A stretch of 60,453 bases of DNA from Gymnopus androsaceus JB14 (lineage: Eukaryota > Basidiomycota > Agaricomycetes > Agaricales > Omphalotaceae), in assembly GCA_009733575.1 (NCBI GenBank), contig ML769761.1:1-60453 (forward strand). The letters run 5' to 3'. Positions 1 to 60,453 of the stretch are shown in pieces. The position numbers and the translations under genes are program-made. Positions within the stretch are counted from its first letter, which is position 1, and each line of letters opens with the position of its first letter. The notes beneath the pieces are model-generated. The model was given only the letters and a program-made list of their open reading frames with translations. It did no database searches and had not been told where the DNA came from.

Positions 1-458
1 GAAGCACTCAAAGCGAGACGTTCTGCCCGCTGGCAGCAGGGTTTGCTGAAATTTCGTGTTTGGTAATCCGTAATCCGTACTGTACAATTGTTATTTTCTT
101 AGTTTCAATGCGTATCTGGACATTTATGTAATTGTTGAACGCGTCTGGTACGGTTCAATTGAAGACAATTACCCAAAGGGAAGTCGTGTATTTATCTAAA
201 ATAATTGCTAATCGAGATTTACAGGCAATGCGAGACCCGACATCCGCACTCCAGAAGAGGGACATAGATGATGTTGTGATCTGGAATCACACGGACTCCT
301 GAAGCAGCCGGGCACCCTTGAGTCGAGCCAGCTGTATGGTATCCAATAGCCCTAAAACAATTCGGTTTACGTTTACTTAGTGAAAGGGCGGAGGCTATAG
401 AAATTCTTACGCGTTGATATTATAGAGTGACCAAAATCGCTCAGTACACTCCCCAAGT
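1..458. other. Left edge, no gene recognised
   Basis: I see no convincing coding segment, RNA gene or repeat here. Stop codons are frequent on both strands. It could be the 3' flank of the minus-strand exon that follows. Confidence 0.4.
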
Positions 459-725
459 TCAGGTTGCAAAGGTCCAAACACGAAAAACACTGCTTTTTGA
501 AGGTGCTGAGCGTTCTGAAAGATTGGCGAAGGTGGAGCCCTGGGGTAGTACGTTGGAGGAGTGAGCCGCTTTCAATAGATGTAGAATACGGATGCGGGCG
601 CCCTCAATATCAGGCTCAGCTTCGAGCTCTTTCCGTTGTGCGTGAAGAATCTGAAACCATACTAGCGCGTTCTCAGCTGGTGCTTCAAAACAAAACAAAA
701 AGTACATTAGCATAAGACTCTGCAA
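459..725 (-). CDS. Possible exon of an unrecognised protein
   Basis: A minus-strand open stretch reads like coding sequence from about 'EAPAENALVWFQ' onward, through 'HAQRKELEAEPDIEGAR' and 'LLKAAHSSNVLPQG', to a stop at 459. The first dozen or so residues at the 5' side look like untranslated or intronic sequence, so the true exon probably starts inside. No family is recognised and no splice partner was fixed. It could be the last exon of the minus-strand gene at 884-1446 or a gene of its own. The call rests only on amino-acid composition and an open frame. Confidence 0.25.
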   Translation of the reverse strand: MQSLMLMYFLFCFEAPAENALVWFQILHAQRKELEAEPDIEGARIRILHLLKAAHSSNVLPQGSTFANLSERSAPSKSSVFRVWTFAT

Positions 726-883
726 CAGCTACGCGCCTGGATCTACGTACCCAGTAAGCTCATTGCGGTTACTGTGAAAAGAGAATATTTCTTGTGGTTC
801 AACTTGGGATGCCATGAGGTCCGGCTGATGAAAATTTTTTCAAATCCGTGGCACGGAAACGCATTTATTATCAATGGACCAAA

Positions 884-1446
884 CTACATGTTCTTCATCT
901 CGTTTTCTTCACATTCGCGCAGGTTGGCAGATTGCTCCTCCCCCATGGCCCCCACCACATTCCTTTGTCTTTTCTGCACCCTTATGCAATTCCATTCCTC
1001 TAAATCGCGCTTCTTCTGACACCTTAAAGCCTCATAACCCTGTTCGAATGCCTTTTTCTCCAATCCGTGGGCAACGGCAGCATTTATCCCAAGGGGATGA
1101 GCTTGAACATATTGAGCACGCATTTTTTGCCTTGATGAGGATGTCAGTGAGCTTTGTTAGAACTAGTATGAAAGTTGCCGATTACTTGAATGTACAATAT
1201 TGCATCTTTAATGGCAGCCAATTGATCATGCAAAAGTCTGCGCTGGGCTTCTCGAGGTTCCAGCATCCATTCTAAATTCTCCTCACCATGGACACTAATA
1301 ATCCAGTTTCGCTCCTCGCGCCCTACGATGTGTAAATTGCCAATGCGAAAGGGGGAAGAGTTTTGGAGGCGTGTGGCAGCAAACTGGTGGGCCAAAGCGA
1401 GCTCAATGGAGCTCATGGAAGGCATGGTCTGTGGAGCATCTGACAT
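884..1446 (-). CDS. Hypothetical two-exon protein
   Basis: I propose exon 1 at 1446-1196 and exon 2 at 1130-884, joined across a 65-nt intron (1195-1131, GTACAT...TCAAG). The start is the ATG at 1446 ('MSDAPQTMPSMSSIELALAH'); upstream residues in the same frame look non-coding. The splice gives '...AIKDAILQKMRAQYVQAH...' and continues through a charged helical stretch ('LEKKAFEQGYEALRCQKKRD') to a TAG at 884. There is no signal peptide, membrane segment or known motif. The charged, glutamine-rich C-terminus could form a coiled coil. The donor is weak, so the junction is tentative. Confidence 0.4.
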
Positions 1447-1634
1447 GGAGTTGTGGACGGGTGAAAAGCACGAAATGAAATATAATTGGCAAGCTAATCT
1501 ACTGAACAATGTTACAAGGCTTGATAGCTACATGAGCCCTACAGTCAGGAAAAGATGCAATGCTGTGATCAGATTGGATCGGCTCACCTAGCGTGAATTT
1601 CCATGAGGAGCTCATGACGCTCCTTAAGGTCGGG

Positions 1635-2087
1635 TCAGTGAAGATCAACATATTCCTTCACATCAGGGCGGTAGCCAGCGCGTAGGATCCTCAAAATTTG
1701 GCGATCGGTAGCTTCGCCAGGTGTGAATGCCCAAGCGATGGACTCGTATTGCGACAGAAGGCGTCCTGTATAAACACGATCGTCCTTGCAGCCTTTACAT
1801 TCGCAACGGATAACGCCGCCTTGTTGGGAATGGGGGTGCCTGCAGTTCAAGTCATAGGATATCTGAGTTGCCCACGCGGAAAGGCGACTGCTCTGGGCAT
1901 CCAAGACATCAGCTTGCTCTGCCAGGAGAGAATCCATCAGAGTGTCCATATCGACGTTTCTGCTTCCAGAGGAACCAACATAAATTAACCATATTCAAGG
2001 AAATGAATAATGATGAGGACTCACCGTTCCCCGCGCTGTAATTCTGGCCCAGGACCTTTGGGCTGCCTTGGGGGAGTATCTTCATAG
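1635..2087 (-). CDS. Hypothetical protein, 3' exons
   Basis: Two exons can be placed on the minus strand: 2087-2025 and 1962-1635, separated by a 62-nt intron (GTGAGT...GGAAG). The joined frame reads '...GPELQRGERRNVDMDTLMDS' and then 'SSRLSAWATQISYDLNC'. It carries two CxC/CxxC-like pairs in 'CRHPHSQQGGVIRCECKGC' that might bind a metal, and ends '...RPDVKEYVDLH' at a stop at 1635. The start lies upstream (2090-2450) but I could not fix it, because the candidate exon there does not join in the required phase. The family is not recognised. Confidence 0.4.
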
Positions 2088-3720
2088 CTAAATAATAGAA
2101 ACCAATCAATGCGAAAAAAAACAGAGGGAAATAGATGAAATGCTAACCGCTGAGACATTTATTTCGAGAGTCAATGTAGAAGTGCAAAGAGTCTGGTGGA
2201 GAGGGAGTCGACCAAGCGAGGTTAGTTTTTATACATGACAAAAAAAAATGCCAGATTGTAGGGTTGAAAGAATGATTATTATTAATTTTATGATGAGTAC
2301 CAAGCGATGGATCGCCTGGGATGAAAGAGGGTTGGATGGCAAGCCTTACAATTGAGAATACCCAAACGATGCCAGGTTTGCTCAGCGACGAAGAGCAGGA
2401 GTCATCCTGAGAGTCGGAGGAAAGCCATGTGCAAGGACCCACCTAAGCAAATTAAAATTAACGTATTGAGCTAAATAGAGGATTCAGCGTATGTTTGTTG
2501 CAGAATAAGAGACAAGCGTGCATACTGGTAATACGGGTGACATCTGGAGGTGGTAGCCATAGCAGAGGTAGGCATGCGAGACGATGCTGAGATAGTAGAA
2601 ATGGAGGATGAGGGAGAAAGTAATGAGAAGGTAGTCGTAAGAACGTCGAAATTCACGTTCGGATAGGTTCCCGAGCCTTCCGATACTCGAGCTGATCGTT
2701 CCGAGTATTGCACTTGGGACTCCAGATTGTAATGGATAGCTATACAGCTCTTGGAGTATAGTTTAATATACCTAATGATGTATAATCCCAAAACTGGAGC
2801 GAATTAAATTAGAGATAAGACCGCGGTCAAGGTGAAGTTGTTCCGTGGGGTTGTAAGTAGCCCAAAATATTAACGACGAGGTGAATAACTCACTCAGATC
2901 AAGTTCAACGGCCCAGAAAAATTGGGAGGTCAGTTTAGAGTACATATTTTTGATTCTGAGAAGTTTGTGCAATGATCCAACGTGGAGTACCTGTTTTACA
3001 GTGAAAGAAAGCATTGGGAAACTATACGTCTTCCAGAAAGTGGCGAGCAAAATATTGGGAATGCTTGACCTATTCAATAAGCGTATTTAGACCCTCAAAA
3101 TGTGGTAGTGGTGCCACTGGCGGAACTCCTTGAGTTTGAAGAGCAACGTGTACAAACTCCGTGCTCAAGCTCACCATCATGAATGATGAACGGCACTCTG
3201 ATTGTAGGCCGGTCACCAATTTCTGTCTGGAGTGGGCACATTGAGTTGGGAGAAGTTAAAAACTGGTATCAGGACTCCCAGGGGTGTCTACTGCAAAATC
3301 CGAGAGTAGCTTGAGAAATTAACTGTGAAGATGAAGCGTGCTCATTGTTTTCGACGACGACGGCAATGGGCGCCTAACAGGCGCTTGGCATTGACGCCCG
3401 CAAACGGAAGTCATTCCTCTTGCTAACCTTGACGTTCAACTCCTCTCGTTTGCTACTCTTCGTCACAAAAAGATATCAATACCTTCGGAAGACTATTAGA
3501 AGTGAGATACGATGCAACTGAAGCCACAAGAGGCACTAGAGCTCAATAATACAGACGGATCGTTTGCGCATCTTTAATGTGAGTCGTTTACACACCTTCC
3601 GCGGCCTCAATAACATTGAATCTTTGAAGGACCTTGATTTAATCCTTGCGAAAGTTGGGCCTCACAAGAATGAGCAAAAAAACGATAGCATTATTACAAT
3701 TAGGATGCAAAACAAACTTG
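2088..3720. other. Unresolved stretch, possible 5' exons
   Basis: Minus-strand open pieces at about 2143-2442, 2471-2791 and 2772-3077 have mixed character and could be 5' exons or leader sequence of the gene ending at 1635. No reliable junctions were found. From 3080 to 3720 I see no gene on either strand. Confidence 0.3.
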
Positions 3721-4415
3721 TTATATAACGTTGGGGCGGCGGGTAACGGCAACGAGATGGAGAGCATGAAGCCTCTCCTCTGCTTCCTTCAGATCCTCCA
3801 TGGCTTTGCTGAGCACACTTTTCCTGTGATTGGCTAGCCGGGCATCTTCAGTCGCTCTGGCAAACTCTGCAGTGAGAGGCGTTTCATTGGCTCGCAGTTT
3901 CACGAACCGTTCAGCAAGCTGCTGCTGAGTGAAAGTCGGCAATTTGGTGTTCTGGAGCCGAGCCGTGTCGCTCGAAAGGTAGACTGAAAGTAGCACCGGT
4001 CAGTTCTTTGTTCAATTGCTGAGAGCAGCTGCTCTGACTAACGTTGCGCCTTCACCCAAGCAAGGGTGTCCAGGAAGTCCAGTGCGGTATCACGGGAAGG
4101 ATCGTCATCATCCGCCACCGTTTTGAAGTCCTCACGGACGTTCCTCAACACTTCCTCAGCCGGATCGCGATGACCCCAGTCTCCCCACCCAGTGCCTTTC
4201 GAACCCCATCCCCCATCACCATAGGTAGGGCTACGAGCGGGGAGCCATGCTAAATCCTCCGCTGGTGGATCAGGAGGTTGAGCGTTCATGGCACTGGCCT
4301 CATCGCTTTGATCGACGTCATCGATGTGTTCACTCGACGAGGAGGCCACATCAATGAAATCAGGCGCAGGCCCTGGTACAACAGGAAAGTTTGGAGAAGG
4401 GTTCGGGTCTGTCAT
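3721..4415 (-). CDS. Hypothetical acidic protein, two exons
   Basis: Exon 1 runs 4415-4043 and exon 2 runs 3983-3721, with a 59-nt intron (4042-3984, GTTAGT...TTTCAG) that joins the frames exactly ('...LAWVKAQL' to 'YLSSDTARLQ'). The start is the ATG at 4415. The N-terminal half is disordered, rich in proline, serine and acid, with a Gly/Trp run ('GDGGWGSKGTGWGDWGHRD'). The C-terminal half is helical and charged ('ARLANHRKSVLSKAMEDLKE'), probably a coiled coil. No catalytic motif, signal peptide or membrane span is visible. It lies head to head with the gene at 4631, about 215 bp away, so the two may share a promoter region. Confidence 0.55.
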
Positions 4416-4630
4416 ATCTGGTGGAGGTTACGACGGTGACGGTGGAGATTTTAATGGGCTGGGTGAGTTTTAGTGCAATTGCTAACGCGTTACTTATTAA
4501 ATGTTTTTTCTCACTTCTTGCAGGATCATAACGGCTAATTTAAGCGAGCGATTTGTCGCCATCGATGGTTATCTATGTTATTATCTGACCTCCACTGATC
4601 CCACCTGGAACCCGCCTACTACGTTGCCAA

Positions 4631-5491
4631 ATGACCTCCATGATCAACCGCGGCCCTCCCAAAAAAATTTGCAAAGCTCCTTTACACACCAACCACTCTG
4701 AACACTATGATCCAGATGGCCAAGAGTTCCCGTTTTATTTGCTAGTAGATACCGGCAATCTCATGGACGGTATCTACGAAGACAGGTACGGACCTTCAAG
4801 TGCTACGTGTTTGCTCTCACACGGTATTTTGTTTTTCACAGGACCATTGTTGATTTGGCGACCCAGACTTGTCCCAGAGCCTGGTACGAGGGTTTCGAGA
4901 GCATAGCCCATGCTCAGTTGAACTGGGCATGCTACTGCAGCAGCCATCATGCGCATGCACCCCTCACGACCTCCACAAACTTGCCAGAAGTTTCTACGCC
5001 GCCAGCCCTTCGTAGTCCTATTGTCATCTCGGATTCAGAGGATGGTGAGGACTCTCTGCGCTCCCCTCGTCCTCTTGGTTTGACCGCCGTACCTTCGGAT
5101 TTGTTTCCCACTCCACCGCCGCCTTCCGTGGCCTCGGATTCTGAGCCGTCACCCTCTGAGATTGACGATTTTACGACGGCGCTAGTGAGTCTTTTTTTTA
5201 AGGTCTCGAGGTAGTGGCTGATGGAGCCCTGAAACCTTCTTGCCAGGGTTCACACACAGGTCCCAGTTCAACGTCCTGCGAAGACGAATTTTATGCGGTG
5301 GCGTGTTCCCTAGGGACCTTCATTTACTGCAACGAGTAAGTTGAAATTTAGGTTCCAATTTGGTTTATTCTGATAGTGTCTGCAGGAGACGGGCTGCCAA
5401 TAGATTTTTGCATATGAGGGACAGCGATTTGGAGCCTGTGATGCTCAGAACAAGGGATTTAGGTCTGGCTATGGGTTTACGACGTCGGTAG
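4631..5491 (+). CDS. Small four-exon protein, possible RNase H1-N/viroplasmin-like fold
   Basis: The exons are 4631-4785, 4842-5184, 5247-5335 and 5386-5491, with introns of 56, 62 and 50 nt. All junctions are GT-AG and keep frame, ending at TAG 5491. Near residues 30-75 the protein reads 'FPFYLLVDTGNLMDGIYEDR', then 'ACPRAWYEGFESIAHAQ'-like sequence and a His/Cys tail ('NWACYCSSHH'). That pattern of Y(V/L)V...GIY...A...F.S...A...W resembles the N-terminal domain of RNase H1 and caulimovirus viroplasmin, which fungi also place in stand-alone proteins; this is an inference from spacing only. The middle is a disordered acidic Ser/Pro linker, and the end is basic ('RDLGLAMGLRRR'). No catalytic RNase H domain follows. 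Confidence 0.55.
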
Positions 5492-5654
5492 CGCATATTG
5501 CTAGATTCGAAAGTGCTTTTATTTTATTTTTTGACGATGCCAACTGCAATTTGACTGTGTAAATTGAGAGTGATCATGTCAATTGTAATCGTTTCAAAAA
5601 GAATGATAAGCGAAAATATATTAGCGAAACAGATCCAAATTCAAAAAGAGTTGG

Positions 5655-5740
5655 AGTCAATGGGATTTGAACGCGCAAGGGTACCTAGGACTAAGATATA
5701 GGAGCCGAACCCACTCAGCCAGCTGGCAACGGTTAGAAAT
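5655..5740 (-). repeat. tRNA-like sequence with box A/B resemblance
   Basis: On the minus strand, a box A-like block ('TGGCTGAGTGG') is followed about 45 nt later by a box B-like block ('GCGCGTTCAAATCCC'), as in Leu/Ser-type tRNAs. The acceptor ends do not pair and the T-stem is mismatched, so this is not a working tRNA. It could be a decayed tRNA or the head of a tRNA-derived SINE whose body would extend toward 5520. Confidence 0.3.
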
Positions 5741-5886
5741 ATAAGTATCTATGGGTTTGTTGAGCTATAAGTTATAGTATAAGCGCTTGTAGTCGTGATC
5801 ACGCCGATCACGTCAATTTCAATTTCTCTTGTTTATTCTCACTTCTCTAATCTACTCTGCTCTGCGACGCATTTAGTTTAGCGACA

Positions 5887-8800
5887 ATGGAGGAAAATCC
5901 CAACAATAGTTCTCCCATACTTCCCAAAACTATCTCAGGCTCTTCTATGCTGCACTCACCGAGTGAAAATGTTGCACTTCCCGAACAGAACGCATCCGGG
6001 TCAGCTTCTACCGCAGGATCTCCTCCAGCTGCCCCAAGTGAGGCTGTTACGAATGCTGCTTCTGCAAGCCAGGACCTTTCTTCATCGAGCTCGTCAGGTG
6101 CATCGAATGTTAATGCGTCCAAAGCGAATGTGTCGTCCTCCGGTTCTAAATCAAACGCCGCGGCTTCTACTTCTTCTCGAAAGAAGAAGAAGGGGCGAAC
6201 AAGGGAGGAAAACCTGGTAATCCTGGCAACTTCTTGGGCGAGTATAACACGTTCTTGCAGAATGAGGTGCCCAATTACTTGCCGCTGTCTAGGGGCAAGA
6301 AAAATACTTGGTTCAAGGAGTTCACGCCGCGATGGTTTGCGAAATTTCCTTGGCATACTGAAAGGGAACCATCGGAAGAGGAACTGCAGGAAGCTGTCAA
6401 GGCTGGTGGAAACAAGCAGACGGTTGACGAGTTGAGGGACTCTATGCAGAAGGAATGTGAAGGGAGAGGGGTGAAGGTAGCTCTATATTAACCTCCGTTT
6501 GGGCATCTTGAGCTTACGAGGTGTTTTAGCAACTTAAGATCTGGTTCAACCGCCAGGTGCAGACTGCGAACCGTTCCAGGGGCGGCGTAGCATTCAAAGG
6601 GATCAATAACCAGCTTCAGAAAGTCGGCAAGGGCGCTCCTCAACGAATGGCCAATTATAAATATTGGATGTTGCACGCGGACCACAAGGATACGTTCCGG
6701 GAAGAGTATGAAGAAATGGTGGAGGACGATCCTCCGGAAAATAACGAGAGGGTGGCGAAGATGTGTGAGATTGTGGAAGAGCTTTATGAGCTTCAGCCAG
6801 AGGAAGTCAAGGGGCGGATGGCAGAAGAGAACGAAAGTCAATACTTGGCAAGACGGGACACTTTCAAGAAGATGATGTCCGGGGGTGGTTTCTCTCTGGA
6901 GGAGTTAGGAGATTTGGATGAGGCGGCTATGAAGCTGTAAGTAGAAGCGATGTCTTCGTTTTCAAGCTGAGTAGCTGACTTTTGTCCCTTATTCAGTTGT
7001 CGCCAAAACCTGACAAAGTTTATACAACCTCTGCTCGATGCCATTAGAGCGCATACGGGCTTGTGGTTGACGCTGTTGCTTGGCGCACCTACTCAACCTC
7101 CGGCTAAGGACTTCACGTTATTAGCGTACGTGCTATTGCTTCATTGTTTTTATCTTTGAAACTGACACGGTAGCCACTAGAGTTAGCTCGGGAATGATCA
7201 AGGGGAAAAAGTTTGAAGACTGGGACCCCAAAAAAGTCCTTGATAATATAATGGGAACCTTTATGGAATACTTAGAGGATGCGCGAGGAGGTAAGTTGCA
7301 CAGAACTCTACCGAGTCGAAGTATTGATAGTAATGTTTATTTGCATGCAGTCCCGCTGCAAGGAGAAACCTCAGGAAGCAATGCAACCGCTGGACCATCC
7401 AACCCTGTTGAAGATGAGTCGCTGATCGTCATGAAAGATGCGGACAGGGATGCTTCGGATGATGCGGACAACGTGAGCGGAGGTTCTAAAGGGAAAGGGG
7501 CAAGAAAGCGGACGAAACAAGGTGGAAAAGAAAAGGAAACGGTAGAGAAGGAGAGGTCTAAGGGGGTCAAGGGAAAAGGAAAAGCGAGTGAAAAAACTGA
7601 TTCGAATGGTAGGCAGGAAAGGGTTACGAAGAGGCCGAAAAGGCGTAGCCAGAATCCACACCCGGACGTGCTTCACATGGCAGTGCTCCCTAGTGCGGAT
7701 GCGCTGGTTTATCTCAGACGCTGCAGGGATGCAAAACGGCTGAGGGAGCTGGAGACTCTGAGAAAGTTGGAAGGGTTGGCATTCCACCGGCATTGCGTGC
7801 AGCTAGGGTCGTGGGGAGCACAACTTATCACAGCTGACAACCTTCGTTCTCCGTCTCTGCCTGCAGCTGATAACCCTCGTCCTCCATCCCCCGCTGCAGC
7901 TGAAGACCCTCGTCCTCCGTCCCCCGCTGCAGCTGAAGACCCTCGTCCTCCGTCCCCCGCTGCAGCTGAAGATTCTCACCCTCCATCTCCCCCAGCGGTT
8001 GAAGAACCTCATCCTCCATCTCCCCCTGCGGCTGAAAAACCTCGTCCTCCATGTTCTCCTGCGGCTGAAGAACCTCATCCTCCATGTTCCCCTGCAGCTG
8101 AAGAACCTCGTCCTCCATGTTCCCCTGCAGCTGAAGAACCTCGTCCTCCGTCCCCCCCTGTAGCTGATGTCCCTTGTCCTTCATCCCCCCTACAGGTGAT
8201 AACTGTCGGCCTCCGTCACCTGCAGCTGAAGACTCTTTTCCTGCTCCGTCCACTCCAGCTCAACGAAATAGACCTCGTCCGCGTCCACGACAGAAACAAG
8301 CATTGAGTTGCACCCCAACTTCTCCGACTTCTGATTCGCCAGCAAGTAGCTTCCCTCTAACTAGCCCGGCATGTCAATCACCAGCAACTAGTCCCCCTCC
8401 GTCTTCTGCGACTAAGCTCACGTCTCCAGCCCGAAGTCCGGAAGTTGGGGAAAATGCTGAGGGGGAGGTGGATGTGGTTGGTGGGCTTGCAGAATTGGAT
8501 AGAGAAGGTTGGCCAACCTGGATAGAGAAAGCCTGGGATACGCTTTCAGGTGAACGAGCGCCTGCGAGCCCTAATTGGAAGGCTGCAATTACGAATTGGG
8601 TTCGTCTGGAAGAGCATTATGGGTATGAAAATCCGAATGGGGCGGTAATTCCTTTATTTATCTGCATTATAATTGGCATTACTGAACTTACTTTGCAGAA
8701 AGCGTGGTTGCCTTCGGCTGGTCGCCCTTCCATTGTAGGATGGTGGGCTCAGAACGCGAAAACGACATCCCGCATGCCGCAAGACAAAATTTTCGGCAAC

Positions 8801-9423
8801 CTTTTAGCTTTCGAGGGTAACTGGTGGAAGTGGTGGTCGGCAATGAATCCGGGATGGAGGGAACGGGACGCAGAAGGTCGGATTGTGGTCGGTGGGGAGG
8901 GGGAAGGGGACTTTGCTATACTTCAAAAGCCAGGTGCATGTGGCATGTTGAGCGTTTTGATGTGTCTACTGTGGTGGCATGAGCATTTAGAGGCTGGCGA
9001 AGATATCTCATCTTGGGAAGCCGCTGTGGAGGATGCGGGATGGGTGATCGAGCAGCTGGAGGAGGAAAAACGGTACGACTTTCTCCATTTTCAGTGCGAC
9101 TAAAAGGCTTACATTTGATTCTGGCTAGCCCGCATCTTGCAACGGTCCGCGCCAAGAAACGAAGGGCTGACGTGGAAAATTGTGAAGAGGCGCCGCCTTC
9201 GAAACGAACACGTACTCGGGCCATGGCTGACTCCGCTACTAGTTCATGCCATGGAACGGTCAATGGTGCTACAAAACGAAAGGCTGGAATGGAAAATTGC
9301 GAAGAGGCGCCAGCTCTGAAACGGACGTGTACTCGGGGCACGACTGCCGCCTCCGTCCAACATCATGTATCTCCCGCATCTCCCTCCGCCTCTTCAAGTC
9401 GCTCTGGCCGCTGTCGCCGTTGA
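5887..9423 (+). CDS. Large low-complexity Agaricomycete protein, two frameshifts
   Basis: Seven exons can be traced from the ATG at 5887. The introns are 6477-6529, 6937-6996, 7126-7180, 7291-7350, 8645-8698 and 9073-9128 (53-60 nt), all GT-AG and in phase, to the stop at 9423. In order the protein shows a Ser/Ala-rich N-terminus, a basic KKKK patch, and a conserved-looking domain ('NTWFKEFTPRWFAKFPW', 'QLKIWFNRQVQTANRSRGG'). A lysine-rich linker, a Pro-rich repeat block and a Trp-rich C-terminal domain ('NWWKWWSAMNPGWRERDAEG') follow, with duplicated basic tails ('EEAPPSKRTRTR' and 'EEAPALKRTCTR'). I know similar unnamed proteins to be expanded in Agaricomycetes; function is unknown and a nuclear location is inferred from the basic patches. 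The frame breaks twice, at a GGGG run near 6195 and a CCCCCC run near 8190. Each is fixed by one base, suggesting sequencing error or recent decay. Confidence 0.7.
7843..8180 (+). repeat. 33-bp coding minisatellite (Pro-rich)
   Basis: About ten copies of an 11-codon unit (consensus 'AAEDPRPPSPA') run in frame inside the large gene. The 5' units are nearly identical and the 3' units have diverged to EEPRPPCSPA-type. Tandem slippage is the likely origin, so copy number should vary between strains. The second frameshift of the host gene lies in a C-run just past the array. Confidence 0.85.
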
Positions 9424-9799
9424 TTGTATCCGAACTCCCTTTTGACTTATTACTTTAGAACGTTTCTGTTTCGGGGTGAAAACATAGTAATGCATGTCGC
9501 TACGTAGCAATATTGGTGGTATTTATTAATACTAGTGGTTCTCGAAACTAGTTTTAACTGGTATTTAGTAATGGACTTTGTTTATTATCAAGTTTGGTTG
9601 AACACAATCGCGTGACCTGTAAACTGGCTATCTCGAATGATGAACTTTGTTTATTATCAATGATATTATCAAGTTTGGTTGAACAAAATCGCGTGACCTG
9701 TGAAGTTGCTCAATAAATCATAGCTAGCTAAGTCCGTAAATGGTATTTACTTAAAGTGGAGCCTACTGCCGCCAGTCGGCAAGGATGACCTATGTCTAA
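9424..9799. repeat. Intergenic, short direct duplication
   Basis: No gene is seen. A segment containing 'gaactttgtttattatca' and 'aatcgcgtgacctgt' occurs at about 9575-9620 and again at about 9640-9702, a local tandem duplication with small indels. Confidence 0.55.
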
Positions 9800-10590
9800 C
9801 AATATAGTTGTCTACCTTTAACTCCCAATGAAAATTCTATACCAATTCCCATATTTGCTGCCGCGAAGAAGCGTTACAGGCCAGTACACCGGCGTACTGT
9901 TCCTGTGCCAAACTCTGCCCAAGAAATTCCGAATAATTTGCCATTTTCCAACGGATCGCCCCGAAGATCTTCCCATACTCAATCCAATTCCGCCATCTTT
10001 CACTCCCACTGGACGTTATACCAAGAAAGTAAAGACATTATTGACAGCGTTCACGACCACGATTTCCTATGGCCGGAAGAAATGAAGGCAGTCCATCAAT
10101 CTAATGATGCTTCAGGAGGGTGCATTTGCATGGAACGAAATGGAAAAAGGTCAATTTAAACATGAATGCTTCCCTCCTGTGGAAATTCTGTCACAATATA
10201 GTTGTCTACCTTTAACTCCCAATGAAAATTCTATACCAATTCCCATATTTGCTGCCGCGAAGAAGCGTTACAGGCCAGTACACCGGCGTACTGTTCCTGT
10301 GCCAACAACTCTGCCCGAGAAATTCCGAATAATTGCCATTTTCCAACGGATCGCCCCGAAGATCTTCCCATACTCAATCCAATTCCGCCATCTTTCACTC
10401 CCACTGGACGTTATACCCAAAACGTAAAGACGTTATTGACAGCGTTCACGACCACGATTTCCTATGGCCGGAAGAAATGAAGGCAGTCCATCATCTAATG
10501 ATGCTTCAGGAGGGTGCATTTGCATGGAACGAAATGGAAAAGGTCAATTTAAACATGAGTACTTCCCTCCTGTGGAAATTCCTGTCATTG
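9800..10590 (+). repeat. 394-bp tandem duplication inside pol
   Basis: The segment starting 'caatatagttgtctacc' at 9800 starts again at 10194 and is nearly identical until about 10585. A third copy lies at 15198. It covers the linker and N-terminal RT region ('KKRYRPVHRRTVPVP' to 'FKHEYFPPVEIP'). Confidence 0.85.
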
Positions 10591-12300
10591 AACACATACC
10601 CTGGCGTGTGCCGGTCCTCCCGATTCCCCCCAGGTCTAAATGGACGAGGTCATTAAAGTAGTCAAGGATAAAATTCAATCTGGCATTTACGAGCCGTCGA
10701 ATTCGTCCTATCGGTCCCGTTGGTTTACAGTGGTTAAGAAAGATGGAAAGTCGCTGCGAATCGTTCATGATTTGCAGCCTCTGAACGCAGTCACGATTTG
10801 TGATTCATCAATTCCGCCAGTCTTGGAGCACCTAGCAGAATGGTATGCGTGCCGGGCAGTTCTTGCAGCGCTGATATCTTTGTAGTTATAATGAACGTTC
10901 CCTGGCCATCTCCTCCCGCGATCTCACAACATTCCAAACCCCTCTTGGTCCTTTCCGTCTAACTGCTATTCCCATGGGTTGGACGAACTCCGTCCAAATA
11001 TTCCACGGAGACGTCACCTTCATTAATCAACCTGAAATCCCCTGAATTCACCATTCCCTATTTGGACGACGTTAATGTTTGTGGCGGTCCTACTCGCTAC
11101 GAACTCCCGGATGGCTCGTTCGAGACAATTCCGGAGAATCAGGGAATTCGTCGATTCATCTGGGAACACCTCCAGGTGGTCAACCGTATTCTCCAACGTA
11201 TGAAGTATGCTGGGGGTACGTATTCTGGTCCGAAGGCCATCATCGCGGCGTCTGAAGCCCTTATTACTGGCCACCTCTGTTCCTACGAAGGTCGTAAAAT
11301 TGACAAATCGCGGGTGGCGAAAATTGTCAATTGGGGTCCTCTACTTAAGCTCACAGATGTCCGGGCATTCCTAGGTACCACGGGTCTTTGCCGGAACTTT
11401 ATTGAGAGGTTCGCCAAGTTGGCTGAACCTTTGACTCGGTTAACGAGACGAGATATCCCTTTCCAGTTCGGGGAACTGGAAGCCCGTACTCAACAATGCT
11501 TAAAAGACGCGGTCCTTTCAAGTGGTGCTATCCGTCCTCTGGTCTATGTGTCTGGCATCCCAGTCATTCTTGTTGTCGATACCTCAAATATCTGCATTGG
11601 TTTTATAATCATGCAGCCCTCTCCCGATAATCCCTCAGTCCGCTATATCAATCGTTTTGGATCCATTACTTTAAATTCTCGTGAAGCTAATTACAGTCAG
11701 GCCAAGCTGGAACTTTACAGCCTTTTCCGTTCCTTACGTGCAACTCGTCTATGGACAGTTGGTGCGAAACACTTCGTTGTTGAGGTAGACGCACTCTACA
11801 TCTCGTGGGATGATCAATAACCCCGATATCCAGCCCAACGCAACTATAAATCGTTGGATTGCTGGGATTTTACTCTTCAACTTCACAATGTTCCCATGTC
11901 CCTTCTGAGTGTATCGCTGCGGATGGCGTTTCACGCCGTACTCCTCAACCAAACGATGATCCTGAAGATGATGGTGACCATGAAGACTGGATAGACCGTG
12001 CAAACGGGTTTATTCATTTTATTAACTTTTCTGTCTTTCAACCTTCCTCCCTCAACAGACTTTCAACCTTTCCGGTATTTGCCACCGAGTCTATTTCCTC
12101 TCCGCATTCATCTTCAGATGAATTTATCCCTTACGAGTCTATTCCGTGGTCAAAACAGGCTATTCGCGTGGATTCACGTATGGATTCCGTGCGGGAATAC
12201 CTCTCATCCCTCCAACGACCAGAGGGTCTTTCCGATGACCCTGGGCCCACCGCGAGGGTACAATCCAGTTTTGTTTCAAACACACCGTTAATCCAAACGC
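9800..12300 (+). mobile_element. Ty3/gypsy pol remnant (RT and RNase H)
   Basis: Decayed pol sequence of the type common in Agaricomycetes. Recognisable pieces in order: 'FTPTGRYTQERKDIIDSVHD'-like sequence, 'SGIYEPSNSSYRSRWFTVVK' and 'KKDGKSLRIVHDLQPLNAVT' (RT fingers), and a palm region with the degenerate YLDD box at about 11060 ('YLDDVNVCGGPTRYELPDG'). The connection follows ('VNWGPLLKLTDVRAFLGTTG'), then RNase H ('ILVVDTSNICIGFI', 'EANYSQAKLELYSLFRSLRA'), and past it 'IAADGVSRRTPQPNDD'. The longest intact frame is 11062-11820; stops and frameshifts interrupt the rest. No integrase, chromodomain or confident LTR was found. The element is not functional. Confidence 0.85.
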
Positions 12301-15197
12301 CTTGACCGCGTCGAGAGGCTTGCGATCGGGTCGTCCTCCTCACCGACCGAAAACCCAAGAATCTCCTCACTGGAATCCAGTCGCAGAGATTAACGCTTTG
12401 CAACATCAGATCTTTTTTGAAGGCGTTCCCGACAACGAGGCCACTCACAATAGTTTATCGCTATTGGAATCAGAAACCTCCTAGTCCCCCTAACCCACTC
12501 TCCAGATACTCCTCAAACCCAGCTCCTTAGTCCCGAGCTAGTCATTAACGGGCCGAGTCCATGTCTGCTCACTTACAAATCCCATCCAGTTCCACTCAGC
12601 TCCAAATCCGACCCTGCTTCACTCCAATGCTGTATACACCTCTTCCTGCTCGAAACGAGCGCTCAGCTTCCTAAATGGGCTCCGAGTTTCGAAGAACAAC
12701 TCCAAACTTTTCGAGGGTTCGAGCAGTTGTACAACGCTGGGATCAACAACGATGATACGCGATGAAGAGGGGCCTCCATTACACAGCAAACAGTAGATGC
12801 GGTTTTGGAGGACCCTACCTTACCTACCCGAGGATGCCACGAAAACGGACGAAGTTCAAGAGACGGCCGGTCCGCTATCCCGGTTGCGTTGAAATATGCG
12901 GAATCGACGATGAGACCTGAAAAGGTCGTTAGCGAGTACGCCGGTTCAGGAGTTACGAACAGCAAGAACTGCTGACTTACCTCCGTGACTTCCGATCATT
13001 GCAAATCCCTTTTGACAAACATAACATTTCGGGGTCCAAGTTGCCAGCATCTATACCGAGCGTTCTCCAAAGATTCGTATCGCCTAGATACCCGACTCCA
13101 GGTGAAAATGCCCCCAGAACCCAAAGGACAAGGTATACACTTACCGAGTGGCGAAGCACTCAACTTATCATCCTTCCCGATGCATAACCCACAGTAAAAA
13201 GCCGGAATTATACAGGGGACGCTCCAAAGGTCCCCGATCCTATACTGAACTGCATCAGTGCTCCTAGGTTGAATCAACAGAGCGAAGCTGGCCCAGTTGT
13301 CCCAAGTGGCGCTTCGTTGCCCAATAATGACCAGATGTCAAAGGTGGGCGAAAGAAGCCCATTAACTCCAGTAGTGTCCTCCTCACGAATCCGAATGGTC
13401 GAAAAGTGCTTATTGGGATAACTGCGACAGCACGAGAGTATTGAACTGTGTGACCTATCGGAATGGGTTAGCAAAGGTCTCGCGTGGAACGGAGACGAAA
13501 ATGGATTCGTACAGTTGAAAGGTGCCAGGTTTCCCCTCGTATTCACGCATATACGGAGGTACGTTGAAACAACGCCTTCGACGATATTTCGAAGGACCAT
13601 CCGTCCGAGAAGCCTGGCGTTGGAATACCACAGGTTACAACGGGACGTGGCGGGGTCGACGTGAGTGTGCCTACTCATCGTATACTCACAGGATGTCCAG
13701 GGTCGTCGATGCTGCAAAGGCAGCGTCGTATATTGGCGATCCTGTCGCTTAGGAGAACACAAGACAGCTGAGGTAATTCGTCAGCTTCTCTTCAAATGGA
13801 AACACGCGTGCAGCAATGGAAGCCAACGATAAAGACGTACCTGATAAAACGTACGTCGAAGCCCTATACCGAAACCCAACCTAAACTCCTCCTCGTGATC
13901 TGAGCCTTCCAGCCGATTCCTCCTGTTCCTGGTCCGAACGAGCCGCCTGAACCTATCTAGCAAATTTCCCCCCAAATTACGCTCCTTCGCAGGAAAGTGA
14001 CGGTTGGGTCTTCCAAAAGGATGTAGTCCGTAACTTTCGATACCGGCAGTCTATAAGACCGAGGCTGCTGTTGAACGAGTTGTTCAGGCAGCACCATCGA
14101 GCATGTTTTCTATCTCGACAGGATGCTATTGAGCAATCGTCCAGATACAGAAGAGAGTGAAAGAAAATGTAACGAGCCGTCGTTATCGGAATTCGACGGA
14201 AATCTTTGGAAGATATTGAGCCGACCTTACCATTTGGAATCGTCAAAATCACCTGTCCCGAGTAGATTCAGTACTGTGAGAATAACTCCCTCGCCTTTCT
14301 TGCTCTGAAAGATCCTCCAATCCGGTAGCAGTTTTCTTCAGGAATCGGAATGCGGTAGAAGGAGATGGTTTCTACGTTGCAAAGGAATCAGCCCAGTATT
14401 CGAGGAATAAACGCCTCATTGGAGAACGTTCTGTCCATTGTGTTGCGGGACAGGGTGCAGCATAGTGGCCATGTCGGACGCGACTAGGCAACGCGGTTAG
14501 GACTTCATTCGATCCGAAAAGACGTATCCCGCTACAGAGCGCGAATGGTAACACGGACTGGACACTAGGAACTGCGAAGGACGTACCATTCCGTTTCAAC
14601 AACATTATTGCGTTCTTGCAGGTCCATATCATCAACTCTCCCGCATACGATGTCTTGTTAGGCCGTCCATTCGAGATCCTAACCCAAGCCCATATTAAAA
14701 ACTTCCCTCGGCAATCAGCATATATCTAACCGACCCCAATACCGACAAGGTGGTCACCATTCCTACGATCCCTCGAGAGCTTCCGCGATTTCGCAAGGAA
14801 GACGAAGGGACAGAAGCTATTGAGGAAAGAGAGAGGGGGGGTGGCTTATACCCTCGAGCCAGTGCCACGCCCCCCGAGCGATGGTGGAGTTTGAAGACTT
14901 GAACAATGGAGATGAGTCCTGGTGGCCGGTTGAGGTGCACCAGGCACCGCTGGCATTGGACTTATCAAACATCAGCGCTAATATCTCAATATCCTTAGAT
15001 CCGGAGGTCCTCGGTCCAGAAACCGAGGTTCCGATCAAATTAGCTTGGCGTTCTTTCACGCCACGCTTTCTTCTCTTACGATTCAACACGTACGCGTTCG
15101 ATTCTTCAGTGTTCAGCTGTTCCAGCCTCATTCATTAATTCCCCAGTCTCTCTTCTTCCTGTTCACTCTAGGGTCCTCCTTTCCTCACCTCCCTTCA
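12301..15197 (+). mobile_element. Decayed gag/protease region of a gypsy element
   Basis: No long frame survives. Near 14640-14710 the plus strand reads 'SPAYDVLLGRPFEILTQAHI', the C-terminal LLGRP motif of the retroviral-type aspartic protease found in Agaricomycete gypsy elements, and is followed by 'VVTIPTIPRELPRFRKEDEG'. Together with the pol-start copy at 15198 this is the expected gag-protease-pol order. Upstream of 14600 the sequence is probably gag but is too broken to identify. I could not find a boundary between this piece and the pol remnant that ends near 12300. Confidence 0.55.
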
Positions 15198-15589
15198 CAA
15201 TATAGTTGTCTACCTTTAACCCCCAATGAAAATTCTATACCATTCCCATATTTGCTGCCGCGAAAGAAGCGTTACAGGCCAGTACACCGGCGTACTGTTC
15301 CTGTGCCAACAACTCTGCCCGAGAAATTTCCGAATAATGCGCCATTTTCCAACGGATCCCGCTCGAAGATCTTCCCATACTCATCCAATTCCGCCATCTT
15401 TCACTCCCACTGGACGTTATACCCAAGAACGTAAAGACATTATTGACAGCGTTCACGACCACGAATTCCTATGGCCGGAAGAAATGAAGGCAGTCCATCA
15501 TCTAATGATGCTTCAGGAGGGTGCATTTGCATGGAACGAAATGGAAAAAGGTCAATTTAAACATGAGTACTTCCCTCCTGTGGAAATTC
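15198..15589 (+). repeat. Third copy of the 394-bp pol segment, truncated
   Basis: This is close to identical to 9800-10193 and 10194-10590, and stops abruptly after the 'ttccctcctgtggaaattcc' equivalent at 15589. The sequence beyond (15590-15960) is unrelated to pol and may be LTR or flank. Confidence 0.8.
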
Positions 15590-16329
15590 CGTGTCTGTCG
15601 CGCTTCATACGCGTATGCACGCGTATGACTTTGCGACAAGGCCCTTGTACCATAGCTACAAGGCCCTACATACTTACCAGTTGTCGGTGCTCTCGGGCAC
15701 GTTTTGTTCCTTACTACTTACAGTTACCAGTACAACTACTTCAGTAGCATTAGACATTTAGGGGACTCGGTACGTAGAAAACCAGTATCAAGTCGAAACA
15801 CAAAGTAGTTTAGATTCCCCAATATACCGTTCCTTTTCCTGCAAACAACCTCGATTGACCCTCTCGAACCCGAAGCGCGTTCACGTCTACGCACGCGAGC
15901 AAGCTTTACAAGGGACTTCGAGAATTGGATATAAGGATGAGAACTGAACTTGAGAAAAAGGTACGCATGAATGGAACACTGATAAATGATGCCGGCATCA
16001 AAAAGACAAGAGCTTAGTAGCTGCTGTATTGATACCTTGATTTCTGAAGATCAACCCCAGTCAAAACCTACAATGGGAATATCTGGTAAAATCTGGGAAT
16101 ATCGGGAACTCTGGAAATTTCCAGGGCCCTGCCAAATTTTTCCAGATTCCTGCTGCTTTTCTGGGCGGGTATGGAAATATCTGGTCAACAAATCACTTAT
16201 CCAGACTACATCTGGGTTTATATGGGATCATCTGGATATTAGTTACTACTACTGCTACTACTGCTACTATACACGATACCACTGGCCTCCGCATCCCACT
16301 GTACCTGTATCCTTTCTTCGTCGTTGCGC
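15590..16329. other. No gene; repeat fragment and microsatellite
   Basis: At 16049-16225 lies a repeat beginning 'gatcaaccccagtcaaaacc' with repeated 'atctgg' blocks; part of it recurs inverted near 28905-29000. A short (ctactg)n microsatellite sits at about 16240-16275. No coding segment is recognised. Confidence 0.45.
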
Positions 16330-16943
16330 CGCTGTACTGGTATCTGCAAAAAGATAGTTATAAGTGCAAAATAGCCACAAAGCAAGTGTACTCACGTAAT
16401 AGATTAATCTTTGCTGACCCGCTGGGATTCTGCAACTCAGAAAGGTATGTCAGCGAAGTACCCTTGGCACAAGCAAATTGGACTTACCTGATGAATCAGC
16501 TTGTTGAGATTCCGAGGCTGCACTCTCCTGCTGTTCTTTCCATTCCTTTTTTTGGGCACTGATTCTATCCTTCCAGACCTACGTGAACAATATCAAAAGT
16601 GTATTGATACTGGAAGTCAAGCAGAACATACCCTTCGTTCCAATTCAGGAACTGCATTCCAAACTTCTGTAGCCTTCAACTTGAGGAGAGTATTTGTTTT
16701 CAAGTATTCCTTGAGGTACACGTTTCTGGTGATATATCAGTAGATCGGATAGGACCAATACAAACATTTCATACCTGGCGGTAATCAGGAAACCATCTTC
16801 CAGCACAAACAATTTGGTATCCTTCTTCAACGGTTTCTTTGGCAGCTTTGGCTTTGTAGTCATGATCAACAGTGGTGGAAGAGGTTGAACGGTACATGAG
16901 ATGGCTAAAGATGCACTGTTGGACATTGTGTGAGTTAGGAACT

Positions 16944-17152
16944 TGTAACGCCCCCGATCCCTGATCGGCAGGACCTCAGTCTCTACAGGTGGCGGCGCGT
17001 TCCTGCGCCTGCCAATATTCTATATTATAATAATTATATTGTAAAAACACCTTAGCTTTAAACCATCACCTCGCAAGTAACGCACTGAATAAATCCAGTA
17101 GTACTCGTTTGCGTGATACTAAGGCTCTAGGCTCCATTTAGGAGCCGTTACA
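16944..17152 (+). repeat. Left LTR (209 bp)
   Basis: TGTAACGCC...GTTACA. It differs from the right LTR at five positions, all transitions. It keeps CpG at three of them where the right copy has TpG or CpA. Confidence 0.92.
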
Positions 17153-19929
17153 CTTTTTTGAGTACCTGTGTACTCTTCAGCAATCCCTGTGAGATGCCAA
17201 GTCGTTACGACGACTCAGGTTACGGTGACGTGGTAAACATCGCCAATAACCATTATTGGAATTGCTACGGCAATTCTAGCAACAACGATGTTTTTAACAT
17301 CGTCAACCATTCAAAAAAGATTCACGGCAGTGAATCTTACAACAGTGACCGTTTTTGCGTCACTGGTGCCAGTGCATGTGCGGGCACAAATGATTTTAAG
17401 CCCTCGCGTTGGGCTGGAAATAATAACGTTCAGTTTGAACGTTCAAATGTGGCCTCGACCACGCTTGAATCACCGATTGGGTCATCCCAATCCGGTGATT
17501 TCTTTCAATTATGTGCAACAGCACAGTCCACGAGCCAAAAGGCTCTCCATGAGATTTCGAAGCTCAGGGAAATGTTAGCAAACACTAACATAACATGGTC
17601 CACTCCTCTGGGAGACGTTCCATACCGGAACATTAGAGGTATTGACGGCGATTGGCAGCCCAGCTATGGCTGGAAAGGCACAAAGCCTTGCAGTCATCCC
17701 CGCACACCTGGGGGTGAATATTCACCTACAGGTGACTCTCTGACACCTCTGGTGTTCTCGTCTCCCACTCCCGCTCCTCTTCCTCATCTCCCTTTGTCTC
17801 CCACACCTTCCTCTCGTGTCCAAGAAATTGGAAATACCCAATTCCCTGACCAGGCAATTAAAAATTGGGCTGGAAACAATGTTAATGTTTATAACATTGT
17901 CAAACCGAGTCATTTTCATGACTCGGTGCCCCAGGATGCGTCCCGTATCATACCCCAGCTTGACTATAGCCAAGCTGGACCCTTCTATGTTCTTACGGAA
18001 CATGTAGGTGTTGCTCCGGCTGCACCCAATTCCCAAATTGGGCTAATACCTCAATTTGGGAATTCTAGTGCCAGTGTACATGCTGGCACAAACGAGCTGC
18101 GACCCAATTTACGTTGGGCTAATGGCAATGCTATTCGCATTGCCAAACCAAGCAACTCGGCACTTCAATCACCGATCGGGTCATCCCAATTTGATGATTT
18201 CTTTGAAGCATGTGCGAAAGCACATGCCGCGAGCCAAAAGGCTCTCCGTGAACTTTCAGAGTTCACGGAAAATTTTCAGCTCGACCCACATCGGGCCAAT
18301 GGCAATGTTTGTTACATTGCCAAACTGAGTCATTTTCACGACTCGGTGTTTAATAAGGCCAAGGACACTGTCCCAGGCATGGTTCAGCTTGACTCTGGTC
18401 AGGCTGAACATCATAGTGTTCCTTGCGAACATCTTAGCGTGGCTAATGCCATGCTCACGCACAGTTTTCAGCTTGACTCTGGTCAAGCTGAGTATCCAAA
18501 CGTTCTACCTGAACGTTTTAGTGTGGCTAACGCCACACTCAAATCACCGTTTGGGTTACCCCAAAACGCATTTCCTGACCGAGTCCATCCTAGGATTGAC
18601 TCGGGAGGACAAACTCATCGAGGAGAAGACCCACGCAGGAACGTCAGAGATACTGACAGAGACCGATGGGCTGACATTGCTCAGACAGGCCTAAGGCCTT
18701 CCTGTCATCCCCGCTCATCTGATGGTAAAATTTCACCGCCAGATGTCTCTCTGACACTTCCCGTGTCCTCATCTCCCCCTCCCACCCCGGTTCCTCACCC
18801 TTGCGTTGATCCGCATCCCAAATCAATTCAAGAGGAGAGGTTCACCCCTCGGAAGGCTATGCCTTCCAAATTGACAGTGGTACACAGTACCAAAGTTCAT
18901 GTTTTGGCACAACCAAGCCCTTGAAAAGGGATTGGATGGACCGAGTCGCTGTCCAGCGACTCCGTGACCGAGATCTCCAAGAAATTGGAGATTCACAATT
19001 CCCTGACCAGGGAATTCTTTTTAATATCAATGGGTACCCCGTTGATAGACTCCTGGACAGTGGGAAAGACCCACCGTCCAGAAATTGTGGGGGGCAAATC
19101 CGTCGTAAACTACGACGGATTTCTGAAACTCACGGAGCAAGCTCAAAATGTGTACAACGTTCACGAGCAAGCTTCTTTTCTCTTTGAGAGGGGGAGGGCC
19201 AGTGTAGAAATACACTAGCTCACTCTACATCTCAAGTACATGGGATTAAAAATCCCTCGAAACACAATTCACCAGAGGATTGGGTACGGTACATCCAGAG
19301 GTACCCCAACCAATGTCCTACTGGCATAAAGTATGATCACGATGATCATACTCTTACCCGTAATGTACGTGGATGGTTACTAGTAAGTAACCATGCCCCA
19401 GTTATAGCAGCGGGGACTTCCAAGGTGAAGCAGCACTGCTTCACCTTACGAACAGCGGAGTTGTTCACAACTCCAGGACTTTATGCATCCATTACCGGAT
19501 GTGATGAGACAAATATTGTCTCGAATATTTCAACATCACCATATACAGGTGACATTGATAATGCTATGTTGTATGATGTAGCCTTGTTTTACGCCTCCCA
19601 AGGCATTACCATTGAAATGGGAAAAGACATAACTGTCTTTGCCCTTCAGTGGTTGACTATGTTCTGTACAACGGACCCTAGTCTTGGATGCGAGTTACGT
19701 GCAACACGTGACCGTGTTCTTCACTCCCGTTTCTGAATACATGGCACACTACCATGCATTTGAAATCCCAGGACATATTCATGACACGCTATCGTGAATA
19801 TGTTCCCAACTTCAACTATCAAGTTGAAGTTCTCACAAATATGCTCCAGCTGGGTTGACACGCTATCAAACCAGTTGGGGGCCCCTTTCCTTTTCAATTG
19901 AACTGTAGGCTCAATCTGGCTGGGGAGGG
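17153..19929 (+). repeat. Necklace of about 60 short perfect hairpins
   Basis: Inverted repeats with 5-12 bp arms and 2-10 nt loops follow one another with little spacing. Examples: 17259-17276 (GAATTGC, loop TACG); 17285-17303 (ACGATGTT, loop TTT); 17468-17500 (AATCACCG outer and ATTGGG inner arms, nested); 18208-18227 (GCATGTGC, loop GAAA); 18520-18539 (AGTGTGGC, loop TAAC); 18943-18962 (GAGTCGCT, loop GTCC); 18973-18992 (ATCTCCAA, loop GAAA); 19097-19121 (AATCCGTCGTA, loop AAC); 19330-19352 (AGTATGATCA, loop CGA); 19422-19447 (AAGGTGAAGCAG, loop CA); 19808-19831 (AACTTCAACT, loop ATCA). Several loops are stable tetraloop types (GAAA, TACG). The pattern ignores the ORF boundary. Confidence 0.9.
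17194..18924 (+). CDS. Element ORF, 576 aa, no known domain
   Basis: This long frame opens 42 bp after the left LTR; I take the ATG at 17194 ('MPSRYDDSGYGDVVNIANN') because the frame upstream starts only with TTG. The protein is Ser/Asn/His-rich with no recognised fold. It contains an internal duplication: 'SPIGSSQSGDFFQLC' with 'SQKALHEISKL' recurs as 'SPIGSSQFDDFFEAC' with 'SQKALRELSEF', and 'CSHPRTPGGEYSP' recurs as 'CHPRSSDGKISP'. Its position suggests a Gag-like role. In a different frame just downstream (about 19010-19065) 'NINGYPVDRLLDSGKD' resembles the D-S-G start of an aspartic protease, which would fit gag-protease order after a frameshift. Codon choice is constrained by the hairpins that run through the whole frame. 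Confidence 0.55.
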   Translation: MPSRYDDSGYGDVVNIANNHYWNCYGNSSNNDVFNIVNHSKKIHGSESYNSDRFCVTGASACAGTNDFKPSRWAGNNNVQFERSNVASTTLESPIGSSQSGDFFQLCATAQSTSQKALHEISKLREMLANTNITWSTPLGDVPYRNIRGIDGDWQPSYGWKGTKPCSHPRTPGGEYSPTGDSLTPLVFSSPTPAPLPHLPLSPTPSSRVQEIGNTQFPDQAIKNWAGNNVNVYNIVKPSHFHDSVPQDASRIIPQLDYSQAGPFYVLTEHVGVAPAAPNSQIGLIPQFGNSSASVHAGTNELRPNLRWANGNAIRIAKPSNSALQSPIGSSQFDDFFEACAKAHAASQKALRELSEFTENFQLDPHRANGNVCYIAKLSHFHDSVFNKAKDTVPGMVQLDSGQAEHHSVPCEHLSVANAMLTHSFQLDSGQAEYPNVLPERFSVANATLKSPFGLPQNAFPDRVHPRIDSGGQTHRGEDPRRNVRDTDRDRWADIAQTGLRPSCHPRSSDGKISPPDVSLTLPVSSSPPPTPVPHPCVDPHPKSIQEERFTPRKAMPSKLTVVHSTKVHVLAQPSP

Positions 19930-20138
19930 TGTAACGCCCCCAATCCCTGATCGGCAGGACCTCAGTCTCTACAGGTGGCGGCGCGTTCCCACGCCTGCCA
20001 ATATTCTATATTATAATAATTATATTGTAAAAACACCTTAGCTTTAAACCATCACCTCGCAAGTAACGCACTGAATAAATCCAGTAGTACTTGTTTGCGT
20101 GATACTAAGGCTCTAGGCTCCATTTAGGAGCCATTACA
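19930..20138 (+). repeat. Right LTR (209 bp)
   Basis: TGTAACGCC...ATTACA, about 97.6% identical to the left LTR (five transitions in 209 bp). It is followed directly by the target duplication gaact. Confidence 0.92.
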
Positions 20139-21424
20139 GAACTGTATTATGAAGAAGAAAAATTACAGTGGGTTGACAGAAACCTGTGAAGTATATTAGA
20201 AATTATACGCAGCAGAAAAATGGGCTTACTCGATGCGGTGGTTTTGTGGTAACGATGGGTGGGCTGGAGCTGTCCAAGGTAACAGCTTTGGTTAAACTGG
20301 TGGTAGCGCTGGCAGCAGTCACTTCTTCCAAGTTGGAACTAGTAGCTGCTTCGTTGGATGAAGGGTGGCTTTATTGTTCATGTTATTGTTGGCAGTTGAG
20401 TTTGAGCTGTCATTGGTCGAGCATGAGTTGTCATTGCCTGAGTTCAAGATATTGTTGCTCATGTCGGAGCTATTGCCATTTGAACCCAAATTGCTGTCAT
20501 TCAAGTTTGAGTTGTCATTGGTTGCATTTGGGTTATCCTTGGTTGCAATATGGGTGTCATTGGTGATGTTGGAGCCATTGTTGGTCAGGTTCAAGTCCAA
20601 GCTCAAGCTAGCAGTGGAGTTGACATTTGAGCTGGTGGTGGTGATAGTAGGGATGGCTTTGCTGTCTGTAGTGCTGACCATTGTGGAATGACTGGAAATA
20701 GGGACATCTACTGGGGAGAGATTTGATGGGCTCTGATAAAGCTCACATTGGACACAGTAGCAAAGATAGTGAGACTGAAAGAGGGGAAGGTGCCACTGAG
20801 GGAGAATGAGCCACATCAACAGAGAAGGAGACATAGGAAAAGTACTGTTAACAGTCATCTTGCACTTGTTCTTTGGAGGGGGCTTGGATTTATCACGCTG
20901 GGATTTTGATTTCTTGATATCAGATTGAAGAACTATATACACCTGTCAGTGAAAGAAAGACAAGTCTTGAACATGGCATACCTGAGATGGATGAGTTGCA
21001 CTGCAAATGACCACTCTCCCTAGTTGATTGGGTCCATTCAGGGTAGTTCTTGATTGCATATAGCCGAGCCTTCCATCGACCATTGTCACAGAACCGGAAT
21101 TCTTCATAAGTTGAAGCCATCTTTGCATAAAAGTAGTCTGCAACATGATCATCAACACCATTGTGCCAAGTATGGGGATCCAAATCCTGGATATAGAACT
21201 GGTTCCAGATAGACTTTGAAGTGGCTGTGAACTCTTTCATATGAGCTTTGTCCTTGATAGAATATTTCCCAGTGCTAGACTGCAGGTAACCGAGTTCATG
21301 TGGGTTACTACCAGAGTTGGCCTTCTTCTTCTTCTATTCAGTCCACAAGCTAAGAGTAAAGTATTGGATCTCAGCACAGTCCATTTCAGGATCAAGTTGG
21401 GAGAAATTCCAGTAAAAGAAGAGA

Positions 21425-21643
21425 TGTAATAGTCCATGTGGCATGAGATAAGATAAATGTTCATAACATTACCCTCCCTATAGGGTTCTGGGTCTAGGCT
21501 TGTACATTAGTATATATAGTAGTTGTAGCTGTAGCTTAGTCCTTAGCTTCAATCTTGTCAATACCTCCTAGTCCTCAATACATTCTTCTTCTCTTTTACT
21601 CATCATTCTTGCTTTTGCCTAAGTTGAAGTTGTTGACATGGTA
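21425..21643 (+). mobile_element. LTR-like fragment running into the gap
   Basis: 21467-21638 matches, in opposite orientation, the LTR-like sequence at 28272-28777. It ends TTGTTGACA, followed by 'tggta', the first bases of an initiator-Met primer site, before the gap. 21425-21466 also matches the distal end of the right-hand copy, but in the same orientation as that copy, so the left side looks rearranged. Confidence 0.5.
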
Positions 21644-22635
21644 NNNNNNNNNNNNNNNNNNNNNNNNNNNNNNNNNNNNNNNNNNNNNNNNNNNNNNNNN
21701 NNNNNNNNNNNNNNNNNNNNNNNNNNNNNNNNNNNNNNNNNNNNNNNNNNNNNNNNNNNNNNNNNNNNNNNNNNNNNNNNNNNNNNNNNNNNNNNNNNNN
21801 NNNNNNNNNNNNNNNNNNNNNNNNNNNNNNNNNNNNNNNNNNNNNNNNNNNNNNNNNNNNNNNNNNNNNNNNNNNNNNNNNNNNNNNNNNNNNNNNNNNN
21901 NNNNNNNNNNNNNNNNNNNNNNNNNNNNNNNNNNNNNNNNNNNNNNNNNNNNNNNNNNNNNNNNNNNNNNNNNNNNNNNNNNNNNNNNNNNNNNNNNNNN
22001 NNNNNNNNNNNNNNNNNNNNNNNNNNNNNNNNNNNNNNNNNNNNNNNNNNNNNNNNNNNNNNNNNNNNNNNNNNNNNNNNNNNNNNNNNNNNNNNNNNNN
22101 NNNNNNNNNNNNNNNNNNNNNNNNNNNNNNNNNNNNNNNNNNNNNNNNNNNNNNNNNNNNNNNNNNNNNNNNNNNNNNNNNNNNNNNNNNNNNNNNNNNN
22201 NNNNNNNNNNNNNNNNNNNNNNNNNNNNNNNNNNNNNNNNNNNNNNNNNNNNNNNNNNNNNNNNNNNNNNNNNNNNNNNNNNNNNNNNNNNNNNNNNNNN
22301 NNNNNNNNNNNNNNNNNNNNNNNNNNNNNNNNNNNNNNNNNNNNNNNNNNNNNNNNNNNNNNNNNNNNNNNNNNNNNNNNNNNNNNNNNNNNNNNNNNNN
22401 NNNNNNNNNNNNNNNNNNNNNNNNNNNNNNNNNNNNNNNNNNNNNNNNNNNNNNNNNNNNNNNNNNNNNNNNNNNNNNNNNNNNNNNNNNNNNNNNNNNN
22501 NNNNNNNNNNNNNNNNNNNNNNNNNNNNNNNNNNNNNNNNNNNNNNNNNNNNNNNNNNNNNNNNNNNNNNNNNNNNNNNNNNNNNNNNNNNNNNNNNNNN
22601 NNNNNNNNNNNNNNNNNNNNNNNNNNNNNNNNNNN
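21644..22635. other. Assembly gap (992 N)
   Basis: A run of N. Apparent open frames across it are artefacts. It lies inside a repeat-rich inverted arrangement, which probably explains the failed assembly. Confidence 0.99.
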
Positions 22636-24330
22636 TATAAGTGGAAGCCTATATCTCTCTCTGGTACCTTGTGTTGTGAGGAACTAGTTGCTGACACCAT
22701 TTCTCACTTGATCAAAAGACATAGAAGTACAGTAGCATGGTATGGAATAATTTACTTCTTCAAAATATTTTTAAGTAATTTACTCAGCTTTCTAATCCTT
22801 TTTTTTTTTTAGCTTTTTGCACAGTTTTTCCAATCTTTGCATGGATTGGAATCGAGTTTGCTTCTGCTCAGAATGTGTGGGTCTTCTGGCAGCAGTTCCA
22901 TCCAGGACTTTCCGCTCCCATCTCAGTGTAACAGAGAAAGGAATACAAGAGAGATAGAGGAACACAATCAACACTTCTTGTTTGGAAAATCTGCTTGGTC
23001 AAACAACTTCAATCTCTTCCACACTTGCAATGCAATCTCCATCACCATTTCCAAACTTTAAACAAAACACTCCTTCATTCTTTGTCCTACACTCGCTCCT
23101 TCAGGTAAGACCTTGTTCAGGGATCACAACCTAATCCCTTCACTCGTTCTTCCTTCATCCACTCATAGCCCTCATCATATGACTATTGTCGCTCCTTATC
23201 CTTTACCCTATTCACACCCTCCTCAGGTTTGTTTGTCCTGAACAAACTTGTGACTAGCCAGGAGTGGAAAAAAATAGGCCATTTCTTCGGCAGTGACAGC
23301 AGACAAATAAATAATTCATAGAGTCCCTGTGGCATGGGAAACTAGAATGTCGGTGTGTATGGATGGGGGGACATTGGATATAAGACTGGAGATGAGATAC
23401 TGTAGCCAAATTGTATTGACCAACCAAACACGGTTGCGGCAAACAGCTCTCAAAGTATTGCTAAAATAGTCAATACAACGATCATTCCAATAGCAATACC
23501 AATGCTCGCTCTTTGGAATGGACCCTTTACAGACTTCGGTCTTGTCTCTATTAGGAATCTTGAAGCATGAGAAACCTGTTGCAGAATTAAGATGATCCAA
23601 GCACACTGTGTAGCATACCATAAAAGGTGCCAGTCTGTAACTTGATCAAGGAATGTTGGATTGTGGAAAAATGATTTGTTCAGCGTCTAATTTCAATGTC
23701 TGAACCCAGCGCTAATTTGCCTTTTACAGACAGGCAGTCTCATTGACTATAAGGTAGTCACCCATACCCAGCCCTAAAACCAAGCGCTCATTCGCAAACA
23801 CCATTCCTTTGGTGAATTGAATCTTCTCCAACCCAATTCAACCAAAGAACACTGTGTAGAAGCACACCAGCCCCCAGTCTGTTGCTTTGTCAAACTACTT
23901 TGTTAATCCAATTAACTGCCTTATTAAGGGACAAGGGAATCCCAGTGGTCTGTTGTGCACTAATCCAATTAGCCACCTTGTTGTGATCCATGGCCAAGGG
24001 AAACCACTACAAAACACTGCTCCCCTCTGGGTCACACCCAGATATGGTAAATACCATCATTGACTAGCTAGATAGGGGGTTCCTCTGACTGCTTTGCAAC
24101 TTTGAACTTGCCAACCTGACAGGAACAAATTCCTGTGCAATGATTCTGTCCCTGAGGATTGGGTATTAATCACTGCCTTCAGCAACCCTGGGTCTGATTG
24201 ATTGGACTAAAAAGTCACTCATTGCAATTGTTGGCACCTGCAGGTCTTAAGTTGGTACAGTGAACATTAACGACTTTGAACAGGTTAGCAGTTTAAGGTC
24301 ATGCACCATTGGACCTGTCGGAACTGTTCT
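22636..24330. other. No gene; repeat-derived flank
   Basis: 22660-22691 ('ctggtaccttgtgttgtgag' and onward) matches the inverted sequence next to the LTR-like copy at 28272. The rest, to 24330, shows no coding segment. The reading frames present look like chance. Confidence 0.45.
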
Positions 24331-24994
24331 ATATGATCAGCATATGCTGTAAAGCTTTTGCAAAAAAGACTGATAAGTGGTTGTAGAGCTATTGCAAAAG
24401 CACACGATAACTCCTGGAGGCCTGGAAAAAAGCCCAGTCAGCTGCCAGAGCCTGGTGAGGTGCTTAGGGTGCTTATTCGGCACCCACGGACCCTCCATCA
24501 CCCTCCCAAAATGATGGAATACCATCAAATAGCATTATATTATTATTGGGCCATTGCTTTTGAAAAAGACAGTGACAGCAGTGTGCCGGGAGCAATGCCC
24601 ACCCACTGGCATATATAGTGTGCTCACCGGCGCTTAATTCCCACCCTCTGGCACTTATTTCACAAACAAAAAAAAAAAAAAGTTGGTGATTAGGCTTATA
24701 TATTCCTGAAAAAATCATGAAAAATGCTGAAAATATTCAGGGGGCAACAGTGCGCCCTAGGCAAAGTTTACTTTTTGGCATGTGACTTGAGACTTAATTC
24801 AGCACCCACCGGTGCTTATTTTGTGTAAAAGCTCAAAAATCAGGTCTCATAAATCTTGGAAAAATCACAAAAAATATGGAAAATACTCAGAGGGTGTATC
24901 ACAATCACATGACCCTGGATCTTTGGCAAAGAAGACCCAATAATGGATAATAATCACAAAAAATCAGACAATTCTCATAAAACAGCAGCAGGGG

Positions 24995-25330
24995 TAGGGA
25001 TATACACCATACCATACATGGTTATGGTGGCACTGTATAAGTATGGTCAGTGGCACTGTATGAATATGGTTAGGGTGGCACCATGTAAATGTTATTATGG
25101 TGGCACTGGTATGGTTACAGTGGCATCATCTGAATACAGTTAGGGTGGCACCATATTTACAGTGGCACTGTATAAATATTGCTACAGTGGCACTAAATGA
25201 ATATGGCTAGGGTGGCACCATATAAATATGATTTGGGTGGCACTGGATAAACATTAGTACAGTGGCACCTTATGCATATGGCTAGGGTGGCACCATACAG
25301 TGACACCAGATAAAAGTGGTTGTGGTGCCA
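24995..25330. repeat. Minisatellite in left foldback arm
   Basis: Degenerate repeats of 'tatggttagggtggcacc' alternating with 'acagtggcactgtataaata'. The matching array lies inverted in the right arm at about 26700-27100 and has expanded differently there. Confidence 0.7.
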
Positions 25331-26699
25331 CTGTCACATGGGATTTAGAAAAAAATCCGCTGAGCAAATTTCTGCACTGAAAACTGCACATGACTCCCAA
25401 TAAGCCATAATTGGGCATGGGAATTATCATGTGAGCAGTGATATGCTATCTGTGGCTTGTCCAAATATTTCATTGTGCATATCCGCTCAATGGATTTTTT
25501 TCTAAATCCCAAGTGTGTATACATTACAAATACAGTTATGATACTGCCATATAAGTATGGTTATGGACCAGCCACATGAATATGGTTACAGTACCATTAC
25601 TGCTTTTGACCAACTATTCAATCATGTATTACCTCTCAAAAATCAAGAAGTAGAGTAAATTTATTCTCGAGGTTTTGGCATATTTTTTGTTATCTTCCAT
25701 TGTGAATTTTTCCGAAATCCATGAATAGCTGGTTGTAATAGTACAAGACTACCCAGTCATGATGATATGTTATTGCAATAGTACCATCATGACCATATTC
25801 CCATACTACTACCATATCAATATTGTTATGGTACTGCTGCATAAATATGGTTAGGGTACTTCCATATAAGTATGGTTATCCTATGGCCATGTAGTAATGG
25901 TTCACGTATAGTATTAGACTATTAGTAGAGTATAGCTCAGTACCACAGACAAGACTAACCAGTACATGCACTAACATTAACATAGAATATGGCTACATGT
26001 CTTAATTATGACAGTTACAGTACTACAATACCAATGTGAGTGTACCAATGTACTAGTAGCTCAGAAAAGTTACTCATGTGATATAGTTTAGGTGACTTGG
26101 GATATATACAAGTACATGGACAGCTCAGGTACTGTGATACACTGGTACAGAAGCATGATATGACTTGTGTTAATTGCAGCCCTACTTCTATATGGTATGG
26201 TGCTGCTATAAATAGAATGATATGGCTGCATTACAGTAGTACTGATAACACAGTATAAGTATATACATAGTATCATCATGACTAGGTACTCTTGTACTGT
26301 TACAACCAGCTATTCATGGATTTCGGAAAAATTCACAATAGAAAATAACAAAAAATATGCCAAAACCTTGAGAATAAATTTACTCTACTTCTTGATTTTT
26401 GAGAGGTAATACATGATTGAACAGTTGGTCAAAAGCAGTAATGATACTGTAACCATATTCATGTGGCTGATCGATAACCATACTTATATGGCAGTACCAT
26501 AACTGTATTTGTAATGTATACACACACAGGATTTAGAAAAAAACCTGTTGAGCAGATATGCGCACTGAAATATTTTGATAAGCCACAGATGGCATATCAC
26601 TGCTCACATGATAATTCCCATGCCCAATTATGGCTTATTGGGAGACATGCAATTTTCAGTGCAGAAATTTGCTCAGCAGATTTTTTTCTAAATCCCATG

Positions 26700-27110
26700 T
26701 GACAGTGGCACCACAACCACTTTTATCTGGTGTCACTGTATGGTGCCACCCTAGCCATATGCATAAGGTGCTACTGTACCAATGTTTATCCAGTGCCACC
26801 CAAATCATATTTATATGGTGCCACTGTAAATATAGTGCCACCCTAGCCATATTCATTTAGTGCCACTGTAAATATGGTGCCACCCTAACTGTATTCATAT
26901 GATGCCACTGTAACAATATTTATACAGTGCCACTGTAAATATGGTGTCACCCTAGTGATATCCATTTGGTGCCACTGTAGATATGGTGCCCCCCTGACCA
27001 TATTCATATGGTGCCATGGTAACAATATTCATACAGTGCCACCATAACAACATTTATTTGGCACCACACTAACCATATTCATATAGTGCTACCATAACCA
27101 TATATGGTAT
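26700..27110. repeat. Minisatellite in right foldback arm
   Basis: Inverted counterpart of the left-arm array, with 'ggtgccaccctagccatatt' and 'agtgccactgta' units. It is longer than the left array. Confidence 0.7.
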
Positions 27111-28271
27111 GCTGTATATCCCTACCCCTGCTGTTTTATGAGAATTTTCTGATTTTTTTGTGATTATTATCCATTATTGGGTTTTTTTTGGCACAGATCC
27201 AGGGTCATGTGATTGTGATACACCCTCTGAATATTTTCCACATTTGTTGTGATTTTTCCAGGATTTTTCCGGGATTTATGGGACCTGATTTTTGGGTTTT
27301 TACACAAAATAAGCACCGGTGGGCGCTAAATTAAGTCTCAAGTCACATGCCAAAAGTTAAACTTTGCCCAGGGCGCACTGTTGCCCCCTGAATATTTTCA
27401 GCATTTTTTATGGTTTTTTTTAGGAATATATAAGCCTAACCACTGACTTTTTTTTTTTTTTGTGAGATAAGCGCCGCAGGGCAGGAATTAAGCGCCGGTA
27501 AGTGCACTATATATGCCAGTGGGCGGGCATTGCTCCCGGCTCACTGCTGTCGCTGTCTTTTTCAAAAGCAATGGCCCAAATAATGATATAATGCTATTTG
27601 ATGGTATTCAATCATTTTGGGAGGGTGCCGGAGGTGCCGTAAGTGCCGAATAAGCGCCCTAAGCGCCTCACCAGGCTCTGGCAGCTGACTGGGCTTTTTT
27701 CTGGGCTTCCGGGAGTTATCATGTGCTTTTGCAATAGCTCTACAACCACTTATCAGTCTCTTTTGCAAAAGCTTTACTGCATACTATGATATGATCATGA
27801 ACCGGGGAATGTGGGAAAAAACAGTCGAGCAGAGAGTGTCTGCTAATGAGAAATTCCAGTCAAATTGACTTGCATATGAACTCAAGGCAATTCTTATGAA
27901 ATACTGTTATGGGGATAATCGGGATGGTAAGTATGATGTAGGAAAAAGAGAATATGACGATGTAGCATAATCCAAATTAATGGCATGCTACTACTCCTAG
28001 GGTTTCGGCAACTACAAATAGGAATCCAAAAGTGTTGAAAACCAGTGGCAGCAACAAGAGGGTAGAATGAAAAGAACAACTGCCAACCAGTTTCCAATTT
28101 GAGCAAGCAGCAATATGGAGAGGCAGAGGTGGAGGCGGGAAACATGAAGGAGGTGGTCCATTAACAATGTGCTGCCATCTTTTAGGCCAGCAAATGTGTT
28201 CTGTGACAGGTGGAAGAGAGTAGCTTCAATCTTCTGTCAGCAACTAGTTCCTCACAACACAAGGTACCAGG

Positions 28272-28777
28272 TGTCACAACTTCAGACTTAGGCAAAAGCA
28301 AGAATGATGAGTAAAAGAGAAGAAGAATGTATTGAGGACTAGGAGGTATTGACAAGATTGAAGCTAAGGACTAAGCTACAGCTACAACTACTATATATAC
28401 TAGTGTACAAGCCCTAGACCCAGAACTGTATGCCCTGTACATACTGTAACAATGCATGAAACTATGAAGTACAACAGTATTGATGTCTGTAAGTAATAAG
28501 TGATTGTACATGTGTATCCAGCACCGAATGCAGCATCCTAGCATGAGGTGTGATCAAAGTGATCAAAGGATGATCAGATGATCAAGACCTATGATCAAGG
28601 ATCAAATGATCATACAAGATTGTACATGTGTCTGATGAACTGTAAAGAATGAAACAACACAGCCACACATCTAAACAAGTGTGCGCTTAAGTAAGCACCG
28701 AGATATATGAAGACAAATAGAAGAAACAGATAAGTAATAGTCCATGTGGCATGAGATAAGATAAAGTGTTCATAACA
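28272..28777 (-). mobile_element. LTR-like sequence, minus orientation (506 bp)
   Basis: Read on the minus strand it starts TGTTATGAAC and ends GTTGTGACA. The interior-side sequence (28271 downward) matches 22660-22691. No same-orientation partner LTR or target duplication was found, so this is a fragment or one half of a rearranged pair. Confidence 0.5.
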
Positions 28778-28798
28778 AACGGAAAGAAAATGGTTGCG

Positions 28799-28861
28799 TG
28801 AGAACTTTTACAGATTCTTGCAGTAGAATTTCATTACTGCAAGAATCTGTAAAAGTTCTCA
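28799..28861. repeat. Perfect 27-bp inverted repeat, 9-nt loop
   Basis: Arms 28799-28825 and 28835-28861 are exact complements (starting tgagaactttta) around the loop gaatttcat. It lies just outside the LTR-like sequence. Confidence 0.95.
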
Positions 28862-28904
28862 TGATCACAACAGTAATTTATGCATGTGAAATTATGAGCA
28901 ATTG

Positions 28905-29164
28905 ACTATTTCCAGCTTAACCCAACTAGACCCAGATTCTACCATATATTTCCATATCTACCCAGATATTCCCATTGTAGGTTTTGACTGGGGATCAACC
29001 TCTGCCAAGGAAAGAAGGAAGTTCACAAAAGTGTGGTTCAAGTCTTATTTTATCTATTTTTTTAATTTACAAAAACACAATGTATCAAATAAGTATCCCC
29101 ACTATTCAAGAACTATGATTCACCCAGCTTCAAACCCAGATGGTGGGACCTAATTATTTAGGTA
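28905..29164. other. Repeat fragment, no gene
   Basis: 28930-29000 is an inverted partial copy of the repeat at 16049 ('attcccattgtaggttttga' here). An open frame from 28902 spans it and is not credible as a gene. Confidence 0.4.
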
Positions 29165-29375
29165 TAGTGACAGCCATGATAAATGCACACCCCCAAATTG
29201 GGAAAGTCACTTTCATCAGCTCAAAACAACTATCTTGCAGATGGACATGATTTTTCCAATTGGGGGGTTTGCATTTATTATGGCTGTCACTGTACACTCA
29301 CTTTAAACATGATTATCTAGCAGATGGACATGATTTTCACAATTTGGGGGTGTGCATTTATTATGGCTGTCACTG
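29165..29375. mobile_element. MITE, TIR yAGTGACAGCCAT, TA duplication
   Basis: The left end (tagtgacagccatgataaat) and right end (its complement form atttattatggctgtcactg) are flanked by TA on both sides (29163-29164 and 29376-29377), as in Tc1/mariner-type MITEs. A second right-end copy lies inside at about 29262-29291, so two elements or an internal duplication are present. Confidence 0.65.
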
Positions 29376-29816
29376 TAGGTGGGATAACCAACTATGTCAT
29401 TGAACCACGCTTGCAAAGATTCATGGGAAGATTTTCTTTTCAGTCTTGAAAAGTCTTGAACATTTCCTCCTCACACCATGATCAAGATCCAACTCTGGTT
29501 TGCATGTATCATAATCAACTCAGTCTCGGACACTTTGAGTTCCATGGAGCTGACGATGCAGTCAAAATCATGATCACATGTCTCGACATTTTTGGATAAT
29601 AGTGCCAGGGCATGGGTGAAGGTGAGTCAATTCATGTAGTTTTTTCTGGTTCATTGTTTGCTCACTCTGCTAGTTAGATTCAGAGATGATTGATGAGCCA
29701 GTCCTTAGGGCCTCTACTCTCTCAAGTGATTCAAATTTAACAGTAGTTCTGCAGATTCTGTAATCAATATTGCCTTATCCTCCTTGCTCCATCCATCTGG
29801 ACTATGTTCTAGAGAA
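29376..29816. other. No gene seen
   Basis: No coding stretch, repeat or RNA gene recognised. Confidence 0.35.
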
Positions 29817-30232
29817 CAAACCAAACAGAAGAGGTTTTGGCTGTCTTGAAGTCAGAAAGGCATCAGAAGAACCTGTTTTGGGCCCAGGAGGATCCAAGGT
29901 CCCCTGGGCCTCTTAGGCAACCTGAGGCAACCTAGTAGGCCCAGGAAAAAGGGCAAAATTTTGGACACCTCGGGTATCCTAGTCATCATAGGTATCCTGA
30001 GGCATCCTGAGGCATCCTGGGGCATCCTAGGATAGGCAGTTTATCCCAGGATGTCCCAGGACACCTAGGATGACTAGGATACCTGAGGTGTCCAAAGTTT
30101 TGCCCTTTTTCCTGGGCCTACTAGGTTGCCTCAGGTTGCCTAAGAGGCCCAGGGGACCTTGGATCCTCCTGGGCCCAAAACAGGTTTTTCTGGTGCCTTT
30201 CTGACCCCTATTTGTCTGGTTCCCTCTGCTGA
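29817..30232. mobile_element. Palindromic foldback MITE, copy 1
   Basis: The long arms include 'tttgggcccaggaggatc', 'caaggtcccctgggcctctt' and 'ggcaaaattttggacacctc' on the left and their complements on the right. The centre is made of 'aggcatcctg' repeats. A second copy sits at 45873-46257. The apparent frame inside it is palindrome-derived. Confidence 0.75.
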
Positions 30233-30239
30233 GGTTGTA

Positions 30240-30517
30240 CATCAGCAAAACCTGGGTGAACTGGATAGCACTGGATAGTGCTATCCAGCACTCATAGCAC
30301 TCATAGCACCCATAGCAAGGTCCCCATCTATCCAGAGCTATGGGCTGCTATGGATTTCTATAGAGCATGACATCTGTCAACAGGCAATATAATTTGGGAA
30401 GTTCATAGCAACTCATAGCTACCCATAGCAATTCATAGCAGCTCATAGTTCTATGGCTGCTATGGCTTGCTATGGCTTGCTATAACAGCTATGGCAATTA
30501 TCCAGGTTTTGCTGATG
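30240..30517. mobile_element. CATCAGC-family MITE A
   Basis: Starts catcagcaaaacctgg and ends with the complement ccaggttttgctgatg, flanked by TA at 30238-30239 and 30518-30519. The interior is built of 'actcatagcacccatagc' and 'gctgctatgg' repeats that themselves fold back. Confidence 0.8.
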
Positions 30518-32534
30518 TACCTGCTGACTGAGACCACTCATTACTCAACACATACTTGATGGCCCAAAGCTCCTATCTATGTATCCATGGCACTATATCC
30601 GTCACTAGTACTTAATGGTATCCATATGCCCACGGATACTCTTATACTTATTGGGTATTTGTGCCTGTCTCTACTGTACAACTTGTAATAATATTTTTTG
30701 AGTGTGAATAACAGCTATATACTGCTACTAAATATTTATTATATACATTGGAGAGTATCCTTAGGTATCCGATGATCTGTGAATATTCAAGCAAGAATAT
30801 CCATAGTCCAAAAGCTGGTATCCGGACTCGAGTATGTATCTATGCCAGGAATACTCTATCCATGACTTAGTAGTAGTATCCATACCGTGTATGATACCCG
30901 AATACTAATACACCTGCGGATACCCTTATGAGTATATTCGTAGTCCGTGCTCATCTCTACTTACAATGCAATATAAATGGAATTCAATCCTTAGTCTCCT
31001 CTAAGCGTCTCGTTATACACCAAAAATCCATGTGTGTACTTACTTATACATCCATACAGATCGTCATCTGTACTAGAGTCTGCCTAAAGGGAGACTATTC
31101 AATCCTTAAAAAAAGCACAGTCGAGAACTTATGATCCGATGCATAATGCATCACACAGCCATCAGTGACTAAGTAGGATTTGTAGGGTAACGCATAACAT
31201 CCCGGGAACCTATAGTCATTTCGGATCTCGATACAGTACTAATACGCCTGGCACTAACAAGGGCACTAATCACCAGCGGTTTCCGCTTAAAGTTCAAACG
31301 GCAGACCACCTATCCCATTAGGGGGCTCAAAGCGCTTTTCAATAGCAGCTTCAGATTCCAATTGATCGCGATTACTGCAAAAGAGTCCAAAGTCAGAATG
31401 TGCCATGCGAGGTTCAAGGAAACAATGTTGAAGAAAGACTTTGCACTTACACCATTGCAATCGGAGAGGCAATTACACTAGAAAGCAATAGGGCCACTAT
31501 TGTGATGTAGAAACACATATTCAGATTGATTGTGGGTGGAGGATGTGAGAACAAATGTGTAGCTTAGGATAGAATGGGACTGAAATAGTGCATCAGTTCA
31601 AAGGTTGTATTGAGAGCCACAGAGGACCTACCGGCCAAGATGAATAAATGAAGAAAGCGAGATAAGATGAATATGTAGTTTGAAGTCAGAGTCGAGGATC
31701 TCTTTTAAAAGCTTTCTGGTGGTGACTTCAGTTTACTTATATACTGCATTTTCCACAGATGGAGATATGCAAGATTCAAACGGGCAGTTTGGTGGATCCT
31801 GATTCCCAAGACAGCTGAAACATTGAGTGTCTGACAAACAGAATCAATATGAGTATATTCTGGAACTTTGTAGATCCCGGAATTCCGAATGACTGAAATT
31901 AAAATTAACAAGCTAGACGGTCAAGACGAAACGATCCTTCAGCAATTCCCCAGACAAAAATTGGGCGTAAATCTGTGCTGTACAGCGCTATATAGCGGAA
32001 GGTGGTGAAATCCCTGGTACCCGCAGGTACATTGGCAGGAATTGGGTACTCGCTATGGATACACATAACCATGGAGGTACAGTGTTCGTGAAAAGCACAG
32101 GTGTCCGCAGTACTACTCACTGGCGGCTGCTAGCACCTATATAGGTGTATATTTTAATATAAGTAAAAGTGACATCACATAGACAGATAATCTGATCAGA
32201 ATCATTTTATTGCGTGTGTGAGCTGCGTAAAATCAAACAATGACAGCTGCTTCGAAAATTTTTAGTGATACTTGGAATTAGTGCCCCTGCACATCTAGTA
32301 TCAATAATTAGCCGATATGTCATACACATCATTTACATTGTCGTATACTCTGCCTACGGGAGACTGCTGATATATGGGTACCCGCACGTAAAATGCCTTT
32401 TGCAGATGGAGGTGTAGCTTTCAATTGAGCATGTGGGTAATGGATACAGGTATTTCTGCGGATCACTCATACCAATCATCTCTGGGCTGCCGCCGCCACA
32501 GGGGGCCAGTGTGACTAGATCACTGCAGTGCCAG
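30518..32534. other. Gene-free stretch with decayed repeats
   Basis: Two direct 'cggatac(t/c)cttat' segments ending in 'tctcta' (about 30638-30690 and 30916-30960) look like the ends of degenerate MITEs. No coding segment is recognised; the open frames are short and compositionally random. Confidence 0.4.
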
Positions 32535-32536
32535 TA

Positions 32537-32856
32537 GGGCTGCTCACCGTAACCATTTACGGTAACGGCCGTATAATTGACGGCCGTAGATTGTATAGGT
32601 TTTTGAGCAAGATGGTACAGTCACGGGCAGGACCGTAGTCATGCAAAACAGTGTCCAGGAGGTGAAGAAAAAATTCAAACATCACGGTGATGTTTTATAT
32701 ACATTATTTACTGTGAACTTGCTCATGGGGCGGAATCCAGGGACTCGTAAACTATACGGTCCTTTACAGGTCCTCCCACGACCTCCAGCAGTACGGTATA
32801 CGGTACTGTAAAGCCGTAACCGCTGGACCTGTATGTACGGTTACGGCGAGCAGCCC
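32537..32856. mobile_element. MITE, TIR GGGCTGCTCACCGTA, TA duplication
   Basis: The ends gggctgctcaccgtaacc and ggttacggcgagcagccc are inverted, flanked by TA at 32535-32536 and 32857-32858. The interior is full of 'acggtaacggccgta' palindromes. A longer relative lies at 57792-58354. Confidence 0.75.
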
Positions 32857-33343
32857 TATGCAGCAGTGGGCCATGGCACCATAGCACTATGACATATGTC
32901 AGATGTGCCCATGGCTCTTCTGTCAATCATGGATCCTGAATGAGCATGAAACAAGTATCCCACTATAATTGTACAAGTCTTACTGTCTATCACGCCTAGG
33001 CCAATGTTGGAATGCATCTACAGATTATTATTGCCAGATATTCGCCGTTGTCGTTACAGAGCCCGCAGCAACTCAGAGCCACAGTAGTTACTATAGCAAG
33101 GGTGTGCACCCGCTATACAGTGCTGCATGGCATATTGTACCTGATATTTGAATTTTATCTAGGTAATTGCTATGAGTGCTATGGAAAAACACAGGTTTCG
33201 GTGCTGATGATACCTTTAGAGATACACTACAATAGAACGATCATATAAGTCGAGCCTGTTTGGAAGACCATTGACTATATTGCTCCATATTTGCTCCTCA
33301 GAGTCCTCACTGCTCAGCCTGCTGCCTTCCTACTCTTTCTACA

Positions 33344-35012
33344 ATGACCCCAGTAGATTCACAAGGAATTGTATTCGCTGGGATTGGAATATTTGACAAT
33401 ATTTTGTCATTGATATTTCTCTGTGTACTGAATGGTAGGCATCATGCATATAATTACTCCAAGTAGTCGGGATATATTCTTAATTGAGTTTGACAGGTGT
33501 TTACATGTTGGCCTTTATAATCAGCATACATATTCTTCTGTGAGCAAACTAATTTTCATGTGCTGATATTTCCTACCTATTCACAATGACCTTACAGACA
33601 CAAGAAAAGTAACGGACGAACACAAAAAGCCCTGATTGCATTCCTTCTGGTAGGATTTGGGGTGGCGACCATTTACAGTTGCCAAAATATCATGTTTAAC
33701 TTGTTGCTTGTCAAATTTGGGCTGGTGCTTTCACTTCCAGGGGGGATCATAGCACAAGAAATGGCCGCAAATTCAAAATCACTTGTGACTGACATTGTAG
33801 AGGTTTGGGCTGGAGCTCTTATTGTGAATTCTGCTTCATTTTTATACTTTAACCATGAAATTTGATACTTTATCTTACACATAGCTGTTGATGGCTGATA
33901 TGGCTATTATTTGGAGAGCTCGGGCAATCTGGGTGGAAAATAGGCTGATTAAATGGATACTGTTGATTATCCTGCTGTTGGACATAGGTGATCTCTTCTG
34001 TCATATTTCTTTGGCATATATACTGACATGCGAGACATAGGTGTCAACATTGCGGATACCATTGTTGACACTAAACTATTTCTCAATTTAGTAGTTAATA
34101 CTATAACCTTGGATTGGCTCAGTATTGTGCTCAATCTGATGGTAAATGTGGTTGCAACACTTCTGATAGCTTATCGGGCATGGTGGGCGCTGGGAAGCTT
34201 AATTCACTAACCCAAGCACTCCCAACTCACTTAATACATGATTTTCAGGACACATCATCAATTAATCCATTCAATATCATACAGCAAGAGAACTCAAGTA
34301 GAAGCAATCCTCATACTCTTTGTTGAGTCTGGTGCAATTTTTGGTGTGATCCAGGTCTGTGATTTTTTCAAGTGTCATGATTGAAAGACATGACTTATTG
34401 TATACTTAAAAAGATATCCAATATTATTATTCAAGCACTGGATACTCATACGGCGGAATTTTCACTCATTGATCATGTTAGAGTAATTTTTGCAGTTTTA
34501 TATATACTCAGTGCTGTAAGTCTAGCTCCATTCAGTAGAGCTGAAAGTTGAATACTGATTGAGGTACTTCTGTTTTCCTCCATTTATAGGCCATTAATCC
34601 AGTTGCTCTTGTTATCCTGGTCCAAACTAGAGATGCAGAAAGTCAAATTGGGTTGGTGACTATCAAGTCGGGTCAAGGCCAGGAGGGTCAAAGTCAATGA
34701 AGAACCTGACCCCACCTGCACGCTTGCATGAAATTGGAGTCAGATTTGGGTTGGGTCAGGGTCAGTCCTGAAGTCTGTAAATAGTGTGAGGCAACGTGGG
34801 TCGGGTTGGGGCTCAGCAAAATCCAGACCCCGGCTTCTGACTCTCGCTGAATATATATATATACGGTTGACCCGACTTATGGGAGGGTTGGGCCAGGGTC
34901 AAATCCCATCCCAAAGTTGGGCCTTATCAGAGTTGGCAAACTTTCCCCATCACTAGTCCAGACTCTAAATAGGAAACAACTCACCTGGAAGATATGCCTT
35001 GCAGATAATTAA
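33344..35012 (+). CDS. Multipass membrane protein, 3' exon disrupted
   Basis: Start ATG 33344 ('MTPVDSQGIVFAGIGIFDNI'). About eight exons follow with phase-consistent GT-AG junctions: 33344-33434, 33498-33540, one from 33599, then pieces reading 'LLMADMAIIWRARAIWVENR', 'GVNIADTIVDTKLFLN', 'THHQLIHSISYSKRTQVEAI' and 'DHVRVIFAVLYILSA'. The last begins at 34590 ('AINPVALVILVQT'). Several hydrophobic segments of 18-22 residues predict about seven spans. This belongs to an unnamed basidiomycete integral-membrane family with 'VDIVEVWAGALI'-like and 'AYRAW' motifs; substrate and role are unknown. A MITE in the last exon makes the present frame stop at 34700; removing it and one duplication restores a frame ending 'WKICLADN' at 35012. 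Confidence 0.65.
34628..34955. mobile_element. hAT-type MITE in the last exon of the membrane gene
   Basis: The 328-bp insertion starts TAGAGATGCAG and ends CATCACTA. It is flanked by gtccaaac (34620-34627) and gtccagac (34956-34963), an 8-bp duplication with one mismatch, as expected for hAT elements. Confidence 0.7.
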
Positions 35013-35030
35013 TTCTGCTCCTGAGGCAAA

Positions 35031-35120
35031 CATCAGCAAAACCTGGGTGAACGCTACAGCAACCACAGCAGGTTACAGTGATCGCTGTAGATCGACTGTT
35101 GCTCAACTGCTCTGACACCT
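35031..35120. mobile_element. CATCAGC-family element, solitary left end
   Basis: Begins catcagcaaaacctgggtga like the other members, then 'gctacagcaaccacagcagg'. No matching right terminus follows before the next element, so it is truncated. Confidence 0.5.
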
Positions 35121-35325
35121 GTCATTCCCAACTGATGGATACCATGTCAGGGACATTGGACACTATTTAACCATTTTGACTTCTCCGATTCCTCGCCCAC
35201 TGAGCTCAACCCGAGTGAGAGCAAAGTAACTTATTTCGCTAACTTATTTAACTTATTTCAATTCAATCAAGTTAACTTATTTTTTCCCACGCTTACGAAC
35301 TTTACTTAGTGAACGTTGATTTACT

Positions 35326-35646
35326 CAGACTCCTTCCCATTCGCATTTGCAAGGGAGGATAATGAGAGTAGTGTAGTATATATCTTATCTAATCTGAGTT
35401 GTCATCAAAAGCTTATTGTAATTATCCCTTGCAAAGCAACTGGCATAAACTGCAGTGGCGCGTTGGCCTTGTTTGGGCCTTTGGGCCATGGAACTAGTCA
35501 CTTGGCAGCCCAAACGCCCAAACAAAGCCAAAGCGCCACCGCAGTTTATGCCAGTCGCTTTGCAAGGGATAATTACAATAAACTTTTATGGCACGTGAGA
35601 TTACTACATTATTTTCCCTTGCAAACGCGAATGGGAAGGAGTCTGC
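35326..35646. mobile_element. Palindromic hAT-type MITE
   Basis: Arms start cagactccttcccattcg and end with the complement. An inner inverted pair ('attgtaattatcccttgcaa' and its complement) lies around 35417-35582. The 8-bp duplication gatttact flanks it (35318-35325 and 35647-35654). Confidence 0.75.
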
Positions 35647-35654
35647 GATTTACT

Positions 35655-36368
35655 TGGCGAATCTATTAAGGCATATTTAACACTGACTTCGTAAATCAAA
35701 TGTCCTGTATGCTGTCCCATTGCTTGCTATTGCTGTCAATGTTCATTAGAACACCCAAATACACATGCTATGACTACTCACTGTATCTTCGAATCTCACA
35801 CCTGGTATAATCAGCACGCTATTGATCACTTACCTGATGAACGTATTATGGCATATTTATCTCGCTGTTGTTGTATCAGACTAATTTAAACATCTTTTAT
35901 GTTGCTGCTCACTGTTGTTTTGTGCTATGTGAATGAACTTAGAATCTGCAAACCATGGCCTGTGCACTTCCAGTATAAGTTGCTACAGATATTAATGTAG
36001 TCTCGGAGTCTATTGTTGATATGTATTATGGTACAAATTCACCACTGTTTTAGCTATATCACTTGGCCATCACTAAGCTAAGTTCCAACAATGTCTTCCA
36101 TTAGTAAGTGGTCCTCGCTGCAACTAATTAAATTTAAAATGAGTCACAAGTGCAAGTGTAATACATCTCCCATTGCTCTGAACACAACATACTTAGTACT
36201 TACACACTAGATGTTCACTTTTCTGTATGTTGCATGATGTTTTGAGTACTTCACATCAGTATTGGATGCATCGATGTTGTTTACAATAAAAATGACTTAT
36301 ATATCAGTATTACTAGTGAATACAAGAGTATGTACTATATCACAATGTCAGCTCATCCTGAGGTTATC
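35655..36368. other. No gene seen
   Basis: AT-rich, no credible exon or repeat. It is the 3' flank of the minus-strand gene that follows. Confidence 0.4.
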
Positions 36369-39300
36369 TTAGGCTCTAATTTTGCCTCTTATGCGACTGG
36401 GGGCAGCTCTTCCTTTTCCCCTGCCCCTTCCTTTGCCTCTACTTCTACTATTACTATCCCCCAGACCCAACTTGTTATCTTCTAGGCTTTCCACAATTTC
36501 CATAGCTTCCTCTGATACTCCTGCATGTCGAAATCTTTTCATGTTCTGCACAAAATCTGGATCATCCCAAGAGTCTGCCCTTTCTCGTTTCTTCCTTTCT
36601 GGATTACTACGAAACTTATTGGCCTCAGGATTTTTCTGGAGATTTTAGGGCTTCGAGGGAGTGGAATCCACATGCATATAATCAAGTGCTCTTGACTTCA
36701 CTGGTATGGGAGGAGGATGTTTGGCCTCAGACTTTTTGATTTGTGCTTGAGGTGTGGCCAACATTTCATTGAACAGATCTATACCAAGCATGTTCACTTC
36801 TTCAGTTGATGCCACCTCCCAGTTGTATGTTGTTCCATCTACATTGTGAGCTGTAATGACCTGATCCCCCACATGAAACAAGGAAGATTGTTTATAGTTG
36901 TGTTCAGTAATCAATTTTGACCCTGATGACTCAAGCCCAGTGTATTCTGAGGGCAATCTTGTTTCCCGTAAGCCCTGCGAGGCTGCCAGAGCAGATTCTG
37001 GAATAGAAAGGTGCCGTTGCAGATACCCACGCTGTGAAAAGAGTTGGGAATTGCCTGTAGTACTAGTGGAATCCATGTCAATGAGCTCATATTTCCTGGC
37101 AAAGTGATATATCTGCCTGTCATCTTCAGGTTTCCTGGCAAGATAAAACCTCACAATGACAAGGTCAAAGAGTACACGGACAATATTAATGCTAGGCCAT
37201 AGTCCCTTGATTATACTTTCACGTGGAATATCCCTTATTTCAACCCCAAGCTCAATGGAACATGCTTCAGATAGAGAATAGTCCCCTGGAAGAATATCAT
37301 ATGAGAAGCATCCATCCCTGAATGAATTCTGTTTGGACAAAGCATAAGCTGACTTTGTTGCTGACCACTTTTGAAACAGGTCAATGATAGGGTGTGTACC
37401 ATTCAACATAATCTTAGCTATAGTGTCATGAGCTTCATTCAGTGTCTGGGTGACTGCTTCATTTCGATATCCATGTATCACCAGGGCATCATGAATAAGT
37501 GAGACTGGTCACTTAATAGCACCTACTTCATCCTGAAATCATTTAATATAATTGTGTGTGAGAAGGGCATTAAACACTTACTGAGGTTAGACAGATGCCA
37601 TACTCATAGGCCTCATTCACAACTTGAATTTTGAGAAACAACATGGTGCTCTTAGGAGCTTGTCCACTGGAGTAAATGTTGCCAGGATTGAATTTAACAA
37701 GCATTTTCTTCTGTGGTTGTGCCCAGCTTACAACCCAAGCAGTATAATATTTACAGTTTTTAGTATTTTTGGTCTTCAACATGATATATTGTCCTTGTCT
37801 AGTGCAGTTTACAAGTTAGTACACATCTCACTATGAATGTTATATTCTTACAGTTTCTTTATCACTTGCCTACAATTTCGGCAATTTCCACAACTGTCAC
37901 AGTCATTCAAATCCCCAGGTTCAACTTTATTGGTCTCTGATGTAATGGGTAAATCAATCTCCTCTTTCATCTCATGGTCCTTTCCTTCCATGTCATCACT
38001 GCTATCTGATACAATGTTGGCTATATTGAAAAAGTCTTGATCCATATCATAGTCATCATCCAACGGATTGGTCTCAGACTTGGATCCCTTCTCCTTGTAA
38101 GTGGATCCTAACTCTTCATACTCGGAATCATCATTCACTTCATGGACAGCCCGCCTGAACTTGGACCATGTCTGCTCACTATCCTCATAAGCTTTCTGCA
38201 AAGATTTGATTTCTTGATTGACTATTGCACTTTCTGATGTGCGACAATACAAATAGAAGTCTACACTCCCATGGGGAGGAGGTAAATTGATCAAATTGGC
38301 ATCACCAAGAACCTCTAGCTCTCCCCGTTTGGTTGTGGGAATGCGGAAATCATCATAATGGCAAGTACAGAGTTGTTCATTTTGCATCACAAGAAGTTCT
38401 GCAGTGAAATGCTGATTGTGGAATACAACTCTACCTATGAGTTCATATTTTACAGAGCTTGTGCTTGAACCAGAGGGAATAGACATATTTCGTGACATTT
38501 CCATTGAAATATTGGGAAATCCAGGAAAGGCAGGTGGATGAACAATGAGAAACTTTGGCCAGTTGGTGGAAATATGTGTAATTTCACATGTGACAGAAGA
38601 ACAACCAAGATGTGTACATTTGGGTGCACTAGAAGAATGAACTGATACAAGTCCAGGGGAACCTGGAGGACCATTTCCAGGGTCCCGTGGAATATGATGC
38701 TGAACATATGTGTTGAGAGTGAGACTTTTGGAGTCAGGACTATGAAGAAGCAGGAGTCTTTGGATGTCAAACTCAGTAAAATTGAGGGCAGGGTGGAAAT
38801 GCTTCCCAGGGATTGTGAACTTATGTCCAGAAGAACATTGCCAGTGTGGGGTATATTGCATAGAGAAATGAAGCTTGGCTTCTTGTGCAGGTACTTCCAT
38901 CACAGCACGAGTTATCCAGCTTCGTGCACATCCAAATTGACCAATCTTATGGAGCTTTAACTCTTCGCTGATAGTTAACCGCACAATCTTCTGAATTTCT
39001 TCAAGCATGGTCTTGACAACTCTGGGTTGTCCAGTTTCTATCCAGGAAATGCGCTTTTGATAGTGCTGAAACATCTTTCCAAGTATTGAGTCTTTGGGTA
39101 ATAATGCAAGAACCTCCTGGCGGTATTCTCCAGAACAAGTAGCAAATGCCCTGAAAAAGACTTCTAAACCAACATCAAAAAAGCAGGAGTTGGTGTCCCA
39201 TACATAAGACCGTAAATTTCTTTTATTTTGCTTAGGGTCAAATGGGACTTTTATAGATGTTTTGCTCAGAGCACTTTCAGTATCTGGGGCCCGGCCATCA

Positions 39301-41894
39301 TTGGCATCCCAGTGAGCTTTGCACCTTGGAGGAGGATTCTGCCTGATTTTTTGTGGGCTTACATGTCCTTCTAATATAAAGTCAGTAATTGAAGAAGTAT
39401 ACAATAAGGTACACACCCATGATTGCTTCATATTTTGATTGACATTCTTTCACATACAAAAATAGCTTATGAACCCCAGCCAGAGCATCATGATTCTTTC
39501 CTACCGCTGAGTGAAGATGGGAGTGATGTGCCTCCACAGGATTAGTGTTAGAGGGAACTTGTTTGGATAGCTCGGGATCAATATTGCTCTTCGCTGGAAA
39601 TATCATAGATGCAATGTTTAAACGGAGCCACCATTCAAGCCAACCACCAATGCATGGGAAGGAAGAATGCAGCTGCTGGATGGAGTTTTCAAAGTTCTCA
39701 AGAGTACTGTTGCATTTCATTCCTTGTGATGTGTGACCACCATGTCGAAATTATGATTTCGACAAATTTCCTTATATGGAAATATTTGTAAGCTTTTTCA
39801 GTGCTAAAGCTGGTGAAAGCTGTTGATTTTGGTCAAATTTTGTACAGTGACCCATGACCACTGTGACATTTCACAACATTTCATGGGCCCGTGACCCGTG
39901 ACTGTCGAATTGAATGAAATGGTACAGTAGTTGACTTTGCAGTCATACTATGGAGCATTTCTTGAAACATTCCTTGCTTCTCTCTTGCAATAAGTGCACC
40001 ATTTTGCATAAGTCTTTTTCCAGATCGGAAGAAATGAATCTCACACCCAATTTGAATTTCATTAGCTTCCTTCAAAAAGTGCTGTTGTTGTGCATTATAA
40101 GCTGTTGGGGCAAGCTTCCGGAACTCAGGCTGTAGAGACATCATAAGATCAGCATATTCTTCTGAATGTGCCTTAATCTGAGCACTGGAGAAATCCATCA
40201 CCTAAGATACCAGATTAGTACTTAAACTCTCCTCATCAAAAAAAACCTTACATGTGTGAGCATTTCTTTATTGAATTTATCCCCTGCATAATCAGCAATT
40301 TGATGAAATAGGTGTTTGAAGTGAGGCCAATGATGATCAGTATCAAGTGCATCCAGGTAACTGTAGAGTACAGGCACCCATGCAGCAATATCAGGATTGA
40401 AAACACAAGTTGCAAGAAGATTTGCAGATCTGAAGAAGCTATGGTCTCCATCAGTGATGCAACCATGACGGGAAGCTTCTGCATCCATGGACTCAGAATC
40501 ATGCAACCATAAATCTACTGAAGTCTGTAGCATCTTTCTCATAAAGGAGGTTTGGAGCACAAACACCACCACTGAACCATGTAGTCTGGAGTCAATGATA
40601 AACTCCTCATCAAGCTTGGTCTGGAGATCCTTCCAGCTGTGTAATGCTCCAGCAGAGCTTTTGGAGGGTGAAGCTGGTGTGATTCCAAGAGCATTCTTGG
40701 CTTGTTCAACATGATACCTTGCTGACCGAGAGTCTGCCAACTTTTGAGAAATATCAGGCAAGGGAACTGAGCCTGGACCTGTATCCCCAGTTCTTAATTG
40801 ATGTGCAGTTCCTTTCTGATTCTGATACACTTGCTGCTGAACCTGTATCCGCTCCTGTCCAGTGAGATTTCCACCAGGTGGTTTGGGATGGTTATGGGTT
40901 CCTACATGATCCCACAGTAAATAGACCTGTCCATCATGAAAATCCTTGGAATGAAAGCAGAGAGAATCACAGGACCTATGCTGTAAGGAGCCTTCACACT
41001 TTGGCATGATGCACAGGGTACCAACCTGCCCTGCTAATCCCCTAGTCTTAGGTCTAGTTATTCTAGCACATGAAGAGCAGGCTAGAACACCAAGGCACCG
41101 ACGTCTCTCAGCTAGTAGGCCATTGTGGGTTACATTTCCATTAGATGACCAGACCCATTTACTCTCCTTGAATATCTTTTCTGCTTGATGATCTCCAGCC
41201 AAACATTCACGGTGCTGCATTCCACTTGGCCAATCATGAGCCTCATTGGCATCTGGAGCAGAACTATTGACTTGAGCTAAAATTGTTCATTGGGTTCAGG
41301 GATTTGAAGGGATCAAGTATGGCAAGGTAGTACAGAAACATACCATGAGGTTCCCTTGAACTAGTAGAATTGGGTTGTGTGGTTGGAATCACATTAGTGG
41401 GATTGAAGGATGAAGCTTGATTTTGCTCTGGGTTTGATGGAGGATTCATAGGTACTTGTTGTGGCCAGCCCATTGCTAGAGCAGGATTAAAAAACATTGG
41501 ATTTACTCCATTCAGGCCATATGGGAATGAAGGCTGAAAGCCAAATGGAAAAGGAAAACCTGCTTAAAGTTTGGCACCATAGAGCAGTAGCATAAGCATA
41601 CAACACACCTGCCATAGGACCAAAGTATCCTGGTGACCATGGATTAGCCAGCGCGCCACTCTGTGGTTGACCGAAGGCTGAGAATGGAGGATAGGAAGCT
41701 GGATAGAGTGCTTGCTGAGGTCCGAGAGCTGCATGCTGAGCTGCAGCGAATTGTTCTGTCCCGGACATACTTGCATGGTGATTGGCGCCAGATGGGACCA
41801 AGGAGTGGCTCGAGTGAGCGGGCGCCAATGGCTGATGAGCATTTCGTTCATGTGAATTTCGCCAAGGAAAGAAACTCAGAAGCCAGTTAAACAT
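36369..41894 (-). pseudogene. GCM-finger transposase-like protein with USP-like peptidase domain
   Basis: About eight exons from ATG 41894 ('MFNWLLSFFPWRNSHERNAH'). Domain order: a Pro/Gly/Phe-rich head, then a GCM/WRKY-GCM1-type zinc finger ('RRCLGVLACSSC', further CxxC and C/H pairs, 'HVGTHNHPKPPGG'). An RNase H-fold transposase-like core follows ('GCITDGDHSFF', then 'VMDFSSAQIKAHSEEYADLM' and 'GCEIHFFRSGKR'). Next is a USP-like papain-fold domain with Cys box 'WDTNSCFFDVGLEVFF' and His box 'GRVVFHNQHFTAELLV', then 'CHYDD'. The tail has charged and basic parts ('RSRGKGRGRGKGRAAP'). GCM-type fingers on fungal MULE-like transposases are known; the catalytic assignments here are by motif only. 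The frame stops at TGA 37511-37509, where a Trp codon fits, and at TAA 36647-36645, yet coding-like sequence continues after each. Most junctions keep frame, so inactivation is recent or the stops are errors. Confidence 0.7.
39728..39948 (-). other. Long intron holding palindromic sequence
   Basis: Compared with the usual 50-60 nt, this intron of the GCM gene is about 220 nt. It contains 'tgtcgaaattatgatttcga' (palindromic) and inverted 'gtgacccatgac'/'gtcacgggtcac' arms, so a small MITE may have inserted there. Exact splice sites are tentative. Confidence 0.4.
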
Positions 41895-42405
41895 GTCTGC
41901 AACATCTAAAGTCACTAGAAAAGATGTGCAGGTTGAGAGTCGCTAGGTGGACGACGAATCCACAAACTTATAATTCAAGGTCCGCTAACTTATATCGTAC
42001 TTATTTACTTGTGCCGAGATCGTATTATGTCGCACGTTATAAATACATTTGCGTACTTGTTAGATATATGACATATTGACAGTATATAGATTCTATAGCT
42101 TGTATATATCAATAGTATAGCATGCATTATCATGATTTTTAGTAACATTTGAGTTGGAAGAGGGCGAACAGTGAGTGGTATATTGCCGGTACCAATTGTA
42201 CAATATTTCTTAGATAACACACTACTAGCTGTAGGAGCATGAAATCCATTAAAAAATGGCTCTACAACCTCTAGTAGTGTCTAGGATGGGGTGGAACTGT
42301 GAGAAAAATTGTGATATGACATTGGGTTAGTGCTGGGCAGAGTGTATAGAGTCCTGTGAAGCTTATAATACACTTAGTGCACTGACCCCTGGCTCTCTGT
42401 ACACT
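41895..42405. other. 5' flank of the GCM gene, no feature
   Basis: No gene or clear repeat. Terminal inverted repeats that would bound the GCM gene as an element were not found here or beyond 36369. Confidence 0.35.
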
Positions 42406-42406
42406 A

Positions 42407-42585
42407 CAAGTAAAATAAGTTAGCATAAGTTAGAATAAGTTAGAATAAGTAAAATAAGTTAGATTGTCGTGACAAGTTAACTTAAGTTAACTTAAGTAAA
42501 TAAGTTAACTTAAGTTAACTTGGCAATTGATAAGTTAACAATAAGTTAGCGGAGTTTGAAAACATAAGTTAGTTTGGTAGTCATC
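42407..42585. repeat. 'taagtta' repeat element
   Basis: A stretch rich in 'aagttaacttaagttaac' and 'ataagttaga' units. Its inverted relative is at 60345-60453, sharing 'tagattgtcgtgacaagtta' and 'gagtttgaaaacataagtta'. A third, looser cluster is near 35225-35285. Confidence 0.6.
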
Positions 42586-42616
42586 GAAGCAGTATCCTGA
42601 CTCAGAGGGGAACCCA

Positions 42617-43266
42617 CATCAGCAAAACCTGGGTATACTGGATAGCGCTGGATAGCGCTATCCAGCACTCATAGCACCCATAGCACCCATAGCAAGGTCC
42701 CCATCTATCCAGAGCTATGGATCGCTATGGGTTGCTATGAGCTGCTATGGGCTGCTGTGGATTCCGCACATCATCGCATCATCTGTCAGTCTTTCAATTC
42801 ATATATATGACATCCTCGGAATTGTTTCTCGCGAGACCAGATAATTATGATAAATCATATATATTCAGATTAGCAGTACATAGTAGTGTAGTTTACCAAA
42901 ACAGAGCTACGATAACTAGTATATAGCATAGATAAAGCTACAGTATAGTATGCAATGCTTGATTAGATATTGAACAAGGTTGAAGGCTTGAATGAAACTC
43001 ACCGAGAATGCCGAGCCAAAGTGAGAACCAACTTAGAAAAAAAAGAAACTTTTTGGGAGGGAAGGAAGGGAACTTGGGGAAGTTACGACGACTCGTCGAT
43101 GCTATATACTATTGACAGAAGAAAGTGACAGCTGTCAAAATATTGACAGCTGGCTTGAGTACTCGGCGATCTCATAGCAGCTCATAGCATTTCATAGCAC
43201 TATGGCTGCTATGGCTTGCTATAGATTGCTATAGCTGCTATGACCTTCACCCAGGTTTTGCTGATG
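42617..43266. mobile_element. CATCAGC-family element B (650 bp)
   Basis: catcagcaaaacctgggtat at the left and the complement ccaggttttgctgatg at the right, with 'ca' on both sides. The subterminal 'ggatagcgctatccagcact' and 'gctatgg' repeats match member A. The middle 350 bp or so is unrelated to A. Confidence 0.75.
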
Positions 43267-44170
43267 CAAATGCCATTCTTGAGAAATGGGTTGAAGATAT
43301 TGCTAATGATTGGATTTGTTATTAACATGTTAAAAATGACTTCTTTCACCTGTTAATCACATCTTAGCGTGAATGTGAATATTCTGTTATTAACTATGTT
43401 AATGATGACCTACTCGGATGCCTATGTGAATAACATTGCTATTAACATGGCTTTGAATTATTCACTGTACCCTACATTGTATACTGAAGTCCAGCCAATA
43501 AGGCAAGTACATACTGTACTAGCATACAGACATGGGTGCAATAAGTATAATAAAATATCTAAGCTGATAAACGTGTTAGGGCTGGCCACCATTTCCGTCT
43601 CTGATGGTCAACGGTTACGGAATTACGGGTACCGTACCCATCCCGTGTAGGTGTTAGTGAGTCTACTGACGGGATGGGAGAATACCCATCTCAGACCGTC
43701 CTATAAGTACTGTATAGTTTCGAATTTAAGTTCACTGGATGTTATGCATTATGCCTTGGACCTATTCAGTTCATAGTTCAGCCACCATCAGGCAGCATTA
43801 CGTTTGCAAATTTAGTCCAGTTGAGTTCATATTTATAGTGGCCGGCATAGCTGGCTGCCTAATTTGGCCTATAAGCGCCGAAAAATCGAGTTCGGAGGCT
43901 AATGTTACGCGTTACAAAGATGGAAATTACGCCAGTTCAGCACCCCGCGTTACGCATTACTGAACTTAAATTCAAAACGGTCCAGTATTTCCCGTTTACG
44001 ACTGTTTTCGCGGATTGCAAATGCGTCAGTACGCATCATTTTTAAATTCTCACTTCTACGCGTCTACGGTGGAATGAAGTCGCCGCATCCCAAAGTCAAG
44101 GTGGCTTTGGCATCACCGTATCATTCTTATCTTCATCAGAGTTGGGAAACAAGGCTATCTCCTATCTGGT
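43267..44170. other. No gene; possible MITE at 43718-43982
   Basis: 'tttcgaatttaagttca' near 43719 and 'tgaacttaaattcaaaac' near 43963 are inverted and could bound a 265-bp MITE; no duplication was confirmed. At 43577 'agggctggccaccat' resembles the GGGCTGCTCACC terminus. The open frames are not convincing genes. Confidence 0.35.
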
Positions 44171-44224
44171 AAGTCAAGCACAAGTGCTGAACTGAAAAAT
44201 ACTCTTGCTGGTCATCAACACACC

Positions 44225-45284
44225 AGATGTTAAGTGAGTTTCTTATATTGAATGTGTAAACTTATTGACCATGTCTTAGGATGTGCATTGACCTATTGCA
44301 AAGCAATTGATTCCTACGTTGCGAAAGACAGAGACATTCAAAAGTTTGACCTTTTGGATTCCAACTGGGAAACGAGAAAGCAAGTGTCGGACTAGCTGAA
44401 AGCATTTCGGACGGCAACAACTGATATGTTGACAACCAAGAAGCCTATGCTCTCCAAAACGCTTGCCGTGTTTCGTGGTCTACTGTAGACTATCTGCAAT
44501 GTTATTGCAACACTCCCTCACTCTGCCGATCCATCCTTGCGTTGTGGTCTTGTTGATGCTCACAGGAAGATAAGTGAAAGTTAAGTGACTATTATTACAA
44601 GTTCAACAAGTCAGTTTACTACACTTAGGCAGCTTGTAAGTCAACTTCCCACTTATAGGATCCAATTTGATACTTATATTTCTATCTAATAGTTCTTGAT
44701 CCTTGGATTTCATTTGAATCCTTGGCAAAAGATGACAGAACCAAACCTGATCTTCTTGCAGATATTGAAAAGTCAAAAGCTTTTATGGCTGAACATTTCA
44801 AGCTTCATTATCCTCCTGTTAGCAATGATACCGAAACTCCTGCCACAGCTCCAACTGTACCAGCAGATAACAGGTCACCTCAGAAGATAAACCTCCTCTC
44901 TCGATATGTAACAACGGGCAGTTTCAGTAATGATTGGAATGACCTTGATGAGTACTTTTGCATCACCGTGCAGCCTGTTGACTTTGAGCAGGACCCAGTT
45001 GAGTGGTGGCATGCATGTCATCATCAATTCCCCTGTCTCTATCGCATGGCACGAGATATGTTGTGTATTCCAGGTATTTAAATACTCTGCCCGAAGTCCC
45101 ACTGCTTATAGCCAGTTATCCAGGTTCCGCCATTGCTGTTGAAAGGATATTCTCTGGAGGCAGAGAAGCTATCTCTCTTCGTCATGCTAGCCTCAAGGCA
45201 GAGACCATTGAAGCTGTAATGGTTGTTAAAGCTCAGCTTCACTTGGCGTGGACTGCTGTCATTGAAATTTTGGGTGATGAGTAG
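44225..45284 (+). pseudogene. hAT transposase remnant
   Basis: Fragments in order: 'KAIDSYVAKDRDIQKFDLLD', 'SDxLKAFRTATTDMLTTKKP' with a TAG (x) where Trp fits, 'LRCGLVDAHRKISES', then after a gap 'FASPC'-like acidic sequence and 'DPVEWWHACHHQFPCLYRMA'. The C-terminal hAT dimerisation region follows across a 50-nt intron (45074-45123): 'ARDMLCIPGSAIAVERIFSG' then 'LRHASLKAETIEAVMVVKAQ'. It ends at a stop at 45284. The N-terminal BED finger and most of the catalytic core are missing or broken, so it is inactive. Confidence 0.75.
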
Positions 45285-45872
45285 CTAATTTCATCTATTG
45301 TTCCTACTTTCAGTATATTATTGCTGTAATTTTACTTCAAATGTGTCAATTTTATGATTTACAATTTTTGTTCCTGTATTACCATATACAGATGTTTATG
45401 ACCTGTCACCATACCATGCTGAACCTAGTAACTTTGATGCAGCGACCGTCTCAAATACACCCGTAATTTTCATGATCCTCACCATTTACGGGACGTTGGC
45501 CAGCTCTAGAACCTGTATGCAGCCAAACAGTTGTGATATACACACAGGTGTGTAGCTTCAGGAAAGGAGGAAGTTTGCACATGAAATTTGCGTGCACTGA
45601 CATCAACATCTGCCAAGGCAGGAGCTGGACAATTTGGCCAATTCCAGTACACAATGTGAGCCAGGCCTGGTAACTTCCATGGTAAGGAAGCATGAGGATG
45701 AGACCCGAGCACACGAAGCATAAGAAATTAAAACAGAAATACAAGTATATAGAGGGAAGTGGAGGGTAGGCATTCAAAAACAACTGAGGAAGGAATATTG
45801 AAAGGAAAGGAGGACACCGTAGAAACATCTACGGCCATGAGTGCAGCAAAGAGAGAAACAATTCTCTCAATG
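45285..45872. other. No gene seen
   Basis: Only short random frames. No repeat family recognised. Confidence 0.35.
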
Positions 45873-46257
45873 CATCAGCAAAAACTTTTTTGGGCCCAGG
45901 AGGATCTAAGGTCACCTAGTCCTCTTAGGCAACCTGAGGCATCCTAGTTGGCCCAGGAAAAAGGGTAAAACTTTGGACACCTCAGGTATCCTAGTCATCC
46001 TAGGTGTCCTGGGAGATCCTGGGATGTCCTGGGGCATCCTGGGGCATCCTGAGGCATCCTGGGATGGAACTTTTATCCTAGGATGCCTCAGGATGACCCA
46101 GGATGCCCCAGGATCTCCCAAGACACCTAGGATGACTAGGATACCTGAGGTGTCCAAAGTTTTACCCTTTTTCCTGGGCCAACTAGGATGCCTCGGGTTG
46201 CCTAAGAGGACTAGGTGACCTTAGATCCTCCTGGGCCCAAAACAGTTTTTTCTGATG
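45873..46257. mobile_element. Palindromic foldback MITE, copy 2
   Basis: Same arms as 29817-30232 ('tttgggcccaggaggatct'), but with clear ends catcagcaaaaac and tttttctgatg, and 'tg' on both sides. The terminus shows it belongs to the CATCAGC family. The centre is 'ggcatcctg' repeats. Confidence 0.75.
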
Positions 46258-46375
46258 TGCAGTTCACATGCCTTGCCTATTCCGGTCCGTGATTCACTGT
46301 GAATAGGCCGGCAACTCCGCATCTCCCACTGACCATTTTTGCTTTATCTTACACTTAGGCTAGCCAGAGCAAGCT

Positions 46376-46626
46376 CCATAGCTTGAGCTGGCATTAAAGC
46401 ACTCATTACTTGCCCTAAAATCAAACAATGGCTTCAACAGTGCTATAACACCATACTGCATTGTGATATCCCTTCCTCTTTCCAGAGGAATCCACATCCC
46501 TTGATACTTTCCATATGCACCCTGAACAATCTCATGCTTTCCAGGATTTTTGTTCAACACCCTTTGCCAACCCCTGTGACTCTGAGGATCTGAGTTGCAT
46601 TGATAAATTACTACAACTCCATATTG
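46376..46626. repeat. Interspersed repeat, copy 1 (empty sites)
   Basis: 'ttaaagcactcat' through 'gatatcccttcctctttcca' to 'gaggatctgagttgcattga' matches 58688-58772, 59500-59604 and 60107-60157. This copy lacks the two insertions present there. Confidence 0.75.
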
Positions 46627-46901
46627 CATCAGCAAAACCTGTATGACGTGGGCAGTGCTTAAGCGAACTGTCCAGAGTTCCCAGCGCTCCAGCGTCCCAG
46701 CACTCAGATGGTCCGGCCGATGCAGGAGGGGGCTCCCAGAAGCTCCCAGAGGCCGCAAAATTACCTTATTTGGAAATAACGTATGATTTTATATTTCTGA
46801 CAGCACTGGCAAGCGCTGGCCAGCGCTGGGAGCCCTGGGAGCCCTGGGAATTCTAAGTATTGCTGTGGGAATTAAAACGCAAAATACAGGTTTTGCTGAT
46901 G
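46627..46901. mobile_element. CATCAGC-family element C
   Basis: catcagcaaaacctgtatga to the complement form acaggttttgctgatg. The interior uses 'cagcgct' and 'gggagccctg' units instead of 'catagc'. The flanking dinucleotides differ (tg and ta). Confidence 0.7.
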
Positions 46902-48067
46902 TAGAGTTACTTTCCTAAATAGGAAGTAGCAGCAGTAAGTCCACACAGGACTTAGTAGTAATGATCACACAGATCAATGGAGGAAAACGGGGTTATTACA
47001 GGGTACACTACTAGGCTTTATATGTAGTCCTATGTACAAATGATATATCAGGCAAGTGGCTACTGCATGAATGTCTGTGGCTACTGTGCATATGGTAAAG
47101 TGGGTACTGTGAGATAGTAGGTGGATATGGCAAGAGCAAGAGTAGAGACTGCGAGACAATAAATGTGGAGTGCATGGGATGTGATACAAACAGAGTGGAT
47201 ACTACAAGAAAGTGTTCCATAAATAGTTTGACAGTAAAATTACCTTTGATATTCCAATATCCCCAGATCATGCATTCATAGACCTGCAAGAGGATTAGAC
47301 AAGAAGCATAAACTCACCTAAATACTTGAATAAACAGTATTGTATATCTTGACTGGAGGTAGAGGAGGTGCCACTGCAGCTGTACCCATACTACTTTCAG
47401 CTCCTGTTGCATTACTGCAAGTGCCCGCTGCTGGCACTTCTGCTGGTGCCACTGACTGCATTGAAGCAGGTGGAAGAAGCAAAGATTTAAATAAAGTAAA
47501 AAAGCAAAAAGAGTTGAGTGAATTGGCAGGAGAGGAGTTTAGATTGACTTTTGGTGTGAACCTCAGAGGTGCTACTAGATTGGTTTGTGACTGCTTTCCT
47601 GGTATGTAGATGTCAATACTAAAGGTTGGTTGTAGAGGGTATGAATGTCAGTGACAGTGGAAAAAGAACAGCAGACATTAAATAGTCATGGCAAATCACA
47701 GAGGGTTTGGCAGGGATTTCAAGACTCTGTGACATTGATGATATAAAACATTAATCTTTTCCATTAAAGAGGATCAATTGAAACTGGCCTAATGCACGCA
47801 AGGACAATTCCTTGAATTCATTCTGGACTTGTAAACTGTGGTAAATATGGGATCAACTTCAAAAAATTAAGGAAGATTCATAAGGATTTAAAAATCAGAT
47901 AACAAAGATCAAATGCCACCAAGAGATAGGCCCAATACAGGACAAATTGGTATCGAACTATTGAAATCCCATAAAGAAAGTAACTATCAAGGAGGACACT
48001 GAGTAATATTATCATGATGCTGTAACCAATTGATCAACTTGGAATCACCAACAGTGAGTTTGATGAA
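46902..48067. other. No recognised gene; one small ORF
   Basis: A frame at 47340-47609 (starting 'MYILTGGRGG') has a Lys/Glu-rich middle ('DLNKVKKQKELSELAGEEF') that could be an exon, but no partner exon or family was found. The rest is AT-rich 3' flank of the NLR gene. Confidence 0.3.
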
Positions 48068-51000
48068 CTAAATGAATGCACTCACCACATTCTCTGAATA
48101 CTTGATTGGTTCTTGTGCTTGCATAGCAGAGGCTAGCAGCTTGCAAATATTGGAATGGCCATGTTTATGTGCAAAATCAAGAGCAGTAAATCCATCATCA
48201 GTCTGTGCATTGACATTTACTCCTTTTCCCAGGAGGTGATGTACAACTTCTGTGTGACCATTTTGAGCAGCAATTATAAGGGGAGTAGCATTCCTCAGAC
48301 CAGGGATATTCATGTCAGCTCCATAATCCAGCAGAAGCATGACAATGTCAAGGAACCCATTTTGAGATGCTTGTCTTACAGCAGTAGAACCATTCTGATT
48401 TTGTGCATTTACATTGGCCCCATTCTTCAGTAGGAGAGAAACAATATCAAAATGGCCTCTTTGAGCAGCAATAACAAGAGGAGTAGTTTCGTGGAATCCT
48501 GGGATATGTGGGCAAGCCTCATGGTCAAGTAAAAGCTTGACAATTGTAACATGACCATTCTGGGATGCCTGCCTTAAGGCAGTGGATCCATCTCCAGCTA
48601 AGCCATTTATATTTGATCCTCTGTCTACAAGAAATGAGACAATATTGAAATGGCCTTTTTGAGCAGCAATCACAATAGGAGTTCCACTTTGGATTGATGT
48701 ATTATCCAGGTCTGCCCCAGATTGCACCAGAAGCTTGACAATTTCAAAATGGCCATTTCGTGAGGCTAATCTCAAAGCTGTGGAACCAGCTTGATTTTTT
48801 GCATTCACATCTGCACGATGCTCAATCAGGATAGAAACAACATCCAAATGACCTTGTGCTACAGCAATTATAAGTGGTGTATCTTTGTGGAATCCAGGAA
48901 TATCCTTTTCTGCCCCATGGTTCAGCAAAAGCTTGACAATTTCAAAATGGCCCTCTTGTGATGCTTGTCTCAAAGCAGTACTACCATCTTCAGTTTGTGC
49001 ATTCACATTTGCCCCATTCTCAATCAGGACAGAAACAACATGTGTATGTCCATTTTCTGCTGCAATTATAAGTGGTGTGTATTTCTTGAATCCAGGAATA
49101 TCCTTGTCTGCCCCATGGTTCAGCAAAAGCTTGACAATTTCACAATGGCCCTCCTGAGATGCTTGTGTCAAAGCAGTATCACCATATTCATCTTGTGCAT
49201 TCACATTTGCCCCATTCTCAATCAGGATGGAAACAACATCCAAATGACCTTGTCCTGCAGCAATTATAAGTGGTGTGTATCTCTTGAAATCATCCTTTTC
49301 TGCCCCATGGTTCAGCAAAAGCTTGACAATTTCAAGATGGCCTCCTCGTGATGCTTGTGTCAAGGCAGTACTACCATCTTCATTTTGTGCATTCACATTT
49401 GCCCTCTCCTCAATCAGGATGGACACAACATCCAAATGACCTTTTTCTGCAGCAATTATAAGTGGTGTGTATCTCTTGAAATCAGGAATATCCTTTTCTG
49501 CCCCATGGTTCAGCAAAAGCTTGAAAGTTTCAAAATGGCCCTCCTGTGATGCTTGTGTCAAAGCAGTACTACCATCTTCAGTTTGTGCATTCACATTTGC
49601 CTCATTCTCAATCAGGACAGAAACAACATGTGTATGTCCATTTTCTGCTGCAATTATAAGTGGTGTGTATTTCTTGAATCCAGGAATATCCTTTTCTGCC
49701 CCATGGTTCAGTAAAAGCTTGACAATTTCACAATGGCCCTCCTGAGATGCTTGCCTCAAAGCAGTACTACCATCTTCACTTTGTGCATTCAAATCTGCCT
49801 CATTCTCAATCAGGATGGACACAACATCCAAATGACCTTGTTCTGCAGCAATTATAAGTGGTGTGTATCTCTTGAAATCATCCTTTTCTGCCCCATGGTT
49901 CAGCAAAAGCTTGACAATTTCAAAATGGCCCTCTTGTGATGCTTGTGTCAAAGCAGTATCACCATCTTCAGTTTGTGCATTCACATTTGCCCCATTCTCA
50001 ATCAGGATGGAAACAACATCCAAATGACTTTTGTTTGCTGCAATGATAAGTGGTGTGTATTTCCTGAATCCAGGAATATCCTTGTCTGCCCCATGGTTCA
50101 GCAAAAGCTTGACAATTTCAAAATGGCCCTTCTGTGATGCTTGTGTCAAAGCAGTATTACCATCTTCAGTTTGTGCATTCACATTTGCCCCATTCTCAAT
50201 CAGGACAGAAACAACATGTGTATGTCCATTTTCTGCTGCAATTATAAGTGGTGTGTATTTCTTGAATCCAGGAATATCCTTTTCTGCCCCATGGTTCAGT
50301 AAAAGCTTGACAATTTCAAAATGGCCTTTCTGTGATGCATGGCTCAAAGCAGTGTCACCATATTCACTTTGTGCATTTACATTTGCCCCATCCTCAATCA
50401 GGACAGAAACAGTATCCAAATGTCCATTTGCTGCAGCTTTTATAAGTGGTGGGTATTTCTTGAATCCAAGAGTATCCCTTTCTGCCCGATGGTTGAGCAA
50501 AAGCTCGACAATTTTAAAATGGTGATTTGCTGATGCTTGTCTCAAAGCAGTATCACCGTATTTATTTTGTGCATTCACATTTGCCCCACTTTCAATCAGT
50601 GAAGAAGTAACATTAAAATGTCCATTGTGAGCAGCAATTAGAAGTGGTGTCCAATTGTTTTCCCCTAGAATCTCTTGGTTTGCGCCATGCTTGACCAAAA
50701 GCTTGACAATTTCAAGATGGCCCTCCTGTGATGCTTGTCTCAAAGCAGTACAACCATGTTCATCTTGTGAATTTGCATGTGCCCCCTCCTCAATCAGGAC
50801 AGAAACAACATCCAAATGACCATTTTCTGCAGCAATTATAAGTGGTGTGTATTTCTTGAATCCAGGAATATCCTTTTCTGCCCCATGGTTCAGTAAAAGC
50901 TTGACAATTTCACAATGGCCCTCCTGAGATGCTTGCCTCAAAGCAGTGTTACCATATTCATCTTGTGCATTCACATTTGCCCCATTCTGAATAAGTAAAG

Positions 51001-53065
51001 ATGTAATATCTAAATGCCCTTTGTAAGCAGCAAGTATAAGCGGTTTCCATTTGTCTTTTCCTGAAATTTCTTGGTCCGCCCCATGGCTCAGCAAAAGCTT
51101 GACAATTTCGAAGTAGCTATCATCTTCCGCCTGTCTGCAAGCGCTGTTATTGTCTTCACTTTGTGTGTTCCGTCCCCACAATGCTGCACATAATGCTGAT
51201 CCCCACATTCCTCCTGTGACATCCACATTTTTTCCATTTACCAACTGCTTGACCATATCTTGAAGACCACACCAAGCAGCATAATACAATGGCTGAGGCA
51301 TAGGCCAATGCCCTTCTGTATCTTCTTCAAATTTTGCTAGTTTTAAACAGTTAACATATGTAGTACCACCTGATTCAATAAGCTTAGAGGCTTTCTGATT
51401 TACTTTTTCACACCTCACAATTTTGGCATGTTTGTACCAGTTCTGAGCAGCATATCTAGAGATTGGATATTCCTTGTTCCATGCTGTTGTATCTGCTATT
51501 TCTGTATCAAACTGTAGTAGATATGTCAAGCAGCTCTCTACTATCACTTTGTGGATCAAAAATTCTTGCATATGGAACTGTGACACTACGGTGCTCACAT
51601 GCGATTTAAGGTGTTCAGATAGAAGAAATTCCTTCACAGACATATGGGCTAGCTCCACAACATTTTCAGTTTGGTCTACATGTATAAGTGTTGCCCCAAG
51701 GAAAGCTATATGTTCTGGAGCTACCCGGTATCTCTTCTCAAATCTGATTACACCATCATCACTTACAAATGCAATGACTTCCCCAAGTGCACTTAATGAT
51801 AATGGTTCCATTGAAAAGCAAAGCCACTGCAGAACCTGCTTTGTATCATCAATACAGGAGGGTTCAATTGCTTGAAGTGCTTGAATATAAGTATCATGCA
51901 GATTGGTAGGGAGTTGATTTAAAACTGAATCAACCTCCTTCAGACCTATACATGATTGCAGTGCAATCAATTGGCAATCGACCCAGCGGAACCTAGGATA
52001 GCAGTCAAAATGGAGATCAACCATGAACAACTTCAACACTCACATTCCATTTGCCCTCCTGGTTAGACTATCTGTAATTTGATTCTTTGTTTCAAGACCA
52101 TGATGGCAAAATGAGTAATCATTTTGCATGGTATAATCAAGAAAGATTTCAACATCAGAATTTATGTCTTCTTTGTCAATATAGATAGTTTTTGAGCAAA
52201 GCTTTTCCAATTCATGGGCATAAGAGATATGTGGACGACTTGCTATCAGAAGATGTAAATAAGAGCATCCTAGTGTCCTAAGCTCTTCTACAAGCTGAAG
52301 AAAGGGCTTGAAGCCTTGATTCTCCATTTCATCAAGCCCATCAATTATAATGAATAATGATTCAACTTTAAGAAATGAAATGACCTCTTTCAAGGTTCTC
52401 ATCAGATCTCTGTCACTTGGCTTGCTTCTGAACTTTTCATGATTTTCATAGAGTTGTGATATTGCCAGGTAAATATCTTTTTGCAATGTGATTGTTGTTG
52501 ACAAGAACAACTGTGATAAAAGAGTTGCGACCATGTTGTTGAAGCTTTGTTTGAATGCATCTCTGAAATCAAAAAAGTAGAATGCCACTAGTTGATTTTC
52601 ATGGGCATCCAAACTCTTCACATGATTGATAATGGCAGATCTAGAAAAAGGTAAGCCATGCATGGATGAACTAATTCCCACATACACTAGGACACTTTTG
52701 CCAGATCCCACTGTATTTTCATCCTCAGCCTCAGAACACAGCCCAAAATTTGAATCCTGAAACTCACCATCACCTTGCAGCCAGAGAAGCGAGTTGGGAG
52801 TTTGCTTCCAATCATTGAAATCCTTTCCTTTCAGAAACCATTCACTAGTTCCAGCGGTTCTTTTTTGTGAAAAGAACTCGTGGCTCTGGGAAGCATTGGA
52901 GGGACTCAACCATTTTATGATTTGGTCTGATTGACTTGTGATTTGAGTGTTACTTGGATCTTGATCATCCTGTAAGTACCCATAGAATAGTGCCAAATGC
53001 AAACTCACATTGAATATACATGGTTTTTGCATTGTGGAAGTGAGCATTCTCCATCTTGAAATCAT
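48068..53065 (-). CDS. NACHT-ankyrin NLR with 32 ankyrin repeats
   Basis: Fungal STAND/NLR-type receptor. From ATG 53065 the frame runs to 'SDQIIKWLSPSNA'. An intron near 52764-52698 rebuilds the P-loop 'LLWLQGDVGSGKSVL', and a second (to about 52640) gives 'SVLVSAIINHVKSLDAHENQ'. Walker B is 'SLFIIIDGLDEM' and a downstream motif is 'LLIASRPHI'. A 51-nt intron (52043-51993) joins 'RRANGMFRWVDCQLIALQSC'. A winged-helix-like region ('TKQVLQWLCFSMEPLSLSAL') precedes the ankyrin array, which alternates two types, 'TPLIIAAENGHLDVVSVLIE' and 'TALRQASQEGHFEIVKLLLN'. In this class the NACHT is an ATP-dependent oligomerisation switch and the repeats sense ligand. No N-terminal effector domain is visible. 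The start is uncertain: one base less in a GGGGG run near 53073 would open a family-like N-terminus ('MSLSMNDAPSMFSG'). A GTGAGT just before the stop could hide a last exon. Confidence 0.85.
48100..51120 (-). repeat. Ankyrin-coding tandem array, dimeric unit of about 198 bp
   Basis: Fifteen two-repeat units (about 66 aa each) follow two more divergent ankyrins. Central units are nearly identical at DNA level ('ttcagcaaaagcttgacaat' recurs on the plus strand), while end units have diverged. Two units are two residues shorter ('AEKDDFKRYTPL'). Confidence 0.9.
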
Positions 53066-53777
53066 TAGCCCCCACTGAACATGCTGGGAGCATCATTCAT
53101 AGACAGAGACATGATGGGCGTGGTGGTGGGAGCAACTGCCAAGTGCTTCTCTTATAAGTTAAAGAGCTTCCGAAAATGATCCTATGATCAGTTTGAACTT
53201 TGAAGGCACGAGGCCTACTAAGGACCTTCCGTGCATCACCTGAATATCGAGTCTCGTCGATCTTTACAGCCCTCGATCGATGGATAAGATGGCCCGGGTC
53301 TAAAAATAGCTTCCGTGGCTCGTACAGGCTTGTGATATGTGATGTTGACCTCAAGGCCTTACAGCTGTTCCAAAAAACCTAGGACACTTCAAAAAATTGT
53401 TTACATATGGCTCCCTATTGAGTTGCTACTCCGTTTGATTCAATCGCCACCAGAATTGAATGTCTTGCGTCACTGCAGCAAAATTACGAGATGGCCTAAG
53501 TTTTTTGGAACAGCTGCAAGGCTTCAAGCTTTGGATGTCTTTAGTTCTTCCATTTCGTCTGTAAATCTTATGCTTGTCTCTCCTGAGTCTCAAACTAGCC
53601 AAGCGAATATTTTTATCATGTTAGCGCCCACTGTTTGATTCGAATCGTCATCGTGCCCACTACGCTCTTGTCCTGCAACCGAACATTGTAGAATGAACTT
53701 GGATCGCTTGAATCTTCTCTTCCTCTCCTAACCAACTCGCTACTCGGCCACAACCCAATTACCGATTGTAACCAGAT
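53066..53777. other. No clear gene; inverted pair
   Basis: 'ccttacagctgttccaaaaa' at about 53358-53377 recurs as its near complement at about 53495-53515. The rest may be an eroded F-box/LRR-like exon ('RLQALDVFSSSISSVNLMLV'), but this is speculative. Confidence 0.3.
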
Positions 53778-54170
53778 TTGAAGTTACGCTACCGTTTCTC
53801 TCATCCGGTGATATCGAGCCTTTTGGTATCTGCTTCAATTCAAAGTGCGTCGACTCAAAGCTTCTGCATTATTTATATACTAATGTGGCTTGTTTGGCTT
53901 AGGAAGACTCTTGATTTGAATGCAGCATACTACCCGAGGTATATTCCTAATTCTCTGATTGAACAACCTCCGAATCCACTCCCCACGCAAACTTCGAATT
54001 CTTCGACGTCAAAGCGTGTCAAAGGGTCGATGCAAAAGCGGGAGCGCGTACGAGGACAACGATATCTTGGGACTGGAAATCCTTATCGTGCGCCGAGCGC
54101 TACTGCATCTGCGTGTGGGAGGCCCCCTGATAGGAGCGGAGAAGGGCAGGCATCGACGGCGGAAGCTTGA
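53778..54170 (+). CDS. Doubtful ORF
   Basis: A 130-codon frame with a hydrophobic stretch ('FCIIYILMWLVWLRK') followed by a Pro/Ser/Thr and basic tail. Composition is ambiguous, a competing frame overlaps it, and no family is recognised. It converges on the ZPR1 gene about 300 bp downstream. Confidence 0.2.
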   Translation: MKLRYRFSHPVISSLLVSASIQSASTQSFCIIYILMWLVWLRKTLDLNAAYYPRYIPNSLIEQPPNPLPTQTSNSSTSKRVKGSMQKRERVRGQRYLGTGNPYRAPSATASACGRPPDRSGEGQASTAEA

Positions 54171-54470
54171 TTCTTCCTTGACTTCTATTCCACTGACATC
54201 GGTACCAGTCTCTGCGCCAGAAAGGAGCAGAGACAGGGAATGGCAGTTCTCTCTAAACGCTCGCTACTCAAATCGTCGTCGTCTCCATATCCTGTCCGTA
54301 TCCAATTCAATCCTATCAATCCCAACCGAATCCATCGTACCCCACCTCCGCATCTGCGTCTGCATTTCAAGTTGTGGCAATTTGGCTGAATTGTCGATGT
54401 TGAAGGGATGTATATATCGTCTAAATCATATAGAAAATAGATGTACAATTTCTTTCATTGCTCCCAGAGA

Positions 54471-56302
54471 TTAGCCCTTCTCGACCGCGCCATCCCCTGG
54501 TCCATCATCTTCGCCAGAACCGTACCCCTCCACCTTCATATCATTCAACCCGAGCTCTTCATTCTGCTCCCAGGTACGATCATACGACTCAATCGTCATT
54601 GAAGGATCCGGATCGGGCGCGTATAGATTTTGGATGTACGAATTTGCCAACGGGTCATCGAGGATGAGAGTAAACGGTCGAGCAGCGGATTTAACCTAGC
54701 AGTGGATTAGCGCAATGCATGAAATGAAACCGATGGAGTAACATCTTTTAAATCACCCAAAAATTTCTCAAACTTTTGACGGTCCTCGGAAGCCTCTAAG
54801 GAGCTCGAGGCACTATCTCCTGAAAAGATCTTTTACGATAACTCTTCGTACACCTGTTCCAGTATTCCTTCCAGTCTGGTGAAGCGACCACCGAGAGTTC
54901 CGTGGGTCAGAACCAGGTCAATTTCAGGTATAGTCAGGCCTGCGGTTTCGGACTGCAAAGCAAAACATCAGTACGTGTGAAGACATGGTAACGATATATT
55001 GGGTTTACCTTGAGGATATCTCGACTGAGGTCTTCCGAGTCTTCCACCTTCAAGATCATGCGCTTGCCTTGTTCAGAGATGGCGGCACCTGATTTAACCT
55101 CGTTGTCGCGATATCCACAGCGATCACAGTTGGTAGACATGATGAGGACGTCCTGCGAGGAGAAAAATGAGCAAGCAATGCAAAAGGAAGAACGCTCAAG
55201 ATCGCACCTTGAAATAAGGAATGTTAACCTTCTTCATCATGGTATCGAGAGGATGGCCACAACTAGAGCATGTTCCCGGAAAAACGTAGATTTCTTCGTT
55301 CTTCCCTTCGGCACCACCACCAACGTCGTCGTCGTCGTCATCATCGCCATCCAGAGATAACGTAGCAGCGCCTTGAACAACACCTATAGTACATCCAAGT
55401 CAATGTCTATAAAAGAGAAGAAAGAATCAAACGCACTAGCTGATTCATCTGGAGCCGCAACCAAACCTAGCGCGACATTCTGTTCCAGCGTTCGCGGATA
55501 CGTTCGCATGTTCCACTTGGGATCCGACATGCTTCCAACAAACTCGATCCACGAATTGCCCGCCGGATCGTCTAACTTGATGGTGAAAGCAGGCATCGGT
55601 AAATCCTTTTCCGATGGCTTTTTAACTTCAGCCTTCTCGTCCTCATCCTCTTCATCTCCGAGAATCTCTTATGAGTTTATCGATGAGGGTTTGAATCTTT
55701 GTGTACGAATCTTCATCTTGTATCCGACGCAAAGGCTGATCCAAGCTCAAATCTGCGACGATGTCTCGTATGAGACCTTCGGCAGTGGTGAGTTGGCCAC
55801 GATCGGATGATGGGAGGGTGAGTTGGAATTCTGGGATGATGATCGCTGCAGTAGCAGAGCGCACGATTTGTCTATCCAAGTCTGATCGGGAAAGGATTCT
55901 AGTTGTATAAAAACAGCCTTCAGCTAAGAAACGATATTAATTAGCACTGAACCACAGAAATCCATCAAGCTCACGTCTAATGGCTCCCGCAGATTGAATT
56001 TCATTATTCGATGCCCCACAATGTTCACATCGAAAAGACATCACAATAACTTCACGTAAATAGGGAATCGATGTGAGCATCAACCGCGCAATGCCCTACT
56101 AGTACAAAATACGGTTCAAATTTCTTTTTTAGCTTCACAAAAAAAGGGGAAACGAACCTGCTCGCCGCATTTCATACAGAGACTCTCGTTCTCCTGCATA
56201 GGTCTATCTTCATCCGTTTTGGCTGGACAGTAGTAGCTCCTTCTTCTTCTTGTCGGCAATGGATCCGATAGCTGGGAAAAGCTCTTCTTTCTCTTGCGAC
56301 AT
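54471..56302 (-). pseudogene. ZPR1: ZPR1 zinc-finger protein, several disruptions
   Basis: ZPR1 binds eEF1A and acts in translation-factor folding and growth signalling in eukaryotes. All family landmarks are here: ATG 56302 ('MSQEKEELFPAIGSIADKK'), first C4 finger ('ESLCMKCGEQ'...'[20 protein letters not shown]'), first alpha-beta domain ('DLDRQIVRSATAAIIIPEFQ'), and 'NSWIEFVGSMSDPKWNMRTY'. Then come the second C4 finger ('GTCSSCGHPLDTMMKKVNIP'...'MSTNCDRCGYRDNEVKSGAA') and second domain ('SETAGLTIPEIDLVLTHGTL'), to the end 'GDGAVEKG'. Introns of about 50-60 nt join in phase. The frame is broken between IADKK and TDEDRP (net shift, two one-base losses would explain it), at 'IDKL' to 'ILGDEEDED' near 55672, and by TAA at 54835-54833. 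ZPR1 is normally single-copy and essential, so either another copy exists or these are assembly errors. Confidence 0.85.
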
Positions 56303-57789
56303 GGCGGTCAAATTCAAGCTTGAAGGCGCTCGATTTTTATACTTAGGCGCCTCGGGTTTTGCCGCGTCACTTCGACTACTCCAAATTTCCGTGTAAGTAA
56401 GGTAATCTATCTATCTATCAATAGATGAACTTCATAGGCAAGACACTGAATTGTGTAAAGTGCCTCCGCCTTTCTCTGAAGGGGTCAGACTCAAACCGAG
56501 TCATCGCGGGATGGACTTGACTTGAATCTTCTTAGGTTCTGCCAGTGTGCTGGAGTTTGGCAGGCATTCATTCAACCTTGTTCAAGCTTTCAACATTCAA
56601 CGAATTAAAAGCATATCAAGTATTCCATAAGCTTGCGATCTTCCGTAACTAGCTCGATTCACAGTTTTCATCCAGACACTTCTAAGTTTGTTAGGTACAC
56701 GGCCAAACCTTCGTAAGTTCGTATGCACTATGTCTATCTGGCTACGGATAAACTGAGCACTGTTTCGGATTTTCAACCGACAAATTTTTGTACTTGGTTT
56801 CAAATTCTGTAGATTGCACTGCGTTGCACTTTAATTCTGCTTTCCCGCTCCAATGAACCCAGATTAGATCCGTAAACAAAAACTGAGTTTATCCGCTGCC
56901 GATTTCAACTGAGGCTTATATTTTTGAGAGACTCGGAAGGGAGCATTGGCGCCCATAGGCAAGACGCCCATGTGAGTGTCACATGTTCCAAACTTGGTTC
57001 AACTTCAACCTCAACGTTTCAGCAACCCCATCGTTGTTCAAGCCATGCAATTACTGCCAATGCGTCAAGTTTATACGGTCTCAACCCATCAATGTTTCTT
57101 GCCTCAAAAACCCATATAATCTCAACTGCAACACTTTCAAAAAAGAGGTTCTGACCTCAATCATCCGTTCAATGGCCTCGAACCATCAAGTGTACTTTTT
57201 ATTACCTCCACGCCGTGGTGCAATTCCACTATCAACATCGCGATCAATGGTCAAGTTCAAGGTGGTTACCAAGCAAGCCTCAAACTCAAGATTAAGCAAA
57301 GTTTGCAAGCAATCCATTCCATTTTATTGCTCAATGGTATCTTTTCTCGCTCTGCATTCTTTTTTTCAGAATCATTGATGAGATCTTTTGTAGGAACGCA
57401 GGTTTTTTGGACGTAAGGGTCTTGGGCGATGAGTTTGTATGGATATCACGCGGGGGGGTTGCGGATGGGTATTGGGTTGGTTTGTACTTTTTTTATTGTT
57501 CGGTATTCGTAGCATGATATAATGAATAGGGCGCGTTTATTGTTTAATGGTGCATTGGGAATGTCGGGGAATAATCCGGATGTGAACGGAATGGTGACAG
57601 CTGCGATCCGTGGGCTGAAACACTGATTGGTGCCAGGTACAAACTTTTTGTACCGGGCTCCAACTTTTTGAACTGGGTTCCAATTGAAACAAGGTCTATC
57701 GTATCATTATGACACTCAGTTTAAAAAAAGTGATCCCGGGTTTGAAATTTCCGTGGTTAAACGTAGTTGAATAGATTGGGCCGCCTGTG
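56303..57789. other. No recognised gene
   Basis: Upstream region of ZPR1, then sequence rich in 'ttcaa' and 'tcaacc' motifs. A 131-codon plus-strand frame at 56983-57378 is low in coding character and not matched to a family. No RNA gene seen. Confidence 0.35.
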
Positions 57790-57791
57790 TA

Positions 57792-58354
57792 GGGCTCTTC
57801 ACCATACGTACCGTATACGGCACGGAGAATTTTTCCGTATTTACGGACCAGATTTTTTGCCACAGTACGGTACGGGAAAAATACGGCCGTATACGGAATA
57901 CGGACGGTACCTTTAAGTCACGTGTTCTCAAGCACCCATCTGCAACGAAGACACTGTGCAAAGTATATATTTTACATGTATCGAAGATTCTAAGTGTTTA
58001 ATACTTACTAGTAAGTGCTATAGTGACCAAGAACCATGAATAAGAGTTGCGGTATGCACATGTGATAGTATGTGACATGAAGTGACCAGTGTCACACACA
58101 TCTAGGACACCCCAAAAAATAGTAGAATTGTTCGAGAGGGTTTATTTTAGTAATATTTAATCAATCGTAGTCCTATTAAAGTGCTCTCTGTAGTAGGAGA
58201 CTCCAGAAATCACAAATTCCTTGCAAGTACCGTATACGCCATATTACGCCGTAACGGTACGGCTAAATACGGGACTCCTGAAGGGCTTACGGTACGGTAC
58301 GGTTGGACACCGTACCGTCTGTACACCGTATGGTACGGATACGGTGAAGAGCCC
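57792..58354. mobile_element. MITE, TIR GGGCTCTTCACCGTA, longer relative
   Basis: gggctcttcaccatacg at the left and cggtgaagagccc at the right, preceded by TA and followed by TG. The interior is dense in 'ccgtatacgg' and 'cggtacggta' palindromes, as in the element at 32537. Confidence 0.65.
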
Positions 58355-58772
58355 TGTTGTTAGGGGTCATTTAATCTAGCTTCGTATCAGCCTGAAGCTG
58401 TTTGGCCTAAATCTTTGGGGATTGGACTATTCGCTTGCGATAAAGAGGCAGATATACCTGCTCGACAGGGATCCTTGAGCCCAGGGATGTAATTAATAAG
58501 ATGAGAAGTAAAGTGTTGTACTGGAAATAAGCAAACATTGCACTTGGCCTTGATTCAACAACCTCAATACAGACCCGGGCATAATAGCAGGAGCCAGGAT
58601 GCCAATTCACCTCCCAGCACTCCCATCTCTAAAACAGCCCCTATGCTACCTCCAGCAGCATTCAGTGCCATTCTATGTTGATATCCAGCCATTAAAGCAC
58701 TCATCGCTCACTGTGAAATCAAACGATGGCTTCAACAGTGCTATAATGACATACTACATTGTGATATCCCTT

Positions 58773-59499
58773 CATCAGCAAAACCTGGGTGTTCTGTACA
58801 GAGCTGTACAGCTCTGTACAGAACCCACAGCACTTATAGGACCCATAGCAAGGTACCCCTCTGTACAGAACTGTGGGATGCTATGGGTTGCTGTGGATCG
58901 CTGTGGACTTCGCGGGAACGCCGCCATCAGGGTTCTATTCAATATTGATTCAATACCAAATATATTATCATTTTGAATTGATTCCCTGGCTGGCGAGAGC
59001 GAAATACTAGCGAAATATTTATAAAATCATTTTATTGGTGATTCCAAACACTACTAATACTACAACATACATACTCGACTCATCCAACAGGCCCACAACT
59101 GGCGTAAAATTGTATACTAATTAACTGCAACCTCCTACCAGTCATCGACTCCTTCTTCAATGAGACTAAAAGATGTCATCAGATATACAATTAGAGCCTC
59201 CGAGTCAAAAATTCCAGAGAGCAGAACTTACAGTCTGAGTTAAGTTGAGCTTAGTGGGGGAAGGAAAAGACGTCGAACTTGTCAAAACCGTTGATTAAAT
59301 AGCGTCCAAGGTCCCCGTTGCCGTATCCATCAGCTGGGAATGACAGGTGTCAGAATGCTCGAGCAACGGTCAACCTACAGCATCTTACAGGACCTCATAG
59401 GACCTCATAGCATTCCACAGCACTGTACAGTGCTGTGGCTGCTATGGATTGCTATAAGCTGCTATAGGTGCTGTAGCGTTCACCCAGGTTCTGCTGATG
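58773..59499. mobile_element. CATCAGC-family element D (727 bp)
   Basis: catcagcaaaacctgggtgt to the complement form cccaggttctgctgatg. The subterminal units are 'ctgtacagagctgtacagct' and 'cacagcac'. The middle is unrelated to members A-C. The empty site at 46475 reads 'cccttcctctttcc'. Confidence 0.75.
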
Positions 59500-59604
59500 C
59501 TCCTCCTTCCAGAGGAATCCACATCCCTTAATACTTTCCATATGCACCCTGTGCTTTCCGGGATTTTTTTTCAACACCCTTTGTCGACCCCTGTGAGTCT
59601 GATG

Positions 59605-60106
59605 CAAGAAGTGTTCAAAAAATTACATCTATACATGACCTTGTATTTCAGGTTTAAGGTCACTCATAGGCCCCTCCCCCCCCCTCCTACCTGCCATATA
59701 GGGAAATTATTTCCCACAATAAGACGGTTTTTCAAGGCAGACTGTTCCAAAAATTTTCTCAAAATATCTTACAAGCATTTAGTGACCATTCCACATTGAC
59801 ATATCATTACTACATACACAAATGCACACCATTAAATTTTGCATTGGGTCATCTGGCATGCACAAAATTTTTGGTAAGTCACAACCAAGCTGAGATCAAG
59901 TCCTCTGAAAAAGAAGAATCTCCTTGTATATAGATGGTTATAAGCTTCCAATTCCAACCAGGTCAAAAAAAAGCCAATTTGAGTTGTCAAACCTGGTGAA
60001 AATAGCTGTATATCACTAAAAATCTCTCAGATTTAAGGACCCTTCAGACCCCACCCCCCCCCCCCCCTAAGGTCATATGGGTGCCTAAATTCTTGAACAC
60101 CTCTTG
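59605..60106. mobile_element. hAT-type MITE (502 bp), exact 8-bp duplication
   Basis: Starts caagaagtgttcaaaaaatt and ends aattcttgaacacctcttg, inverted. The exact duplication gtctgatg lies at 59597-59604 and 60107-60114. Poly-C tracts (about 59676-59690 and 60053-60068) lie in mirror positions inside. Confidence 0.88.
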
Positions 60107-60157
60107 GTCTGATGATCTGAGTTACATTGACAAGTCACAAATTACTGCAATTCCACA

Positions 60158-60310
60158 CATCAGCAAAACCTGGGTGAACTGTCCAGCACTCATAGCACTC
60201 ATAGCACCCATAGCAAAGTGGGGATCTATCCAGAGCTATGGGCTGCTATGGATTGCTATAGAGCATGACACCTGTCAACAGGCAATATAATTCAGAAAGC
60301 TTATACTGTA
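60158..60310. mobile_element. CATCAGC-family element E, left part
   Basis: catcagcaaaacctgggtga, 'cagcactcatagcactcata' and 'cacctgtcaacaggcaatat' match member A closely. The right half is missing because other sequence joins at about 60310 before the window ends. Confidence 0.65.
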
Positions 60311-60344
60311 CCATTTCGATTGAGCATTCAGTCATGCATCATGG

Positions 60345-60453
60345 GGATGACTACCAAACTAACTTATGTTTTCAAACTCCACTAACTTATCGCTAACTTA
60401 TGAATTGACAAGTTAACTTGTCACGACAATCTAACTTATTTTACTTATAGTGT
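60345..60453. repeat. 'taagtta' repeat, inverted copy, cut by window end
   Basis: Reverse complement of 42430-42585 ('atgactaccaaactaactta' here). It ends 'acttatagtgt' at the window edge, matching the 'acactacaagta' at 42408. Confidence 0.65.

What the first reader, a model, noticed from the sequence alone, without database searches (positions are those of the whole stretch)
17153..19929. LTR element whose whole interior is a chain of perfect hairpins
About sixty short perfect inverted repeats, with arms up to 12 bp, follow one another through 2.8 kb and cross the ORF boundary without change. Loops include GAAA and TACG types. Paralogous modules in the ORF carry hairpins at matching places with changed sequence: TGTGC/GCACA at about 17513 against GCATGTGC/GCACATGC at 18208, and the CAGCTTGAC stems at about 17955, 18386 and 18468. 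That looks like structure kept by paired change. I know of no described LTR family built this way. Possible roles are RNA packaging, resistance to degradation, transcript-dsRNA evasion, or a copying mechanism that creates palindromes.
Basis: partly seen in the sequence, partly recalled or inferred. Interest (0 to 1): 0.92.

Follow-up and report, generated by a model that had tools for sequence, protein, structure and literature searches.

The report
Retrotransposon written as chained hairpins
A mushroom genome carries dozens of copies of a retrotransposon whose body is written as a chain of short perfect hairpins that stay paired more often than simulated drift allows, a design that likely folds its RNA from end to end and would shield it from the host.

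Summary
Window 17153-19929 is the interior of an LTR element (209-bp LTRs, 5-bp target duplication). It has 51 non-overlapping perfect hairpins (arms 6-13 bp) against 9.4 in shuffles, and folds 10-16 SD below dinucleotide- and codon-preserving shuffles. In 350-nt fragments this copy folds 44% better than shuffles, five others 45-55%, the rest of the window 5.5%. Contig lengths identify the genome as Gymnopus androsaceus JB14. The family is on at least 37 contigs; the 24 other two-LTR copies examined are hairpin-rich. Relatives at 13-26% divergence keep 92 of 155 hairpins, where simulated neutral decay keeps 37. Compensated double changes exceed permutation, also without CpG sites. Younger copies fold better. 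In the copy inspected most closely the hairpins overlie one long, twice-interrupted frame without a recognised domain; no tRNA primer site or Rfam ribozyme was found.

I read it as a non-autonomous LTR retrotransposon selected for an end-to-end folded RNA, probably a shield against decay or silencing. The function is inferred. Strand-specific RNA marks (G-U over A-C, GNRA loops) are not seen, so pairing at the DNA level or on both strands stays open. One-arm copying finds no support. The mobilising partner is unknown.

The parts
16939..16943 (.). target-site duplication, left (GAACT)
   Evidence: sequence
16944..17152 (+). 5' LTR, TGTAACG...CGTTACA; folds into a closed multi-branched structure on either strand
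   Evidence: fold z -4.5 / -5.2
17153..19929 (+). interior: chain of 51 perfect hairpins (arm 6 or more), 786 of 2776 bases in arms
17194..18924 (+). open frame from the first ATG of the interior (MPSRYDD...; the ORF listing gives 17158-18924 from a TTG); no Pfam match above cut-off; homologue of hypothetical protein P0002
19188..19733 (+). 182-codon open stretch in another frame, corresponding to the C-terminal part of P0002 in other copies
18028..18064 (+). longest perfect hairpin of this copy, 13-bp arms
18208..18227 (+).
18245..18269 (+). 10-bp hairpin whose counterpart in relative L057 has four pairs changed on both sides and stays paired
19096..19122 (+). 12-bp hairpin, loop of 3
19422..19447 (+). 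11-bp hairpin
19922..19929 (+). polypurine tract GGGGAGGG before the 3' LTR, same in 21 of 25 copies
19930..20138 (+). 3' LTR
20139..20143 (.). target-site duplication, right (GAACT)
   Evidence: sequence

Best explanation
This is a family of LTR retrotransposons in the mushroom Gymnopus androsaceus, with no replication domain found, whose interior is a chain of short perfect inverted repeats likely kept by selection so that the RNA folds from end to end, a fold that would shield it from host silencing and decay. Shown here: LTR anatomy, the hairpin excess, its presence in the copies examined and in diverged relatives, retention above simulated neutral decay, compensated changes, and stronger folding in younger copies. 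Inferred: that the selected molecule is the sense RNA that is packaged and reverse transcribed; that proteins of another LTR element do the copying; and that the benefit is shielding (few accessible single-stranded stretches, while no perfect arm exceeds 14 bp, shorter than what Dicer usually needs - recalled) rather than packaging by a hairpin-binding protein.
For: 51 hairpins against 9.4 in shuffles. MFE z -12.1 to -15.8 against dinucleotide shuffles (4 segments) and -10.2 to -12.5 against codon-preserving shuffles (3 segments), 60 shuffles each. Fragment folding excess 43.7% in this copy, 45.3-54.8% in five others, 37.4-45.2% in three diverged relatives, 5.5% in 53 fragments of the rest of the window. 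92 of 155 hairpins kept across 13-26% divergence against 36.6 (max 49 of 100) simulated at the full unpaired divergence and 75.2 (max 88) at half of it. Compensated doubles 29 against 10.8 permuted (max 19), and 12 against 3.9 (max 11 of 1000) without CpG. Variants shared by 3 or more copies at non-CpG sites: 17 in 532 stem sites, 90 in 1334 unpaired sites. LTR identity against MFE: Spearman rho -0.82, against hairpins per kb 0.64, n = 19. 80% of predicted pairs lie within 40 nt against 50% in shuffles. 10 of 12 tiles have a lower z on the sense than on the antisense strand (overlapping family copies, weak).
Against: No clear sense-strand mark: single changes in stems give G-T 73, A-C 68, 20 and 21 for variants in 3+ copies, 7 and 4 without CpG; loop letters A 511, T 509; GNRA tetraloops 7, their reverse complement 13, of 121; 5'-arm G 698, C 649. 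Predicted G-U pairs are fewer than in shuffles (6.5% against 10.1%), unusual for a selected RNA. Among shallow copies no compensated type shared by 3+ copies lies outside CpG (0; 9 in 1-2 copies). The lower divergence of stems is partly an effect of choosing hairpins that are intact in one copy. No expression, probing or small-RNA data; no partner element found.
Confidence: 0.5

Rival explanations
1. The pairing is selected on both strands or at the DNA level (sense and antisense RNA of an RNA-amplified parasite, or folded single-stranded cDNA), not on the sense RNA alone.
For: Strand symmetry of single changes (G-T 73, A-C 68), of loop A and T, and of tetraloops; both strands fold far below shuffles; few G-U pairs on either strand; the LTR folds on both strands.
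Against: Most single changes are probably decay after insertion or CpG changes, which are symmetric anyway; the clean set is only 7 against 4. No ribozyme or other sign of RNA-to-RNA replication.
Confidence: 0.22
2. Palindromes are made and repaired by template switching during reverse transcription or replication (as Monttinen and Loytynoja 2022 propose for RNA genes), with little selection on folding.
For: Perfect Watson-Crick stems, few G-U pairs and compensated changes are what that mechanism makes (PMC8794818). Younger copies fold better.
Against: In 40 diverged hairpins the changes are not concentrated on one arm (0.692 against 0.717 binomial). The 10 hairpins missing in at least 60% of copies are nearly all in old or rearranged copies and mostly differ on both arms. 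The predicted 5'-G and 5'-U excess is absent. The Gypsy-type fragment in the window lies in a tile of ordinary hairpin density.
Confidence: 0.15
3. A hairpin-rich ancestor, made by duplication of hairpin modules, is simply decaying; the paired changes are CpG hot spots and exchange of whole modules between copies.
For: Modules are repeated and 62-88% alike within and between copies. Many compensated pairs have both intermediates at high frequency and lie at CpG. 13 of 25 indels... see against: copies decay after insertion.
Against: Relatives 26% away have about the same hairpin density (48 in 2801 bases), whereas the window copy mutated by 26% keeps about 13. Retention and CpG-free compensation exceed neutral expectation. 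The 5' and 3' parts outside the modules show the same density.
Confidence: 0.1

Closest known systems
[quoted passage not shown]
   Same: Consecutive local stem-loops along the whole RNA, coding part included, seen as a folding-energy excess over shuffles in 350-base fragments (passages of PMC7642675).
   Different: A DNA-integrated LTR element of a fungus. The excess is 37-55% against about 15% for SARS-CoV-2 and 23.4% for the highest coronavirus in that paper; shuffling programs differ. Hairpin positions are shared between relatives here, whereas that abstract calls GORS poorly conserved in position.
Retrozymes
   Same: Non-autonomous LTR elements with a strongly self-complementary RNA and a polypurine tract (passages of PMC4918200).
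   Different: Those carry hammerhead ribozymes in the LTRs, a tRNA-Met primer site, no coding capacity and an RNA of about 600-1000 nt; here no Rfam ribozyme, no TGG primer site, a long frame and an interior of about 3.2-3.5 kb.
Non-autonomous LTR elements of TRIM, LARD and TR-GAG type (definitions recalled)
   Same: LTRs and target duplication, no pol.
   Different: Interior too long for TRIM, LTR too short for LARD, no gag domain found; none is known to me for a hairpin chain.
Template-switch hairpins of RNA genes (Monttinen and Loytynoja 2022)
   Same: Perfect stems and compensated changes.
   Different: One-arm signature not found here.

Membership tests
LTR retrotransposon | direct LTRs ending TG...CA with a short target duplication | tested here: met
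LTR retrotransposon | polypurine tract before the 3' LTR | tested here: met
   GGGGAGGG in 21 of 25 copies
LTR retrotransposon | tRNA primer-binding site (TGG...) after the 5' LTR | tested here: not met
   CTTTTTTGAGTA or a near variant in 24 of 25 copies (the other is broken there), read by eye; other priming modes not tested
autonomous LTR retrotransposon | reverse transcriptase, RNase H, integrase | tested here: not met
   Pfam scan of P0001, P0002, P0004: nothing above cut-off
retrozyme | hammerhead ribozyme in the LTR | tested here: not met
   Rfam scan of 16800-20300: 6 matches, none at its gathering score, none a ribozyme
retrozyme | circular RNA intermediate | not testable with these tools
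   needs RNA
GORS | folding-energy excess over shuffles along the whole RNA | tested here: met
   every fragment of the six family copies positive (minimum 18.9%)
GORS | genome of a positive-strand RNA virus | tested here: not met
   integrated LTR element
TR-GAG | gag domain in the single frame (recalled) | tested here: not met
   a diverged gag could be missed; the AlphaFold model is uninformative (mean pLDDT 32.9)
template-switch origin | new hairpins by change of one arm only | tested here: not met

The most novel reading that the evidence does not exclude
The first retrotransposon with a genome-wide selected RNA fold: every stretch of the element, protein frame and LTRs included, is held in perfect hairpins too short for Dicer, so that the RNA is nowhere open to silencing yet nowhere a Dicer substrate, and the reading frame is bent to fit the fold.
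Probability: 0.33. Interest if true: 0.88.

Novelty: new variant of a known kind. Interest (0 to 1): 0.76.

Why it matters
In this test the element is two to three times more ordered than the most ordered RNA virus genome of the paper that I compared with, and it does this inside a reading frame and in a DNA-integrated parasite. If the fold is selected, retroelements too use genome-wide RNA structure against the host, and a fungus with dozens of copies of known relative age makes that directly testable with probing, small-RNA sequencing and silencing mutants. If it is not selected, an unknown process makes and keeps palindromes, which is as interesting.

Tried and rejected
Known protein families: no Pfam match above cut-off for P0001, P0002, P0004. 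Homologues: three protein searches gave 4, 1 (the query itself) and 4 hits, from this genome or short metagenome/ENA contigs; I could not test other fungi, since no eukaryote collection was on offer and metagenome scans were capped at 0. Ribozymes and other RNA families: 6 matches, all below gathering score. Structure of P0002: single-sequence model, mean pLDDT 32.9, no fold to be read. Autonomous partner: LTR matches outside known family sites were not seen among the 40 scored of 123 candidates, but a few were not checked; a pattern search for shared LTR-end sequence never ran. Copies with longer interiors: L028 carries a mariner-like insert (label by eye) and L044 another unrelated insert, not a helper.

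First impressions that I withdrew: equal G-T and A-C first looked like proof against sense-RNA selection; CpG hot spots and decay after insertion explain most of it. Lower divergence of stems is biased by picking hairpins intact in one copy, so I rely. The reading frame: third positions change most and the dN/dS-like ratio is 0.61 and 0.76, and hairpins favour one codon phase (49-63% of hairpins in five of six copies, 48% in the sixth, against 42.5% in codon shuffles); but only 9 of 19 and 5 of 46 small indels are multiples of three, so coding is likely, not proven, above all in the 3' part.

Rows dropped before counts: of 36 fetched loci, 13 without two recognisable LTRs (L025, L026, L030, L031, L033, L035, L039, L040, L049, L050, L053-L055) were left out; two copies were left out of the 5' block alignment and three (L047, L051, L056) of the 3' block; six copies with inserts or incomplete LTRs were left out of the age test; only well-aligned, gap-free stems entered, and each comparison is counted in both directions.

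Full report
What it is. The finding's coordinates are the exact interior of an LTR element: LTRs of 209 bp at 16944-17152 and 19930-20138, TGTAACG...TTACA, 97.6% identical, flanked by GAACT on both sides, with a polypurine tract GGGGAGGG (21 of 25 copies) and no TGG-type primer site. Four proteins of Gymnopus androsaceus JB14 that match the element lie on contigs of 64122, 297219, 18284 and 22420 bases, the lengths of contigs C362, C52, C749 and C673 here, so the genome is almost certainly that one (83.3 Mb). Element matches lie on 37 contigs in the listed rows of a search that scored 40 of 100 candidates; a protein search adds others.

The hairpins are real. 51 perfect hairpins with arms of 6 or more (24 with 8 or more) stand against 9.4 and 0.8 in 200 dinucleotide shuffles, maxima 19 and 3. 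Folding energy is 12.1-15.8 SD below dinucleotide shuffles in four segments and 10.2-12.5 SD below shuffles that keep the protein and the codon use in three. In 350-nt fragments the excess over shuffles is 43.7% here, 45.3-54.8% in five other copies, 37.4-45.2% in three diverged relatives, 5.5% in 53 fragments of the rest of the window (one of which reaches 54.4%). Host flanks of the fetched loci hold 4.6 hairpins per kb (66,450 bases) against 13.9-18.4 in 19 copies. The predicted fold is local: median span 18 nt, 80% of pairs within 40 nt. Among 609 distinct perfect hairpins no arm exceeds 14 bp. The LTR folds as well.

The family. Of 37 elements at 36 fetched loci, 24 had two recognisable LTRs; these have 28 (in a 1.8-kb interior) to 66 hairpins. 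This copy is shorter (2.8 kb) than most (3.0-3.7 kb; two with nested inserts about 5 kb). L036 keeps one frame over nearly the whole interior, interrupted by two stops; NCBI's P0002 (979 aa) comes from that contig. No domain is recognised. Evidence for coding is moderate and uneven.

Kept by more than chance. Diverged relatives keep the chain (34-64 hairpins in 2.4-4.4 kb). In stems that align well between copies 13-26% apart, 92 of 155 hairpins are kept; neutral simulation with the rates of unpaired sites keeps 36.6 (max 49 of 100), and even half that divergence keeps 75.2 (max 88). Compensated doubles: 29 of 34 double changes among 931 pairs, 10.8 expected by permutation (max 19); after CpG removal 12 of 15 among 807, 3.9 expected (max 11 of 1000). 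Between paralogous modules: 8 of 8 doubles (1.9 expected), 2 of 2 without CpG (0.5 expected, max 3, so not significant). The clearest case is a 10-bp stem with four pairs changed on both sides between L023 and L057. Structure decays after insertion: LTR identity correlates with folding energy (rho -0.82) and with hairpin density (0.64), n = 19. CpG loss lowers GC and may add to the energy correlation.

What selects it. If the sense RNA alone were selected, G-U should be tolerated over A-C. It is not visibly so (73 and 68; 7 and 4 in the cleanest set), nor do loops or tetraloops favour the sense strand; fixed one-mismatch stems seen in 10 or more copies are 2 G-T, 1 A-C, 4 other. Folding z is lower on the sense strand in 10 of 12 tiles, a weak lean. 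So the strand is undecided. Template switching predicts one-arm change: not found. I therefore commit to selection for folding of the element's RNA, at 0.5, with a both-strand or DNA-level requirement as the main rival. The benefit, shielding from silencing and decay, is inference; the 14-bp ceiling fits it (Dicer's need for longer duplexes is recalled), and packaging is not excluded.

Known relatives. Works like GORS of RNA viruses (passages of PMC7642675) but is not a member: it is an integrated LTR element. It shares self-complementarity with retrozymes (passages of PMC4918200) but lacks their ribozyme, primer site and size. Ten paper searches listed no LTR family of this design; I saw listings there, the abstract, introduction and Discussion of PMC8794818, and passages of the two papers above.

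Noticed in passing
window 48068-53065 (-): NPHP3_N-type NTPase frame (52040-53065) directly followed by a 1323-aa ankyrin-repeat frame: probably one NLR-like gene cut by a stop or intron.
   Followed up: no
window 11062-11820 (+): Fragment with RT_RNaseH match, of Gypsy type by eye, in a tile of ordinary hairpin density.
   Followed up: partly
window about 21000-23000: Very AT-rich stretch (20% GC) between the element and ordinary sequence.
   Followed up: no
L028 interior 1558-3188: Hairpin element interrupted by what looks like a Tc1/mariner transposon.
   Followed up: no
L044 interior 2216-3870, L052 220-1133, L047 2149-2717: Other unrelated inserts nested in copies of the element; the one in L044 holds many CCCAG/CTGGG-type short repeats, as does window 16060-16240 in part.
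   Followed up: no
P0007 (95 aa, ENA contig of 652 bases): A 48%-identical relative of the C-terminal part: the only sign of a more distant family member, source unnamed.
   Followed up: no
window 16944-17152: LTR ends form a 7-bp inverted repeat TGTAACG/CGTTACA that closes the folded LTR; many changes there are at CpG.
   Followed up: partly
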